This document shows positions 1 to 64,000 of a DNA stretch of 64,000 nucleotides, piece after piece (position 1 is the first letter of the stretch; each line of letters begins with the position of its first letter). The stretch is from positions 434,001-498,000 of the forward strand of contig NZ_PDEQ01000001.1 in NCBI RefSeq assembly GCF_002554795.1, read 5' to 3'. The position numbers and the translations under genes are program-made. Origin of the DNA: Longibacter salinarum. Its GTDB lineage: Bacteria; Bacteroidota; Rhodothermia; Rhodothermales; Salinibacteraceae. Under the pieces are notes generated by a model. The model ran no database searches and was not told the DNA's origin. It was given only the letters and a program-made list of their open reading frames with translations.

Positions 1-165
1 AAAGATGCGCCATTTGCAGCGCTGGAGCCCTCTCCGATTCTGACATCGCTTTACCACGAACCTGGCACCGGATTTATATCTCGAGAAACACGTCACTGGT
101 GCCTTTTTGACCAATCGAACATCCACTGAAAGTGTCTCGGCGCGACGTGCTGAGACTGGCGATAT

Positions 166-194
166 GTGTGGCTGACTTGTATCTTTTGCCACAC
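166..194. promoter_or_regulatory. inverted repeat upstream of parC
   Basis: A 7-bp perfect inverted repeat, GTGTGGC (166-172) and GCCACAC (188-194), encloses a T-rich spacer with TATCTTTTG, which resembles the Bacteroidota -7 element TAnnTTTG with one extra T. It lies 50-80 bases before parC, so it could be promoter or operator. The rest of 1-244 shows no convincing gene. Confidence 0.3.
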
Positions 195-244
195 GTATGT
201 AAAATATGTGTGCCTGTAGCATCATCCGTTATTGAAACACCCAC

Positions 245-2614
245 ATGGCAATCGAAAACGACACGGCAACCGGCAACGAGCGGGTCAAGAGCATCCCGCT
301 TCACGAGACAGCAGAGAAGCGATATCTGAACTATGCGCTCTCGGTGATCACGAGCCGGGCTCTGCCAGATATTCGCGATGGACTGAAGCCCGTCCAACGG
401 CGGATTCTGTACGGGATGTACCAAAATCTGCGTCTATATCCCGATAAGCGGCACCGAAAAAGCGCTACGGTCGTCGGGGAGGTGATGGGTAAGTACCATC
501 CTCACGGAGACAGCGCCATCTACGATGCGATGGTCCGTATGGCGCAGGACTTTTCACTTCGGGCGCCACTCGTCGACGGGCACGGAAACTTTGGCTCCCT
601 CGACGGCGACAATCCGGCCGCGATGCGGTACACAGAGGCCAAACTCCGGCCTCTCGCAATGGAGATGCTGGATGAGATCCGAAAAAAGACGGTTGATTTC
701 CGTCCAACCTTCGACGGCACGCTCTTCGAACCGGTCGTTTTGCCGTCGAAGGTACCAAACCTGCTGGTGAATGGTGCCAGCGGAATTGCTGTGGGGATGG
801 CGACGAATATCCCACCGCACAATTTGGGAGAGGTGATTGATGCGTGCCTGTACATGATCAAGTCGCCCAACGCCCGGATTTCGACCCTCGTCGAAAACTA
901 TATCTCCGGACCTGACTTCCCGACCGGGGGCCGCATCCTCAATACCGAGGAAGAGCTGCTCGAGATCTACGAGACCGGCCGGGGCACGATCGAGATGCGA
1001 GGCGCTTATGAGATGAAAGGCAAAACGCGCGCGATCATTACGTCGGTGCCATATGGCGTGGACAAGAGCAAGATCGTCGAGGAAATTGCCGACCACATCG
1101 CGGACGAAAACGTCCCTCAGCTATCGAACATTCGCGATGAGTCCACCGACGACGTCCGCATCGTCCTTGAATTGAAGCGAGGATCGGATGCCGAGGCGGC
1201 GATGGCGTACCTGTTCAAGCACACGAAGCTGCAGCACCGCTTCCACGTCAACCTGACGTGCCTCGTGCCGACGGATAACGCGGAGGTTGGCGCGCCGAAG
1301 CAAGTTAATCTCTACGACATTCTCCGCCACTTTCTCGACTTCCGTATGGAGGTCGTGACGCGGCGGTTGGAGTACAACCTCGAACAGCTCGAGAAAAGGA
1401 TTCACCTGCTCGAGGGATTCGAGATTATCTTCGATGCACTGGGTGAGGCGATCAAGATCATCCGCTCGTCGAAGAACAAGAAGGACGCTGCGCAACGGCT
1501 CATGCACCGTTTTGATATCGACGAGGATCAGACCGACGCGATCCTGGAGACGAAGCTGTACAAGCTGTCGCAGATGGAAATCGATGCGATCCGCGAAGAA
1601 CTGGACGAGAAGCGCGCGGAAGCGAAGAAGATCAGAGGGTTGCTTGACGACGAACATGCGCGGTGGGGACTGATCCGTGACGAACTCCGCGAGGTGAAGG
1701 ACAATTTCGCCGACGCCCGCCGGTCCGAGATTGCCGGTCCGGATGCTGCGATCGCGTACACGGAGGAGGACTACATCATCGACGAGGATGTCTTTGTCAT
1801 GGTGACGCGGGACGGATGGGTAAAGCGTCAGGGTTCGTACACTGACATCGACAGCATCCGCGTTCGCGACGGGGATGAGGTCGGATGGGTGCTACCCGCT
1901 TCGACCCGTGCAACGGTCGGGTTCTTTACCAACTTTGGGACCTGCTACACTACGCGCGTCGACGAAATACCAAGTACGACCGGGTACGGCGACCCTGTTC
2001 AAAAACTCTTCTCGTTCGATGACAAGGAGCGCGTCGTCGGCGTCGTCTCGTTTGACGATCGGATCCTGCCCGGCGCCGTTCCTCCCGACGTCGAGACCCA
2101 GGCGGACATGTTCACGAACGGGACGGCCAACGAGGAGGATTATGACGGCGACCCGTACGTTGTGGCCATCACGAAAATGGGCCAGGCCGTTCGGTTTACT
2201 ATCGACGGGTATACGGATCCCTCTACACGGACGGGGCGAATGTACGCTCGACTCGAGGATGGCGACCAGGTGGTTCGAGCCATGATAGCTCGCGGTCACG
2301 AGAACGTGTGTCTGGCCTCGCATCAGGGACGTGCCCTCGTTTTTCCGGTTCACCAGATCAGCGTCTACAAAGGCGCTGCGAAAGGTGTGATTGCCATTCG
2401 ACTGGATGATGGCGACCGGGTCCTTAACTTCACACTGAGCGATATGGCGCGTGAAGGGCTTCGTGTCGAGACGAACAATGGGCGCGAAGAGATCGTGCGA
2501 ACGACGAAGTTTAGCGTTACGAGCCGCGGATCGAAAGGCACCCTGGTCATCAAGCGTGGCTACTTCGCCGATGTGTTTATCGAGCCCATCGAAAAATCGC
2601 TGCCGGAGTCTTAA
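245..2614 (+). CDS. parC: DNA topoisomerase IV subunit A (ParC)
   Basis: Breakage-reunion subunit of a type IIA topoisomerase, which decatenates and relaxes DNA together with the ParE encoded 61 bases downstream. The 789-residue protein has the GyrA/ParC N-terminal fold: the QRRILYGM helix (51-58), the quinolone region [10 protein letters not shown] (85-94) with Ser90 and Asp94 in the susceptible state, and active-site Tyr129 in [10 protein letters not shown] long coiled-coil and a beta-pinwheel-like C-terminal domain follow. I see no GyrA box (QRRGGKG-like) in the C-terminal domain, which argues for topoisomerase IV over gyrase. The ATG at 245 gives an N-terminus of ordinary length. The parC-parE order and spacing indicate one operon. 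Remaining doubt: many genomes label such pairs gyrA/gyrB. Confidence 0.88.
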
Positions 2615-2675
2615 CTTCGGCGGTGACTCCGCGCATTTGCACCCCCACAGGCATCAGTTTTTGTAGCACGAACGA

Positions 2676-4610
2676 ATGGCAGATACGACCACCTACACCG
2701 GTAAAGACATCCAGGTCCTTGAGGGCCTCGAACCGGTTCGGAAGCGACCGGGCATGTACATTGGTGGAACCGGGAAGCCGGGATTACACCACCTGCTCTG
2801 GGAAATCGTCGATAACGCGGTCGACGAGGCCACGAACGGGTACGCGTCTCAAATCGACGTACGCCTTCACGCCGACGGACAGAGCATTACCGTTACGGAC
2901 GACGGACGAGGCATCCCTGTCGATATGCATCCGGATAAGGGCATTCCGGCGCTGCAGGTAATTCTCACCACACTCCACGCGGGCGGCAAGTTTGACGGCT
3001 CGAATTACATCACCTCCGGCGGGCTCCACGGGGTTGGTGCATCGGTCGTGAATGCTCTCTCTGAAGAGATGATCGCGACTGTCAAGCGAGACCAGAAGGA
3101 ATACGAGCAGCGTTTTCAGCGCGGTACCCCGGTCACGGACCTGCAGATTACAAAAGAAAGCACGCGCGGCACCGGCACGACGATTTTCTTTCGTCCGGAT
3201 TCAGAGATTTTCGAAACCGTCGACTTTGACGCCCTGCAGATTCGCGAGACGCTTGAGGTCAAAACGTACCTCAATCGCGGCCTAAAAATCGTCTTCCATG
3301 ACGATCAGGAGGGCGAATCCTATGAGTTCATCCATGAAGGCGGGGTCGCGGAATACCTCGAGCATATCGTCGAAAGCTTGCAGGTGCACCCGATTCATGA
3401 GGACATCTTCACGCTGGAAGACGACGATCTCGAAGGGGAAGGGCGACTCGAGATTTCGCTGCAGTGGACGGATGCCCCGAAAGAGCAGATTCGGACGTTC
3501 GTAAACGGCATTCCCACGCAGGACGGTGGGACGCACGAACAAGGCCTTCGCAGTGCGATCCGAAGCGTGACCCGTTCGTACATGGACACGCACGATCTTG
3601 TCCCGCACCGTCTAGACGTCACGGCCGACGATACGCGCGAGGGGCTCGTGGCGATCGTCAACCTGTTCCACGTCGACCCACAGTTCCAGGGACAGACGAA
3701 GGATAAACTGAATAACCCAAGCGTCCGATCTCTCGTATCAGGTGCTCTTCGTCGGGAACTCGAACAGTACCTCAACGCGCACCCATCAACGGGAGAGGCC
3801 ATCGCTACGCGTATCATCCAGGCCGCGAAGGCGCGGCGAGCGAGCCGGTCGGCAGCCAGCCGCGCGCGGGGCACGAGCAAGAAACGTCGGCTGAACCTGC
3901 CTGGAAAGCTTGCGGACTGCTCGTCATCGACGCCGCAAGAGTCTGAGCTCTTTATCGTGGAGGGCGACTCCGCCGGCGGTTCGGCAAAGCAGGGACGCGA
4001 CCGAGCAACGCAGGCCGTGCTACCTCTGCGCGGGAAGGTGTTGAACGCACATCAGGCCAACGCCAAGCGCGTCAGCAACAACAAGGAGCTGTCGAACATC
4101 GTCCAGGCCCTCGGATGTGGCCTCGGCGATGGGTTCGATCTTTCAGCGCTCCGCTATCACAAGATCATTCTCCTGATGGATGCCGATTCCGACGGGCATC
4201 ACATCGCGACTCTGCTATTGACGTTCTTCTACAATTACATGCCGGCGCTCATCAACGGCGGCTACGTGTACATCGCCCAGCCGCCGCTGTATCGCATCGA
4301 CGCGGGAAGCGACACATACTGGGCTCTCGATGATCCTGACAAAGAGCGAATCATTAACGATGTTCAGGAGGATGGTCGTAATCTCAAGGTCGACATCCAG
4401 CGGTTTAAGGGTCTTGGCGAGATGATGCCGAAGACGCTGAAGAAGACGACGCTCGACCCGACGAAACGCCGGCTGCTTCAGGTGTCGATTCCGGACGACA
4501 AGCGGCATGTTACGCAGAAGACGATGGATGACCTCATGGGGCGCGACACATCGGCGCGCTTCGAGTTCATCATGAAGCACGCAGCGGACGCCGATGATCT
4601 CGACGTGTAG
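2676..4610 (+). CDS. parE: DNA topoisomerase IV subunit B (ParE)
   Basis: ATPase subunit of the type IIA topoisomerase formed with ParC. The 644-residue protein has a GHKL ATPase domain with catalytic Glu43 and Asn47 in LLWEIVDNAVDEA, DDGRGIPVD (75-83) and GGLHGVGASVVNAL (115-128). A transducer domain follows, then a Toprim domain with Glu429 in VEGDSAGGSA and the metal triad Asp502, Asp504 and Asp506 in MDADSDG. It lacks the roughly 165-residue insertion of proteobacterial GyrB, in line with ParE or with short GyrB forms. The protein is acidic, as expected for a salt-adapted cytoplasm. It is probably cotranscribed with parC, which ends 61 bases upstream. Confidence 0.9.
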   Translation: MADTTTYTGKDIQVLEGLEPVRKRPGMYIGGTGKPGLHHLLWEIVDNAVDEATNGYASQIDVRLHADGQSITVTDDGRGIPVDMHPDKGIPALQVILTTLHAGGKFDGSNYITSGGLHGVGASVVNALSEEMIATVKRDQKEYEQRFQRGTPVTDLQITKESTRGTGTTIFFRPDSEIFETVDFDALQIRETLEVKTYLNRGLKIVFHDDQEGESYEFIHEGGVAEYLEHIVESLQVHPIHEDIFTLEDDDLEGEGRLEISLQWTDAPKEQIRTFVNGIPTQDGGTHEQGLRSAIRSVTRSYMDTHDLVPHRLDVTADDTREGLVAIVNLFHVDPQFQGQTKDKLNNPSVRSLVSGALRRELEQYLNAHPSTGEAIATRIIQAAKARRASRSAASRARGTSKKRRLNLPGKLADCSSSTPQESELFIVEGDSAGGSAKQGRDRATQAVLPLRGKVLNAHQANAKRVSNNKELSNIVQALGCGLGDGFDLSALRYHKIILLMDADSDGHHIATLLLTFFYNYMPALINGGYVYIAQPPLYRIDAGSDTYWALDDPDKERIINDVQEDGRNLKVDIQRFKGLGEMMPKTLKKTTLDPTKRRLLQVSIPDDKRHVTQKTMDDLMGRDTSARFEFIMKHAADADDLDV

Positions 4611-4769
4611 CCCGGGAGATCATCCGGTCTACGGTGGATTATCCTGTCACGTTGCCTTCAACTGGGAATGACCCGCTCTATGAACGCTTTCGTTTCCAAG
4701 CAACCTGGAGTACACTACGGAAACGGCGCAGCGCGTGCCACAATCGACCGCTAAACGGATCTCAGTTCA

Positions 4770-6548
4770 ATGCCCATGCAGCTTCTCGGTGAGCAAGCCC
4801 GTACGCTGTTAGAAGAGGAGAGGGATCTGCTCCAGCGGCTTCTCGACCTGTTGCGCCGGCTCGGGGGAGACGAAGAGGTCGTGGGGCCGCTCTCAGAGAT
4901 GGTCGAACAGCTCGATGAGCTCTTCCTGCTCGTCATTGTCGGTGAGTTCAACGCGGGGAAGTCGACGGTCGTTAACGCACTCTTTCGAGACACCGTGATG
5001 GAGCAGGGACCCGTCCCGACGACGGCCAAGATCACACTGATTCGTCACGGCACGTCGCCGCTAAATCAACAGATCTCCGAGTTTCTCGAAGAGAAGCGGA
5101 TTGATAATCCGTTATTGCAAAATCTCACAATCGTTGATACGCCAGGAACAAATTCGATCGTCCAGCAACACCAGCGGATCACCGAAGATTTTATTCCTCG
5201 AAGCGATCTCGTCCTCTTCGTCACCTCATTCGACCGCCCGCTCACAGAGTCTGAGCGCCAATTTCTTTCCTACATCCGCGAGGACTGGGGACGCCGCCTG
5301 GTCGTTGTGCTTAATAAGGCAGATCTCGCGGACTCTGAAAGCGATCTCGAGACGGTCGAAACGTACCTCAAGACGAATCTATCTGAGCTTCTTGGCACAG
5401 AACCCACCATTTTCCCGGTTAGTGCCAAGAAAGCATTTGACGCACGGCGGGACGGACGCGAGCAAGAGGAGTTGTGGCATGAAAGTCGGTTTCAGGCACT
5501 TGAATCATTTCTTACTGAGACGCTCTCCGGGCCCGAGCGACTTGCTCTTAAGCTTGCAGCCCCCCTTGAGACCGCCCGAACGCGCATCCGCAGACTGGAA
5601 GACCATCTTGAGGAGCGTCGGGAACTCCTGACGAAGGATGAACGCACACTGCAAGAGCTGCGGGATCAGGTCGATGCCTCACAGGATCGGCTGATCCAAA
5701 GTTATCAGCGTCCGATTCAGCGAATTGACGAACGCCTTGTCCGGATGAAGGCGCGCGGCATCCGCTTCCTCGAGGATACGATTCGCGCGTCGGTTTCAAA
5801 AATCCAGCTCATGCGCGATCGTGAGCGTCTGAAAGCCACATTCCGCGACCGGGTTATTGCCGACCTAGAGCGCGACATCCAGGACGCCGTCGACGATGCG
5901 GTAGATGCACTGATGGCGCAGACGACGAACCTCAGGGCCGGGCTTGTTCAGACGTTCAGCCAGCGCGTTCATGAAGTGCAAGAGTCGGGACGTCCAGAGC
6001 TCGACCGATCGTTCGATTACGACCGATCAGATGTAGTCCGTGCGACGCTGCGAGAAGCCGAGGCGTCACTGGAAGAGCATGATCTTCAGGCGGAAACCGG
6101 GCGAATGATGGAAAACGCTCATGATGCAGTCCAGACGTTCCTCGGAACGGGCGCCGGTGCGGCGGGCATCGGACTCATCGGTGGTTTGCTGCTTGTGCTC
6201 GCGCCCGTGCTCGATGTCTTGGGTGGATTTGGGCTTGCTACCGGTGCGGTGTTAGCCATTCTGGGTGCATCTGTGCTTCCGCGTCAGCGCAAGAAAGCGA
6301 TCCGGGAGTTTTCTGAGCACGTGGATGGGCTTCGTGAAGGCGTGCGTGCGTCACTCGAATCAGCGTTGGAATCCGACGTTGATGACACCCTGGAGCGCGT
6401 CTGGGCTACCGTCGAGCCCTACGAAACGTTTATTTCGAACGAACGAGCGACAGTGAATGCCGCATCAGAGGAGGTAAACGACCTGCGCGAAGCCGTTACC
6501 CGTCTGGAGCAGCGCATCGAAGAGACCGTCGGATCCCCCGGTGTGTAA
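4770..6548 (+). CDS. bacterial dynamin-like GTPase
   Basis: Large GTPase of the dynamin superfamily (592 residues), predicted to bind and remodel membranes. The motifs are complete: P-loop GEFNAGKST (58-66), a switch Thr in PVPTT (81-85), DTPG (123-126) and NKAD (182-185). Long helical segments with coiled-coil character follow (about 250-450), then a Gly/Ala/Leu-rich hydrophobic paddle (about 460-505) and a C-terminal helix. This matches the cyanobacterial BDLP / DynA layout, in which the paddle inserts into the bilayer. Many bacterial DLPs come as pairs; here there is a single gene standing between parE and a convergent transporter gene. Roles proposed for relatives include membrane repair, cell division and phage tolerance; nothing here chooses between them. 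Confidence 0.82.
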   Translation: MPMQLLGEQARTLLEEERDLLQRLLDLLRRLGGDEEVVGPLSEMVEQLDELFLLVIVGEFNAGKSTVVNALFRDTVMEQGPVPTTAKITLIRHGTSPLNQQISEFLEEKRIDNPLLQNLTIVDTPGTNSIVQQHQRITEDFIPRSDLVLFVTSFDRPLTESERQFLSYIREDWGRRLVVVLNKADLADSESDLETVETYLKTNLSELLGTEPTIFPVSAKKAFDARRDGREQEELWHESRFQALESFLTETLSGPERLALKLAAPLETARTRIRRLEDHLEERRELLTKDERTLQELRDQVDASQDRLIQSYQRPIQRIDERLVRMKARGIRFLEDTIRASVSKIQLMRDRERLKATFRDRVIADLERDIQDAVDDAVDALMAQTTNLRAGLVQTFSQRVHEVQESGRPELDRSFDYDRSDVVRATLREAEASLEEHDLQAETGRMMENAHDAVQTFLGTGAGAAGIGLIGGLLLVLAPVLDVLGGFGLATGAVLAILGASVLPRQRKKAIREFSEHVDGLREGVRASLESALESDVDDTLERVWATVEPYETFISNERATVNAASEEVNDLREAVTRLEQRIEETVGSPGV

Positions 6549-6603
6549 TTCTAGGTGACACCTCAGCAGAGCGTGAACGCGTCGCTACGTGTCGACAGAG
6601 AGC

Positions 6604-7482
6604 TTACGATCGGTTCGCGGCGAACGTACCGGATACCACCAGGAGCCCCCCGGCCACGCTCCAGAGGTCTATCGTCTCACCAAAGAAAAGTAGCCCCCAC
6701 ACTGCGGCGAAGACGATCTGCAGGTAGGTCACGGTCATGGCGCGACCGGCTTTTACCGCATGCAGTCCCTTCGTGATGAACACCTGAGCAATCTGCGCAC
6801 ATCCGGCCACGCCGACGATAAGGAGAATCCATTCCCAGGTGGACGGCCACTGCAACTCAGTGAACGCAGCGGTCGGCGTCGATCCGAGTGAGGCTACGAG
6901 AGGAAAATAGAATACGATCACGAGCGGGTGTTCGCTCTCTCGCAGCTTTCGGACGAGGACGTAAGCTGTCGCTGCGCAAATCGCTCCGAGCAAGGCGACA
7001 CCCACGTATAGCGGATTGAGGGCCGGGGCCGACGTGCCGAAGACAAACGACGGCTTGGAGATGAAAACGACGCCGAGTAGACTCGCACCCGCTCCCAGGA
7101 TCTCCCAGCGCGTGAGTGACTCTTTCAACACCACCGCTGCGATGATAGCGACAAAAACCGGATTTGTGTAGTGGATGACGGTGGCATCCGCTAACGGCAG
7201 CTTCGTGAGTGCGAAGAAAAAACATGTCAGGGCGGCGAACCCAAAAAGCCCCCGGAGGAGGAGAAGCTTCTTGTTATGGCCGAACAGGGTATCGAGCCCG
7301 GCCATGCGGATCATGATGTAGCTGTAAACGAGTGTGACCGTAGCGCGAGCCCATACGATTTGCTGGCTTGGCAGTCGCTCGCCGGCAAGCTTTACGCAGA
7401 CCGACATGAGGCTCCAGAAGAAGGCGGCTCCGACGAGGAACGCAATGCCAGAGAGGGGAGAACGGTCTGTGGTGACAGGCAT
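6604..7482 (-). CDS. EamA/DMT-family transporter
   Basis: Inner-membrane permease of the drug/metabolite transporter superfamily (292 residues). About ten hydrophobic helices are arranged as two EamA halves: the first covers roughly residues 10-140 and ends in the conserved stretch LPLADATVIHYTNPVFVAI, and the second runs from about 155 to 288 with the segment AMTVTYLQIVFAAVWGLLFF near its end. Such proteins export amino acids, nucleobases or other small metabolites, but the substrate cannot be read from sequence. The gene converges on the dynamin-like gene with 55 bases between them. It has its own 150-base upstream gap and is probably monocistronic. Confidence 0.85.
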   Translation of the reverse strand: MPVTTDRSPLSGIAFLVGAAFFWSLMSVCVKLAGERLPSQQIVWARATVTLVYSYIMIRMAGLDTLFGHNKKLLLLRGLFGFAALTCFFFALTKLPLADATVIHYTNPVFVAIIAAVVLKESLTRWEILGAGASLLGVVFISKPSFVFGTSAPALNPLYVGVALLGAICAATAYVLVRKLRESEHPLVIVFYFPLVASLGSTPTAAFTELQWPSTWEWILLIVGVAGCAQIAQVFITKGLHAVKAGRAMTVTYLQIVFAAVWGLLFFGETIDLWSVAGGLLVVSGTFAANRS

Positions 7483-7635
7483 GCGAGACGAAGTCGTCTG
7501 TGGTGAGGGGCGACTTCAAACTGCCTGTTGCAGGAGGGTTCGATGAGAACCGCTCCGCCGGCTAAAAATCATCACCTCCTCACCTGAGTGACGAATTAGC
7601 ATACCACCTTTGAAAGGCCGTTATTGCAAAAAAAA

Positions 7636-10374
7636 CTACTTTACCAAAAGAGAATAAAACCAACGAGCGAGAGGAGGAACGAACGGACTTAAACTGCCCA
7701 TTGCGACAACCAACCATCCCTCCAATGTAGGCGTCTGGAGCGACAAAACGCTGGCAATCGGCGGAATGAATAGGGCACCAGCAAGGATTCCCAGACAGAG
7801 GACAATTGCCCCCCACACGTGTGGATTCCGGGTCACGGCGTTGTGAAAGAATGTACTTCCAGGTGAGTGCATGTTGAACACGTGCAAAAGCTGCGATATG
7901 GCAAGTGTTAGAAAGCTGACCGTTACAGCTTCCGACGCCGTGTAATCAAGTATGTGCAGGCTCACGAGGAGCGAACTGATCACCGCAATGCTGATCACGG
8001 CACTGTAGGAGACAATTTCAAGCCAGTGTCGACGAGCAATGATCGGCTCCTCCGGCGGACGTGGAGGATGAGAAAGAGTGTCTTCCTCGGCGTCGTTCAT
8101 GCCAAGTGCGAGGGCCGGGAAAACATCGGTCACGAGATTCAGGAAGAGAATCTGTAATGGGAGAATCGGTAGCGGGAGACCTGTGAATGATGCACCTCCC
8201 ACGACCATGACTTCAGCGACATTGCAGGACAAGAGATAGCGGACGAACGCCCTGATATTTCCGAAGATCGTCCGACCTTCCTCTATAGCCACAAGAATCG
8301 TAGCCAACGCGTCGTCTTGAAGAATGACGTCCGCAGCATCCTGCGCGACCTGCGTTCCTCGCTGCCCCATCGCAACACCGATGTCGGCCCGCTGCAGCGC
8401 AGGCGCATCGTTTACGCCGTCACCGGTCATCGCGACAACGTCTCCACGGTCGTGAAATGCGTCGATAAGTTCTAGCTTCTGCCGGGGCGACACCCGCGCA
8501 TAGATGGCGATGTCGTCGTCCGCGCGTGCCTCAAAGTCTCGTCCATCGATCACGGGAGCATCGTGATCATCGACGAGTCCCACGGCTACCGCGACCGAAC
8601 GTGCTGTAGCAGCTTGATCCCCCGTGACCATTACCACGCGAATCCCTGCGCGCCGGCACGATTCTACCACCGATCGCACATCTTCTCGTGGCGGATCGAG
8701 CAAGCCGATCAGACCAAGAAGCGTCAGGTCGTGAAATGGGGCTTCCTCGGTCTCACCGCGATTGCGGGGGCGTGTAGCGAGGGCTAAAACACGTAAGCCT
8801 TCCGCACCAAACGCCTCATTCGCCGATAACCAGGCCTCTCGGACCGACCGGGTGAGACCCGCGGGTTCGTTCGTCTTTGACATCCGAGCATCAGTTTGAC
8901 CGTCCGCCCCTGATGCAATGAGCGGAGTGGCCTCCGACATGCCAGCCTGTTCGGCCCCCTCGATCACGGCTTCCGGTGCTCCTTTGACAATCACGAGTTC
9001 CTGCGAACCCACCTCGTGTATTGTAGCCATCTGACGTGTCTCCCTGCTAAAGGCGACACGGTCGACCTCAGGGTTCGATTGCCGCACCGCATCGAGATTA
9101 ACTCCTGCCTTTTCTGCAAGGCGAAGGATCGCAATCTCCATTGGATCGCCCGTACTCTTACCCTCTGACAGAGTCGCAGACGTACATAGCGCGGCGAGTG
9201 CCATGGGCTGAGCAACCTGTTCCGGTGCCTCGCGTGGGTCGATGGGCTCTCCCGGATGTCCATCGTGCGTCGCCGGAAGCCACCGAACCACACGCATCTC
9301 ATTTTCGGTCAACGTCCCCGTCTTGTCTGTACAGATCACGCCCGTTGCACCAAGCGTCTCGACGGAGGAGAGCCGTCGGACCAGGGCGTTCCGTCGTGCC
9401 ATGCGCCTCAGACCGCGCGCCAAAGCAATCGTTGCCACGACAGGGAGCCCTTCCGGAATGGCAGCAACAGCCAGTGCGATGGCTGTTTCGAGCATTAAAT
9501 GCGTCTCTTTTCCCGAAACAACGCCGGCGAGGCCCACAGCCACGGTTATGAAGAGAACCACGCGCAGGAGACTTCGACCGAGAAGATCGAGTCTCTCTTC
9601 GAGCGGCGTGCGTTCACTCTCGTCGGTGGCAACCATGCTGGAGATCTCGCCCACCTCCGTCTCGGTGCCGATCGATGTCACGACGCCGGTCGCTGACCCG
9701 GTCGCTACGGCCGTGCCCTTGTACGACATATTCTGGCGCTCCGCAAGCACCGTCTCAGGGTCGATCGCCTCTGTGTCCTTCATGACCGGTGCGGACTCTC
9801 CGGTCAACGCGGACTCGTTGACTTGAAGCTGGGCCACGGAGATGAGTCGCATGTCCGCCGGGACGAGATCACCTTCTTCCAGGCGCACGATGTCACCAGG
9901 AACGAGATGAACGGCCGATATTCGCTCGACATCGTCACCTCGAACGACGACACAGTAGATCTCGTCCATCGCGCGCAGGGCTTCCATCGACCGAACCGCA
10001 CGCCATTCCATCGCCGCACCAATTGCGGTGTTTAAAATCAGCACAATCCCGATCGCGGCCGCCTCCACAGCATCTCCCATGAACAGAGCGACCAGAGCGG
10101 CCGCCGCGAGGAGGAGAACGACGAGACTTCGAAGCTGCCGCACGATGATCTGGATCAACCCAACCGTCTCGGGCTCCCGCATCCGGTTCCACCCGAAAAC
10201 GTCCCGTCGCTCTCGAACGGCGTCTGCACTCAATCCCGACTCCGACGTCTTTAACGCAGCTAAAACGTCACTCGACGATGTCGCCCAAGGAGTCTGGAGC
10301 CTATCATCGAGCTTGATGGTCGAGTCATCAGGAACCGGGGTCACTTCAGCTGTTCCGGGGGTGGACATGGGCAT
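7636..10374 (-). CDS. P2-type cation-transporting ATPase (Ca2+-type)
   Basis: ATP-driven cation pump of the inner membrane, most like bacterial calcium P-type ATPases of the SERCA/PMR1 group. From the chosen ATG (10374, MPMSTPG) the protein has 912 residues: an N-terminal cation-ATPase domain (LLAALK-like start), the actuator TGES loop (ALTGESAPV), a PEGLP transmembrane motif, the phosphorylation site DKTGTLT with Asp350, the hinge TGDGVNDAPAL, and six C-terminal helices. The reading frame stays open to 10695, but those extra codons show no family similarity, so the short start is preferred. No partner gene is adjacent. Ca2+ is the usual substrate; Na+ or Mn2+ cannot be excluded. Confidence 0.88.
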   Translation of the reverse strand: MPMSTPGTAEVTPVPDDSTIKLDDRLQTPWATSSSDVLAALKTSESGLSADAVRERRDVFGWNRMREPETVGLIQIIVRQLRSLVVLLLAAAALVALFMGDAVEAAAIGIVLILNTAIGAAMEWRAVRSMEALRAMDEIYCVVVRGDDVERISAVHLVPGDIVRLEEGDLVPADMRLISVAQLQVNESALTGESAPVMKDTEAIDPETVLAERQNMSYKGTAVATGSATGVVTSIGTETEVGEISSMVATDESERTPLEERLDLLGRSLLRVVLFITVAVGLAGVVSGKETHLMLETAIALAVAAIPEGLPVVATIALARGLRRMARRNALVRRLSSVETLGATGVICTDKTGTLTENEMRVVRWLPATHDGHPGEPIDPREAPEQVAQPMALAALCTSATLSEGKSTGDPMEIAILRLAEKAGVNLDAVRQSNPEVDRVAFSRETRQMATIHEVGSQELVIVKGAPEAVIEGAEQAGMSEATPLIASGADGQTDARMSKTNEPAGLTRSVREAWLSANEAFGAEGLRVLALATRPRNRGETEEAPFHDLTLLGLIGLLDPPREDVRSVVESCRRAGIRVVMVTGDQAATARSVAVAVGLVDDHDAPVIDGRDFEARADDDIAIYARVSPRQKLELIDAFHDRGDVVAMTGDGVNDAPALQRADIGVAMGQRGTQVAQDAADVILQDDALATILVAIEEGRTIFGNIRAFVRYLLSCNVAEVMVVGGASFTGLPLPILPLQILFLNLVTDVFPALALGMNDAEEDTLSHPPRPPEEPIIARRHWLEIVSYSAVISIAVISSLLVSLHILDYTASEAVTVSFLTLAISQLLHVFNMHSPGSTFFHNAVTRNPHVWGAIVLCLGILAGALFIPPIASVLSLQTPTLEGWLVVAMGSLSPFVPPLARWFYSLLVK

Positions 10375-10861
10375 ACGCAAGGTGAGGACAGGAAGGCACC
10401 ACAAATCTGCAGAAACTGGATCGAAGGAATCGAACGTGCACCGATGATTGAGTGCCCGGATAATCACGCAGGCGAATGACGGGAGATTCACCACACGACG
10501 ATGTTCGTCCGCCAATGGAGAACCGGCTGTTGATCTTCCCGCGGCGTGTGCGTACTCTAGATCTGGTTGTTCTTTCCGGACTTGAGATGCGGGGCCTCCT
10601 TCCTTCGATTGTCCCGCACTGACAACGACGTGGCCATGACCGGTGGGATAGGTACGACAGCCCCACAGAGGGCGACGCTGGTTTGCTGTCATCATCCCAA
10701 TATCGCCTGCCTCGGCTCATGCAGTGTGTTTTCGGTGAACGGCTTGCGGAAACCTCCGTTGTGCCCGTTACTATAATTCCTGCAACGGTTGGAGCCCCGC
10801 GACGCCCCGGTCGCGGACGGCATCCGGCACCGAATGTCGGCAACTGCCCGCAGGTGATTTT
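10375..10861. other. 487-bp gap before tRNA-Pro
   Basis: Region between the divergent ATPase gene and the tRNA gene. Frames open here on both strands overlap the tRNA or extend the ATPase without any family signature, so I assign no gene. It must hold the ATPase promoter (minus strand) and the tRNA promoter; a TATAAT-like stretch lies about 85 bases before the tRNA (near 10774-10780). Confidence 0.5.
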
Positions 10862-10936
10862 CGGGACATGGCGCAGCCCGGTTAGCGCGCCGCTCTGGGG
10901 GAGCGGAGGTCCCCGGTTCAAATCCGGGTGTCCCGA
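10862..10936 (+). tRNA. tRNA-Pro (anticodon GGG)
   Basis: The acceptor arm CGGGACA pairs with TGTCCCG. The D arm starts GGCGCAGCCCGGTTAG, the anticodon arm is CCGCT-CTGGGGG-AGCGG with anticodon GGG, and the T arm is CCCGG-TTCAAAT-CCGGG. The discriminator base is A. CCA is not encoded (the next bases are CAC), so it must be added after transcription. The tRNA reads proline codons CCC and CCU. Confidence 0.97.
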
Positions 10937-11142
10937 CACTTAACAGCGGTCCTACGCTGCACACGAGATCACACCGTCCAACGTAGCGCGTTGGATTCTC
11001 GACTGCCACGCCGTTTCTGGCCACTCTGCCGGGGACGGCGTTTTCTGGTTCCCCCGGTTGCATCCCACGTCTCGCATCCGAGTCTTCCCGAACACCGCCA
11101 ATGCAGTCTCCGGACATCTCTGACCACGATTGATCAACGTTT

Positions 11143-12711
11143 ATGCCCGCTGAATCTGCTGCTGGCGAACGGTTTGCGCGCGACATGCGTCGCATCCGGG
11201 AGTCCCGTGACGTGACGCTCGAAAACATTCACTTGGAGACCCGTATCGCCGGCACGCTTATTTCAGCGTTCGAAGAGGACGGTCTGTTCGAGCATCCGGC
11301 GTTCAACCGGGTCTATCTTCGCTCGTTTGTTCGAGCGTACGCTCGGTGCATCGATGTGAATCCGGATCTGGCGATTCAACATCTTGAGCGAGCCCTCGAA
11401 GGCGAGTACCAGAACGAATTGGCGACTCAGGTACTCGGCGACGCTCCCCAGACCCCGATAGCTGAAGATGCCGGCGCGGAGCACGAAACGGACGAAGCTG
11501 ACGTCTCCAGTCCACCGAGTGTCCAGGAGCAAGAACCACAAACGTTCTCCCCGCGCCCGGTCGGGTCCTCGCCGTTAGACGAAAAGCCCGACCGGGACGT
11601 ATCGGGTTCAGATGCAGATCCACGCCCGTCCGACCCTTCTGAGACGCCCACCGATACCGAACAAGATAAATCGGATTCAGACAGCACGTCAGACGAACCA
11701 CGGCACACTGAGCAGGATACCGAGGAAGACGATACACCTCAGCATATTGCAGACTCAAACGTAGGCGTCTCCGAAGAGGCTCGTCTCAACACAGGAGACG
11801 TGTTTAACAAGCGTCCCGTCTCCGACGCCGACGAGGAACCTGACGAATCCGATCCCGATGAGCTACATGAACAAATGTGGCCGAGCGAAGAGACAGAGGG
11901 AAACGAAGACACAGAGGAAGAAGATAAGGAACCGGAGGCAAAGCCGAAGAAAGAACGTCAGGGGTTCTCATCCAGCGATCGGTTTCGGACCGTAAGCGAA
12001 GGGGGCGACGACAGCCCACCGCCTCCCGCTCATGGAGAAATGGTAGGACAGCCTCGACCCGTCGGTTCGTCATCCGAACCCGAGCACACCGAAGCGAAGA
12101 CCACGTCATCCGTCGATCCAGGGACGAAGCGTGAGCGTGAGGACCGCGCTTCGCGCGACGCGACCGGCACGAGTGCTACAAGCTTCGCTGATAACCGCCT
12201 ATTGATGATCGGCGCAGGCGTTGTTGGAATCATTGTCATCGCCGGCATCATGTGGTTCATGCTCGGAGGCGAATCCGGTACGGTTGAAGATACACCGGTC
12301 GCGGACACACCTGAAGATACGACGACGCAGGTCGAGGAACCCGTCCAAACCGAACGCCCGCCGCTCGCTAATATCACTCTCGGGGATACGATGTACCTCG
12401 TCCTTCGGGCAGAGCAGGACGTCACCCCGATCCGGGTCCAGCGAGACAACGATTTGAGGCGTCCCTACTGGATCAGCGAGGGTGAATCTGCCGTCTTTCC
12501 TTTCACCGAACGGATCATCGTCTGGGATAATCTTGAGAATGTAGACGTTCTGCTCGAAGATTTTCAATACCCGGAAGACACGGACGCCCGTGGTCGCCTC
12601 GTCGTAACCCGCGACTCGGCTGAGAGGTTTGCTGACACCGTCCGTGGAAGCGCAACCGAGTATGAAGTCGCGCCTGACACCTTCCGACTGAGCCCACAGG
12701 GCCTTCAGTAG
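11143..12711 (+). CDS. RodZ-like HTH / DUF4115 membrane protein
   Basis: Bitopic membrane protein of the RodZ family, which links MreB filaments to the wall elongation machinery in rods. The 522 residues show an N-terminal Cro/C1-type helix-turn-helix domain (about 10-80, including RFARDMRRIRESRDVTLENI), a very long acidic Ser/Asp/Glu-rich linker (about 95-345), one transmembrane helix (about 352-375, MIGAGVVGIIVIAGIMWF) and a C-terminal periplasmic DUF4115-like beta domain (about 405-520). The linker is much longer than in E. coli RodZ (337 residues in total) and is typical of halophile disorder. ligA follows after 69 bases in the same direction. Confidence 0.75.
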   Translation: MPAESAAGERFARDMRRIRESRDVTLENIHLETRIAGTLISAFEEDGLFEHPAFNRVYLRSFVRAYARCIDVNPDLAIQHLERALEGEYQNELATQVLGDAPQTPIAEDAGAEHETDEADVSSPPSVQEQEPQTFSPRPVGSSPLDEKPDRDVSGSDADPRPSDPSETPTDTEQDKSDSDSTSDEPRHTEQDTEEDDTPQHIADSNVGVSEEARLNTGDVFNKRPVSDADEEPDESDPDELHEQMWPSEETEGNEDTEEEDKEPEAKPKKERQGFSSSDRFRTVSEGGDDSPPPPAHGEMVGQPRPVGSSSEPEHTEAKTTSSVDPGTKREREDRASRDATGTSATSFADNRLLMIGAGVVGIIVIAGIMWFMLGGESGTVEDTPVADTPEDTTTQVEEPVQTERPPLANITLGDTMYLVLRAEQDVTPIRVQRDNDLRRPYWISEGESAVFPFTERIIVWDNLENVDVLLEDFQYPEDTDARGRLVVTRDSAERFADTVRGSATEYEVAPDTFRLSPQGLQ

Positions 12712-14910
<2,199 letters not shown>

Positions 14911-15085
14911 TCGCACGTACACGATATGGTCGCACCACGCTCGAGTTGAATCTTTCAAGCCGTCCGGGCATTAGCACGCCGTAGCTTCGGATCGGACCCG
15001 ATGTCTCTTTCCAAGCCGATTCTCCCTCGCCTTCGGGGCGTTCAGGGACGAAATCGGCATCTCCTCACGATGTCGCTGCGACTGC

Positions 15086-17854
15086 ATGGGCATTTTAGAA
15101 TCGATTGGCCTCTCAAAACGGAAGGCGCGTCCTGTTGGACAGGAATTAGAAAGCGGGCGCACCGATAAGGAGAGCGAAGCCCGACGCCATTGGCTCGTAC
15201 GAGGGGGAATGTTCCTCGCCTTAATCGTCGTTACCGTTCTCGCATTTCCGCGCGGCGAGGTCTACGAGTATACCGTCGAGGTAGGCGATACCTGGCGCCA
15301 ACCAACCCTGGTCGCATCGTTCAACTTTCCAATTCGGAAAGACGCCAGTCGAGTCGATCGGGAACGCCAAGAAGCGCGCCGGGAAACGCCACCGTACTTC
15401 CAGGAACTCCCGAACGCCCAGTCTAAGATGGCGGCCAATCGGGATACGCTCCGACAGCAACTGGATCGGATCCTCGAAGCGTACGCCGATTACCGATTTC
15501 ATTCTACCCGAAACCGGCCCGACGCCGCCCAAGCCGACTCGCTTCGATACGTCGAGCTCCGTCGCAATGCCCTCGTCACGCTGACGCCCGGTCAATGGCG
15601 CATCCTGACCGATTCGTACGTCCGCCAGATTCCAGAGCTTTCCGACACGGCACGGCAGCCGGCGACAGAGGAGCGGCTTGACTTGCAGCTTCTGGAAGAT
15701 GCTTTCCGACTGGGCACACAGCTCCTCCGCGTCGGTGTGATGAACCAGTCGCGCGACTCGATATACACCGACAACATCATCATTCGGAATGAGGAAGAAA
15801 GCGTTCAGCGCTCCGTTTCAAAGGACAATGTTTACGGCCTAAACGAGGCATACGACTACGCGCGGAAGCAATTCGACCAGGCCTATCCGAACGACGAGAC
15901 GCGCGCGAGCCTCACATACGCATTTTTCCGCGACATATTTCAAACGTCCCTGCGCTACATGCGCGCAGAGACCATACGGGAGCGCGACCGCCGGGCCTCA
16001 GAGGTGACGGCATACGTGGGCGGCGTGCGCGAAGGGGAGGTGATCGTTCAAAAAGGAGAACGAATCACCGATGAGATTAAGCGAAAGCTGACGTCCCTTG
16101 AGCGGGAAAAAAATGAGCGGACCGCCGGACAGCTACCCTGGTGGCAACTTCTCGGCGAGACGATCTTTGCGCTGCTCACCTTCCTGTTTTTCTTCTACTA
16201 CCTCTACCAGATTCGTCGTGAGGTCTGGGACGATCAGCGAGACATGCTGCTCATCTCGATTACGCTCCTTGCCATCATTGCCCTGTTTGGCGTTGCCGTA
16301 CGCATCCCGTGGGCCCATCTCTACGCGGTACCGATCGCGCTGGCTGCGGTCATGCTGACGATCATCTTCAACTCTACGATCGGTCTCTTCTCAACGCTGG
16401 TGCTCGCGCTCGTTGGAGGTCAGATGGTCGGTCTCGACCTTGAGTTTACCTTTGCCTCGTTCATCGCCGGAGCACTCGGCGTCTTCAGCGTACGCGACAT
16501 CAAGAACCGGGGCCAGTTCGTGCTGAGTGCCGGGCTCGTGTTCCTCGGGTATGTCCTTGTTATCGTCGGTACGTATCTGTATCTCGGCACACCGACAGAA
16601 CGGCTGGGCCGCGAGCTGTCGTACGCAGCCGTCGGATCGTCCTTTACGATCACAGCCTATCTGGTGCTGTGGATTCTTGAGCGGACGTTCGACGTCACAA
16701 CCGACCTAACGCTGCTCGAACTCTCGGATACGAATCGCCCGCTTCTGAAGGATCTGAGTTTGAAAGCACCTGGATCCTTCAATCACTCCCTTCAGGTAGC
16801 AAACCTCGCGGAGGCGGCGGCGGATCGGATTGGGGCCAATGCGCTACTGACACGTGTTGGAGCGCTCTATCACGATATTGGTAAGATGAAGAAACCGGAG
16901 TACTTCGTGGAGAATCAGCGTGCCGGTGCAAACCCGCACGATAAGCTGAAACCGCGAATGAGTGCTCTCATTATCGCAAGCCACGTCAAAGAAGGGCTGG
17001 ACCTCGCGAAAAAGTCCAACCTGCCGGAGCGGGTCAAGAACTTTATTCCAACCCACCACGGTACGGCCCGGATCGAATACTTTTACCGAAAGGCGGTCGA
17101 GCAAACGGGACCAGAAGATTCGCCGGTATTGGAATCGGAGTTTCGTTATCCGGGACCGCGACCCAACTCGAAGGAAACCGGAATCCTCATGCTGTCCGAC
17201 AGCGTGGAGGCGGCAAGTCGAAGCCTCGATGACCCGACGCACAACCGTCTGAAGTCGCTCATCGACCTCATCTTTAAGGAGCGGATCGAAGACGGACAGC
17301 TCGACGACACGGGCCTGACGTTCCGGGACCTACGACAAATCAAGGATACGTTCCTGCAGATGCTGCTGGGCATCTACCACGTCCGTGTCAAGTACCCGGA
17401 TCAGGAAGAGGAAATGGAGGATGACTCGCGCCCGGTCGTCAGTGCACCGGAGGAGATCGACGAGGAGACGTACAAGTCGGTCTCAATCCTCTGGGACAAG
17501 GACGTTATCGGCCCACCGGAGCAGAGTGTCAGTTCCGATCGCCTTCGCGGGCTTCCGGGCGTTCGGGAGACGCGTGCACCCCGCCCCGATCTGGCCGAGG
17601 CCTCCCCACATCATCGCTCTACGCGCCCGCGCCCGGATCGACCGCTCTCGAATGGAGACCGGTTGACCGATTCCAAGGACGAATCCAACGATGGTGCCGC
17701 GGGCGGATCGAGCGAGGAGACCAACAGAACCGCCTCCGGAGATGGCGCTACCCCGAACGCACCGACGGAGGCGAGTACCGATGCGAACGAAACAGCCGCA
17801 CCGGCCGCAGATCACGAGGAGGGGAGCGACGACGCAAATACGCCGTCCGCCTGA
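15086..17854 (+). CDS. 7TM-HD cyclic-dinucleotide phosphodiesterase, PgpH-like
   Basis: Membrane HD-domain phosphohydrolase of the 7TMR-HD / PgpH family; characterised members hydrolyse cyclic di-AMP. The protein has 922 residues. After a basic N-terminus there is one helix (about 40-60), an extracytoplasmic domain (about 60-345), seven transmembrane helices (about 350-535) and a cytoplasmic HDIG domain. In that domain His567 of FNHSLQVANLAEAA and the His596-Asp597 pair of YHDIGKMKKPEYF are the metal ligands. An acidic, Pro/Ser-rich tail of about 140 residues after the HD domain is unusual and probably disordered. c-di-AMP controls potassium and osmotic balance in many bacteria, which fits a halophile. 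It converges on the GntR gene with 19 bases between them. Confidence 0.85.
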   Translation: MGILESIGLSKRKARPVGQELESGRTDKESEARRHWLVRGGMFLALIVVTVLAFPRGEVYEYTVEVGDTWRQPTLVASFNFPIRKDASRVDRERQEARRETPPYFQELPNAQSKMAANRDTLRQQLDRILEAYADYRFHSTRNRPDAAQADSLRYVELRRNALVTLTPGQWRILTDSYVRQIPELSDTARQPATEERLDLQLLEDAFRLGTQLLRVGVMNQSRDSIYTDNIIIRNEEESVQRSVSKDNVYGLNEAYDYARKQFDQAYPNDETRASLTYAFFRDIFQTSLRYMRAETIRERDRRASEVTAYVGGVREGEVIVQKGERITDEIKRKLTSLEREKNERTAGQLPWWQLLGETIFALLTFLFFFYYLYQIRREVWDDQRDMLLISITLLAIIALFGVAVRIPWAHLYAVPIALAAVMLTIIFNSTIGLFSTLVLALVGGQMVGLDLEFTFASFIAGALGVFSVRDIKNRGQFVLSAGLVFLGYVLVIVGTYLYLGTPTERLGRELSYAAVGSSFTITAYLVLWILERTFDVTTDLTLLELSDTNRPLLKDLSLKAPGSFNHSLQVANLAEAAADRIGANALLTRVGALYHDIGKMKKPEYFVENQRAGANPHDKLKPRMSALIIASHVKEGLDLAKKSNLPERVKNFIPTHHGTARIEYFYRKAVEQTGPEDSPVLESEFRYPGPRPNSKETGILMLSDSVEAASRSLDDPTHNRLKSLIDLIFKERIEDGQLDDTGLTFRDLRQIKDTFLQMLLGIYHVRVKYPDQEEEMEDDSRPVVSAPEEIDEETYKSVSILWDKDVIGPPEQSVSSDRLRGLPGVRETRAPRPDLAEASPHHRSTRPRPDRPLSNGDRLTDSKDESNDGAAGGSSEETNRTASGDGATPNAPTEASTDANETAAPAADHEEGSDDANTPSA

Positions 17855-17873
17855 CCGCTCCGAACGGGCGAAA

Positions 17874-18800
17874 CTACGCGGGAACAGCTTCTGCGATCGA
17901 GTCGAGGGAGTCTTGACTCACAAGCACATCTAGCTTCACTCTCGGCGGTTCGTCTCCGAGAAGAGGAAGGAGACGTCGTCGGCTCGATGGCGTATACAGC
18001 AACAAGTCTGTCTGATCGATGAAGCTGTCGAGATGCTCGGTCCCCTCTTCGATCGACGCCGCAATCACCTGGCCGCGAAATGCCGAGTGCTGGCGCAGGG
18101 TGTTCGAAAGCGGCGGAATTGTGTCGCGGTAGCGCGTGACCAGCCCGAGCGTATCATGCTCTCGAAGCCGTGCGACCTTTTCCAGAACCGACGCCGGCAA
18201 ATGGGTGACATAACCGATGGTATCGGCGCGGGGAACCGTGCGCATCACGCGATCGAGATGCTCGAATGTCGTAAAAACAAAATCGGCGTCTTCGTGTCGG
18301 TCGAGCGATGAAATGGGGACCGCTCGTACAGTTCGCTGCAGGACGGCGCTGATCTGCGCGGCCGCCATGTCGCTCATCTCCGCGTGCGGTCCTACGAGAA
18401 TAAGCTTCCGGTCCATGCTCGCGTGATCGAGAAGGCTCGTCTGCTCCTGAAAGAGATACTCGACCTCAGCGTCGTTCAGGCCCAGTCCGATCAAACGCTG
18501 GAGAGCTTCGCCCACAATCTGGGCCCCCTGTTCCATACGCTCACTCTTATCGAGCGGCGTCCGCTCTTTCACCGTATACCCGCTGCCGACCTGCGCATCG
18601 AGCAAGCCTTCTTCTTCCAGCGCCTGATAGGCCTTACGTACCGTGTGGAACGAAACCCCCAGACGATCTCCCAGCTTCCGCGTGGAGGGAAGTGTGTCGT
18701 TCACCTTGTAGTGACCGCTCGCAATGAGGTAGCGCAACTGTTCAATCAGCTGCGTACTGACGGGAGTCTTTGACTCGCGATCGAGTGAGAGGAGGGACAT
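17874..18800 (-). CDS. GntR-family transcriptional regulator
   Basis: DNA-binding regulator of 308 residues. The N-terminal winged helix (about 8-80) has the GntR signature LPSTRKLGDRLGVSFHTVRKA followed by GLLDAQVGSGYTV. The C-terminal part (about 100-305) has no aminotransferase or UTRA signature that I recognise. It has alternating beta/alpha segments that look like a periplasmic-binding-protein-like sensor (GYVTHLPASVLEKV, LGLVTRYRDTIPPL), as in Bacteroidota GntR proteins with LacI-like effector domains. Its upstream region contains two operator-like repeats (18871-18894), so autoregulation is likely. The regulated genes and the effector are unknown. Confidence 0.85.
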   Translation of the reverse strand: MSLLSLDRESKTPVSTQLIEQLRYLIASGHYKVNDTLPSTRKLGDRLGVSFHTVRKAYQALEEEGLLDAQVGSGYTVKERTPLDKSERMEQGAQIVGEALQRLIGLGLNDAEVEYLFQEQTSLLDHASMDRKLILVGPHAEMSDMAAAQISAVLQRTVRAVPISSLDRHEDADFVFTTFEHLDRVMRTVPRADTIGYVTHLPASVLEKVARLREHDTLGLVTRYRDTIPPLSNTLRQHSAFRGQVIAASIEEGTEHLDSFIDQTDLLLYTPSSRRRLLPLLGDEPPRVKLDVLVSQDSLDSIAEAVPA

Positions 18801-18870
18801 GAAGCGATGATGTTACGAGTGACGTAGAATGGGCCTAAACTGAACCGCACATGGCAACGGGAATCTTTCC

Positions 18871-18894
18871 GTGATACCACTTCCGTGGTACCAC
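18871..18894. promoter_or_regulatory. putative GntR operator, tandem GTGrTACCAC
   Basis: Two copies of a near-palindromic decamer, GTGATACCAC (18871-18880) and GTGGTACCAC (18885-18894, a perfect palindrome), are separated by TTCC. They lie 71-94 bases upstream of the GntR start. GntR-family operators are typically of the kind TGGTnnACCA, so this is a good autoregulatory site candidate. Confidence 0.5.
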
Positions 18895-18944
18895 ACATGC
18901 ATGCGCGCAACAGGCCGGTTGCTGGATTACTGTACAACGTGCTA

Positions 18945-19148
18945 TTACTGGTCGAAATCGCTGCAGCTCATAAAATAATGGCATTTCGAGCAGCGGTACT
19001 TGCATCCCTGGTTGTATAGCCGGGATCCGCAGTTCGGACAGTAATCCCAATAATCGCCGCTGACCGAGGTCTTTGTCAGGTCATCGCTACCATCCTCGGA
19101 CTCGGCGGCTGGTAGTGCGCTGGCATCGGATTTACGCGATTCGGTCAT
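18945..19148 (-). CDS. small zinc-ribbon protein
   Basis: Protein of 67 residues, starting at the ATG at 19148. The first 33 residues are polar and acidic. The rest is a compact zinc ribbon: CPNC (37-40), then Cys49, CSKC (53-56) and a further Cys62 within FMSCSDFD. No enzymatic motif is visible. The start overlaps the end of the upstream membrane-protein gene by 17 bases, so the two are translationally coupled. Function unknown; small ribbons of this sort often bind nucleic acid or serve as protein-interaction knuckles. Confidence 0.75.
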
Positions 19149-19641
19149 GTGACGTGGGAGGCTCAAGGTGAGAGGCATGAGCGGGAGGCGGCTGATCCGT
19201 TCGGTCGTAGCGGGCGGAGCGGAGCGCACCGAGCAGCACGTCGTGCCCTGGCCAGTCACGGTCGAGCAGCGTGTGCGTCTCATGACCCAACGTGACGTGG
19301 ATCTTGTCCGGGGCCTCCCGTACGTCAAATACCGGTCGCCAGTCGAGGTCCACGTCACGCACAACCTCGTCGACGCTACGCAGGGCCGCCATCCCTGGAT
19401 ACGTATGCAACTCTGCCAGCCGAGAGGCAAGACGGAAACGCGTCCACCCAACCGCAACCACGATTGCAATAGGCGCAGCAACCACCACATACGGAAACGG
19501 GTCGATGCCTTCCAGAACCTGCACCGTCGCCATAATCATGAGCGGAAGCATACAGGCTCCGAGGGGCGCGACCAGTGCTTCGCCGTACACGCGGACCGCA
19601 GACGCCTTGCCAGGATGGTGTACGCTCTTGAACGCCGACAC
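19132..19641 (-). CDS. two-helix membrane protein of unknown function
   Basis: Protein of 169 residues that I do not recognise. It has two hydrophobic segments, about 24-46 ([20 protein letters not shown]) and 50-68 ([17 protein letters not shown]), followed by a hydrophilic C-terminal domain of about 100 residues with the acidic, His-containing stretch [19 protein letters not shown]. The layout resembles PH-like membrane-anchored domains. It overlaps the downstream zinc-ribbon gene by 17 bases, so the two products probably act together. Confidence 0.7.
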
Positions 19642-19699
19642 GAGTAACGGTGGATCAGGCAGGTAAAAAGATCGAAGTCAACGCGCGAGTCGGTAAGGC

Positions 19700-20665
19700 T
19701 CAGCCCTCATCATCGATCGAGTCATCGTACGGCTCCGCGAGCACCGTCAGTTCCTCGTACATCTGTTCGTTGCCCGTCGTCCGTGCGATGTGACGAAGAT
19801 TGCGCACCATCCGAAGGAGAATGGACGTCGGCGTAGCAGCCTCGAAGTACTCCGGCTTGGGCTGGATGCCGGCCCGTAGCAGGAAGCGTACGCACTCTTC
19901 CCTCGACACAGGCTGACCGTCGTTGAACACGTCAAAATAGACCTCCCCGCGAGCATCGCTGTATTTGACCAGAAAATGGGCCGGCATCCCCACACCGTAC
20001 AAGGGGACCGCCAGGCGATCGGCCAGAGATAGGGCAATCACCGCGAGGCTAATCGGTATACCCACGCGACGGTCGATCACACGATTGAGATAGCTGTTGT
20101 TGGGGTCATCGTAATCGTCCCGATTCCCCATCAAACCGATTTCGTCCGCCAGAAACTCCATTAGCACGCGAGCCCGGTCGACGCCAACGCTTTGCATGAC
20201 CCGATCTTCAACTTGATCTGCCCAGTCGTCGAGAATGTCCTGATATCCCTCGACATCTAGATTCGGGAATCGATAGAGGGCTAGGATGAACGCGCCACGC
20301 TCCAGGTTCGGCTGGTCCGCGTCAAGGATCGCATGCCACGCGGTCTGAATATCGTTCCAGTGCAGACGACGTACGACAGCGTCAATTTGCTTGCGTACGT
20401 CGCCATGACTGGCGTCATACGCGCGGCGAAGAGCAGGCATCGCTTCACGCCCCAAATCCGTGAGTCGCTTGTGGACTTGCTCCTGCACATCCCCATCGGG
20501 ATCGTCGAGAAGTCGAACGAGCGCATTCACCTCCCGCTGGACATCCTCGTCCACCAGAACGTCTGAGACGCGCTCGGCGAGGAGGTCATCCGACACCGTA
20601 CCGACCGCATCGACATCCGTCTGCGGACGATCAGAACCAGAAGAACCCGGAGGGGAGAGAGGCAT
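19700..20665 (-). CDS. SirB1-like transglutaminase-fold protein
   Basis: Protein of 321 residues from the ATG at 20665 (MPLSPPGSSG). Residues about 30-110 form HEAT-like helical repeats (VNALVRLLDDPDGDVQEQVH). Residues about 130-260 match the SirB1 / DUF1347 transglutaminase-like family, with the conserved NSYLNRVIDRRVGIPISLAV, the VGMPAHFLVKY core and YFDVFNDGQ. The catalytic Cys of true transglutaminases is not apparent, as in other SirB1 proteins. The role in bacteria is poorly defined. A longer frame upstream (to 20710) lacks similarity and was not used. Confidence 0.75.
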   Translation of the reverse strand: MPLSPPGSSGSDRPQTDVDAVGTVSDDLLAERVSDVLVDEDVQREVNALVRLLDDPDGDVQEQVHKRLTDLGREAMPALRRAYDASHGDVRKQIDAVVRRLHWNDIQTAWHAILDADQPNLERGAFILALYRFPNLDVEGYQDILDDWADQVEDRVMQSVGVDRARVLMEFLADEIGLMGNRDDYDDPNNSYLNRVIDRRVGIPISLAVIALSLADRLAVPLYGVGMPAHFLVKYSDARGEVYFDVFNDGQPVSREECVRFLLRAGIQPKPEYFEAATPTSILLRMVRNLRHIARTTGNEQMYEELTVLAEPYDDSIDDEG

Positions 20666-20747
20666 GATGTGGCGGTGGTTCGTGAACACAAGGCGGACAT
20701 CAGAGCACAAGATCCCCCGGCGCAGTGAAACCTTGCACCGGTAGGCA

Positions 20748-20787
20748 AAAGCACGCCCGCACCCTTTGAAGGCTCCAGGCGTGCTTT
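20748..20787 (-). terminator. terminator after P5C dehydrogenase
   Basis: The arms AAAGCACGCC (20748-20757) and GGCGTGCTTT (20778-20787) pair perfectly over 10 bp. On the minus strand the stem ends in TTTTGCC, giving a short U run. It lies downstream of the minus-strand dehydrogenase gene (ends 20874) and before the SirB1-like gene. The inner loop can fold further (CCTTTGAAGG). Confidence 0.6.
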
Positions 20788-20822
20788 CCTATATTGCTTG
20801 TACGTTCGTCTCGGGGCTCGTC

Positions 20823-20847
20823 GTTCCTGCAACGGTAATGCAGGAAC
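20823..20847 (-). repeat. second hairpin after P5C dehydrogenase
   Basis: A 9-bp perfect inverted repeat, GTTCCTGCA (20823-20831) and TGCAGGAAC (20839-20847), with a 7-base loop. It lacks a U run and stands between the dehydrogenase stop and the terminator at 20748-20787. It may stabilise the 3' end of the transcript. Confidence 0.45.
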
Positions 20848-20873
20848 CGAGGAGCAAGAGGTCACCAGGTGAA

Positions 20874-22565
20874 CTACGACGCAACGGACCCGTCGCCACC
20901 GGCAGCGTGCCCGACGAGTGCTTCGTCGTCTTCGTCCGGCTGGTGGAACTTGTAGGCAAAGTGCTCCGGTGCATCGAACGTTTCCTTGACGGAGCGGGGA
21001 GAAACCCAGCGGAGCAGGTTGAGCGGCGAGCCTGCCTTGTCGTTCGTTCCCGACTTCCGCGCGCCGCCGAACGGCTGCTGCCCGACAATCGAGCCCGTTG
21101 GTTTGTCGTTGATGTAGAAGTTGCCGGCGGACTGCTCGAGTCGATCGAGCGCCTTCTTCACAACACTGCGGTCCTTCGCGAAAATCGACCCGGTAAGGGC
21201 ATACGGCGACGTTTCGTCAACAAGCTCGAGCACGTCCTCGAAGTCTTCGTCCGCGTACACGTACACTGTGGTGACCGGGCCGAAGATCTCTTCTTGCATC
21301 GTGCGCTGCTTCGGATCCGTAACCTTAATGACGGTCGGATCGATGAAGTAGCCTTCCGACTTGTCGTACGTTCCACCGTAGATAATCTCCGCCGACTCGT
21401 CTTCCCGTGCATCTTCGATGTATCCGGTGATCTCGTCGAACGCACGCTCATCAATGACGGCGTTCACGAAGTTGGTGAAGTCCTCCGGCGGACCCACCGT
21501 GATTTCGTCGAGCTGGCTCGTCATCGCCTCTTCAATCTCAGGCCAGAGCGACTCCGGAAGGTAGAGTCGGGATGCGGCAGAGCATTTCTGACCCTGATAC
21601 TCGAAGCTGCCGCGTACAATCGCTGTCGCGATCTGCTTCGGGTTGGCCGTCTCATGGGCAACGATGAAGTCTTTTCCGCCCGTCTCGCCGACGATCGTCG
21701 GATAGGTCTTGTACGTCTTGAGGTTCTCGCCGATCGTCTGCCACAGGTGATCAAACGTCTGCATCGAACCGGTGAAGTGGAGACCAGCGAAGTGCTCCGA
21801 CTCTAGCGCCGGCGTACCGACCTTCGCACCATCATCTGCCGGCAGCATATTGATCACGCCCGGTGGAAGCCCCGCCTCCTCAAAGATCTCGTTCAAGAAA
21901 TAGGCCGAATAAATCGAACGTGTCGCAGGCTTCCAGAGGACCGTGTTACCGAGGATTGCTGGCGCCGTCGGAAGGTTGCCCTGAATGGCTGTAAAGTTGA
22001 AAGGCGTCACAGCGAATACGAACCCTTCGAGCGGACGATACTGCATCTGGTTCCACATACCGGCCGCATTGTTCGGCTGGTCGCGATAGATCTGCTCCGC
22101 GTAGTGGACGTTGAAGCGGAGGAAGTCAATCAGCTCGCAGGCAGCATCGATTTCGGCCTGATAGGCGTTTTTGCTCTGTCCAAGCATCGTGGCCGCATTC
22201 AGCGTGTCGCGGTATCGTCCCGCGATCAGGTCGGCCATGCGAAGGAAGATGGCCGCACGGTCGGAGAAGTCCATCGCCGCCCACTCCTTCTTCGCGCTCA
22301 TGGCCGCGTCAATGGCCTGCTCGACTTCCTGTGCACCCGACTGGTGCACGTGACCGAGCGTATGCTGATGATCGTGAGGAGGAGCCACACGCGTCGTCGT
22401 TCCGGTCTTCACGGCTTGGCCGTTGATGTACGCCGGAATCTCGATTTCTTGCTGCCGGAGTTCCCGAAGCTTCTGCTGGATCGAACGACGCTCCGGCGAA
22501 CCGGGCGCATACTCGAGGGTCGGCTCGTTGGAAGGGGGCGGCGTCGTCGTGTAGGCGTTATTCAT
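20874..22565 (-). CDS. L-glutamate gamma-semialdehyde (P5C) dehydrogenase
   Basis: Oxidises 1-pyrroline-5-carboxylate / glutamate semialdehyde to glutamate with NAD+, the second step of proline catabolism. The 563-residue protein (start MNNAYTTT, 22565) belongs to the ALDH4 type: the N-terminal stretch IEIPAYINGQAVKTG, the Rossmann segment FAVTPFNFTAIQGNLPTAP, the general-base region TIVGETGGKDF, nucleophile Cys328 in EYQGQKCSAASRLY, and a C-terminal PFGGARKSGTNDKAG. The length fits stand-alone mitochondrial-type enzymes rather than PutA. No proline dehydrogenase gene is adjacent. An open frame upstream to 22703 carries no similarity. A strong terminator follows. Confidence 0.92.
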   Translation of the reverse strand: MNNAYTTTPPPSNEPTLEYAPGSPERRSIQQKLRELRQQEIEIPAYINGQAVKTGTTTRVAPPHDHQHTLGHVHQSGAQEVEQAIDAAMSAKKEWAAMDFSDRAAIFLRMADLIAGRYRDTLNAATMLGQSKNAYQAEIDAACELIDFLRFNVHYAEQIYRDQPNNAAGMWNQMQYRPLEGFVFAVTPFNFTAIQGNLPTAPAILGNTVLWKPATRSIYSAYFLNEIFEEAGLPPGVINMLPADDGAKVGTPALESEHFAGLHFTGSMQTFDHLWQTIGENLKTYKTYPTIVGETGGKDFIVAHETANPKQIATAIVRGSFEYQGQKCSAASRLYLPESLWPEIEEAMTSQLDEITVGPPEDFTNFVNAVIDERAFDEITGYIEDAREDESAEIIYGGTYDKSEGYFIDPTVIKVTDPKQRTMQEEIFGPVTTVYVYADEDFEDVLELVDETSPYALTGSIFAKDRSVVKKALDRLEQSAGNFYINDKPTGSIVGQQPFGGARKSGTNDKAGSPLNLLRWVSPRSVKETFDAPEHFAYKFHQPDEDDEALVGHAAGGDGSVAS

Positions 22566-22831
22566 CACGAACGGAAGAGTGAGTGAGAGCGGCTTGAAGG
22601 TGTCAATCCGGCGGGCACCGGTATCGCTTTCAAATACACACACTGGATTCGCTTGTTCGACGATTTTCGGAAGGAGAGAACCGCTTACCGCACTCAGATT
22701 CACGTTCTCGCCGCGATCCTAGCGATCGCGTATCGTGCGGCACGTAAGAGAACGAATCGGCCGAACCTCCCGGTGTCCAGCGGGTACGCGACACCGCCAA
22801 TGCGTCCTTCTCTGATTCTCACCACACGTCT

Positions 22832-24070
22832 GTGTCTTCCCGGTTTGAAACCCTGATGGCCCTCCGCTACCTGAAGGGCGCGCAAGGTCGCGCTGAAGGT
22901 CGGAGTTTTCTACGTTTTATTACTTACGTCGCCATTGGCGGCGTGGCAATCGGTGTAGCCGCACTGCTGCTTTCATTTGCGATCGTTCGAGGCTTCAGCC
23001 AGGAAATCGAGAACAAGCTGATCGGCTTTGGTTCTCACCTCCAGGTAAGCAGTCACCTCCCGGATGCCCCCTTAGAGAACGCGGTCGCTCTAGAGGAGGG
23101 GATTGCGGCAATGGACTCGGTGACGCACGTCTCCCCGGTCGTTCAAACATTCGTCCTGCTTCGGGAGTCGCAGCAATCGATCGATGGGGTTGCTCTCGTG
23201 GGTACACGTACGCCGCCGTCGTACATGGCCGGACGAATCACGACCGGCACCTTTGATCTTGGCAGTGGTGCACAACCGGGCGTCGTCGTCGGACAATTGC
23301 TCGCCGATCGGCTCGGGCTCTCGGTCGGACAAAAAGTGGCTGCCTTTGCTATGCAGCAGGGCGGAGAAGGCCTACAGGTCGAGCGCCCCCGGGTGAAGTC
23401 GCTCACCGTTCGTGGGATCTACGAGACGTCACTTCTTGACGTGGACGACACCTATGTATTCACGAATCTTGCCACAGCTCGCGATCTTGCAGAGTATCCG
23501 GAAACGCAGGTATCGCGGTTTGACATCACGCTCACCGACGTAGCTCACGCAGACAGCGTCGCCCAACGCCTCGAGGACCGGTTCGGATGGCCGGTTCGTG
23601 CTCAGACGATCAAGCAGCAGTTTGCTGGATTGTTTGCGTGGGTCAACCTGCAGGAGGGCATCATTCCGCTGGTGATCGGCGTGATCGTTCTCGTTTCTGC
23701 ATTCAACATCATCGGTGCACTGTTGATGCTCATTCTTGAGAAGACCCGGGAGATCGGCGTTCTTCAAAGCCTCGGCGCGTCCGGCACCACGCTCAAGCGC
23801 CTCTTTCTGTTGCTCGGTCTCCTGATCGGGACGACCGGTACGATCATCGGCGAAGGCCTCGCTCTCGGCCTCGCGCTTTTACAGAAGCGCTACGACCTCA
23901 TTCCGCTCCCTGCGGAGGCGTACTACATGACATCCGCGCCAATCGAACTCAACCCCCTCGACTTTCTGATCGTCGCCGGCGTGACGTTGACGTTGTGTGG
24001 TCTCGCCGCCTACGTCCCAGCGCGTGTTGCAGCCCGCATCGAACCCGTTCGCGCGATCCGGTTCCAGTAG
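22832..24070 (+). CDS. LolC/LolE-type ABC permease
   Basis: Inner-membrane subunit of an ABC system of the lipoprotein-release (LolCDE) family, which extracts lipoproteins for transfer to the outer membrane. The 412 residues show the typical order: helix 1 (about 27-52, YVAIGGVAIGVAALLLSF), a periplasmic MacB-like domain (about 55-260) and three C-terminal helices forming the FtsX domain (about 275-400, LILEKTREIGVLQSLGAS). The GTG at 22832 keeps the conserved amphipathic start RFETLMALRYLKG; the ATG at 22856 would cut it. No LolD ATPase gene is next to it. It is divergent from the P5C dehydrogenase, with 266 bases between. Confidence 0.85.
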   Translation: MSSRFETLMALRYLKGAQGRAEGRSFLRFITYVAIGGVAIGVAALLLSFAIVRGFSQEIENKLIGFGSHLQVSSHLPDAPLENAVALEEGIAAMDSVTHVSPVVQTFVLLRESQQSIDGVALVGTRTPPSYMAGRITTGTFDLGSGAQPGVVVGQLLADRLGLSVGQKVAAFAMQQGGEGLQVERPRVKSLTVRGIYETSLLDVDDTYVFTNLATARDLAEYPETQVSRFDITLTDVAHADSVAQRLEDRFGWPVRAQTIKQQFAGLFAWVNLQEGIIPLVIGVIVLVSAFNIIGALLMLILEKTREIGVLQSLGASGTTLKRLFLLLGLLIGTTGTIIGEGLALGLALLQKRYDLIPLPAEAYYMTSAPIELNPLDFLIVAGVTLTLCGLAAYVPARVAARIEPVRAIRFQ

Positions 24071-24262
24071 TCGCACACACCAACGTGCATCCATGCGGCA
24101 ACTATTTTGATTTTGGAGGAACGCCGTGCAACAAATCCGCGACGCGTGCATCATGAGGTCCGTGGGTATATATAACGGTTCGCGTCACCTAGAGAAGCTT
24201 CCAAGCCTCCGGTGACGCCCACTCGCTTGAACCGATTCTCCGATTCAAATCTTCCCCCTCGC

Positions 24263-24760
24263 ATGCCCGAAACGCAAGTGCAAGCCCCCCGCGTCGACGT
24301 GAGTGATCAGGCGCCGGACTTTACTCTCTTCACCCACGACATGGAGCCGTGGAAATTATCCGATAAGCAAGGACAACCGGTCGTGCTTCTGTTCTTCCCC
24401 GGTGCCTTCACCAGCGTCTGCACCACAGAACTCAATACGGTCAACAACGAACGCGAGGACTTCGGAGCCCCGGACGTTGAAATTGCCGGTATCTCGACCG
24501 ACTCCCCGTTCGTGTTGGACGAATTTCGAAAAGTGAACGATCTACAGTTTGCTTTGTTAAGCGACCATGATGCGGAGGTCGCCGAAGCGTATGGTGTCAA
24601 GTACAGCAATGACTTTACACCCATGGGCCTCGACCGCATTGCCAAACGTGCAGCGTTCGTTATTGACGCGGATGGCGTGATTCAGTACGCGGAGGTGACG
24701 GAAAACGCCGGCGTACAGCCTGACTTCGATGTGATCAAAGAGGTCCTGGCCAATCTCTAG
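24263..24760 (+). CDS. 1-Cys peroxiredoxin (AhpE/BCP-like)
   Basis: Thiol peroxidase that reduces H2O2 and organic hydroperoxides. Of 165 residues from the ATG at 24263 (MPETQVQAP), the only cysteine is peroxidatic Cys53 in PGAFTSVCTTEL, so an external thiol must resolve it. The AhpC/TSA fold is complete: DFTLFTHDMEPWKLSD, LLFFPGAFTSVC and ISTDSPFVLDEFRK. The best fit is the AhpE / Prx-D group. The frame is open upstream to 24212 but the added residues do not look conserved. A hairpin follows the stop. The gene stands alone between the permease and a nitrilase-family gene. Confidence 0.88.
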   Translation: MPETQVQAPRVDVSDQAPDFTLFTHDMEPWKLSDKQGQPVVLLFFPGAFTSVCTTELNTVNNEREDFGAPDVEIAGISTDSPFVLDEFRKVNDLQFALLSDHDAEVAEAYGVKYSNDFTPMGLDRIAKRAAFVIDADGVIQYAEVTENAGVQPDFDVIKEVLANL

Positions 24761-25107
24761 CCAACGATCATCTTCTCACTCCTGAAGATGACTCTGTTTT
24801 TAGCCTGTCTCCTTGAATTCGTCGTTTAAGAAACCGTAAAATACATATGTTGGGCGAGTTGAATCGTTGCTCGCGACTCATAACGCCCAATTAGATCGAC
24901 GCTCGAGCGGGACATTACGTAGTCCGTGGATGGCTGGAGGGCCTGCGGTTGCGCGTTCCGCTCGAGCGTCGCTACGTTCAGACGCCATTCCGCCTAGCAC
25001 CTCGCCGCAGCGTCTGCTTGTGCATAGGAGATCGATGAAACGGAGACCCATCGGCCCGAAGGGGGAAGAGACGATTCAGTTATTACACGCCAAGAAATAA
25101 TCCACCC
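24761..25107. other. 347-bp gap after peroxiredoxin gene
   Basis: Besides the hairpin at 24768-24791 I see nothing convincing. A 77-codon plus-strand frame (24867-25100) is Arg/Ser-rich without motifs and is likely chance. The 5' leader of the nitrilase-family gene lies at the right end. Confidence 0.5.
24768..24801 (+). terminator. terminator after peroxiredoxin
   Basis: The stem TCATCTTC (24768-24775) pairs with GAAGATGA (24784-24791) over an 8-base loop. After a 5-base gap comes a run of five T (24797-24801). It begins 7 bases after the stop codon, in the right place for intrinsic termination, although the stem is AT-rich. Confidence 0.5.
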
Positions 25108-25971
25108 GTGGAATCTACAACAACGGACGAACACGCGAATTCGGCCAGGGGAGTCGATCCCATTCGAATTGCCTGTGTTCAGTGTGAACCTGAATATCTC
25201 GAGCCCGAAGCCAATCGCTCGAAGACGGATGCCCTGCTCGACGATCTGGATGCAGATCTCGTCGTTTTACCGGAATTGCTTCCATCAGGTTATTTTTTCC
25301 GGTCAGAGGCGGATGTGGCGTCGGTCGTAGAGGACGAGCGCGGTCCGACCACGGCGTGGCTGCACGACTGGGCGCAGCAACTGGACGCAGTTCTGGTTGC
25401 CGGCTATCCCGAGAAGGACGGAGATGCATTGTACAATAGCGCTGCTATCGTCGGCCCATCGGGGCTCATCGATACGTATCGCAAGGTCCACCTCTTCAAC
25501 GAGGAGAAGCGGTGGTTCGAGCCGGGAGACAACGGGTTTCCGGTGCACACGATTACGACATCCAGCGGCACCACCTACCGGCTCGGGGTCATGATTTGCT
25601 TCGACTGGTACTTTCCTGAGGCTGCAAGGACGCTCGCGCTCCAAGGAGCAGATGTCATCGCACATCCGTCGAATCTCGTCTTGCCGCACTGTCCCAACTC
25701 GATGCCGATCCGAGCCCGGGAAAATCACGTCTTCACGATTACAGCGAATCGATACGGAAGCGAGACGAGCGGAGACGAGACGCTCGACTTTATCGGCCAG
25801 AGCTCGGTGTGCGACCCGAATGGAGACGTGCTGTACCGCGGCAAAGATGAGGGCGACGAGGTGTTCACCACGACTATCCGCCCGCATGAGGCACGGAATC
25901 GCAGGATCAACAAGTACAACGACATCTTCGCTGACCGGCGGCCGGACATGTACAACCTGACAAGCGACTGA
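25108..25971 (+). CDS. nitrilase-superfamily carbon-nitrogen hydrolase
   Basis: Cytoplasmic amidase-type hydrolase of 287 residues that starts at GTG 25108. The Glu-Lys-Cys triad is Glu56 (VVLPELLPSGYFF), Lys126 (YRKVHLFNEEK) and Cys164 (GVMICFDWYFPEA). A second conserved region, PNSMPIRARENHVFTITANR, follows. The IACVQCEP start and total length are typical of the N-carbamoylputrescine-amidase / omega-amidase branch. The substrate cannot be assigned. It converges on the rraA-like gene with 36 bases between them. Confidence 0.88.
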   Translation: MESTTTDEHANSARGVDPIRIACVQCEPEYLEPEANRSKTDALLDDLDADLVVLPELLPSGYFFRSEADVASVVEDERGPTTAWLHDWAQQLDAVLVAGYPEKDGDALYNSAAIVGPSGLIDTYRKVHLFNEEKRWFEPGDNGFPVHTITTSSGTTYRLGVMICFDWYFPEAARTLALQGADVIAHPSNLVLPHCPNSMPIRARENHVFTITANRYGSETSGDETLDFIGQSSVCDPNGDVLYRGKDEGDEVFTTTIRPHEARNRRINKYNDIFADRRPDMYNLTSD

Positions 25972-26007
25972 CGTGATGGGGGCAGTCCCTTGAATAAGGC
26001 ACTGGTA

Positions 26008-26487
26008 TTAGCTGAGCAAGTCGTGATCTGAGACGATGATTCCATCTTCGTCGGCGTAAAGGAAGTCGCCGGGTTCAATGAGGCAACCGGCCATGGTCAC
26101 CGGAACGTCCACGGCGCCGACGCCATTCTTTCGGCTTTTCCGCGGACTCGTCGCGAGAGCCATGACGCCAACGTCCAGCTTGGCGAGCTCTTTCGAATCT
26201 CGCACGCATCCATTGATGATCACGCCGCTCCATCCGTGATCGATCGCTCGTTGAGCCATCCGATCGCCCAGCAGCGCACACCACGTGGATCCCCCACCGT
26301 CGACGACCAAGACGCGGCCATTTCCAGATGTGGCCAGCTTGTCTCGCATCAAGACGTTGTCCTCATACAGGTGGACGGTCGCCACCTCACCACCGAAAGC
26401 GGTCTTCCGGCCGAAATGCTTGAGGACAGGTTCGGCCACCTGAACGTCCCGATTTTCATCGTAGAGGTCTGCTGTCGATATCGCCAT
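26008..26487 (-). CDS. RraA-like protein
   Basis: Protein of 159 residues in the RraA / HMG-aldolase fold, starting MAISTADLYDENRD. It contains the family core VLVVDGGGSTWCALLGDRMAQRAIDHGWSG (quoted in part: GGGSTWCALLGD, then GVIINGCVRDSKEL). E. coli RraA binds and inhibits RNase E. Relatives are 4-hydroxy-4-methyl-2-oxoglutarate aldolases with a Gly-x20-Arg-Asp metal site, and an Arg-Asp pair is present here in CVRD. Sequence alone cannot say which activity applies. It lies immediately downstream of purC in the same direction, after a short tandem repeat. Confidence 0.82.
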   Translation of the reverse strand: MAISTADLYDENRDVQVAEPVLKHFGRKTAFGGEVATVHLYEDNVLMRDKLATSGNGRVLVVDGGGSTWCALLGDRMAQRAIDHGWSGVIINGCVRDSKELAKLDVGVMALATSPRKSRKNGVGAVDVPVTMAGCLIEPGDFLYADEDGIIVSDHDLLS

Positions 26488-26516
26488 CGTGTCCGCGTTA
26501 AGAGGGGAGAAGTAGA

Positions 26517-26542
26517 GTGGCTCTAGGGAGTGGCTCTAGGGA
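26517..26542. repeat. 13-bp tandem duplication
   Basis: GTGGCTCTAGGGA occurs twice head to tail (26517-26529 and 26530-26542), directly after the purC stop codon on the minus strand and about 30 bases before the rraA-like start. It is most likely a slippage duplication. Confidence 0.8.
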
Positions 26543-26543
26543 G

Positions 26544-27500
26544 CTATGCGATGCTGAGAGCTTCACGGATTCGCTCTACCGGATCCGTATGCAGATCTGG
26601 CTCGAATGTCGTTGCCGTAAGCTGCTCGTACAGCTCGACGTAGCGCTCGGTGACCCGTACGCGAAGTTCGTCCGGTAGATCGGGCATCGTCTGTCCCGGC
26701 TGTCCCGTGAACCCGTTGTCTCGAAGCCAGTCGCGAACAAACTCTTTGGACAGCTGCCGCTGCGGCTCATTCGCCTCGAGTCGCTCCTCGTAGCCGTCAG
26801 CGTAGAAGTAACGCGAACAATCCGGCGTGTGCACTTCATCGATGAGAACGATCGACCCATCGGATGTCCGACCGAACTCGTATTTCGTATCCACGAGGAT
26901 GAGATCGCGCTCGGCTGCCATCTCCGCACCACGATCGTACAGCGTGCGTGCATATTCGGCGCACGTGTCGAAGGTCTCTGCGTCGATGAGACCGCGCTCG
27001 ATGGCCTCGTCCCGACTAATGTTCTCGTCGTGACCTTCCTCGGCTTTCGTTGCGGGCGTAAGGACCGGCTCCGGCAGCCGACTATTCTGTCGAAGACCAT
27101 CCGGAAACGGCTGCCCGGAGATTTCACGGTTGCCGGCGTCATACAGGCGCCATGCCTGACCGGCCAGATAACCGCGCATGACGAACTCGATCGGGAGCGG
27201 ATCGCAGGCCGTCGCAACCGTCACGTTGGGGTCCGGCACCTGCTTGACATGATTCGGAACGAGGTCCTTCGTTGCCTCAAAGAAGAAGGCAGCCGTCTGA
27301 TTCAGGATCTGCCCCTTGAACGGAATGGTCTGCTTCAGGATGTGGTCGAACGAGGAGATCCGGTCGGTCGTGATCAACACCAGGTCCTCACCCTGGCGGT
27401 ACGTATCGCGAACCTTGCCTTCGTAACGGGTGCCGAGCGAGTCGAAGTGGGTGCGCTCGAGTGTATGATCCAGAAATGCGTGAATGCGTTCAGCGTCCAT
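26544..27500 (-). CDS. purC: SAICAR synthetase PurC
   Basis: Phosphoribosylaminoimidazole-succinocarboxamide synthase: joins CAIR and aspartate with ATP in purine synthesis. The 318-residue protein is of the longer eukaryote-like length. It has GTRYEGKVRDTYRQGEDLVLI near residue 23 (quoted in part: YEGKVRDTY), TTDRISSFDHIL, EFVMRGYLAG and LVDTKYEFG, all signature blocks of the family. It is isolated from other purine genes except that guaB lies 28 kb away in the window. An rraA-like gene follows on the same strand. Confidence 0.94.
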   Translation of the reverse strand: MDAERIHAFLDHTLERTHFDSLGTRYEGKVRDTYRQGEDLVLITTDRISSFDHILKQTIPFKGQILNQTAAFFFEATKDLVPNHVKQVPDPNVTVATACDPLPIEFVMRGYLAGQAWRLYDAGNREISGQPFPDGLRQNSRLPEPVLTPATKAEEGHDENISRDEAIERGLIDAETFDTCAEYARTLYDRGAEMAAERDLILVDTKYEFGRTSDGSIVLIDEVHTPDCSRYFYADGYEERLEANEPQRQLSKEFVRDWLRDNGFTGQPGQTMPDLPDELRVRVTERYVELYEQLTATTFEPDLHTDPVERIREALSIA

Positions 27501-27788
27501 GGACGGGAGATGAGAGCGACGAACAGGCGAGATCGAGTTAGAATGATGCGCCGACGGACCGACGGGCGCATCGCCACGAGCAACATCAACGCTGTATGCA
27601 TTAGATGCAAGACACTCGCGTGCAGATTTGATCTACGCTACGGGAGCTCAACCGAAATCCGGGATTGACGATTCAGTGCCGGATTGAATATCTCACGCCC
27701 AATCCCCGTCCGGTCCAAAAACTATGGGTTGACCCGCATGCATGCGGACGGTATGGCACACGTAGCACCTGCGAATGCGGGCGCCGTG

Positions 27789-28844
27789 TTATCTGAGATC
27801 TGGCTTCTCGTCTTTGCCTCCGGACGACTTGCGAATTTTCAACGTCGGACGGATGAGCTTCGACATCGTCTGTCCGGTATTCGAGCGTCGGAGGCGCTGG
27901 AGAAGGACATTTGTTGCCTCTTCTCCGACATCGTGCATGTTCTGGGCAACACTCGACAAGCCGATAAAGCGGCTGATTTTGATGTCGTCGTATCCGATCA
28001 AAGCGATATCCTCGGGGACGCTCTTGCCGGCGTGACGAATTGCCTGCCAGGCGCCAATTGCCTGGACATCGCTGCTCGCGAAGACAGCCGTGACGTCGGG
28101 ATGCTGCTCCAGGATCACCTCCATCGCTTCATAGCCCGACTCCTCACTGAAGCCGTCGTGTTTCTTCGTCCGCCCCTGCGCGATGCGTTCGGGATTGAAC
28201 TCGAGACCGGCTGCTTCGAGAGCGGCCTTATATCCATTCACTCGGGCATTTCGGAGGCGATTATCGTCGTGCGGGGTCGTGATCATCGCGATATCGGTAT
28301 GCCCCTGCTCGATGAGGTGCTCCACGGCCTGCTGAGACCCCGGCTCCTCATCCCAGTAAAACGAGTCCATGTCATCCCACTGCGTGCCGATCAAAACGAC
28401 CGGCGCGCCCAGCGTCTTAAGTTCGTCCGCAATCTCTTCGTCTACGGGCAGCCCCGCGACCAAAAGCCCATCCATCGCTCCTCTTGCCAAAAACTTCTGG
28501 AGCGTCATTTTCGGCGCTTCCCATGCGAGATCGCATAGAAGCAGGTCGAGGTCATTGCCATCGAGTTCGCTACGAACGCCTTTCAGTAGCTCGTTGTGGA
28601 ATGGCGTCGTAAATGTCGGGACCGCAACGGCAATCGTACGCGTCGCCCGTTGCGCCAGCGATTTCGCGGTCCGATTCGGACGAAACTGAAGTTTCTGGAT
28701 CGCTTTCAGAACCGTTTCGCGGGTCGAATCGGATACATCGCGCGACTCGTTAAGAACGCGCGACACCGTCGAGATCGCAACACCTGCGTGCTCAGCGACA
28801 TCGTAGATGGTCGTTTTGGAATCGTCCCGTGTTTCCTGGGCCAT
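27789..28844 (-). CDS. LacI-family transcriptional regulator
   Basis: Repressor or activator of 351 residues with the N-terminal LacI HTH (about 10-35, TTIYDVAEHAGVAISTVSRV), the hinge helix (RPNRTAKSLAQR) and a periplasmic-binding-protein-like effector domain (about 68-335, including VTAVFASSDVQAIGAW and DIALIGYDDI). The effector is presumably a sugar or nucleoside, but no sugar-utilisation gene is adjacent. The neighbours are a ThiD-like gene upstream (119-base gap, same strand) and purC downstream. Targets are unknown. Confidence 0.9.
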   Translation of the reverse strand: MAQETRDDSKTTIYDVAEHAGVAISTVSRVLNESRDVSDSTRETVLKAIQKLQFRPNRTAKSLAQRATRTIAVAVPTFTTPFHNELLKGVRSELDGNDLDLLLCDLAWEAPKMTLQKFLARGAMDGLLVAGLPVDEEIADELKTLGAPVVLIGTQWDDMDSFYWDEEPGSQQAVEHLIEQGHTDIAMITTPHDDNRLRNARVNGYKAALEAAGLEFNPERIAQGRTKKHDGFSEESGYEAMEVILEQHPDVTAVFASSDVQAIGAWQAIRHAGKSVPEDIALIGYDDIKISRFIGLSSVAQNMHDVGEEATNVLLQRLRRSNTGQTMSKLIRPTLKIRKSSGGKDEKPDLR

Positions 28845-28894
28845 GGTTGGATTTCAGGCAATGAATGAGGCCCCGGCGACGCTCTCTACTTCAA

Positions 28895-28912
28895 TCGTAC
28901 GGGCACGTACGA
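28895..28912. promoter_or_regulatory. inverted repeat before lacI-type gene
   Basis: TCGTAC (28895-28900) and GTACGA (28907-28912) form a symmetric pair around six bases, 51-68 bases upstream of the LacI-type start. It could be an autoregulatory site, but it lacks the central CG-fused palindrome of typical LacI operators. Confidence 0.25.
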
Positions 28913-28963
28913 GAGTTTCGTCCCGGGTTCGGGGCCAGCGTTCAGACGTGAGAGATAAGTCGT

Positions 28964-29833
28964 TTATTCTGTAACGTCTGAGAGAATCCGATGATGCAGA
29001 GCGCCAAAGTAGACGCTCGAAGGGGAAGGCTGATCGGTCTGCGATGCCTCATGAATGGCATCCGTAACCACAGCTTTTGAGGCACGCAGGGCGTCCACCA
29101 GCGAGCGCCCGCTCCAGAGGCTATGCAAAACAGACATCATCAGTCCACTCGCGCGCCCGGACAGTTTGTCGACTCCTTCGATGAACGGCGCTTCGAACAC
29201 CGCGAGGTCTTCGCCATCATAAAATAGGTCGACGGAATAGTTCGGCGGTTCACTTTCGGTGTCGAAATGGTGAGTCGCGAGTCTACCGCAGCGTAACAGG
29301 ACATTCGATGCGCCGAGCTGACCAACCCGCTGGGCCGCCACCTGTGCGTCATCCAGACTCGGAATTTCCATACCGGCAAGGAGCGTCGCATCCGTCAGGC
29401 TCGCGCTCACGAGCTCGGCCGACGACATGTGCTCGCTGACGATCTCGACTGTTTCTGGCTCCGCAATGTCTTCACCGCTCGGGCCACTGAGGGTCAGGTC
29501 GAGGACGAGGGGTCCGTCGAGATAGGCGTCGAGGATCTTGAATATCGCTTCCGCTGAGGCCGCGCTTCCAACCACGCCCACCTTGGCTGCAGTTGGCTGT
29601 CTCGTTTCAAAAATATGCTCCAGTTGAGCACTGACTGTATCGGCCGGGACCTCGAGTACGTCAGTCACCACGCCATTGCCGGCGACGACGTGCGATGTGC
29701 AGACCGTGTAGGGCGTCGTTCCGAACCCTTGGGCAGCAAGTGTGTCGGCAGTCAGACCGCGTTCGAGTGCGGGATATTGTGCACCGATCACAAGAGGGCG
29801 AAAGGTCGAAGCAGAAGTGGAAGTATCAGGCAC
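28964..29833 (-). CDS. ThiD-like kinase homolog, catalytic loop altered
   Basis: Ribokinase-fold protein of about 289 residues from a GTG at 29833. It aligns in order with hydroxymethylpyrimidine (phosphate) kinase ThiD: GLTADTLAAQGFGTTPYTVC corresponds to the ThiD GIQADLKTF region, AKVGVVGSAASAEAI to its AVKIGMLGS block, and PLVLDLTLSGPSGE to the PVVLDPVM block. The anion-hole and catalytic motif GTGCT near the C-terminus is replaced by KLSGRASGLMMSV, so the active-site Cys and the usual Asp environment are missing. It may be a regulatory paralog or use another substrate. The start is uncertain: an open frame reaches 30160 but the extra residues look unrelated. Confidence 0.55.
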   Translation of the reverse strand: MPDTSTSASTFRPLVIGAQYPALERGLTADTLAAQGFGTTPYTVCTSHVVAGNGVVTDVLEVPADTVSAQLEHIFETRQPTAAKVGVVGSAASAEAIFKILDAYLDGPLVLDLTLSGPSGEDIAEPETVEIVSEHMSSAELVSASLTDATLLAGMEIPSLDDAQVAAQRVGQLGASNVLLRCGRLATHHFDTESEPPNYSVDLFYDGEDLAVFEAPFIEGVDKLSGRASGLMMSVLHSLWSGRSLVDALRASKAVVTDAIHEASQTDQPSPSSVYFGALHHRILSDVTE

Positions 29834-30320
29834 GCGTCGGGATGTACGTAGAGATCGAAAAAAAGGTGATACCCCGAGAAAAGGGTCGTCGGCGTCGCGG
29901 ACTACTCGTCCACACATACAAACATAGCGGAACGTTGAGCCGGGCACAAGCACATGCTCAGCGAAAAACTCGCCCGTCGTTCGCCATATTCTGTTTACAT
30001 TACGCCACGGGCGAAAGTTCGCTACCGGGGGCTGCCCCAAGCAAATATGTGGATGTGCGATATCTGAGAACTCCGCGGCATCGATGGGGCGTGCATTTAA
30101 CCAAAACACACAGCACCCGTAAATACTATCAACGAAGAGAAACCTAGACACCTCTGACACATTGCTTCCCGAGCGATCAACGTCTATTTGTAAGCAGTAC
30201 TGATTTCACGAGGTGCCACGGGCACGGCGTACCTCGTATTGCCTTGACAACGGTGCCATATTATCTGGCCCGGAGCCCCTTTCTTGTCGCACGTTCACCC
30301 TTCGATACGTATTCCTGGCG
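29834..30320. other. 487-bp divergent intergenic region
   Basis: Separates the ThiD-like gene (minus) from the ribA-ribD fusion gene (plus), so it must carry both promoters. I looked for TPP and FMN riboswitch cores and saw neither. The right end has the hairpin at 30208-30237. Open frames on both strands lack motifs. Confidence 0.5.
30208..30237 (+). promoter_or_regulatory. hairpin in ribA-ribD leader
   Basis: ACGAGGT (30208-30214) pairs with ACCTCGT (30231-30237). The overlapping GTGCC (30213-30217) can instead pair with GGCAC (30221-30225). Two mutually exclusive helices 84-113 bases before the start could act as an attenuator or operator. No T run follows. Confidence 0.25.
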
Positions 30321-31709
30321 ATGGAGCCTCTTTCAGTTGACCGTCTCACCTCGACCCGCATTCCTACGGTCCACGGTGAGTTTACGCTGTCCCTGTATGA
30401 AAATAGCCAGGACGACAAGGATCATCTTGCGCTGATTCACGGCGACGTGGAAGGAGAGGAGGACGTTCTCGTGCGCGTTCATTCGGAATGCTTTACGGGT
30501 GATGTGATCGGTTCGCTACGCTGCGACTGCGGTGAGCAACTCGAGTCATCGCTTCGCCACATTGCCGAACAGGGCCGGGGCGTGCTCCTGTATCTTCGTC
30601 AGGAAGGGCGTGGGATTGGCTTACTAAACAAGCTCCGCGCGTACGATCTCCAGGATGAAGGATACGACACGGTCGAAGCAAACCTCATGCTCGGGCACGG
30701 GGCCGATGAACGAGACTACAGCATCGCGGCCCGGATGCTCGACGATCTGGGTGTCCAATCCGTCCGGCTGCTAACGAACAATCCGGAGAAGATCGAAAGC
30801 CTGGAAGAGCTCGGCCTTCCTGTAAGTGAACGTGTGCCGCTTCAACCTCACCTCAACCGGCACAACTCGGAGTATCTGCAGACGAAAGCCGACCGAATGC
30901 GGCACCTGCTCGAACTCGGCTCGCTCAAAAACGGCTCGCGAGCGAATCCTCACGCGGGAGACGTCCAGGCACTATCGGATCGAGCACAGGCCTTTGCGGA
31001 GACCGCAGGCCGACCGTTCGTCACCCTCACGTATGCCCAGAGTCTGGATGGCTCAATTGCCGCGAATCCGCAGGAGCCGCTCCGTATCAGCGGACCGGAG
31101 ACGCTGGAGTTGACCCACGCCCTCCGTGCTGCGCATGAAGGCATTCTTGTTGGGATCAACACGGTGCTGTCAGACGACCCACAGCTGACGGTCCGCCACG
31201 CCGATGGCGCCCACCCGACCCCGATCGTCCTGGACACAACGCTACGGTGTCCATCGACCGTTCGCCTCCTGACCGAGCCGGGTCCAACGCCCATCATAGC
31301 TACTAGCGAGGATGCAGACCGGGAGAAACAGAGCGAACTTGAAGCGGCCGGCGCGAAGGTCCTGCGTCTCAATTGTGATGCCACCGGTGGCATCTGCCTG
31401 GAGGCCCTGCTCGACGCCCTTCAGGACGTTGGCATTCGGAGCCTCATGGTGGAAGGCGGAGGTGAGGTCATCACGAGTTTTATCCGAAAGCGACTGGTCG
31501 ACTACCTGATTATCACGATCGCCCCGATGCTGGTTGGGGGCGTCCACGCGCTTCGCCCGTTTGGCACTGCGGGGACAGACGCCCCATCTGGCGATGGTCA
31601 GCCGTCTCAACAGATCCAGGGCTTCCCAAAGATTGAGAATATCCAGTATCGTTGGATCGGAAAGGACCTCGTTCTCGAAGGCCGGCCCGTCTGGCCCGAA
31701 TCGCAGTAA
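30321..31709 (+). CDS. GTP cyclohydrolase II - RibD reductase fusion
   Basis: Bifunctional protein of 462 residues. Residues 1-200 are GTP cyclohydrolase II: zinc ligands Cys57, Cys68 and Cys70 in ECFTGDVIGSLRCDC, catalytic Tyr91 and Arg93 in YLRQEGRGIGLLNK, and TVEANLMLGHGADERDY. It would open GTP to a diaminopyrimidinone ribotide. Residues about 232-455 are a RibD-type reductase domain (SLDGSIA 241-247, GINTVLSDDPQLTVR 278-292, VEGGGEVITSFI 377-388), which reduces the ribosyl chain with NADPH. The deaminase half of RibD is absent. The ATG at 30321 gives a normal RibA N-terminus. It is the first gene of a five-gene run; with no ribB, ribE or ribH nearby, a role outside riboflavin synthesis is possible. 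Confidence 0.88.
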   Translation: MEPLSVDRLTSTRIPTVHGEFTLSLYENSQDDKDHLALIHGDVEGEEDVLVRVHSECFTGDVIGSLRCDCGEQLESSLRHIAEQGRGVLLYLRQEGRGIGLLNKLRAYDLQDEGYDTVEANLMLGHGADERDYSIAARMLDDLGVQSVRLLTNNPEKIESLEELGLPVSERVPLQPHLNRHNSEYLQTKADRMRHLLELGSLKNGSRANPHAGDVQALSDRAQAFAETAGRPFVTLTYAQSLDGSIAANPQEPLRISGPETLELTHALRAAHEGILVGINTVLSDDPQLTVRHADGAHPTPIVLDTTLRCPSTVRLLTEPGPTPIIATSEDADREKQSELEAAGAKVLRLNCDATGGICLEALLDALQDVGIRSLMVEGGGEVITSFIRKRLVDYLIITIAPMLVGGVHALRPFGTAGTDAPSGDGQPSQQIQGFPKIENIQYRWIGKDLVLEGRPVWPESQ

Positions 31710-31746
31710 TACGGCATCGAACACCTCGTAACAACGCCCTCACGCG

Positions 31747-32820
31747 ATGCCTCCCGTCTCTTCGCGCGACATCCTTGTTTTCGGTGGTGACGAGTCGGTG
31801 TCCATTCGATCCGAGAAACTCGAGGCTCCCGGTCACAACGAGGTTCAGGTGACCACACACGTTTCGGCCATAAGTGCCGGCACGGAGCGTCTCGTCTACG
31901 AAGGCTCGCTCCCCGCCGAACTCGCCTCCGATGCGACAATCGATGCGCTGGAAAACAAATCCAGCGATCTTTATCCGACAACTTACGGATACGCTTCCGC
32001 CGGGCGCGTGACCGCTCTCGGAAACGGCGTTTCTGACGCCTGGCTTGGGAGGAAGGTATTTGCATTCCATCCGCACGCGACGCACTTCAACGCAGCCGTA
32101 TCGAGCCTCATCCCACTTCCGGATGACCTCCCGCTCGAAAATGCCGTGCTGTATCCAAATATGGAAACCGCCATCGGTCTCGTGATGGACGGCCGTCCGG
32201 TGCTCGGGGAGCGCGTCTCTGTATTCGGGCTCGGACTCGTTGGTTTGCTCGTCACCTGGCTCTTGTCCGATTTCCCGCTGCAAACGCTTCTGGCCATCGA
32301 CCCCGTTGCACAACGTCGGTCTCTCGCAGCCGACCTGGGGGCATCCACCACTGCAGATCCACAAAACACGCAGAAGCTTTTTCGCGAAATGAAGCGGTCT
32401 CAGCATGCCGATCCTACGGTCAACCCGGAGGGAGGCGCCGATCTCGTGTACGAGCTGAGTGGACGACCAGAAACGATCGATGACGGGATCTCCATCTGCG
32501 GCTACGCGGGACGGATTCTCGTCGGCTCCTGGTACGGCACAAAAACCGCCCCGGTCGATCTTGGGCGACGATACCACCGGTCGCACATCACGATCCGCGC
32601 AAGCCAGGTCAGTACGATCGGACCAGAGCACCGTCCACGCTGGTCCAAATCACGCAGAGGGGATGTCGTAATGCGTAGACTTGCGAATCTTCCAACGGAG
32701 ATTCTGAACACGGTCGACCGCCCGTTTCACGACGCTGCGGAGACATACCAAATGTTGAGCGAGCCCGACTCATCGGTCGTTCAGATTCTTCACAAATACG
32801 CCGACGCAAAACAGGTTTAA
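31747..32820 (+). CDS. MDR-family dehydrogenase, BchC-like
   Basis: Medium-chain dehydrogenase/reductase of 357 residues. The N-terminal catalytic domain has SAISAGTERLVYEG (40-53) and TTYGYASAGRV (78-88), which are hallmarks of the BchC-like branch. The usual catalytic-zinc Cys of alcohol dehydrogenases is absent here. The Rossmann domain has VFGLGLVGLLV (about 160-170) and AIDPVAQRR. It should oxidise or reduce a hydroxyl or keto side chain with NAD(P)(H). It begins 37 bases after the ribA-ribD fusion and ends 12 bases before the PTPS-family gene, so the three are almost certainly cotranscribed and act on the same metabolite. Confidence 0.8.
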   Translation: MPPVSSRDILVFGGDESVSIRSEKLEAPGHNEVQVTTHVSAISAGTERLVYEGSLPAELASDATIDALENKSSDLYPTTYGYASAGRVTALGNGVSDAWLGRKVFAFHPHATHFNAAVSSLIPLPDDLPLENAVLYPNMETAIGLVMDGRPVLGERVSVFGLGLVGLLVTWLLSDFPLQTLLAIDPVAQRRSLAADLGASTTADPQNTQKLFREMKRSQHADPTVNPEGGADLVYELSGRPETIDDGISICGYAGRILVGSWYGTKTAPVDLGRRYHRSHITIRASQVSTIGPEHRPRWSKSRRGDVVMRRLANLPTEILNTVDRPFHDAAETYQMLSEPDSSVVQILHKYADAKQV

Positions 32821-32832
32821 ACGCTTAGTTGA

Positions 32833-33210
32833 ATGTATAAATTGATGGTTCGCCGGGATTTTATTGCTCAGCATTTTCTGACTGTGCCAAACGCCGGTCC
32901 GGAAAACGAATGGCACTCTCATCATTTCACGGTCGAGGTAGAACTTACGGGAGACACCCTAAATGAGTACGGCTATCTCGTCGACATTGATGATGTAAAA
33001 GCCGGGCTGGATGAGATCGAACATCGATACTCGGACGCCACACTTAATGAGCTCGACGAATTTGCGGGCCTGAATCCGAGCGTCGAACACTTTGCCCGAT
33101 TCTGCTGCCAGCGCATCGCCGATCACGTAACGGCGAAGAACGTCGACCGCATCGACCTCCGCATCTGGGAGGACGACGACGCCTGGGCCTCGTACACGAT
33201 GGCGCTCTGA
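32833..33210 (+). CDS. 6-pyruvoyl-tetrahydropterin synthase family protein
   Basis: Protein of 125 residues in the PTPS/QueD (COG0720) fold. The zinc ligands His14, His28 and His30 are present in FIAQHFL and EWHSHHF. The catalytic Cys normally four residues before the first His of the HxH motif is Glu24, a change known from PTPS-III enzymes, which remove the side chain of dihydroneopterin triphosphate rather than form pyruvoyl-pterin. NPSVEHFARF (81-90) and the IWEDDDAWASY end with Glu113 match the other conserved blocks. The position after a GTP cyclohydrolase II fusion, not GTP cyclohydrolase I, suggests a non-standard pterin-like substrate. Confidence 0.82.
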   Translation: MYKLMVRRDFIAQHFLTVPNAGPENEWHSHHFTVEVELTGDTLNEYGYLVDIDDVKAGLDEIEHRYSDATLNELDEFAGLNPSVEHFARFCCQRIADHVTAKNVDRIDLRIWEDDDAWASYTMAL

Positions 33211-33252
33211 TTCGAGCAAATAGATTCCTCTTTCACCAGGCACCGATCAGGT

Positions 33253-34230
33253 TTGGCATTTTCCTATCCACGGTATCTTGCTGCAAAAAAGACCGTTGAT
33301 GAGCGCGCGCGACATCCTCGGGTCTGGAATTCATTCTTAGATGCGGCTCGAAGCCTCAGCGAGCGTCGCATTGCGCGTCCGCTGCGCATCCTTGAGGTTG
33401 GAGGCGGAGTCGGTGATCTAGCGATCGAAATCCTGACGGCACTGGACGGCGTCTCGATTCACTATACACTCCTCGACGCTGAGACAGAAAATCTCGCGTC
33501 CGCTCGCGATCGAATATCATCTCACCTCGACAGTACCTCAGTCGCATCTACAGATGGACCCAGCACACTATTCACGTCGGGATCCGGAGCTGAACATCGC
33601 GTAGAATTTGAATGCCGGACGATTGAGTCCATCCCAAAATGGTTCGACGAGGAGGGAGGCGGCAATCCGTTTGACGTACTTGTCGGGCAGGCGATCATGG
33701 ATATTGTCCCGACATCCATATCACTGCATATTGCGTCGTCTATTCTGACGAGAGACGGCGTAGCCTATCTTCCAATTCATTTCGATGGACTGACATCATT
33801 CGAGCCAGTCATCGACCCTAGTATCGACTCGATGATTACGGACTTATATCATCGTTCGATGCATAGAGAGTATAGAAGTAATGACATCCAGGGTGTGCGA
33901 CTTGCGTCCGACGAGGACACGATTACGTCAGACGGTGCCCGGTGCGGACGCGATCTTATCATCGAAGCGGGAGACGCAGGGTTCGACGTGGCCGACGCCG
34001 GCAGTTCGGACTGGATCGTGATGCCAAATGTTGGGTCGGACGTTTATCCCGGTGAGGAAGCCTATTTTCTTGAATGCATGCTTCATTTCATTGAGAACGA
34101 ACTGAGCGGACATCCTGACCTCGCTGATGAGGAGTTTGAACAGTGGCTCGAAACGCGCCGCCAGCAAATCGATCAGCGGGATCTGACTTTGATGGTCCAC
34201 AACATCGATGTACTTCTTCAATGTCGTTAA
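33253..34230 (+). CDS. class I SAM-dependent methyltransferase
   Basis: Protein of 325 residues starting at TTG 33253; no ATG fits, because the conserved fold begins soon after. Motif I is RILEVGGGVGDLA (45-57). The acidic end of strand 2 is YTLLDAE (about 76-82), and a motif-IV-like VLVGQAIMDIVPT follows about 90 residues later. The C-terminal part has no recognised domain. It starts 42 bases after the PTPS-family gene and ends 11 bases before the HNH gene. It probably methylates the product of the upstream enzymes. Its base composition looks less GC-rich than that of the first genes of the run. Confidence 0.75.
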   Translation: MAFSYPRYLAAKKTVDERARHPRVWNSFLDAARSLSERRIARPLRILEVGGGVGDLAIEILTALDGVSIHYTLLDAETENLASARDRISSHLDSTSVASTDGPSTLFTSGSGAEHRVEFECRTIESIPKWFDEEGGGNPFDVLVGQAIMDIVPTSISLHIASSILTRDGVAYLPIHFDGLTSFEPVIDPSIDSMITDLYHRSMHREYRSNDIQGVRLASDEDTITSDGARCGRDLIIEAGDAGFDVADAGSSDWIVMPNVGSDVYPGEEAYFLECMLHFIENELSGHPDLADEEFEQWLETRRQQIDQRDLTLMVHNIDVLLQCR

Positions 34231-34241
34231 TCTATCACGTC

Positions 34242-34730
34242 ATGAGTACCTCAGAGTCAAACACCGAATTAGATGACATAGTGTGGCGTCCCGTCCCTGG
34301 ATATGAGGGACGATATGAGGTCAGCAAAACAGGGAAGGTGCGCTCCCTCGATCGTTACACGAAGACTGACTATTACGATCGTCACGGCAATCACGTGGCG
34401 AGGAAGTTTTCCAGAGGGCGTTCACTATCCGGAATGGCTGTCGGTCCGTCAGGCCATGAACAAGTGGAGTTGTACTGCAAGAATGGAGAACCGAAGCGGT
34501 TTCTAATCCACAGGTTAGTGATGGCGGCATTCGGTTCAGAGCCAGCGAATGCTACGGACATCATCAACCACGTTGACAACGACGCTACAAACAATCATAT
34601 CGATAATCTAGAATGGGTGCAGCCATTTGAAAACCAACTACACGGGTTGCTACACCGGATGCTAGAAGAACATGGAGAAAACCGGGTACGTAGGCGTCTG
34701 GATACGTGGATCGATGCACTAACATCGTAA
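34242..34730 (+). CDS. NUMOD4 / HNH endonuclease
   Basis: Protein of 162 residues of the homing-endonuclease-like type. Residues 12-36 are a NUMOD4 motif (VWRPVPGYEGRYEVSKTG), and residues about 88-126 are an HNH_3 nuclease core: HRLVMAAF, then INHVDNDATNN with His110, and HIDNLEWV with His119. It is predicted to nick or cut DNA. Such genes are usually mobile, found free-standing in phages or inside introns. Here it is the last gene of a metabolic run, 11 bases after a methyltransferase and directly before a terminator. The frame is open upstream to 34143, but that part overlaps the methyltransferase. Confidence 0.85.
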   Translation: MSTSESNTELDDIVWRPVPGYEGRYEVSKTGKVRSLDRYTKTDYYDRHGNHVARKFSRGRSLSGMAVGPSGHEQVELYCKNGEPKRFLIHRLVMAAFGSEPANATDIINHVDNDATNNHIDNLEWVQPFENQLHGLLHRMLEEHGENRVRRRLDTWIDALTS

Positions 34731-34749
34731 TCGCTTGTCAGTATTAGAG

Positions 34750-34781
34750 AACGCAATCTAAGGCATATTTGGTTGCGTTTT
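34750..34781 (+). terminator. terminator after HNH gene
   Basis: AACGCAATC (34750-34758) pairs with GGTTGCGTT (34771-34779), 9 bp with one G-T wobble, over a 12-base loop and runs into TTTTGATTT. It starts 19 bases after the HNH stop and closes the run that begins with the ribA-ribD fusion. Confidence 0.65.
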
Positions 34782-34926
34782 GATTTACAGCCATTTATAC
34801 TCCGTGTGCACCGAGTCGTGGCACCGCTCGGGTTTCCGGCAACTTTGATCTACCCGCTGCCCTGTCACTGCGATCCTGTGCCTGGCTGCACAAGAACAAT
34901 ATCGTCGCTGGTCGGCCTCGCCTGAC

Positions 34927-34957
34927 TTTGTCGTGATTTCAGATCGATTTATTTTCT
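34927..34957 (+). promoter_or_regulatory. Bacteroidota-type promoter of the recombinase gene
   Basis: TTTG (34927-34930), exactly 19 bases, then TATTTTCT (34950-34957) resembles the Bacteroidota sigma-ABfr consensus TTTG-N19-TAnnTTTG, with two mismatches in the -7 box. Transcription would start near 34962, just before the ATG at 34975. Confidence 0.4.
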
Positions 34958-34974
34958 CATACTAGGCTCCCTTG

Positions 34975-36069
34975 ATGTCCGACGACTCCAGACACGTATC
35001 TGAATCCACTGAGCTTCAGATTTCCACCGGATCACCTCGCACCTCGGATCTGAGTCGGTCGATCGACGAGTTGCCGTTCAATGGTCCGACTGATGATAGG
35101 CATTGCTCCATCGAATCGGATCATCTCCTTGTCCGTCGCTGGTTAGCCGAAAAAAGCCCGCGTACGCAAGACGAGTATCTCAGTGACATTGAGCAGTTCG
35201 TGGACTTTGTCGACCTGCCATTTCAGTACGTGACGCTGGGCCATCTGCAAGAATATCGTGCGCATTTGGCGAACGATCACGATTACGCCCGGTCGACGCA
35301 GGCCCGCAAAATATCGGCGGTCAAAAGTCTCTACACGTTCGGTGCGCGGATCCAGTACTTTGCCCATAACGTTGGAGCGGCCTTAAAGACGCCCAAGGTC
35401 CGTAATAAACGGGCTGAGCGTATTCTGTCTGAAGCCGAACTATGGGCTATTCTGCGCGACGAAACCGACCTTCGGAATCACTGCATTCTTCGGCTCTTCT
35501 ACGCATCAGGCGGCCGCGTGTCAGACTTGGAAGAACTTGCCTGGCGAGACCTTAAAGAACGCCCAGATCTGAAAGGCCGTGACGGCCTTCCAGGTGGTCA
35601 GGTCACCTTTTTTGGAAAGGGCGAAAAGACGCGGGCAGTTAGCTTGTACAGCAAGGTGTGGATGCTAATCCAAGAGCTCCGCACTCGCGAAAAGGCCGAA
35701 GATCGTGGAGGTGCAAACGATCCTGTCTTTCGGTCTCAAAAGGGCGGATTTCTGACGCGTACAGCATTATGGCGCGTCGTCAAGAAGGCAGCGACACGTG
35801 CTGACGTCCAATTGAAACCCAAGACCGACTCTTCTGGACGACAGATACTAGACGAAGACGGCGACCCTGTAATGACCTCAGCGGTCTCTCCACACTGGTT
35901 CCGTCATGCACACGCCTCTCACGCGCTACAGAAAGGCGCAGACCTCGAACTGGTGCGCCAGACGCTCGGTCACGAAAGCATAGAGACGACAAAAATGTAC
36001 CTTCATGTGCAACCGGACAAATCCTCATCCTATTATGTCGATGAAGCACCCGACTTTCGAGGCGACTAA
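34975..36069 (+). CDS. tyrosine recombinase (XerC/D-like)
   Basis: Site-specific recombinase of 364 residues from the ATG at 34975 (a TTG lies one codon earlier). The N-terminal SAM-like core-binding domain covers about 48-140 (LVRRWLAEKSPRTQDEYLSD). The catalytic domain carries the full set: Arg181 in ASGGRVSDLEEL, Lys215 in FFGKGEKTRAV, His307 and Arg310 in PHWFRHAHASH, His333 in LGHESIETTKMY, and nucleophile Tyr342. The first 45 residues are polar and extra compared with XerC. It converges on a second, divergent recombinase gene 65 bases away. Whether it is the chromosome-dimer recombinase or an integrase is not decidable from the window; no att-like repeats were seen. Confidence 0.9.
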   Translation: MSDDSRHVSESTELQISTGSPRTSDLSRSIDELPFNGPTDDRHCSIESDHLLVRRWLAEKSPRTQDEYLSDIEQFVDFVDLPFQYVTLGHLQEYRAHLANDHDYARSTQARKISAVKSLYTFGARIQYFAHNVGAALKTPKVRNKRAERILSEAELWAILRDETDLRNHCILRLFYASGGRVSDLEELAWRDLKERPDLKGRDGLPGGQVTFFGKGEKTRAVSLYSKVWMLIQELRTREKAEDRGGANDPVFRSQKGGFLTRTALWRVVKKAATRADVQLKPKTDSSGRQILDEDGDPVMTSAVSPHWFRHAHASHALQKGADLELVRQTLGHESIETTKMYLHVQPDKSSSYYVDEAPDFRGD

Positions 36070-36134
36070 GATTTGATTGTCTAACGCGTCAGGAAACGTA
36101 GATATTCGACGCGCAAAACCGTAGATGGGCTTTG

Positions 36135-37115
36135 CTACGCGCCGCTGATGGAAAGATTTTCCCCAACCTCGACGTAGTCCGCAGCGCTGTCGCGAAGCCG
36201 CTCTTCATGTCGCGCGGAATACGGTGCCGATGCCGCATATCGACCGTGGGCACGCACCTGGTCGCCCGTCGCCCCAGATTCCAGCGCCAGTTGAAGACCG
36301 GTCTGGCGTAGACGGTCCGGCGTTAATGCGTCGATGTCAATCGCTTGACCTGCATCTCGAACGACACGGTACACCGAATCGCCGGTAATCCGTGCTCCAC
36401 GGTTTCGGTTGCTGTACGACCGAAACAGTGCACCGACCCGCACATCCACGTCCATTCTCACGGCTTGTACGTGTCTATATACGTGTTCGGGGACTTTTGC
36501 ACGGCCTGAGAGGGTCTCGATTTTGTCCTGGTGGCCGCTCTTTGTCTGATCAGACCCAGAAATCGATGTCGAACCTGATTCTGAGTCTCGAATCTCCAGG
36601 ATCCGGTATCGGCCAACAAGCCGGAAGTCATCGACATTCACACGCACGAGTTCACCCCGGCGAAGCGCGCAATGCAGCACCAGCATCACCAGAGCCCGAT
36701 TTCGCCGCCCGACAGCCGTGGATCCATCAATCGACGCAACGAGCTTTTCTGCTTGATCGCGAGACAGCGGTCCCGATGACTTTTCTTGCCCACTCGTCGA
36801 CGCCGGCCGCGCCATCGGCGTGCGGATTCGCCCATGACGAGCTGGATTGCTCGTGACCACTCCTTCGGCCGTCAGCCAGTCGAAAAACTGCCGAAGTGCA
36901 GACCTCCGCCGGCGCAAGGTTGATTCGGCCAGGCCGCTGGATTCACCTCGCGCAAGAAACGCATCAATGTCGTCGTGGTCGACACCGCACACGAGGTCCT
37001 TCGTGACCTCGGTTTGACCGAAGAAGGCGCGAAGGTCTCGTCGATATGCCCGCCTCGTGTGAGGAGACTCCTTCTGGTGAACAAAACTCTCAACGAGAGA
37101 AACCGGTCCGCCCAC
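36135..37115 (-). CDS. divergent tyrosine recombinase
   Basis: Protein of 326 residues with an N-terminal core-binding domain (about 5-95, VESFVHQKESPHTRRAYRRD) and a tyrosine-recombinase catalytic domain. Visible catalytic positions are the box I Arg of CALRRGELVRV (152 or 153), Arg270 in LTPDRLRQTG, His290 and nucleophile Tyr299 in RAHGRYAASAPY (correct spacing of nine). In box II the usual His-x-x-Arg is Asp267-x-x-Arg270, so one catalytic His is replaced; the Lys is not obvious. It may be slow, need a partner, or act structurally. The gene is convergent with the intact recombinase 65 bases away. Confidence 0.75.
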   Translation of the reverse strand: MGGPVSLVESFVHQKESPHTRRAYRRDLRAFFGQTEVTKDLVCGVDHDDIDAFLARGESSGLAESTLRRRRSALRQFFDWLTAEGVVTSNPARHGRIRTPMARPASTSGQEKSSGPLSRDQAEKLVASIDGSTAVGRRNRALVMLVLHCALRRGELVRVNVDDFRLVGRYRILEIRDSESGSTSISGSDQTKSGHQDKIETLSGRAKVPEHVYRHVQAVRMDVDVRVGALFRSYSNRNRGARITGDSVYRVVRDAGQAIDIDALTPDRLRQTGLQLALESGATGDQVRAHGRYAASAPYSARHEERLRDSAADYVEVGENLSISGA

Positions 37116-37232
37116 GTGATTTCCAGCCTTCTATTCGTGATAACATTTATTATCGCGTATAAACTGGTCCAGGTTATGTTTCGCTCAAGTCTCGTGCAAC
37201 GATGCCTCATCGACACCCTGCGTCATCACTGA

Positions 37233-37264
37233 CAATGCCGGGCCCTCGGAAGAGCCCGGCATTG
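37233..37264 (-). terminator. strong hairpin after baeRF gene
   Basis: An 11-bp perfect inverted repeat, CAATGCCGGGC (37233-37243) and GCCCGGCATTG (37254-37264), with a 10-base loop. It lies 61 bases past the stop of the minus-strand baeRF-type gene. No U run follows on that strand, so termination efficiency is uncertain. The arm ATGCCGGG recurs in the guaB terminator. Confidence 0.55.
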
Positions 37265-37324
37265 CATGGGAGTGTTGATGTCCGGATACGCGATCTAGGC
37301 GATCCGAAATTGCTGACGACGACG

Positions 37325-38533
37325 TTAACCCGCTTCTGTCGCCTGTACGTCCGCTTCGAATCGGAATGTAGCCGCAATGGCTCGTCCCCCAGGCATGTTC
37401 TCGGGCCGCAAGGCATAGACCGTCGCCCCATTCAGGTACGCGTGGACGGCCGCGTAATCCAGAAGGTCCTCATCACCAGCTTCTCGCTCATCTTTGAGCT
37501 GGACGGTATTGGTTTCAGGATCAAAGTGACCCCAGCGGTACTGGCCGATGGGAACGAATAGCGTGTCTACACGGCTGAACGCACATCCTGGGATAATCTC
37601 ATGGAAGGCGTCGGAGGCGAGGCCCCCATCCTGATAGAACAACTGATCGAACTGCTCCAGTGCCTCCTGCTGATCCTCAAGAAATACCGGCTCGACAATC
37701 TCCCAGGCGCGCTCGTGAAGCTCCGCACCATTCAGCGGCTCGGGATTTCCACGAACGATATCGTGTTCAATGAGATGCGGATAGCTGTTAACGTCCGCGT
37801 ATAGCGGTAAGTATTCGTTCACGCCAGCGAGAAGGAGCGGCGTATTCTCGTCAGCCAGCCGATCCATGACCCCGTCATCAATCTTATGGAAGAACCGTTT
37901 CAGCTCATCCGCAGGTTCACGCGCGTTGTCATCGGCATCTCCCCCCTGGCCATGGTAGGTCAGGTTGGTGCCTCCCGTCCCGTTCTGGGCGGAACTGGTG
38001 TGGTACTGTAACGCCTGCTCCGGATCCTCATACTGCTGGATGGCTTCGACAATATCGGACGGAATGGTGTCGCTGGACACCTCGCTAATGCCTTGGTGCG
38101 TGCCCTGATAGAGCCGAACGTCATTCTGGCTCAACGTCAGAAGGTAAAACCGGTTGTTCGTGGCTATGATTGGGAACAGCGGCTTGAGGTGGAAGCGTGT
38201 TCCTACAATAGCGACTTCATCGAATGCGAGGGGCAGACGATAAAATTCGGTGGACTCCGGCGTGATAAACGCCGCCAGTCCGTCGGAAAGGTTTCTCCAG
38301 AAGGCAGTATCGTCGAACCGCCGCTTCACGCTGGCAAGAATGGTTTCGATCTCATCGTCAGAATGCCCTCCGTCACGAAGCTGGTCGCGGGCATCCCGGA
38401 CCAGGTTCTTCAGACGCGTTGGGTTCTGTGCCCATCCTGACTCGTGCTTGAGCGTGGGCATGTAGATGGAGATGCAAACGTCGTTCTGTTGCTGGGCCAG
38501 CTGGCGCAGCTGTTCGCGATTGAAGAGATCCAT
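37325..38533 (-). CDS. baeRF-family (eRF1-like) protein
   Basis: Protein of 402 residues resembling the bacterial archaeo-eukaryotic release-factor (baeRF, type 3/7) family. Characteristic blocks are the N-terminal CISIYMPTLKHESGW with VRDARDQL, the DGLAAFITPESTEFYRLPL segment (quoted in part) followed by VGTRFHLKPLFPII, FYLLTLSQNDVRLYQGT and the C-terminal DLLDYAAVHAYLNGATVYAL. Members are predicted from comparative genomics to act at ribosomes in rescue or stress, but I know of no biochemical proof for this branch. A GGQ-like tripeptide is absent; GQGGDAD in the middle loop is the nearest stretch. The gene stands alone, with a strong hairpin downstream. Confidence 0.65.
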   Translation of the reverse strand: MDLFNREQLRQLAQQQNDVCISIYMPTLKHESGWAQNPTRLKNLVRDARDQLRDGGHSDDEIETILASVKRRFDDTAFWRNLSDGLAAFITPESTEFYRLPLAFDEVAIVGTRFHLKPLFPIIATNNRFYLLTLSQNDVRLYQGTHQGISEVSSDTIPSDIVEAIQQYEDPEQALQYHTSSAQNGTGGTNLTYHGQGGDADDNAREPADELKRFFHKIDDGVMDRLADENTPLLLAGVNEYLPLYADVNSYPHLIEHDIVRGNPEPLNGAELHERAWEIVEPVFLEDQQEALEQFDQLFYQDGGLASDAFHEIIPGCAFSRVDTLFVPIGQYRWGHFDPETNTVQLKDEREAGDEDLLDYAAVHAYLNGATVYALRPENMPGGRAIAATFRFEADVQATEAG

Positions 38534-38802
38534 ATCAGCAGCTGTATTGTGTTCAGTGCGGGCGAGAACCGCGCGTCGCGGCTCACCCTGCGAACGAGAG
38601 TGTACCAGACGCGCCGCTTTAGGGGAGCGCGTCGTCGTACATCATCAGCGGAGGTACGAGGAAGTCTATCGGCTATTAGGAGAGATGTGATGAGGGTAAA
38701 AGACGACTGGACTCATGCATCGGAATGACGGGCAAATATCACGCGAAGCGTTGCCGGAGAACGGGAATTCAACGTACCGCTGGGAATCAGCAAAACCGTG
38801 CG

Positions 38803-39438
38803 TTATTCCCTCCCGCCTGGTTCAACGGAAACCGGTTGTAAAACCGCGCGGACCGGAGCCGCGTCGGCTCTTTCGATCTTCAAAGGAAGCGCCGTGAGAT
38901 GGTATCGGCCGGGAGAAACGCCCGCCAACTGTAATCCTTCCAGGTTGACCATCCCTGTTTCTGCTAGCGCGTGATGAGCTTCGAGATGTTTGCTGTCGAG
39001 CGGATCGATCGATGGCGCATCCGTCCCGATAAGAACAACGCCGCGTTCGCCAAGCATACGAATTGTATCTGGATGGACGGCGGTTACGGCGTTCGGCCAC
39101 TGCGTGCGATCGACCGACGAAGCGCACGTTTTAAATAAAACACGGGGAGCGGATACGGCCTGGACGTGCTCGGGCGAAATCACATCGTCATCGACATGAA
39201 CAACCTCTGCAGGGCCGAGGAATGGCCGCAACGGCACCTCATCAATCGCCTTTCCAGAATCATCAAAATGCAACGGCGCATCCGCATGGGTTGCTGCGTG
39301 AACACTCGTCGTGATCGCTCCCAGATTCACCGTGCTTCCCTCCTCGCGTCGGGCCGTCCACGTCCATTCGACCCGTTGATCACCTGGCCACACAGCCGTG
39401 GACTCAGACAGTGAACGCGTGATGTCGATATACCTCAT
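38803..39438 (-). CDS. KynB/cyclase-type metal-dependent hydrolase
   Basis: Protein of 211 residues in the cyclase (PF04199) family, which includes bacterial kynurenine formamidase KynB. The start IDITRSLSESTAVWPGD and the zinc motif HAATHADAPLHF (His47, His51, Asp53; HxGTHxDxP in the family, with Ala for Gly) are diagnostic. Later blocks are GVVLIGTDAPSIDP and the His-rich HLEAHHALAETG. It would hydrolyse N-formylkynurenine or another arylformamide or lactone. No other tryptophan-degradation gene is in the window, so the substrate is open. A small membrane protein gene lies upstream on the same strand. Confidence 0.82.
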   Translation of the reverse strand: MRYIDITRSLSESTAVWPGDQRVEWTWTARREEGSTVNLGAITTSVHAATHADAPLHFDDSGKAIDEVPLRPFLGPAEVVHVDDDVISPEHVQAVSAPRVLFKTCASSVDRTQWPNAVTAVHPDTIRMLGERGVVLIGTDAPSIDPLDSKHLEAHHALAETGMVNLEGLQLAGVSPGRYHLTALPLKIERADAAPVRAVLQPVSVEPGGRE

Positions 39439-39511
39439 ATAGAAAGCGACCGTTCGAAAAGCTGAAGCGATAATCTCGAGCCGGCAACGACAGACACACC
39501 GACCTCTAGAC

Positions 39512-39742
39512 TTACGTACGCTCTCTCTGCGGTAGAGCCGGAGATGGCGACGGGACGTCGTGAACGGGAGATCGATCTCCGCTAAACGATGGAGGCGGAG
39601 GTTGTGGCTCCCAGTTCGGACCGCCGGGTGGCCCTCCTGATGAGCCGGAATCGTTGCTCCAGATCAAATGCCACAGAAGAGTGCATAAGATCACAGGGCC
39701 GAACGCCACAAAAAAACTGAGGACCTGATAAATCCAGTTCAT
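39512..39742 (-). CDS. small membrane protein, proline-rich tail
   Basis: A 76-codon gene. Residues 1-28 form one hydrophobic helix (MNWIYQVLSFFVAFGPVILC start), followed by an Asp/Ser/Gly hinge and a Pro-rich cytoplasmic or periplasmic tail (residues 37-70). No family is recognised. The 85-codon gene at 42815 has a similar plan: an N-terminal helix and a Pro/Asp tail. The hydrophobic start and clean frame support coding, but chance cannot be excluded. Confidence 0.5.
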   Translation of the reverse strand: MNWIYQVLSFFVAFGPVILCTLLWHLIWSNDSGSSGGPPGGPNWEPQPPPPSFSGDRSPVHDVPSPSPALPQRERT

Positions 39743-40247
39743 AATCGTATCCTGAGTGATGCGTCAACAGGTCTGGGACGCGGTCATAAATTCCGGCAGC
39801 GCTTCCTTCATGATCCATTAACAAACGCCCGGGGGATCGGTTTCGGTCGTTAGCTGATTCGGATCGCACCGTCATCCGTCCCGGAGTGTCGCCACGGAAC
39901 GAAGGTTAAACCAACGACAAACTGTCGAGTCCCAAGCTCGCGGTGCTTGCAACAGGCTGTCATCCCGCAACGCGCCTTCTTCCACTCCATTGCAATCTCG
40001 AAGGTTGGCGCAGTGCGTTTCCAACCGGCGCTATATCGGTCCGTTCATCTGTTGCGTATGTAACCGAAAGGTTGCCATCTTGGACGCCGTTCTCAAGCGT
40101 GATGCATAGAGATCGTTCCATCGCGGATGTAACTTGGCCGTTCGTGTGTCACATTCGAATCTCCGAGTCATGGATACGAGCGCTCCGTGGCGTTCTGACA
40201 ATGCTTTGGACGATCAGCGCCTTTTCCTTATCCTTTGAAAGCAACTA
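39743..40247. other. 505-bp gap before crtO
   Basis: Upstream region of the carotenoid ketolase gene. A 101-codon plus-strand frame (39943-40248) runs into crtO but shows no motif and is probably not translated. I see no hairpin or repeat of note; it presumably holds the crtO promoter. Confidence 0.5.
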
Positions 40248-41789
40248 GTGCCTGTGGACTACGATGTTATTACCGTCGGAGCCGGACACAATAGCCTCAT
40301 TACCAGCGCCTATCTGGCTCAGGCCGGCTATCGTGTCGGTGTCTTTGAGCGACGCGACATCGTCGGCGGGGCGGTCTCGACCAAGGAAATCATTCCCGGT
40401 TATCAATTCGATCTCGGTGGGAGTGCACACATTCTGATACGTCTTACGCCGATCGTCGATGAATTGGAATTGGGACGCTTTGGGCTGGAGTATATCGATC
40501 TAGATCCCCTCTTCTTTGCCCCGTTTCCGGATGGAGATGCGGTCTTCATGTACAGAGATGTCGACCGAACGGCGAACCATCTCGAAGAGAAATTTCCCGG
40601 TCAGGGCGAGGCGTATCGTCGCTTCATTGATGATTGGTCTGGCTTTGCGCGCACGATGCGGGAGATGTTTCTTACCACCCCGAACCCGCTAAACCTCGGC
40701 AAGAAGATGGTCATGGGGGCTTCGACTCGCCTCAAATGGTCCACGGAGCTTCGGCATATCTTACGGCCGTATGGACATGTCGTCGGAGAATACTTTGAGG
40801 AGGAGAAAATCCGTGCGATGCTGTCATGGATGGCTGCCCAATCGGGTCCTCCGCCTTCTGAGCCCCTCACGGGTCCATTCGTTCTGTGGCACCCGCTGTA
40901 TCACGAAGGTGGCGTAGCACGCCCACGAGGCGGATCCGGCATGCTAACTCAGGCTCTCCGAAAACATATCGAAGCACACGGTGGCGAGGTGCACACGGAG
41001 GCTGAGGTTAGCGAGATACTCGTCGAGGACGGCAAAGCACGGGGCATTCGCGTCAATGACCAGGTGTACACCGGCCGCGCCGTCGTGTCGGGCACCCACA
41101 TCCTCGAAGTTCTCGACCGCTTGCTCCCTCCAGCATATCGCCCCGAGTCTGCCGATGGAATGCGTGTCGGAAACGGGTTCGGCATCATGCTTCGTCTCGC
41201 CCTGGATGAGCCGGTTGAATACGCAGCCCATCCTGGGAAGGATGCGCGAATGGGTCTACAACTGCTGTGTAGAGACACCGATCAGATTTTCAACGCGTAC
41301 GGCGAGTATTTGGGCGGACACCCGGCAACGGATCCCCCCATTGTTGCGATGACCTTCAGCGCCGCAGACGACACACTGGCGCCACCTGGAGGTGAAGTGC
41401 TATGGCTGTGGGGACAGTACTTCCCGTACGAGTTGTCTGACGGCTCCTCATGGGATGAGATTCAGGACAGAATCGCAGATCGGCTGATCGACACGTTTGA
41501 AACGTACGCGCCGCGTACGCGAGATAAGATCGTCGGGCAACTATTTCAGCACCCGGAGTGGCTGGAGTCGAAGCTCGGCCTACGCCGGGGAAACGTGATG
41601 CATCTCGAGATGAGCCTCGATCAGATGTTTGCCGCTCGACCGGCCCTGGGAATGTCCGAATACCGGAGCCACCTCGACGGTCTGTACCTGACAGGTGCAA
41701 GCACGCACCCCGGCGGAGGCATCATGGGCGCATCAGGGCGGAATGCAGCGCGTACATTGCTCGGCGACCTGGACCGGCGACGCGTCTAG
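40248..41789 (+). CDS. crtO: carotenoid 4-ketolase, CrtO type
   Basis: FAD-dependent carotenoid oxygenase related to phytoene desaturases, which puts a keto group on the beta-ionone ring. The 513-residue protein starts at GTG 40248 (or GTG 40254). The dinucleotide fold is [19 protein letters not shown] near residue 10. Blocks shared with Rhodococcus and Deinococcus CrtO include [20 protein letters not shown] (about 40-59), [22 protein letters not shown] and the C-terminal [17 protein letters not shown]. It heads a locus with a lycopene cyclase and a xanthorhodopsin. In Salinibacter the antenna carotenoid salinixanthin carries such a keto group, so the three genes probably serve one light-harvesting pump. 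Confidence 0.83.
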
Positions 41790-41891
41790 CGTCTGTCAGG
41801 TCGGCTTTTTTCGAACGTGAGTTAAGCATGCATGCTGATCTGACCGGAGGTTCGCCGTCTTCGTCACAACATTGTATGCTCCCATAGAGCG

Positions 41892-41921
41892 ACTCGGGGA
41901 ATGAAATGATGCGCCCCGAGT
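41892..41921. repeat. hairpin between crtO and crtY
   Basis: ACTCGGGG (41892-41899) and CCCCGAGT (41914-41921) form an 8-bp perfect stem with a 14-base loop, 52-81 bases before the lycopene cyclase. No U run follows. It may be an operator or may modulate read-through from crtO. Confidence 0.35.
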
Positions 41922-41972
41922 ACACGGCGTACAACGACGATTCCGATTCCATCAACCCTCGGCTCCGTTTGC

Positions 41973-42749
41973 ATGACGTATTTGATGTTCCATTTTGTTT
42001 TTACGTTGCCGGTCATCATCGGGTTGGCGGCGACGCTTCCACGCCCTCTTGGTGGGGTTGGTGGTAGACGTGGGCGCTGGGCGATCCCTCTCCTGTGCGT
42101 GATCGCTTTCTCCTATACGACGCCCTGGGACAATTATCTCGTGGCAAACGACGTGTGGTGGTACGGAGCCGATCGCGTCATCGCGACGATTGGGTACGTG
42201 CCAGTTGAGGAATACATGTTTTTCCTCCTCCAGCCCGTGTTAACCGGACTTTTCCTGTATCACGTGCTCGGACGACTGGGATATGCTGACCGTCGAAGCG
42301 GCCTGCTCCCTCACGTTCTCGGCGCAGCATTTTGGCTACTCGTATCAGGCATTTCTTTCTACCACTTACGCTCCGGACCGGACGACGCATTCTATCTCAG
42401 TCTCATCCTGGCGTGGTCTGGTCCGGTGCTCGCTGGTATGTGGCTATACGACGGGAAGACGTTGTGGGCGAAGCGGAAGACCATGCTCGTCGCGGTCGGA
42501 GTGCCAACTCTCTATCTCTGGTTCGCGGATGCAATCGCCATCTACGCCGGGATCTGGACGATTTCTACCGACTACACTCTCGGTTTGAAAGTCTGGACAC
42601 TGCCTGTTGAAGAAGCGACCTTTTTCCTCGTAACGAATCTTCTTGTGGTAAAAGGCATCCTTCTTTTTCTATATGGAAGCCACGAGTCGATCCAATCTGC
42701 AACGAGCAAACCATCCCGGGCAGATACTCCGGAAATGGCGCAAGGATAA
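41973..42749 (+). CDS. lycopene cyclase, fused CrtYc-CrtYd type
   Basis: Integral-membrane lycopene beta-cyclase of 258 residues, built from two homologous CrtYc/d domains as in archaea and Salinibacter. Domain 1 (about 1-110) has SYTTPWDNYLV and GYVPVEEYMFFLLQPV. Domain 2 (about 125-240) has ADAIAIYAGIWTIS and VWTLPVEEATFFLVTNLLV. The PxE(E) glutamates are the conserved catalytic candidates. About seven transmembrane helices are evident. It would turn lycopene or a derivative into beta-ring carotenoid, the substrate of the CrtO ketolase upstream. The start ATG follows 183 bases after crtO. Confidence 0.9.
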   Translation: MTYLMFHFVFTLPVIIGLAATLPRPLGGVGGRRGRWAIPLLCVIAFSYTTPWDNYLVANDVWWYGADRVIATIGYVPVEEYMFFLLQPVLTGLFLYHVLGRLGYADRRSGLLPHVLGAAFWLLVSGISFYHLRSGPDDAFYLSLILAWSGPVLAGMWLYDGKTLWAKRKTMLVAVGVPTLYLWFADAIAIYAGIWTISTDYTLGLKVWTLPVEEATFFLVTNLLVVKGILLFLYGSHESIQSATSKPSRADTPEMAQG

Positions 42750-42814
42750 GAATAACGCGCACGGGGAAAAGCGGGCTACGTACGACCCACTAGAGGGGAT
42801 TTTCCGAAACGCCG

Positions 42815-43072
42815 ATGTATATCGACTACATCATCCTCGGCATTCTAAGCATCGCGGTTGTCCTATGGGCCTACTCGCGTCTCCCCGAGGAGAATGACGA
42901 CGACTCCGATGGCGGACAATCTGTACCGGTTCAACCATCGGATGATGATCCAGCTCCCACGCCGGGGTCGCCCCCGACGCAATCCGTTCCGTCGACTGGG
43001 GACGGAGCGCATCGCGACGTCGATCCACAACCGAGCCCCCCTCGGCGCCGCGTGAAAGAGCAACCGGCGTAG
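42815..43072 (+). CDS. small membrane protein with acidic Pro-rich tail
   Basis: An 85-codon gene with an N-terminal helix (residues 1-21, MYIDYIILGILSIAVVLWAY) and a disordered Asp/Pro/Ser tail ending RRRVKEQPA. It stands 65 bases after the lycopene cyclase on the same strand and may be cotranscribed. No family is recognised; it resembles a single-pass accessory subunit or a signal-anchored peptide. Confidence 0.5.
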   Translation: MYIDYIILGILSIAVVLWAYSRLPEENDDDSDGGQSVPVQPSDDDPAPTPGSPPTQSVPSTGDGAHRDVDPQPSPPRRRVKEQPA

Positions 43073-43689
43073 ATACATCATGAGTATTTGCCGGGCACGC
43101 GGACACATACGTTTCCTCTCGACCGTCACGATGTATCAAGAAGAGTCGACGCCGGCTTGACTCTGGTGGATACGCGTTCCGCTCCTATTTCGCGTGCAAA
43201 TCCAGCCAGAGTGAAACGGTGTTGTATGAAGCATAACAATCATGTCTTCCGCGGATCTCAAGACGGTTTTCTAAGATTGCAGCGGTTGATGTTCTTGCGG
43301 CGACAAGACGATGGCAACGGTTGTAATCTTCTGATTACATGATTCCTTCACACGGGCGCCGGTAAAGCTTTTCCAGAGGCAGGTGCCCATATTGGAAGCG
43401 TTACCAAGAGGCTAAGACGTTTTGAACGTGCTTGGTCGCGATGCTTCATCGCACATGCCGCAACGAACGACTCTTTCTCTTCTCTCAGGTCCACACCCAT
43501 GGATCTGATACATCAGATGGAGGCCCGGTCGTATAGGTTACGTCTCTAACCAGTGCACAACGTGTTAGACGTGAACCGAAGGTCCATATACATGCTACGA
43601 CCGGTTTCTGATCGTGCGAGAAGATCGAAGGCACCTACCTTCGAGAAAGAGACCCCTTCTGCTAATCACCCAACAGCATACAGTTTATT
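43073..43689. other. 617-bp region upstream of xanthorhodopsin
   Basis: No convincing gene on either strand. It contains the palindromic site at 43322-43339 and presumably the rhodopsin promoter. The length suggests a regulated promoter, but I could not identify a clear -33/-7 pair. Confidence 0.5.
43322..43339. promoter_or_regulatory. palindrome upstream of xanthorhodopsin
   Basis: TGTAATC (43322-43328) and GATTACA (43333-43339) form a perfect 7-bp inverted repeat around TTCT, 351-368 bases before the rhodopsin start. The size and symmetry suit a dimeric regulator; the identity of the regulator is unknown. Confidence 0.4.
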
Positions 43690-44523
43690 ATGTCTCTCGC
43701 AATGACGCTCGAACTGCCGGATCTTACGCCGGGTCAGTTCAATCTGGTCTACAACATGTTCTCTTTCACGATCGCGACGATGTTTGCCGCGTTCGTGTAC
43801 TTTGTACTTGCACAGAAGAATCTCGCGCCGAAGTACCGCGTCTCGATGATGGTGTCGGCGCTTGTCGTGCTGATCGCTGGCTATCACTACTTCCGCATCT
43901 TCGGCAGCTGGGACGCGGCCTATGCGCTGGAGGGCGGCCAGTACGTGTTCCAGGATGACCAGCCATTTAACGATGCGTATCGGTACGTGGACTGGCTGCT
44001 GACGGTCCCCCTGCTTGTCGTTGAGCTTGTGCTCGTGCTCGGCCTTCCGAAGGGCGAAAGTGGGTCGCTCATGGCGCGTCTCGGCTTTGCTGCGGCGCTG
44101 ATGATCATTCTGGGCTACCCCGGTGAGGTAAGCGGCGACGCGTCCCTCATGGGAGAGCGCGGTCTCTGGGGCTTCATCAGCACGATTCCGTTCGTTTACA
44201 TCCTGTACGTGCTGTTCACTGAGCTCTCGAGCACGATCCAGCGGCAATCCGGTCGTGTTGCCAAACTTCTCTCGAATGCTCGCCTTCTCCTACTGGCAAC
44301 GTGGGGCTTCTACCCGATCGCCTACATGATCCCGATGTTCTCAGCGGGTTACCCGACGGAGACGCCGGGCGCGGTTGTTGCCCTGCAAGTCGGCTACACG
44401 ATCTGTGACGTGCTGGCGAAAGCCGGGTATGGCGTACTGATCTATGCCATCGCTAAAGCCAAGTCCGAAGAGGAAGGCTTTGTCGTGGATGAAATGGTCA
44501 AACCAGCGAGTGCCGAGGCCTAA
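43690..44523 (+). CDS. xanthorhodopsin-type light-driven proton pump
   Basis: Seven-helix microbial rhodopsin of 277 residues. Helix C has the proton-pump triad Asp101-Thr105-Glu112 (DWLLTVPLLVVE), helix B has His66 (counter-ion partner, as His62 in Salinibacter xanthorhodopsin), and helix G has retinal Lys244 in CDVLAKAGYG. Gly161 in LWGFISTIPF is at the place of xanthorhodopsin Gly156, where the missing side chain opens a fenestration for the ring of a ketocarotenoid antenna. Leu109 suggests green absorption. A strong terminator follows at 44562. The CrtO ketolase and lycopene cyclase genes upstream would supply the antenna pigment. No retinal-forming dioxygenase (blh) is in the window. Confidence 0.95.
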   Translation: MSLAMTLELPDLTPGQFNLVYNMFSFTIATMFAAFVYFVLAQKNLAPKYRVSMMVSALVVLIAGYHYFRIFGSWDAAYALEGGQYVFQDDQPFNDAYRYVDWLLTVPLLVVELVLVLGLPKGESGSLMARLGFAAALMIILGYPGEVSGDASLMGERGLWGFISTIPFVYILYVLFTELSSTIQRQSGRVAKLLSNARLLLLATWGFYPIAYMIPMFSAGYPTETPGAVVALQVGYTICDVLAKAGYGVLIYAIAKAKSEEEGFVVDEMVKPASAEA

Positions 44524-44561
44524 TCCCGGTCGCATGTACGTCTTTCCTATGGGAAAGTACA

Positions 44562-44596
44562 AACCCTGTCGCCTTTCCGAGGCGGCAGGGTTTTTT
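44562..44596 (+). terminator. intrinsic terminator of xanthorhodopsin
   Basis: AACCCTGTCGCC (44562-44573) pairs with GGCGGCAGGGTT (44581-44592), 12 bp with one wobble, over a 7-base loop, followed directly by TTTT. A smaller hairpin, CTTTCC/GGGAAAG, lies just before it. Confidence 0.85.
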
Positions 44597-44789
44597 GTAT
44601 GCGCCGTCACAGACAGTTGATGACCAGTAGACGCCTGAGCGAGACACCTCTGACGGACCGTGATTGATGATGACGTCTCAACACTCAATATGGACGCCCT
44701 CTCGATTCCAGATACGCTGCAGACATGCCGTAATCAGAAAGCATCTCTGGTCGGAATCGCGATTGGACATCGCGCTGGTCTGATGCGAA

Positions 44790-44823
44790 ACGAAACAAGC
44801 CGCCGGCTTCAAAGACCGGCGGC
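44790..44823 (-). terminator. intrinsic terminator of the Na/Pi symporter gene
   Basis: On the minus strand the 8-bp stem GCCGCCGG/CCGGCGGC (44816-44823 with 44799-44806) has a 9-base loop and is followed by the T-rich TTGTTTCGTTTCG. It begins 36 bases after the stop codon. Confidence 0.7.
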
Positions 44824-44858
44824 ACGTTACCACCTCTGCAATTGGAACCTTCGCTCGA

Positions 44859-46181
44859 TCAGGAAGACGGGATATTAACCGCTTCCGTGAACGGAACCGC
44901 GCTATCGGCGGCGTGGCTACTTGGCGACGACGAGTCGGTTTCTGCAGACCGATCCGTCGAGGTTCCAGGGTCCCTAGACGTCGATCCCTGCTCGAGTCGA
45001 TCTGGTTTCGGCGGATCGTAAGAGAACTCGAGATTGCGAGTGCCCAGAATCGTGATCAGAGGAATCGCGAAGAAGACCGTTGCAAGGTATCCGAGGGCAT
45101 ACGCACGGTTCTTCACCGCAAGGTCGCCAAGACGTTCGGAAAGGCGAATCGGAATGTTACGAAGCCGCTTGATCGGTAGGAAAAGGGCAATTCCGTACAG
45201 GTTGAAGAACAGGTGGGCGAGAGCCACCTTCACCGCCGCCACCCCGCGAAGGGCCTCCGCGCTGCCAGGCTCCCCGGCGGAAGCGAGCACGAGCGCAGCG
45301 ACGATCGCCGTCATCGTCGTTCCAACGTTCGCGCCTAAAACGAATGGGTAGATCTGCGTGACCGTCAAAATCCCGGCGCCAACAAGCGGCACTGTGAGCG
45401 AGGTCGTAATCGACGAACTCTGGACCAGAAAGGTGAGCCCGACGCCAAAGAGCAGCGAAATGGCCGGTTGCCCGAAGATATATTTGTGCAGGAACTGTTC
45501 GGAGCGTCCGAGAACCAGGCTCTTCAACAGCGTCACGAGGAAGCGAAGCGAGAGAAAGAGCAGCGCGAGCCCAACGATGAGAACAATAATGCCGTTCTCA
45601 GCGGAAAGGCTGATGACGAACTTCGCAATGGGCTCGGTGATTTCCTTGACCGGGCTGAGAAGCTGCGTCCCCCCCACAGTTGCAATCGAATCGGTCAGAT
45701 ACGCCGCTGGCGTCGAAACGAACTTGAACATCAGTTCGAGAGGAAAGAGCGTCGCGACAGCGAGGAAGTTAAAGAAGTCGTGGACCGTCGCACCTGCCAT
45801 AGCGCGGCGAAACTCCTCCTTACGCGTAACCGAACCCAGCGAAACGATCGTATTCGTGACGCTCGTCCCGATGTTCGCTCCCATGATAATGGGAATGGCC
45901 CCCGCGATGTCGAGACCGCCGGCAGCAACGAGCGAAACCGTTAGCGTCGTGGTTGTCGACGACGACTGCACGAGCGATGTCGCCAGGATACCGATGAACA
46001 GCCCGACGAACGGGTTGGACGTCATACGGAGCAGACTCTCCGCCACGCCACTACCCATGAGCTTAAACGAGTCTCCCATCAGCTCGAGACTCGTAAAGAA
46101 CATGATCAGGACGCCCAGGAGGAAAAGAACCTGGAGCGTTGTGCTCTTTGGAGCAACCGTAGATTCCTGCGATGTCGTCAT
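44859..46181 (-). CDS. Na+/phosphate symporter family protein (PNaS/NptA)
   Basis: Inner-membrane transporter of 440 residues in the PNaS family, which couples phosphate uptake to Na+. The two inverted repeats each carry the signature QSSS: TSLVQSSSTTTTLTVSLV near residue 70 and FLVQSSSITTSLTVPLVGAG near residue 260, each followed by a GANIGTSVT or GANVGTTMT block. About eight to nine transmembrane helices are seen. The last 60 residues are a Ser/Asp-rich cytoplasmic tail; no PhoU domain is fused. A Na+-driven system suits a saline habitat. It is divergent from miaA. Confidence 0.88.
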   Translation of the reverse strand: MTTSQESTVAPKSTTLQVLFLLGVLIMFFTSLELMGDSFKLMGSGVAESLLRMTSNPFVGLFIGILATSLVQSSSTTTTLTVSLVAAGGLDIAGAIPIIMGANIGTSVTNTIVSLGSVTRKEEFRRAMAGATVHDFFNFLAVATLFPLELMFKFVSTPAAYLTDSIATVGGTQLLSPVKEITEPIAKFVISLSAENGIIVLIVGLALLFLSLRFLVTLLKSLVLGRSEQFLHKYIFGQPAISLLFGVGLTFLVQSSSITTSLTVPLVGAGILTVTQIYPFVLGANVGTTMTAIVAALVLASAGEPGSAEALRGVAAVKVALAHLFFNLYGIALFLPIKRLRNIPIRLSERLGDLAVKNRAYALGYLATVFFAIPLITILGTRNLEFSYDPPKPDRLEQGSTSRDPGTSTDRSAETDSSSPSSHAADSAVPFTEAVNIPSS

Positions 46182-46324
46182 AAAGGGGGTTCCAGCAGAC
46201 TGAGGGAACGACGAAGCTTCAGCGAGTATAGAGTGATCGCTGGACCTGTCTACGCCGCATCAGCGGTGTAGTCTTGTTATGCAAACGTAATGCAGAAGGT
46301 CGCCCCCTGGATCACCTTAGTGTT

Positions 46325-47275
46325 ATGAAAACATGCGTTCCGGATGAGGAGATTGATCCTCCAATTCTCACACTCGTCGGCCCGACCGCGGTCGGCAAAA
46401 CCTCACTCAGCCTTGCCCTTGCCCAACAGCTAAATGCGGAGATTATTTCGGCCGATAGCCGGCAGGTGTACGAGGAGCTAACGATCGGGACTGCTAAACC
46501 CTCGCCGTCCGAACTCGCGCAAGCGCCTCATCACTTCATCGGCGAACGATCTGTCGAAGGACCTCCATTTTCCGCCGGTGCATTTGCCGATGCGGCAAAC
46601 GCCCGGATTCGAGAGATTCGCGATCGCGGGAAACAGGCTATTGTCGTCGGAGGATCGACATTATACGTTCATGCGCTCCAGGAAGGGCTGGCCGACATCC
46701 CTGACGTCCCCACCTCCGTCCGTGAAGAACTGTCGGCTCGACTGGAGAACGAGGGGCCGGAGGCGTTGTACGCCGAGCTTCAAGAGGTGGACCCGACACA
46801 GGCAGAGAAGAATGATCCGACGAAGACCCAGCGTGTGATCCGGGCGCTAGAGGTCTACCACCACACTGGAAAACCGCTTACGCACTTTTACGAGAATCAA
46901 CCGGAGCCTCCGTTCTCGTACCGAACGGTCGTGTTGAATCGAGACCGCCAAAAATTATACGATAGAATCAACCGGCGCGTGGATCAGATGCTGGACGCGG
47001 GCCTCCTCGACGAAGTCCGCGAGGTGATGGAGTTGGATGTCAACCTGGACGAAGCCCCGCTGAGCACCATCGGATATCGAGAGCCCATCCAGCATCTCCG
47101 TGGGGACATCAACCGCGACGAGATGATCCGCCTCGTGAAACGCAACTCGCGGCGGTACGCCAAACGGCAGCTCACCTGGTTTCGGCGTTACGACGATTAC
47201 GTTTGGCTCGAAGCAGACGGAGCCGCACCCGAGGATGTCTTCGATGCCGTTGCGTTTGAACCGTCGGTCCGATAA
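46325..47275 (+). CDS. miaA: tRNA dimethylallyltransferase MiaA
   Basis: Transfers a dimethylallyl group to A37 of tRNAs that read UNN codons. From the ATG at 46325 (MKTCVPDEE) the protein has 316 residues with P-loop GPTAVGKTS (about 19-27), the substrate motif ISADSRQVY with the catalytic Asp, GTAKPS, VVGGSTLYVHAL and the C-terminal RNSRRYAKRQLTWFRR RNA-binding stretch. An in-frame start at 46274 would add an unconserved extension. It converges on the glycosyltransferase-methyltransferase gene with 37 bases between them. Confidence 0.95.
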   Translation: MKTCVPDEEIDPPILTLVGPTAVGKTSLSLALAQQLNAEIISADSRQVYEELTIGTAKPSPSELAQAPHHFIGERSVEGPPFSAGAFADAANARIREIRDRGKQAIVVGGSTLYVHALQEGLADIPDVPTSVREELSARLENEGPEALYAELQEVDPTQAEKNDPTKTQRVIRALEVYHHTGKPLTHFYENQPEPPFSYRTVVLNRDRQKLYDRINRRVDQMLDAGLLDEVREVMELDVNLDEAPLSTIGYREPIQHLRGDINRDEMIRLVKRNSRRYAKRQLTWFRRYDDYVWLEADGAAPEDVFDAVAFEPSVR

Positions 47276-47312
47276 CACAGACAAGTCGACGGTATACACG
47301 GCGAAAGATGCC

Positions 47313-49289
47313 TCACGCGACAGGCAGACCTTCCTCCATCGGTTCGAGCACAAGCAAGGCCTGTGGGTGCACGATTCCTGTCGAGGTCTCGCAATGTTCG
47401 ACGGATGCCCCGCATCGGCGCGCGACGTTTTTCCACTCGTCCGTCGAACGAAACGAAAGATGCTCCTCCTGCAGCGTCATTTCCCCGTTCGATCGCAGCC
47501 GGTTCACGAAACGATCCGCCGCCTCAAGAAAACGATGCTGAACCGGATTCGTCACCACGCTTTCGACGACAATAACGCGTCCACTCGTGACACGGAGCGC
47601 TTCGCGTAGAACCGCCTCGGCATGTTCGCAGTGGTGGAGCACGAAATAGAGAATCGTCGCATCGAAGGCGTTCTCCTCATACGGTAATCGTACGCCATCG
47701 TACGTGTCGTGGGGCAACTCCGTCCGATTCAGGTCGATCACGTCACATAACTGCACGTCCCATGGGATTCCTGATTCGCCACTGCGGATCATGTCTCCCC
47801 GTTGCAGTATGCGGCCGACATAGCCTTCTCCTGCCCCCAGATCGAGCAGTTTCCACCGTCCCCCGTGATGCGATCCATCCCCAGCGGAAAGCCACGGGCG
47901 GACACGGTTCGCCTTTGCGGCGGCTCGTCGGATCTGGAGACTCTGAAGCAGGTGGTCGAAGATGCTTGAGATATCTGCTTTTGCCTGCCAGATCCACAAT
48001 CCTGCGGCTCCACTCCAGCCGGCAACGACCCAGACCCAGTACGGACCGCCCACGTAAAATGTGTACGTACCCAGAGCGGCTGCACTGAGCCAGATCCAGC
48101 CCCATACGGGCATTACACCTCTCTGTGCACCGGTCCGGTCGAAAACAACCAGCGGAAGGACCGCAAGCAGGTACCACGGATGAACGGTCGTGCTGAAGAC
48201 GAGAAACCCGCCGAGAATCCAGAGCGCCGCCGTTCGAAAGTCGAGGTGACGACGCGCATCGACAGCGTAAATGACCGGCAGCGTAGCAAGAAAGAGCGTG
48301 CTAAAGATCGGGCCGAGCGTCTTGCTGTAATCGATTCCCGTCAGGTTCAAAAGAATCTGCTTCGCGCCAAGATACGGGCCGGCAAAGAACTCGAATAGCT
48401 GGACATACAGATCGAGCGAGCTCATGACGTTCGGTAGCACGTACCAGGCGACGTATGGCGCGCACAGAACGCTGCCCACGGCAACGCCCGGGACCAGGCG
48501 TTTCCAACCGAACCGCCGGAGTAGAAGCGGAAACAGAAAGACGGGATACAGCTTGACGAGCGTCGCGCCGACGACGGCACACGACGCGATCGCAGGTCGC
48601 GACGTGCGCACGGCCCACACTGCTGCAACGAGGAAGAAAACCAGTGCGGCTTCTGTATGCCCCTGCCCCGCTGTTTCGAGCACGACGAGCGGACTCCAGG
48701 CGTACAGAATCAGGCGGCGCGCGGTGACAAGGCGCGACAGCAGTAACAACGCCCCCACCTCGAGGGTCGCGAAAAGGATTTTGATTGTGTAGAAACTCTG
48801 TTTCCACGACCCTGGCCCGCCAAAAATCGAGTCCACCCATGCGCCTGCGGCAAACACCATCTGCGAGATGGGCGGGTATACGCTGTAGAACGACGGAGAA
48901 TTCAGACGCTCGACCAAGTCGTTCTGCGCGAGCCAGCCTCCGACGTCAGCCGACTTAACCGCATCGGACGGGACAAATCGATATGGGTTGATGCCTTCGA
49001 GTTGTAACCATCCATCCCAGATGTACCGAAACGTATCGTCTGTCAGACCTGGGGTGAGTGGGAGAAACGCGATTCTCGCCACAATGGCCCCGACTAGGAC
49101 ATGCGAGGTCGTGAGTTGATTCCGCTTCCAGAGCCAGACCGTTCCCGCCGTCGTGGCGATCGCAATAGCCACAAAGAGTCCGCGCGCTTCCGGAATCGGT
49201 GCACAAACAGCGACCCCAATCAGACCGAGCCACACCGGCACCGCCACGGGATCGATTGTGCGCAAAGAAGACCGTACCGGAGATGCCAC
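47313..49289 (-). CDS. membrane glycosyltransferase fused to methyltransferase
   Basis: Protein of 658 residues with two parts. Residues about 15-455 are a polytopic membrane glycosyltransferase of the GT-C class: TPGLTDDTFRYIWDGWLQ (79-96) with the paired Asp motif, GINPYRF, SPFYSVYPPISQ-like (SPSFYSVYPPISQ), and about eleven further helices. Such enzymes use polyprenyl-phosphate sugars. Residues about 470-655 are a class I SAM methyltransferase with motif I LLDLGAGEGYVG, acidic LCDVIDLN, ILYFVLHHCEHAE and GRVIVVESVV. No stop or frameshift separates them, so it is a true fusion. The methyltransferase may act on the glycosylated lipid or glycan. The product is unknown. Confidence 0.78.
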   Translation of the reverse strand: MASPVRSSLRTIDPVAVPVWLGLIGVAVCAPIPEARGLFVAIAIATTAGTVWLWKRNQLTTSHVLVGAIVARIAFLPLTPGLTDDTFRYIWDGWLQLEGINPYRFVPSDAVKSADVGGWLAQNDLVERLNSPSFYSVYPPISQMVFAAGAWVDSIFGGPGSWKQSFYTIKILFATLEVGALLLLSRLVTARRLILYAWSPLVVLETAGQGHTEAALVFFLVAAVWAVRTSRPAIASCAVVGATLVKLYPVFLFPLLLRRFGWKRLVPGVAVGSVLCAPYVAWYVLPNVMSSLDLYVQLFEFFAGPYLGAKQILLNLTGIDYSKTLGPIFSTLFLATLPVIYAVDARRHLDFRTAALWILGGFLVFSTTVHPWYLLAVLPLVVFDRTGAQRGVMPVWGWIWLSAAALGTYTFYVGGPYWVWVVAGWSGAAGLWIWQAKADISSIFDHLLQSLQIRRAAAKANRVRPWLSAGDGSHHGGRWKLLDLGAGEGYVGRILQRGDMIRSGESGIPWDVQLCDVIDLNRTELPHDTYDGVRLPYEENAFDATILYFVLHHCEHAEAVLREALRVTSGRVIVVESVVTNPVQHRFLEAADRFVNRLRSNGEMTLQEEHLSFRSTDEWKNVARRCGASVEHCETSTGIVHPQALLVLEPMEEGLPVA

Positions 49290-49374
49290 GATTCGCGTGA
49301 TCGACGATTTGAGAAAATGACGAGCCGTCGTTCAGTGTCCCAACGGCTCGTTTCGTTACGCAGTCTCGTGAACC

Positions 49375-52300
49375 TCAGCGAATGACCGCAGCACGCCGGA
49401 CGACGGGCTCATCGGAAGGAGATTCGACGCGGAAGATGTAGATCCCTGCTGGCACCTTCTCTCCCCGCGAATCCCGCAGGTCCCACTCGCGTCCACCGGT
49501 TAGCGAGCGTTCCTTTGACAGCACACGCACGAGCCGTCCGTCCGTGGAATAGACGCGAATCGTGCTCTGTGATGGCAGCCCGGCTATCGTAAGCGCATTA
49601 CCATGCTGCGACGCACGGTATGGATTAGGATAAACGAAGACGTCGTCCAGATTATCCGCCGGCTCCGAAAGCCGAATCCCACGGCTCTTCTCCGCCAGAG
49701 TCTCCCCGGAGGTCGACGTGAGATCACCGAGCCGAAGCTGCGTTCTCTGCCCGTTCGCCCCGATCACCGTCCCATCGACCGTGACGACGACGCGGTTTGG
49801 GGTCGAGTCGTCGAACGCGACGCTAGCGACCGTCCCCGGATCGGGCTGTACGGTGTATTTGGCGAGATCTCGTGCGTCGTCCGGTTGCACGGGTTGCGAA
49901 AAGAGAATTTCGACGCGCCGCTGATCGAGGACGGTCCAGTCGGTGACGATGAACCCCGCCTCCGCCTGCTTTGGGAACGTAACGGTCGCGCTGGTCTGGG
50001 ACACGGCCAAGCCCGACCGGTCGACAACGCCGTCCCACTGAAGTGTACCGGATGCCGTGCTCGGCCGAGCCGCAAAGCGAAGGACGACCGCCGCTTCGTT
50101 TCGACCAAACGTGAGACCGACCGGATGCTCGCCTTCGAAGTCAAACTGTTCAGCGCGAGTCGACGTGGCGAGCGGTTCGGTGAACACGAGTTCGATCGTC
50201 GTCGGACTCACAGGATCGATGCTGGCCACCGTCGCGGGATCATGAGGTCGAATCGTACGCCGATTTGAAAGCGGCGACGTGGATCCGTTGTACCAGGCCT
50301 GCAGCGCCACCTCCCGCGGATTCGACCGGGCAAGCGTAACTGTGGAGTCGGTCGTGCTCAACGCACGCGAAAGCGAGGTGCCCTCCGGTCCATCAAAAAC
50401 GGTCACGGAGTCTGCGCCCGGTGCCTTCCACCGTAGAAGGATCGACGAGGCATCATCCGGCCGAGCCGTAATCCAGGATGGCGGCGGGTATTGCGCGGAG
50501 GCCGCGTCGAATTCGAACCGCTGCATCACAGGCCGACTCGTTGAGACAAGCAGTTCCGGTGACCCGTTACCGTTGAAATCACCCGAGACCATGCTCGCGC
50601 TCAAGATCTTGCCAGCGGCGGAGGTCCCGTCATTGTGATACACCACCCTCCAGCCGCCGTTGATGTCGAAGTCTGCGATGAAAAGCTCTGGCGGATGGCT
50701 AATGGCGATCTCGTCGCGGCCATCGCCGTCGTAGTCAAAGCTCTCAATTCCACCGTCAGGCGCGACCTCGCCGGCAATGGGAATCTCGCCTCTCACCGCG
50801 TACTCATCGTCGCCTGCGGCACTCCAGAACTGGTAGAGCCCAATACTCGGCTCGACCTCGCCGTTCGGAAGGGTCAGCGGATAGTTTTGCCGAAAGGTAG
50901 CGAAATCCGTCTGTCCATCGCCATCAAAGTCGCCCGTCGCCATTCGGTCGCCGGCGTCGACGTAATCGGTTTCGTCCATCCAGGCGACGCGCATCGAGTC
51001 GTCTGCTACAGCTTCGTACACGATCAAATCCCCGTCCCGATCGCCGACAAGGAAGTCCGTGCGGCCGTCCCCGTCGAAGTCACCGTCCGCTGCGATGGCC
51101 GGGCCGAAGCGGTTGGCGAGAGCCGCCGAGTCGACGGACGCTGCACTTGTCGGATTGTCAAGGCGAAAGGTCTCGATATAGTCTCCCCCTGACGCCTCCA
51201 GAAATCGCCATTGCTGACCGTTATGCCCCACAATTTCGCCCTTTCCATCCCGGTCGATGTCCGTCAGGAGCGTGCCGATGAGATCGTTCTTCGTCTCGGA
51301 GTCTCCATCGAGGCCCGTCGTATCGATAAAAGCAAGTTGCGACGGCACCGACGTCTGGTCTGGCTGCTCGAGCATCAACGTCACCGCAACCACCTGCGTC
51401 AGCAGATCCTGCAAGCCGTCGGCATCGGGATCCCCGAGATCGCGGGGAATGACGGAAGCAACGAGCGTATCCGCAGGAAGGAAATCCGATCCCGCCCACT
51501 CGAAGAATCGAAGGGTGTCTGAAATGCCGCCTTGCTTCCGCTGGTTGACAACAACCTCGAGCAGCCCGTCTTCATCGAAGTCGGTTGCCTGAGGCAAAAC
51601 TCGCCCCGCGGAAACGGATGTCGAGGACACGTTGAAGAGACTGGAGTTGAACCTGCGTGGCGGCACGTCAACCTCCACGGTATCTGCCGTGACGAGTCCA
51701 GCCGTATTCGTTGCAGAAATGATTACCTCTGCACGACCGCCCTGTCCGGTCGGATCGATTGCGCGCAGACTGTGACGCCGAACCTCGTATTCGCTTTCCG
51801 CGGTTGTCGACTGACCATTCAGCACGACGCGCATGTCAATCTGCGTCACGTCGTCGGTCTCTACATCCGCGAGAACGCCGTATTCCCCGGAAATGAGGCC
51901 GCCCATGGCGGAACGGACGTTTATATTCGGCGGTGTTCGGTCGATGTAGATGCGGCGGCGGTCTTCTACCGTCGAGCCGTCTCGCTTCTGCACAACCAGC
52001 CGCAGGGTGTACTCGCCGTCAGGGTACTGTGAAGGCGAAAGCGCTGCGACATCCCACACGGCAAGCGTGTCGTTGATAACGGGTGTCTCGATCGGCGTCT
52101 CCGTGATGGGCTCCCATGGATCGAAGCGATCGTCAAAGGCCGATGTACCCTCCGCAATGTACAGGCTATAGGACGAAAACCCCGGATTAACCGCGGATCC
52201 GGTGATTGCAACAGGGGTTGCGCCAGACACGCCACCATTGAACTCCGGCGATGTGATCTCTACAGCGGCAGGAATCGCTTCTTGAAGCGCGCGGAGCACG

Positions 52301-53691
52301 TCAAGTCGGCCCGCAGCCGTGACGTGATTCCAGCCGGGCTCCTGCAGATCGGTCGCCGTGTCCGTGATGATCGACCGGACGGATGCTGGATCCAAAGTGG
52401 GATCGAGCGATCGAAGTAGCGCAACCGCGCCCGCGACCTGCGGGGCGGCAAACGACGAACCGCTCACTGGGCCGTACAGGTCATCCGCTTCGAGCGTATC
52501 GCGATCCACGTCCATTCCCGGGTATCGCGTCGTGAACACATTCGAGCCCGGCGCTCCAATGTCCACTCCGATCCCGTACTGGCTCTGACTGAACCGGTCC
52601 GGCAGCCCCGTTCCGTCCTCTGCCAGCCACATCACCGAGATCGCGTCCGGGTAATCAGACGGATAGTGGGCGTCGTCCGTCGCCTGGTTTCCCGCAGAGG
52701 CAACGACGACAACGCCTCGATCGGCGGCATAGCGGACGGCTTCCTCGATCAGGGGAGCCGGTCGATCACGTCCGAATGACAGGTTGACGACTTCGAACCG
52801 CTGATTCGCGGCATACACGATGGCCGCGGCGATATCATCGGTCTGCCCCCGTCCATCCGCTCCGAACGCACGAAGCGAAACAAACCGAGCTCCCGGTGCG
52901 ACACCGAGCACGCCCCCTTGCTGTGCGTTGGCCGGCACGCCGGACGTGATGCCCGCGACGAACGTGCCGTGCCCAGAAATGCCCGCTGTCGTATCCGGTC
53001 GCGGATCCGGATCTCGATCCTCGTATTCCCCAACCAGGTCAAGTCCAGGTCGATCGACAAAGTCGTATCCCACCACGTCATCGACAAAACCGTTTCCGTC
53101 GTCATCTACCCCGTTCAGGTCTCCCGAATCGAATCGACCGTTTCCGTTGATGTCCTCAGCAGCGTTGATGTACGCTTGTCCCTCTAAGTCCGGGTGGTCC
53201 AGGTCGACCCCGGTATCTATAATGCCGATGCGAACGTCCGCGTTGCCCCGGGTTATGTCTTGAGCCTCTCGCGCTCGAATGACGTCCAGGTGGTCAAGGC
53301 TGTCAGCGAACGCGTTGTCGGAGTCACTGAAACGCCTGTAGCGTTCAGAGCTGGTTTCGATCGAGAACGACACGTTCTCTTGAACATATCGAACGTCAGA
53401 CCGCGAGGCCCACGCTGATCTCAACGTACGCAAACGCGACGAGTCCGCCACGGCAAGAACGTACGCCGGGATCGCACCACCCCGAGCCTTTCTGGCGGAC
53501 TGAGCGAAAACCGGTTTGGCCGCAGATACGCCATCGAAAAGGTCGGGGGCTTCAGACTGCCCCGACTTTGCGCCCTCCAGGGCCTGCTGCAGCGATGCTG
53601 CTCCAGGCTCAAGGCGAACGATCAGTTCCGCGGGCTGGGCAACCGCCGTACATGGGATAAAGATAAGCAGGAAAAGAAGAGTGCGCTTCAT
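49375..53691 (-). CDS. secreted subtilisin-like protease with Por/T9SS-type C-terminal domain
   Basis: Very large extracellular S8 peptidase, 1438 residues from the ATG at 53691. A signal peptide (residues 1-18, MKRTLLFLLIFIPCTAVA) precedes an inhibitor-like propeptide (to about 125) and a catalytic domain with Asp159 (IIDTGVDLDHPD), His241 (GHGTFVAGI) and Ser413 (SGSSFAAPQVAG). A Ca2+-type loop, DINGNGRFDSGDLNGVDDDG, lies between Asp and His. Further on are Ig-like domains, FG-GAP/VCBS-type Asp-rich repeats (about 690-1120, e.g. DFDGDGRTDFLVGD) and a C-terminal domain with VFVYPNPY and GIYIFRVE, the type A sorting fold used by type IX secretion. It is probably a scavenging protease, exported and anchored outside the cell. 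Confidence 0.88.
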   Translation of the reverse strand: MKRTLLFLLIFIPCTAVAQPAELIVRLEPGAASLQQALEGAKSGQSEAPDLFDGVSAAKPVFAQSARKARGGAIPAYVLAVADSSRLRTLRSAWASRSDVRYVQENVSFSIETSSERYRRFSDSDNAFADSLDHLDVIRAREAQDITRGNADVRIGIIDTGVDLDHPDLEGQAYINAAEDINGNGRFDSGDLNGVDDDGNGFVDDVVGYDFVDRPGLDLVGEYEDRDPDPRPDTTAGISGHGTFVAGITSGVPANAQQGGVLGVAPGARFVSLRAFGADGRGQTDDIAAAIVYAANQRFEVVNLSFGRDRPAPLIEEAVRYAADRGVVVVASAGNQATDDAHYPSDYPDAISVMWLAEDGTGLPDRFSQSQYGIGVDIGAPGSNVFTTRYPGMDVDRDTLEADDLYGPVSGSSFAAPQVAGAVALLRSLDPTLDPASVRSIITDTATDLQEPGWNHVTAAGRLDVLRALQEAIPAAVEITSPEFNGGVSGATPVAITGSAVNPGFSSYSLYIAEGTSAFDDRFDPWEPITETPIETPVINDTLAVWDVAALSPSQYPDGEYTLRLVVQKRDGSTVEDRRRIYIDRTPPNINVRSAMGGLISGEYGVLADVETDDVTQIDMRVVLNGQSTTAESEYEVRRHSLRAIDPTGQGGRAEVIISATNTAGLVTADTVEVDVPPRRFNSSLFNVSSTSVSAGRVLPQATDFDEDGLLEVVVNQRKQGGISDTLRFFEWAGSDFLPADTLVASVIPRDLGDPDADGLQDLLTQVVAVTLMLEQPDQTSVPSQLAFIDTTGLDGDSETKNDLIGTLLTDIDRDGKGEIVGHNGQQWRFLEASGGDYIETFRLDNPTSAASVDSAALANRFGPAIAADGDFDGDGRTDFLVGDRDGDLIVYEAVADDSMRVAWMDETDYVDAGDRMATGDFDGDGQTDFATFRQNYPLTLPNGEVEPSIGLYQFWSAAGDDEYAVRGEIPIAGEVAPDGGIESFDYDGDGRDEIAISHPPELFIADFDINGGWRVVYHNDGTSAAGKILSASMVSGDFNGNGSPELLVSTSRPVMQRFEFDAASAQYPPPSWITARPDDASSILLRWKAPGADSVTVFDGPEGTSLSRALSTTDSTVTLARSNPREVALQAWYNGSTSPLSNRRTIRPHDPATVASIDPVSPTTIELVFTEPLATSTRAEQFDFEGEHPVGLTFGRNEAAVVLRFAARPSTASGTLQWDGVVDRSGLAVSQTSATVTFPKQAEAGFIVTDWTVLDQRRVEILFSQPVQPDDARDLAKYTVQPDPGTVASVAFDDSTPNRVVVTVDGTVIGANGQRTQLRLGDLTSTSGETLAEKSRGIRLSEPADNLDDVFVYPNPYRASQHGNALTIAGLPSQSTIRVYSTDGRLVRVLSKERSLTGGREWDLRDSRGEKVPAGIYIFRVESPSDEPVVRRAAVIR

Positions 53692-53820
53692 GCAATAACG
53701 GCACTTACTGATCAGTGATGTGCTACAAGGTAACCGCCGTCGAGGCACGGGCGCAACCGACGCCGTCTCTGCCATTTGGTGCGTGCGGTCGTCCTGACGG
53801 TACCTGCGGCTTTCGGCTTT

Positions 53821-54891
53821 CTACTCGATCTGCTTCAGGTCCTTCGGCGAGGTGGTAAGATTTCGACATCCCTCCTCTTCAATCACGACGATATCCTCAA
53901 TGCGAATGCCGAACCTCCCCGGTATGTAAACACCGGGCTCGATGGTGATGACCACTCCCTCAGAAAGCTCCGAATCGCTGTTGCGGGAAACGCGTGGCCA
54001 TTCGTGAATCTGAAGTCCAAGTCCGTGACCCAGACTGTGGGTAAACGCATCTGCAAGATCGTGCGAGGCGAGAACATCCCGTGCAACGGCGTCGAGTTCG
54101 CTCGCCTGCATACCCGATCGCGCCACTTGAAGCGCCGCCTCTTGAGCCTCAAGTACCGCTGCATACGCTTGCTTCATCTCCTCGTCCGGAGCGCCGATCG
54201 CGATTGTCCGCGTCATGTCGGATGCATACCCGTTGAGGAAGCAGCCCATGTCGATCACGACGAGTTCCCCCTTCTGCAGAACGCGATCCGTCGGGCGGGC
54301 GTGGGGCAATGCACCATTCGGCCCCGAGGCGACGATTGGATCGAACGACATTTTCTCCGCCCCGCCCTTCATATGGCGATAGACGATTTCCGCTGCCACC
54401 TCTTTCTCCGTCATCCCGGGTTGGATCAGGTGCAGGAGATCCTTAAAGACGCCATCGGTCAGGCGCTGCGCAGCAGCAATCGCCTCGACCTCATCCTCCG
54501 ACTTTACACCGGCCTGGTTGGTAAGCATCTGGTCGACCGGTACGAATTCGACGCCGTCGAAACGTTCATCCCAGTCCGATCGCCGACTCACCGTAACGTG
54601 ATCGGCCTGAAAAGCCACACGTCGGCAGCCCGCAAGCAGGTCGCTCTCCGCCAGATAGGCATCGAGCCCATTCGACGAGATGTGAACCATGACGTCATCC
54701 GGGACCTCGTTCTCTGCCTGGTCCCGATAGCGACCATCCGTGATGAGGTGTGCGGCGTCCGTTGTGACGACGAGAAGCCCGTTTGACCCGGTAAAACCAC
54801 TGCTCCACCGAACGTCTGGCGCAAAGTTGACGAGAACGGCGTCTACCTCAAGGTCGTGGAGTCGCCTTTTTACTTTGGGCAAATGCCTCAT
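53821..54891 (-). CDS. M24 aminopeptidase P / Xaa-Pro dipeptidase
   Basis: Cytoplasmic metallopeptidase of 356 residues that cleaves peptides next to proline. The N-terminal creatinase-like domain (about 1-125) is followed by the pita-bread domain. It has all five metal ligands: the two Asp of VVIDMGCFLNGYASDMTRT (DMG and DMT), His of SLGHGLGLQIHE, Glu of VITIEPGVY and Glu of GIRIEDIVVI. The family length is normal. It starts at ATG 54891, preceded directly by CCGTTATTGCA, a word also found at the start of the subtilase gene. The two proteases are on the same strand with a 129-base gap, so peptide breakdown products of the subtilase may feed this enzyme. Confidence 0.9.
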   Translation of the reverse strand: MRHLPKVKRRLHDLEVDAVLVNFAPDVRWSSGFTGSNGLLVVTTDAAHLITDGRYRDQAENEVPDDVMVHISSNGLDAYLAESDLLAGCRRVAFQADHVTVSRRSDWDERFDGVEFVPVDQMLTNQAGVKSEDEVEAIAAAQRLTDGVFKDLLHLIQPGMTEKEVAAEIVYRHMKGGAEKMSFDPIVASGPNGALPHARPTDRVLQKGELVVIDMGCFLNGYASDMTRTIAIGAPDEEMKQAYAAVLEAQEAALQVARSGMQASELDAVARDVLASHDLADAFTHSLGHGLGLQIHEWPRVSRNSDSELSEGVVITIEPGVYIPGRFGIRIEDIVVIEEEGCRNLTTSPKDLKQIE

Positions 54892-54933
54892 TGCAATAAC
54901 GGAGTATCCTTTTCAACGAATGCCGCTCTATAG

Positions 54934-54966
54934 AAAATGCCGGGACCACCTTCGCAGTCCCGGCAT
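54934..54966 (-). terminator. guaB terminator
   Basis: The 10-bp perfect inverted repeat ATGCCGGGAC (54937-54946) / GTCCCGGCAT (54957-54966) with a 10-base loop runs into TTTTCTATAG on the minus strand. It begins 24 bases after the guaB stop and separates guaB from the M24 peptidase gene. Confidence 0.75.
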
Positions 54967-54990
54967 CCACATGGGCCTCGCCCAACTCGA

Positions 54991-56541
54991 TTAGCTAGAC
55001 TTCGAGGAGCGGCCTGAGTAGTAATTCGGCGACTCCTTCGTGATCTGAATGTCGTGGGGATGGCTTTCGCGGACGCCCGCGGCTGTCGTCCGGACGAACG
55101 AAGCGTGATCGTATAGATCGTCTACCGTTTCGCAACCACAGTAGCCCATCGCTGCGCGGAGACCACCCGACATCTGGTGAATCACTTCACTGAGCGTTCC
55201 GCTGTACGGTACACGCCCCTCGATACCTTCCGGAACGAGTTTCTTCAGGTCGTCCTCAACGTCCTGGAAGTAGCGATCCTTGCTTCCGGCTTCCATCGCG
55301 CTCACGGAGCCCATGCCGCGATAGCTCTTGTATTTCCGCCCCTCGTAAATGATCGTCTCCCCGGGGCTCTCTTCCACGCTGGCGAACAGGCCACCGATCA
55401 TAACGCAATTGGCACCTGCGGCGAGCGCCTTTGGAATATCGCCAGTCTGCTTGATGCCACCGTCCGCAATAATCGGTACGTTGTGTTCACGCGCTGCGGA
55501 GGCGCACTCCATGATGGCCGATAACTGCGGCACGCCAACGCCCGCAACGACTCGTGTCGTGCAGATCGAGCCGGGGCCAATGCCGACCTTCACGGCGTCA
55601 ACACCCGCTTCGATGAGGTCGAGCGTTCCAGATGCCGTCGCGACATTGCCGGCGACAATTCCGACTTCTTCCTCGAATCGATCGGCAATCTTGGCAACCG
55701 TTTCCAGGACGCCCTCCGAGTGGCCGTGAGCGGTGTCGATCGTGATGAAGTCGACCCCGACCTCGACGAGAGCCGCGACGCGCTCGATGACGTCTTCCGT
55801 AACGCCGACGGCAGCACCAACCCGGAGGCGGCCATGTTCGTCTTTGCAGGCATTCGGATGCTTGCGGCGCTTCCGAATGTCTTTGAACGTAATCAGGCCT
55901 TTCAGATATCCTTCCTCATCGACGACTGGCAGCTTCTCAATCTTATGCCGCTGAAGGATCTGCACGGCTTCGTCGAGCGTGGTGCCGACCGGCGCGGTGA
56001 TAAGATCGTCCGACGTCATCATCCGATGGATTGGCGTCTCATTCTGCAGCTCGAACCGGACGTCCCGGTTCGTCACGATGCCGACGAGTTTCTTCTGCTC
56101 GTCCACGACCGGAATGCCGCCAATGGAATAGTGCGACATCATCCGACGCGCGTCGCCGACCGTATCATGCGGCGAAATCGTAATCGGGTCGAGGATCATC
56201 CCGCTCTCCGACCGCTTCACGCGCCGCACCTCGGCGGCCTGGTGCTCGATCGACATGTTTTTGTGCAGAACGCCGCAGCCGCCCTCGCGTGCCATGGCGA
56301 TCGCCAGGTCCGCCTCCGTCACTGTATCCATTGCGGCCGACAGAATCGGCACGTTCAGCTCGATGTTCTTCGTCAGTTGGCTGGACGTAGATACCTCGCG
56401 CGGCATCACGGACGAGCGGCGCGGGACGAGCAGGACGTCGTCGTACGTCAGCCCTTCCCCCTTGATCTTACGATCGAACGCCGCGCTGAGGGCATCGGCA
56501 TCAGACGAGGTCTCCGGGGGCGAAGTATGATTGATCTCCAT
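54991..56541 (-). CDS. guaB: IMP dehydrogenase GuaB
   Basis: Oxidises IMP to XMP with NAD+, the first committed step of GMP synthesis. The 516-residue protein has a TIM barrel interrupted by two CBS domains (about 115-235). The catalytic loop is GPGSICTTR with Cys327; the IMP site is [19 protein letters not shown], and the mobile flap carries [12 protein letters not shown] short extra N-terminus (about 25 residues, acidic) precedes [12 protein letters not shown]. The rsuA/rluB-like gene lies 9 bases upstream on the same strand, so the two form an operon that ends at the hairpin at 54934. Confidence 0.96.
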
Positions 56542-56550
56542 GGGGTTCGA

Positions 56551-57309
56551 TTACTTGAGGTTAACGCGTTTGCGGAGCGAGCGTACTTCGTGGGGACGCA
56601 ACCGACGCCACCGCCCCCGATCCAGTTTGCCAGCGGTGAGACCCGCGTACTTCGGGCGATCGAGCTGTACGATGTCATGACCGAGTTTCTCGAACATGCG
56701 CCGCACCTGCCGATTTCGACCTTCGTGGATCTCCAGGGCCACGTCGGTTTTGTTCAACCGCTGATCGATGTAGGTGACCCGATCGGCAGCGGCCAGTCCA
56801 TCCTCGAGCTCAACACCCGACTGAAGCTCGTCGAGTTCGTGGGGTTTAACCGGCTCGCGGGTGCGAACGAAATAGATCTTCGCGATCTCGTAGCTGGGAT
56901 GCATCAAACGATGCGCCAGGTCGCCATCATTCGTCAGCAGCAACACACCGGTCGTGTTGCGGTCAAGCCGACCGACGGGAAACATGCCCTTCGGGTTGTC
57001 CGACGAAATGCCGGCGGCTTCGAGCACGGTCTTCCGCCCCTTCGGGTCGTCCGTCGTGCTGATCGTATCCTTCGGCTTGTTCAGAAGGATGTAGTCGAAG
57101 TCCTTGAGTGAAATCCGGTCGCCATCCACCTCGACGGTCTGGCCCGGGTAGACGCGGGTCCCGTGCTCGGTTACGACCTCCCCGTTCAACCGAACCCGAC
57201 CCTGTTCGACCAGCTTGTCCGCATCTCGGCGTGAGCAGACGCCCGCATGCGAGATGTACTTATTGATGCGCATGCCGTCCTTTTCGGACGATGTGTGCGG
57301 GTTTCCCAT
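56551..57309 (-). CDS. RsuA/RluB-family pseudouridine synthase
   Basis: Isomerises specific uridines in ribosomal RNA. The 252 residues comprise an S4 RNA-binding domain (about 12-75, MRINKYISHAGVCSRRDADK) and the catalytic domain with GRLDRNTTGVLLLTNDG, in which the Asp is the catalytic residue, and GRNRQVRRMFE. It fits the RluB/RluE/RsuA branch; the exact rRNA site cannot be assigned. An alternative start at the internal Met of DGMRINKY would remove 12 residues. guaB follows after 9 bases. Confidence 0.9.
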   Translation of the reverse strand: MGNPHTSSEKDGMRINKYISHAGVCSRRDADKLVEQGRVRLNGEVVTEHGTRVYPGQTVEVDGDRISLKDFDYILLNKPKDTISTTDDPKGRKTVLEAAGISSDNPKGMFPVGRLDRNTTGVLLLTNDGDLAHRLMHPSYEIAKIYFVRTREPVKPHELDELQSGVELEDGLAAADRVTYIDQRLNKTDVALEIHEGRNRQVRRMFEKLGHDIVQLDRPKYAGLTAGKLDRGRWRRLRPHEVRSLRKRVNLK

Positions 57310-57466
57310 CAGCGAACCGTGGTTCGGGTGTTCAGTGGCGTCGGCTTGTTATTAGTTCTTGTACGCCCACGGGCTAACTTGTGCCGCACGTTTCGTGAGT
57401 TCACAGGGTTTTGTCGCCGGCCTTGTTCATTCGCATAGAGGTTCTCCTATAAGTCTGTTTCTATAC

Positions 57467-58222
57467 TCATCCGGTGACCTTCACTTCTCGGAACTGATGT
57501 GAGGCCATCGTTCGATATAATCCATCTTTAACGACTAATTCTGCATGGGTGCCCTCCTGAACCAGACGTCCAGCCTGAATCACGAGGATGCGGTCGACAT
57601 CTCGAATCGTTGCCAGGCGATGACTGATGATGAAGGTAGTACAACTGTTCGATAGCTGGTCGAACGAATCTTGAATCCACGCCTCGGACTGTGAGTCGAG
57701 AGACGCCGTAGCCTCGTCTAGCAAAAGGATGTGCGCATTTTTGAGTAATGCGCGGGCGACCGCAATGCGCTGTCGCTGTCCTCCACTAAGCCGCACACCC
57801 GCTTCACCCGCAGGAGTGTCGTACCCCTCTTCGAATTCAGAAATGAATCCATGAGCGTTTGCAGCACGAGCGGCATTTCGAACTTCTTCGTCGGACGCGT
57901 TGAGGCGACCATATCGAATGTTCTCTCCGATCGACGTGGCATGGAGACGCGCTTCCTGTGACACGACACTGATCTGCTTACGAAGGGAGTTCTTCCGCAC
58001 GTCTCGTATATCATATCCCCCGACCAGAACCCGCCCCGACGTAGGGTCGAAGAACCGTGGAATGAGATTCATCAACGTTGTCTTTCCGGAGCCGCTCGGC
58101 CCCACAAGAGCGACTGTCTCCCCCGGACGGACCTCAAAATCAATCTCTTTGAGAACCAGCTGCCCCTGCTCGTACTCGAAGTTAACCCGCTCGAATCGAA
58201 TAGTCAGACTGGAGTCCAGATC
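57467..58222 (-). pseudogene. ABC exporter, 5' part lost
   Basis: C-terminal ATPase domain of an MsbA/lipid-multidrug type ABC exporter. The frame is open from about 58222 and reads FERVNFEYEQGQLVLKEIDF, then ETVALVGPSGSGKTT (Walker A), SVVSQEARLHATSI (Q loop), RLSGGQRQRIAVARALL, ILLLDEATASLD (Walker B) and IISHRLATI (H loop). The N-terminal six-helix membrane domain, about 330 residues, is missing. A TAG stop and the end of a decayed IS4-like element lie directly upstream, so the gene was probably cut by that insertion. The ATPase motifs are intact, so the loss may be recent, or a GTG start inside could still make a free ATPase (212 residues). Confidence 0.75.
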
Positions 58223-59322
58223 CTATAATTCAGCGGAAGTGCCAAGCGCCTGCAGACACGCCTCAAACGCAGCCTTTTGTCGTTTGGGCCTAGTGAGCAG
58301 GTCCTGCATCCAGTCAATCTCCCATCGAAAGAAGCTCCGCCTCCGGCGTCCAGGGGCCTTTTTAGGCTGCGCTTTCGGCGTTTAGGCCCGTTTCTCACCG
58401 ACCAGATGACTCCACCCAAAGGCCATCACTAATAGCCCAATCAGTCGCCGGTTGCGATCCGGGTTGGTAAAAGCGGTCGCCTCCAGGTCAAGTCCGCGGG
58501 ACTTCAATGCAGCGAACAGGGTCTCCACCTCCTAGTGACGCCGATCGATTGCCGGGCTGCACGTAGACGCCAACAGGAGAAAGCGGACCTTGAGAGGCTT
58601 AATGTCGGTGCTCGCTTGACGCACCATGATCTGGTCCGGAACCGACGCATCGTCGGTTCCGTCGAGCCCTCGAGCGTACATCTTCGCTCAAAGCCCGAGG
58701 CCCTCCTCGTCAAGACGCAGACGGCGATTGGCGCACAGACGAATCAGCAACGGGATCGACGCAGTCTGAAGTCGGCGCAGCCACGGCACAGGGACAAACT
58801 CGCGGCCGGACGTCACGGACTCCACGTCAGTGGATGCAATGGCGCTGAGCGCCGTCTTCAGGACCTCGATTTGTTTTTCGGACCCAGAGCTAGCTTCCCC
58901 TCTTCGCCAGCGTTGGCCATGCCACAAGAAATGCGATACCTCGAAAAGCAATGCCAATCATGAGCACCTTGCCCGAAGCACCACTCGATTCGGTCCAAGA
59001 CCATTATGTAGGGCGGCTCCTGGGGCACTAGACGGACGAGCAGCGTCGATGGCGCGGGTAGACGACCATCCTAGTCGGCGAGGAAACGGCGAATCCGGTG
59101 GTGGGTGGAGGCCAGCCTCCTGGACCCCGGTCTTTCGCGACACGGCGATCCGGCGTAGATTCGTCATCAGTTGGAGCGATGCCAGGTCGAAGCGCTCCAT
59201 GAAAGTCACCCGCGTCCGGTGCCAGCACAGCGTCCAGTGGAGAATGGTTGTGAGGGAGGTGATGTCTGGCATCTCTGAGCGTGTTGGTTGTGTACGGAGA
59301 TCGCGAGTGATTTCACGATCTG
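58217..59322 (-). pseudogene. degenerate IS4-like transposase / insertion element
   Basis: Remnant of a roughly 1.1-kb insertion sequence. Read on the minus strand from about 59272, fragments in shifting frames give an IS4-type start (MPDITSLTTILHWTLCWHRT, then RVTFMERF and LQLMTNLRRIAV), a middle (KVLMIGIAFRGIAFLVAW) and a late part EVETLFAALKSRGLDLEAT, a typical IS4 C-terminal block, followed by DRNRRLIGLLVMAFGW. Several in-frame stops and frameshifts break it. Candidate ends are CAGATCCTATAAT (58217-58229) and the inverted CAGATCGTGAAAT (59322-59310), which share 10 of 13 positions. No target duplication is obvious. Confidence 0.65.
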
Positions 59323-59579
59323 TATCATCGCGCATCCAGCACTTTCACTGTCGTCGCGTACGGTGGTCGAGCTCACTAAATTTACTTTTCTACGCCAGCT
59401 TTTAGACAACTGCATGTTTAAACCCATGTAGTCAAACGTCCTCGGAAGAACGTTCAGCCTTATGCCGGCACCCACGACCAAGAGTAGGAGAGTTACTAAG
59501 ATAATAGCCGTCTCCTACCGATCAGCGATGCATTTGACGAGGTAGAAATGAGCCTCATCAAGATCGGTCGGGAAACTGT
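59323..59579. other. remnant region before FtsX-type permease gene
   Basis: The minus strand has a frame without a usable ATG at its start, reading TAIILVTLLLLVVGAGIRLN and then LPRTFDYMGLNMQL. It looks like the hydrophobic N-terminus of a lost membrane-protein gene, but I cannot name a family. Nothing else is seen. Confidence 0.3.
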
Positions 59580-61949
59580 CTATTTATCCTGAAGCGCGTC
59601 CCTAGGAGACGACCGAGCAGCATCGAATGCCTGCCAACTCACTGTTGTCAGTGCCACGAGAAGGGCGAGGATACCCACAGCGATGAAAACGAGCGGGCCC
59701 GGCTCCGTCCGGTATGCAAAACTGTCGAGCCATCGGTCCATCCCGTACCAAGCCACCGGGACGGCAATAGCGAAGCCTAGAATAACCAGTGCAATGAAAT
59801 CTTTCGATAGCAATGCAACAATCGACTGTACCGACGCACCTAGCGCCTTTCGTATTCCGATTTCCTTCTTCCGGCGTTCGGCCGTGAACGCCGCCAGCCC
59901 CAGCAGCCCGAGGCACGCAACGACTATAGCGAGAAAAGCTGCCGCAGCGAAGATCTTGGCTACGCGCGCCTCCGCATGGTACTGTGCAGCTAGACTACTC
60001 GCGAGGAAGTCGTACTCAAAAGAAAGCCCGGAGAACTCTTCCCACAAATCGCGCACGGACGCGATTGTCGACGGCACTTCGGTCCCGGACAGGCGAACTG
60101 CAACACGTTTCTGCGCACGGGTTGGCGGCCTTAAGACGAGCGGATATATTTTTTCATGAAGCGACTCGTAGTGGTAATTTTCCGTTACGCCAATGATTGT
60201 GGCTCCCCCCGATATGGCGAGACTTTTCCCAACCGCCTGTTCGGGTGTCCAGCCAAAACTGTGGGCCGCGGCGCGGTTAATGAGTATCGCTGAGGAATCC
60301 GTTCGCTCCGGCGAGAACGAGCGACCCTCTACCATCGAGATACCGAGAGCATCGGTATAATTCCAGCCCACTGATGTATAGTTTACATTCTGGCTGTCCA
60401 TGTCAGGGTCAGATGCCTCCACGATGCCATTCCAAAAGAAATCACCGGGCATCGCGTAACTCGACGCAGCCTCTCCTGTCACCCCGGGAAGCCGCTCTAA
60501 TTCCTGCATAAAGGCGCTGATCTGATCACCCAGCATATCGGTATTCTCAACAACCAGAACGTTCTCTTCCTCAAACCCAAGCCCTGCACCTCGCATGAAG
60601 TCTAATTGCTGATGGATAACCGCGGCGCCCGCAAGAACCGCGATCGTTACCGCAAATTGAAATATTACCAGTCCTTGCCGAAATCGACGGCCGCTCTGGC
60701 CCTTGGTATAAGTCCCCTGTAGCACATCTGTGGTTTCGAACCGGCTCAACACACAGGCTGGTAGGACGCCCGCAGCAAATCCGACGATCACTGCAAGGAC
60801 CGGCAGGGCAAAGACCCATCCGGCTCCGAGGACCGACCACAGCGACACGTCTTTTCCGCTGATAGCATTTAAGAATGGCATTCCGGCCCATGCTATAAGC
60901 ACCGCTAGTATCGTAGCGGCTCCACTCATCACAAACGCCTCACCAAGAAACTGCCCCGCGAGCTGTTCGCGACGTGCACCCAGGGCCTTTCTGACTCCGA
61001 CCTCATTAGCTCGCTCGCTCGACCTAGCCGTGGCAAGATTTGTAAAGTTGATGCAGGCGAGAATAAGAACAAATACAGCAAGGCCTCCAAATAGCCAGAC
61101 ATACAGAATGTCGCTTTGAGATCCCCCGGGCATTGACATGACCGTTACCGGAACTCCCTGACCAAGATGGATCCCGGTAAGCGGCTGTAGGTGCGGGATG
61201 AACGCGCTCCCTTTCGCCTCTTCCGGACGAGGAAAAGCGTTCGACACCACATCAATTACTCGCTGTTCTACCTCTTGCTTGGACACACCGTCTTGCAGTT
61301 GGACGTATGTGATGTAATCATTGGCAAACCAGGTTGCGTCGTTATTGATGGTTTTCAGAGATACGAGGAAGTCGAATGACAAGCTCGAATTTGAGGGGAC
61401 ATCGCTAAGAACACCAGTCACTTCTAGCGACCGTTCGTCAATCATCAACATTTCCCCGATAGCTGTCTGATTTGGAAAGTACTTTTCCGCCATCGACTCT
61501 GTCAGCAAAACCGTTCCAGGTCGTTCGAGCATACTCTCGCCCCTCTTCAGTGGAAAAGTAAACACATCCAAGAACCCCTCGCCGGCGTAAAACACACCCT
61601 TTTCTATAAACTTGGCGCTTTCATGATAAACCACCGCTTGCGCGTCCGCAGCGCCAACAGTCGAAACGACCTGCTCGATTCCTCGCACACTTCCTTCAAT
61701 AGCCGGCGCAAGCGCCGACGGGGTGGCTGGTATTGTAGCCTCAATCTCTGGAAGGTCAAACTGGCGCAATACGCGATATGTCCGGTCGCTGCTCTCGTGA
61801 AACGAGTCATACGAGAGCTCATCTTGTATCCACAGCCCGATAAGAATAACGGACGCAAGGCCTACGGCAAATCCTCCGACGTTTATCGCGGCATAGCTTT
61901 TCCGACGACAAAGAGTACGCAGTGCAATCTTGAAATAGTTACGGAGCAT
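59580..61949 (-). CDS. MacB/FtsX-type ABC permease (Bacteroidota type)
   Basis: Inner-membrane protein of 789 residues with two MacB_PCD-FtsX modules in tandem. The N-terminal helix (NYFKIALRTLCRRKSYAAIN start, then VGGFAVGLASVILIGLW) precedes a periplasmic domain and three helices (about 275-420) with ARSSERANEVGVRKALGARR. The second module repeats this plan (about 430-785) and ends with FTAERRKKEIGIRKALGAS and three more helices. Bacteroidota have many such permeases, often next to two-component systems and used for export of peptides or stress response. No matching LolD/MacB-type ATPase gene is beside it; the nearby ABC ATPase is of exporter type. The C-terminus is complete. Confidence 0.87.
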   Translation of the reverse strand: MLRNYFKIALRTLCRRKSYAAINVGGFAVGLASVILIGLWIQDELSYDSFHESSDRTYRVLRQFDLPEIEATIPATPSALAPAIEGSVRGIEQVVSTVGAADAQAVVYHESAKFIEKGVFYAGEGFLDVFTFPLKRGESMLERPGTVLLTESMAEKYFPNQTAIGEMLMIDERSLEVTGVLSDVPSNSSLSFDFLVSLKTINNDATWFANDYITYVQLQDGVSKQEVEQRVIDVVSNAFPRPEEAKGSAFIPHLQPLTGIHLGQGVPVTVMSMPGGSQSDILYVWLFGGLAVFVLILACINFTNLATARSSERANEVGVRKALGARREQLAGQFLGEAFVMSGAATILAVLIAWAGMPFLNAISGKDVSLWSVLGAGWVFALPVLAVIVGFAAGVLPACVLSRFETTDVLQGTYTKGQSGRRFRQGLVIFQFAVTIAVLAGAAVIHQQLDFMRGAGLGFEEENVLVVENTDMLGDQISAFMQELERLPGVTGEAASSYAMPGDFFWNGIVEASDPDMDSQNVNYTSVGWNYTDALGISMVEGRSFSPERTDSSAILINRAAAHSFGWTPEQAVGKSLAISGGATIIGVTENYHYESLHEKIYPLVLRPPTRAQKRVAVRLSGTEVPSTIASVRDLWEEFSGLSFEYDFLASSLAAQYHAEARVAKIFAAAAFLAIVVACLGLLGLAAFTAERRKKEIGIRKALGASVQSIVALLSKDFIALVILGFAIAVPVAWYGMDRWLDSFAYRTEPGPLVFIAVGILALLVALTTVSWQAFDAARSSPRDALQDK

Positions 61950-62123
61950 GTGGTGGCGGTTTTAGATTGAGGAAGAACGCTATTAAATCCTTATAACCCA
62001 AGGCGAAGTCAAGAACTTGGCGCCCGTACACTATCGTTCTGCGGACAACTGGGCGACTTCTTCGGTCAACAGACATAGGCCTATCAGTAGTTATCACTAC
62101 TAACATCTTAAGGTTAATATTGT

Positions 62124-62137
62124 AATTTGTACAAATT
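62124..62137. repeat. 14-bp perfect palindrome
   Basis: AATTTGTACAAATT reads identically on both strands. It lies 175 bases upstream of the permease start and could be an operator for a dimeric regulator. Confidence 0.5.
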
Positions 62138-62210
62138 GATAAGCATAATTTATATATGAAATTCATCTATTACATCAATTTTTAGATACACCTTAGACAC
62201 ACTATGCATG

Positions 62211-62230
62211 AGATATGCCTAGGCATATCT
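62211..62230. repeat. 20-bp perfect palindrome
   Basis: AGATATGCCT (62211-62220) followed directly by its reverse complement AGGCATATCT (62221-62230). On the plus strand it is followed by TTATTTATAT, so a hairpin with a CTAG loop and U-rich tail is also possible. No gene ends upstream on the plus strand, which favours a protein-binding site or mobile-element end. Confidence 0.7.
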
Positions 62231-62569
62231 TTATTTATATGGGTGCGGACGTCCTTTTAGGCCCACCTTTACCTTCTCTCACAACGAAAAACACATGGCC
62301 ATCGTGCCACGCCTAGTAGTGTGATGTAGACCCAGTTTTGTGAACGAAGCAGTCTCCGTGCAGCGCTTCACAAAGTATCGACCGACATTGTTGCTTCTCT
62401 CCGAGTGCATTCAACATCAGCAAGGTATACTCCTCACCTGCACCGTAGCATAGATATGCTATAATACTTAACACTTTGTCCAGCTTTTTATACATTGAAT
62501 GTTCGGATTACATACAGCTATCGGTTGAGTCCTTAATATTGTGTCATCCGGGTGGCGACTAGAAAAAGC

Positions 62570-63890
62570 CATCGCGTTCTGCCAGGTTGGAAGAGAGACC
62601 AATCCACCCCAACCGACATGATTGCGATGGCCACCTTTGAGATTACAATCGACAACAACACGATCCAAGACCTTCTCCAAAGCGATCAGGGCCTGTCGGC
62701 GCTGCTCGGGCCAATCCTGAACCAGGTCCTGGACGCGGAAATGAGTGAGCACCTGCGCGCCGCGTGTACGAGCAGACCAAACTCCGCACCGGCTACCGGA
62801 ACGGCTCGTACACGCAGCAACTCACCGCACGCCTCGGGATGCTCGACTTGGAGGTGGCTCGCGACTAAGAGAGGGACGTTCAAGACATCGTATCAGCGAT
62901 GCGAGAAAGCGCTGGTCCTTGCGCTGATGCAGATGGTGAACCTAGATCTCATGAGATGTACTCAGGCCGTCTCCACTCGCCGCGTCAAGAAGATCACCAC
63001 CGAGCTCTGCGACTGCAAGTTTACACAGTCGACGGTATCGCGCCTCTTTGATGGGCTAGATGAGCAGGTCGACGCCTGGGCGCAGCGCCCGCTCGACGGG
63101 TAGCCGTACCCGTTCGTGCTTTTCGATGCACTGCAGATCGAGGTCCGTCACGAAGACGCGGTGCGAGCCACCACCGTCGTGATTGGCGTCGACATCGGGA
63201 CGGATCGACAGCGAGAACTCCTCAGGCTGCATCTGTCCTACAGCAAGACCGAAGGCGGCTGGCACCGGTTCATCGAGAGGCTCAAGGCGCGAGGGCTCTC
63301 CGGCGTTCGCGTGGCCACCAGTGACGCCCATGACGGCCTCCGCCTGGCGGTAAATGCATCGTTCCCCGGTCTGATCGCCAGGTGCACTTCCGGCGCAACG
63401 TGATCGTGCAGACGCCGCCTCCACTCACCGACCGGATGCACAACCAGCTGGCCCCCATTCTTACCGCCTCGGCGCCAGCGCCTGCCCGTTAGACCCTGCA
63501 CGCAACGATCGAGACGCTCGAAGGCGAAGGCGATACCGCAACGGACGTACTGAAAACGGGCTTCGATGACGCCACCGCGATGCTAGCGCTTCCGCCCAAG
63601 CACCGCTGCCGCCTTCGGACCACAAACATGTTCGATCGTTTGATCGAGGAGATTCGACGTCGAGAACGCATGGTCCGCATCTCCCCGACGATGGATGCAG
63701 CGCGTCGTCTGATCGGGTCTCGCTGCGCGGAGCAGAACGAGGAGTGGTCCACCAGGTGCCGCCATCTCACCATGGATGACTTCTTCGCCTGGGAGCGTGC
63801 ACAGGCCGTGCAAGCCGAGGCCGAGCCTGACCCGACCGCAACGCCGCTCCTTCACACCGCATAATCCGACGATCTTATCAGAACGCAATG
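62570..63890 (+). mobile_element. degenerate IS256-family insertion sequence
   Basis: Candidate ends are CATCGCGTTCTG (62570-62581) and, inverted, CATTGCGTTCTG (63890-63879), 11 of 12 positions shared, giving about 1.32 kb, the usual IS256 size. The element encloses one broken transposase gene. Ends could extend a few bases outward. It is flanked by AT-rich DNA on both sides. Confidence 0.6.
62618..63864 (+). pseudogene. broken IS256 (Mutator) transposase
   Basis: Transposase remnant of about the full family length (roughly 400 codons). The start MATFEITIDNNTIQDLL is followed, after a frameshift near 62760, by RTGYRNGSYTQQLTARLGML in another frame ending at a TAA (about 62869). The first frame then resumes with VSTRRVKKITTELC and TVSRLFDGLDEQVDAW and stops at TAG (63101). 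It continues as PYPFVLFDALQIEVR with LKARGLSGVRVATSDAHDGL, the DDE core of the family. A further shift near 63380 leads to RNVIVQTPPPLTDRMHN, another TAG lies near 63491, and RLRTTNMFDRLIEEIRRRER is the C-terminal block. It is inactive without trans help. Confidence 0.85.
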
Positions 63891-64000
63891 CACAACATGC
63901 GAGACTTTATATTTTTTGCGTAGTTGATTACGAATATACAGTCTAATAGGATATAGATCGTGTGTACATAATAATATGAAGTTTTATAGTACTCTATTTG
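63891..64000. other. AT-rich window end
   Basis: AT-rich sequence after the IS256 remnant; no feature seen within the window. Confidence 0.5.

Follow-up and report, generated by a model that had tools for sequence, protein, structure and literature searches.

The closest described system is the xanthorhodopsin (XR) locus of Salinibacter ruber, whose pump has a solved structure (3DDL) and whose association with crtO is already reported in a passage of PMC3646047 that cites the S. ruber genome paper. A second point of reference is R. marinus, which is among the recorded producers of salinixanthin and has no rhodopsin (PMC5822342). Its carotenoid genes form one cluster of two operons, and among them are the genes for CrtB, CrtI, CrtO and a lycopene cyclase, which serve the synthesis of a monocyclic carotenoid with a 4-keto group (PMC5822342). 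As salinixanthin is made there without a rhodopsin, the carotenoid need not serve a pump. In other Rhodothermales, XR-crtYcd-blh operons are found, in which XR likewise adjoins the CrtYcd cyclase; these have XR in first place, contain blh, lack crtO and look like retinal supply. Finally, pumps of the KR2 type are characterized by an NDQ motif, and a related sodium pump, DDR2, bound salinixanthin in vitro and thereby gained thermal stability (PMC10026069).

Here we analyzed a stretch of 64,000 nucleotides from Longibacter salinarum (the window), which carries the following features:

39512..39742, minus strand: orf76, upstream of crtO, encoding a small membrane protein that is conserved at crtO in the majority of genomes of the family
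40248..41789, plus strand: crtO, predicted carotenoid 4-ketolase of the CrtO type, an FAD-dependent member of the CrtI superfamily with 513 aa, assigned with NF045689
41973..42749, plus strand: crtYcd, fused heterodimer-type lycopene cyclase, 258 aa, assigned with TIGR03462 and PF18916
42815..43072, plus strand: orf85, a small protein that begins with a single membrane helix (MYIDYIILGxxSxAxxxWAY) followed by a tail that is acidic and rich in Pro and Gly, with conserved homologues
43690..44523, plus strand: xanthorhodopsin, a DTE proton pump with Gly fenestration, 277 aa, assigned by its match to 3DDL, its motif and its pocket residues
44561..44593, plus strand: intrinsic-terminator-like hairpin (15 pairs, then a T run), the putative end of the XR transcript, judged from sequence only
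44859..46181, minus strand: Na/Pi cotransporter gene, PF02690 with 129 bits
46274..47275, plus strand: miaA, the right-hand boundary of the rhodopsin slot, TIGR00174 with 289 bits, a conserved flank

The locus shares with that of S. ruber the pump, its pocket residues, the order crtO-crtYcd-XR-miaA and the flanks. It differs by the presence of orf85 in the crtYcd-XR interval, which is also longer, and of a Na/Pi transporter gene ahead of miaA; in addition, the window genome carries a single rhodopsin and lacks the CrtID-like gene that lies beside a blh in the S. ruber-like genome. In contrast to R. marinus, its carotenoid genes are dispersed.

The rhodopsin and its carotenoid pocket

In profile searches, the XR product matches PF01036 (Bac_rhodopsin) with an E value of 4e-39, and its best solved relative in the PDB is S. 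ruber xanthorhodopsin (3DDL; E 1.6e-131), to which it is 76% identical. According to a genome search, it is the only rhodopsin in the 4.4 Mb window genome. Alignment to 3DDL pairs H66 with H62, D101 with D96, T105 with T100, E112 with E107, G161 with G156, Y212 with Y207, D240 with D236 and K244 with K240. The DTE motif (D101, T105, E112), the His-Asp pair (H66, D101) and the Schiff-base lysine (K244) are thus all in place, and so is every residue that had been named from the sequence alone, including Gly161.

The carotenoid pocket was compared at 15 positions, 13 of which were taken from PMC4094778, PMC3646047 and PMC12308411, while two neighboring positions were added in this analysis. All 15 are identical to S. 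ruber XR, among them G161 and Y212. Of note, the fenestration glycine on its own is not diagnostic, since most XR-type proteins in 80 fetched loci carry it. Phylogenetically, the window protein groups with the XRs of the Salinibacteraceae in one clade (SH-aLRT 98), outside of which falls the divergent, fast-evolving copy of genome G014. Judged by sequence relationship, motif and the Gly/keto-carotenoid pocket, the window XR is of the S. ruber type (subgroup I), and it very likely binds a 4-keto, salinixanthin-like (orange) antenna carotenoid at the Gly161/Tyr212 fenestration.

We also considered the locus as a plasmid-borne module, which was rejected as its relatives in PLSDB are only 50% or less identical.

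Gene order and the content of the crtYcd-miaA slot

Salinibacter altiplanensis, Salinivenus lutea, Salinivenus iranica, an S. ruber-like genome (G008, whose XR is 100% identical to that of S. ruber) and other family members share the order baeRF-kynB-orf76-crtO-crtYcd-XR-miaA, with kynB or orf76 missing or undetected in a few genomes. Since it is kept across genera including Salinibacter and Salinivenus, the arrangement is more than chance; a comparison with Salinibacter relatives had been proposed in the sequence-only reading, and it returned the same crtO-crtYcd-XR-miaA order.

The ring genes have a wider distribution. A CrtO orthologue (at least 62% identity) is present in 42 of 60 relative genomes, and crtYcd lies directly downstream of crtO in 39 of these 42 Rhodothermales genomes. 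Outside the family the two genes are adjacent in 18 of 21 genomes with the orthologue, most of which have no rhodopsin. Across Rhodothermales the crtO orthologues are 62–93% identical; dN/dS against a genome of the same genus is 0.016, a ratio that is indicative only, as dS is saturated at 3.4. By this phyletic pattern, crtO and crtYcd formed a pair in Rhodothermales before the pump came and independently of rhodopsin. The occurrence of this pair throughout the order in genomes lacking rhodopsin argues that its basic role is not the antenna, and because the genes were paired before the rhodopsin arrived, the neighborhood is less special than it appears.

The slot between crtYcd and miaA harbors XR in 15 family genomes and, by inference, in a 16th: in G001, which belongs to the window genus, a contig break falls within the gap and puts crtO-crtYcd-orf85 and XR on separate contigs. 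No rhodopsin lies between crtO-crtYcd and miaA in G033, G044, G046 and genus g3 (G003, G010), and in G035 and G031 the crtYcd-miaA gap contains unrelated genes (ThiF-like, rhodanese-like and MFS-like by inspection). In genus g9 the same slot is occupied by another kind of rhodopsin. A single contig of G013 shows miaA, rhodopsin, crtYcd, crtO (with an internal stop), kynB and baeRF, and G009 and G016 have the same arrangement on broken contigs. With its DTE motif, the window protein belongs to the XR family of proton pumps. The g9 rhodopsin instead carries N-D-Q, and its nearest relatives are sodium pumps of the KR2 type (378 bits to 4xtl and 421 bits to 8jh0, the latter labelled “Xanthorhodopsin” in the PDB copy). 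It keeps the equivalents of Gly156 and Tyr207 and only 5–6 of the 15 XR pocket residues. The content of the slot (XR, NDQ pump or none) was mapped on a crtO tree, a quick tree from one gene in which several branches fall below 90, and three changes are needed. A possible reading is that XR and the NDQ pump were each gained once and that g3 lost its rhodopsin; by their crtO, g3 and the window genus are sisters (SH-aLRT 84).

Do these data require any link between pump and carotenoid genes? The neighborhood could be an accident, stemming from one ancestral insertion that was simply inherited vertically, in which case pump and ring genes would share neither function nor regulation. Indeed, the crtO-crtYcd pair predates the rhodopsin and survives without it, and on the tree one event can be enough to explain how XR came to the slot. 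Spacing agrees with this: crtO and crtYcd are separated by 183 bases, but crtYcd and XR by 940 and orf85 and XR by 617. The 940-base gap is unlike one tight operon and argues against a common transcript with crtYcd; together with the separate gene inside it and the terminator after XR, it suggests separate transcription. The number of terminator-like hairpins in the region, however, is not above that in shuffles, and a promoter scan of the region likewise detected nothing above shuffles. Against an accident stands the second, unrelated rhodopsin type in g9, which indicates that rhodopsins entered this slot, or were exchanged there, more than once, and XR and crtYcd are also linked, with their genes arranged differently, in further families and phyla. 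We regard mere accident as a serious possibility, albeit one that probably does not apply.

Two further genes of the region vary between genomes. The Na/Pi cotransporter gene occupies the XR-miaA interval in the window genome, G001 and G006, and the crtYcd-miaA interval in the rhodopsin-less G031. For orf85, no Pfam or NCBIfam family match was obtained, yet its conservation shows it to be a real gene. Homologues, with saturated dS, are present in six genomes of genera g1, g4, g5 and g6. Five of these homologues lie at the XR locus: in g1 the gene occupies the crtYcd-XR interval (inferred across the contig break in G001), and in g4, g5 and g6 it follows XR. The remaining homologue (G005) adjoins blh and miaA close to the end of a contig, an arrangement as in G014. 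The gene is absent from every Salinibacter-genus genome searched and also from g3 and g9; as Salinibacter lacks it, XR as known from S. ruber functions without it. Thus, the earlier suggestion of an accessory part survives in a restricted form: orf85 is no required component, but a possible accessory partner of XR in the four genera that carry it.

Ring enzymes and the remaining pathway

The ketolase, fused cyclase and pump genes that had been recognized on one strand from the sequence alone are all present as open reading frames at their positions, and the profile matches agree. For the crtO product, NF045689 is the best NCBIfam model with 326 bits, compared to 148 for crtI_fam, 101 for CrtID and 82 for CrtD. 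As 326 bits do not reach the strict (equivalog) cut-off of 1000, we refer to the protein as CrtO-type and not as a certified equivalog. The crtYcd product scores 128 bits with TIGR03462 (cut-off 39) in two stretches and exceeds the cut-off of PF18916 on its second half, i.e. it comprises a CrtYc/CrtYd double domain in a single chain; the genome search found no other CrtYcd. Genes matching PF00487 were detected neither in the window genome nor in the S. ruber-like G008, which therefore have no CrtW ketolase. S. ruber makes a 4-keto carotenoid, and given the lack of PF00487 in G008, CrtO is its only evident ketolase. The window protein is 69% identical, and the same ketolase role is plausible for it.

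A compact locus encoding both the pump and the synthesis of its antenna, as initially proposed, was not borne out: the locus provides two ring-modifying steps only, and the remainder of the antenna and retinal gene set is found at three other places of the genome. At 363–364 kb of contig C1, crtB is adjacent to a gene for a CruF-type hydratase (TIGR03460, 244 bits; cut-off 155), and both are adjoined by genes for a putative GT2 glycosyltransferase and a PlsC-like acyltransferase. The crtI gene is located at 642 kb of contig C2, and blh, whose product is retinal-forming, at 195 kb of contig C4, i.e. on another contig than the XR locus. Together these genes are what one would predict for the synthesis of a salinixanthin-type product, namely a glycoside ester of a monocyclic 4-keto carotenoid. 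Neither a 3',4'-desaturase nor a 2'-hydroxylase was recognized in the window genome, a gap that has also been reported for R. marinus (PMC5822342). The window genome contains only two clear CrtI-superfamily carotenoid genes and is devoid of a CrtID/CrtD-like desaturase of the S. ruber type, whereas G008 has a CrtID-like gene adjoining a blh (633 bits; cut-off 640). Lacking this gene, the window organism may build a different end group opposite the keto ring, and its exact antenna may hence differ from salinixanthin. The window CrtI was considered for the CrtID role, which found no support, as it scores 351 bits against the cut-off of 640 and the S. ruber-like genome has its separate CrtID-like gene.

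Since crtYcd is present in a single copy, any cyclic carotenoid required for retinal must likewise depend on it, and the enzyme plausibly supplies both retinal and antenna. This raises the alternative that the linkage reflects retinal supply, CrtYcd making the beta-ring (beta-carotene) for cleavage to retinal by Blh, with crtO merely carried along. XR-crtYcd-blh loci without crtO occur in other Rhodothermales (L020, L022, L026, L028, L029, L108), an Opitutales genome has crtYcd-blh-XR (L014), and G034 possesses an XR-crtYcd-blh operon in addition to a separate crtO-crtYcd with cruF, crtB and crtI. Such loci outside the family indicate that a link between XR and crtYcd can mean retinal supply, and within G014 blh is found inside the XR locus itself. 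However, blh of the window genome resides on another contig, crtO always accompanies crtYcd in this family, upstream of it, and the XR pocket is fully of the keto-carotenoid type. We consequently judge retinal supply unlikely as the explanation of this locus, though not remote.

Salinixanthin-type end groups require 3',4' desaturation, which, along with the mere two clear CrtI-superfamily genes and the lack of a CrtD by model, could speak for the CrtO-like enzyme being a 3',4'-desaturase (CrtD role) and not a ketolase. This is very improbable in view of its 326 bits with the CrtO model against 101 and 82 with CrtID and CrtD, of the missing PF00487 ketolase as alternative source of the 4-keto group in both genomes, and of R. 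marinus, which makes keto and non-keto forms and whose CrtO is the proposed ketolase (PMC5822342).

Proposed insertion of a rhodopsin beside older ring genes

We consider it highly probable that the locus represents an S. ruber-type XR with a keto-carotenoid antenna, situated beside an old crtO-crtYcd ring pair next to which the rhodopsin was inserted later. XR would act as a retinal-based, light-driven outward proton pump with Asp101 as primary acceptor, Glu112 as donor and Lys244 as Schiff-base residue, and a 4-keto carotenoid bound at the Gly161/Tyr212 fenestration would pass excitation energy to it. CrtYcd would cyclize one end of lycopene and CrtO would ketolate it, yielding a 4-keto-beta ring, while the other end would be finished by CruF and the putative glycosyl- and acyltransferases encoded elsewhere; pump and carotenoid genes are presumably co-expressed. 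In the ancestor of the family, the rhodopsin would have been inserted between crtYcd and miaA after crtO and crtYcd had been paired, leaving a slot that today holds XR, a KR2-like NDQ pump or no rhodopsin, depending on the genus.

A stronger version holds that the slot is a true rhodopsin socket beside ketocarotenoid ring synthesis, that each pump in it uses a 4-keto carotenoid antenna and that orf85 is a dedicated partner in four genera. We think this improbable; if true, g9 would offer a case in nature of a ketocarotenoid antenna serving a sodium pump.

Our literature search on carotenoid antennas in Rhodothermales rhodopsins yielded no reports. What is new here is modest: a crtO-crtYcd pair that appears older than the pump, a slot that has also been used by a pump of another kind and, in four genera, a small membrane protein as companion of XR. 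The data add one more genus to those with an S. ruber-type locus for an antenna pump, and they offer an order of events, in which the carotenoid ring genes came first and the pump later. In addition, they provide orf85 as a candidate partner for study, and the NDQ sodium pump in the same slot may serve as a natural test of ketocarotenoid antennas outside proton pumps.

Rhodopsin and crtO at the crtYcd-miaA position

In the MAG G013 (genus g9), the interval between crtYcd and miaA, which holds xanthorhodopsin (XR) in the window, is occupied by a KR2-type NDQ sodium-pump rhodopsin (L134:6124-7005) retaining the equivalents of the fenestration Gly and of Tyr207. The same arrangement was found, incomplete, in loci L189 and L135/L136. 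Internal stops are present in the crtO orthologues of the MAGs G013 (L134:8013-9545), G006 and G045, and may represent assembly errors or decay; G013 is the noteworthy case, as the NDQ pump occupies its slot.

Small single-helix proteins and integrases

The orf85 family comprises previously undescribed small proteins with a single helix, which were found solely in the surroundings of XR loci in four Salinibacteraceae genera.

Members of the orf85 family
window 42815-43072
L187:6094-6336
L006:11109-11339
L125:8517-8756, (-)
L131:5938-6174
genome G005, contig C27, near 12.7-12.9 kb

Within a few kb of the carotenoid genes are two integrase genes, recognized by inspection, which adjoin each other but are encoded on different strands. 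A comparable integrase-like gene is located close to the locus in L178.

Integrase genes in the window
34972-36069, (+), tyrosine-recombinase-like, XerC/XerD-type
36135-37115, (-), tyrosine-recombinase-like, XerC/XerD-type

Carotenoid and retinal genes in other genomes

In G028, a Rhodothermales genome on one contig, a cruF homologue adjoins crtB (L175:1331-3070; 31% against cruF of the window genome). The R. marinus carotenoid paper found no CruF homologue (PMC5822342). Other Rhodothermales carry the set XR-crtYcd-blh without crtO (L020, L022, L026, L028, L029, L108/L128), and an Opitutales MAG (L014), also missing crtO, has the order crtYcd-blh-XR. These crtO-less sets are likely retinal-supply operons.
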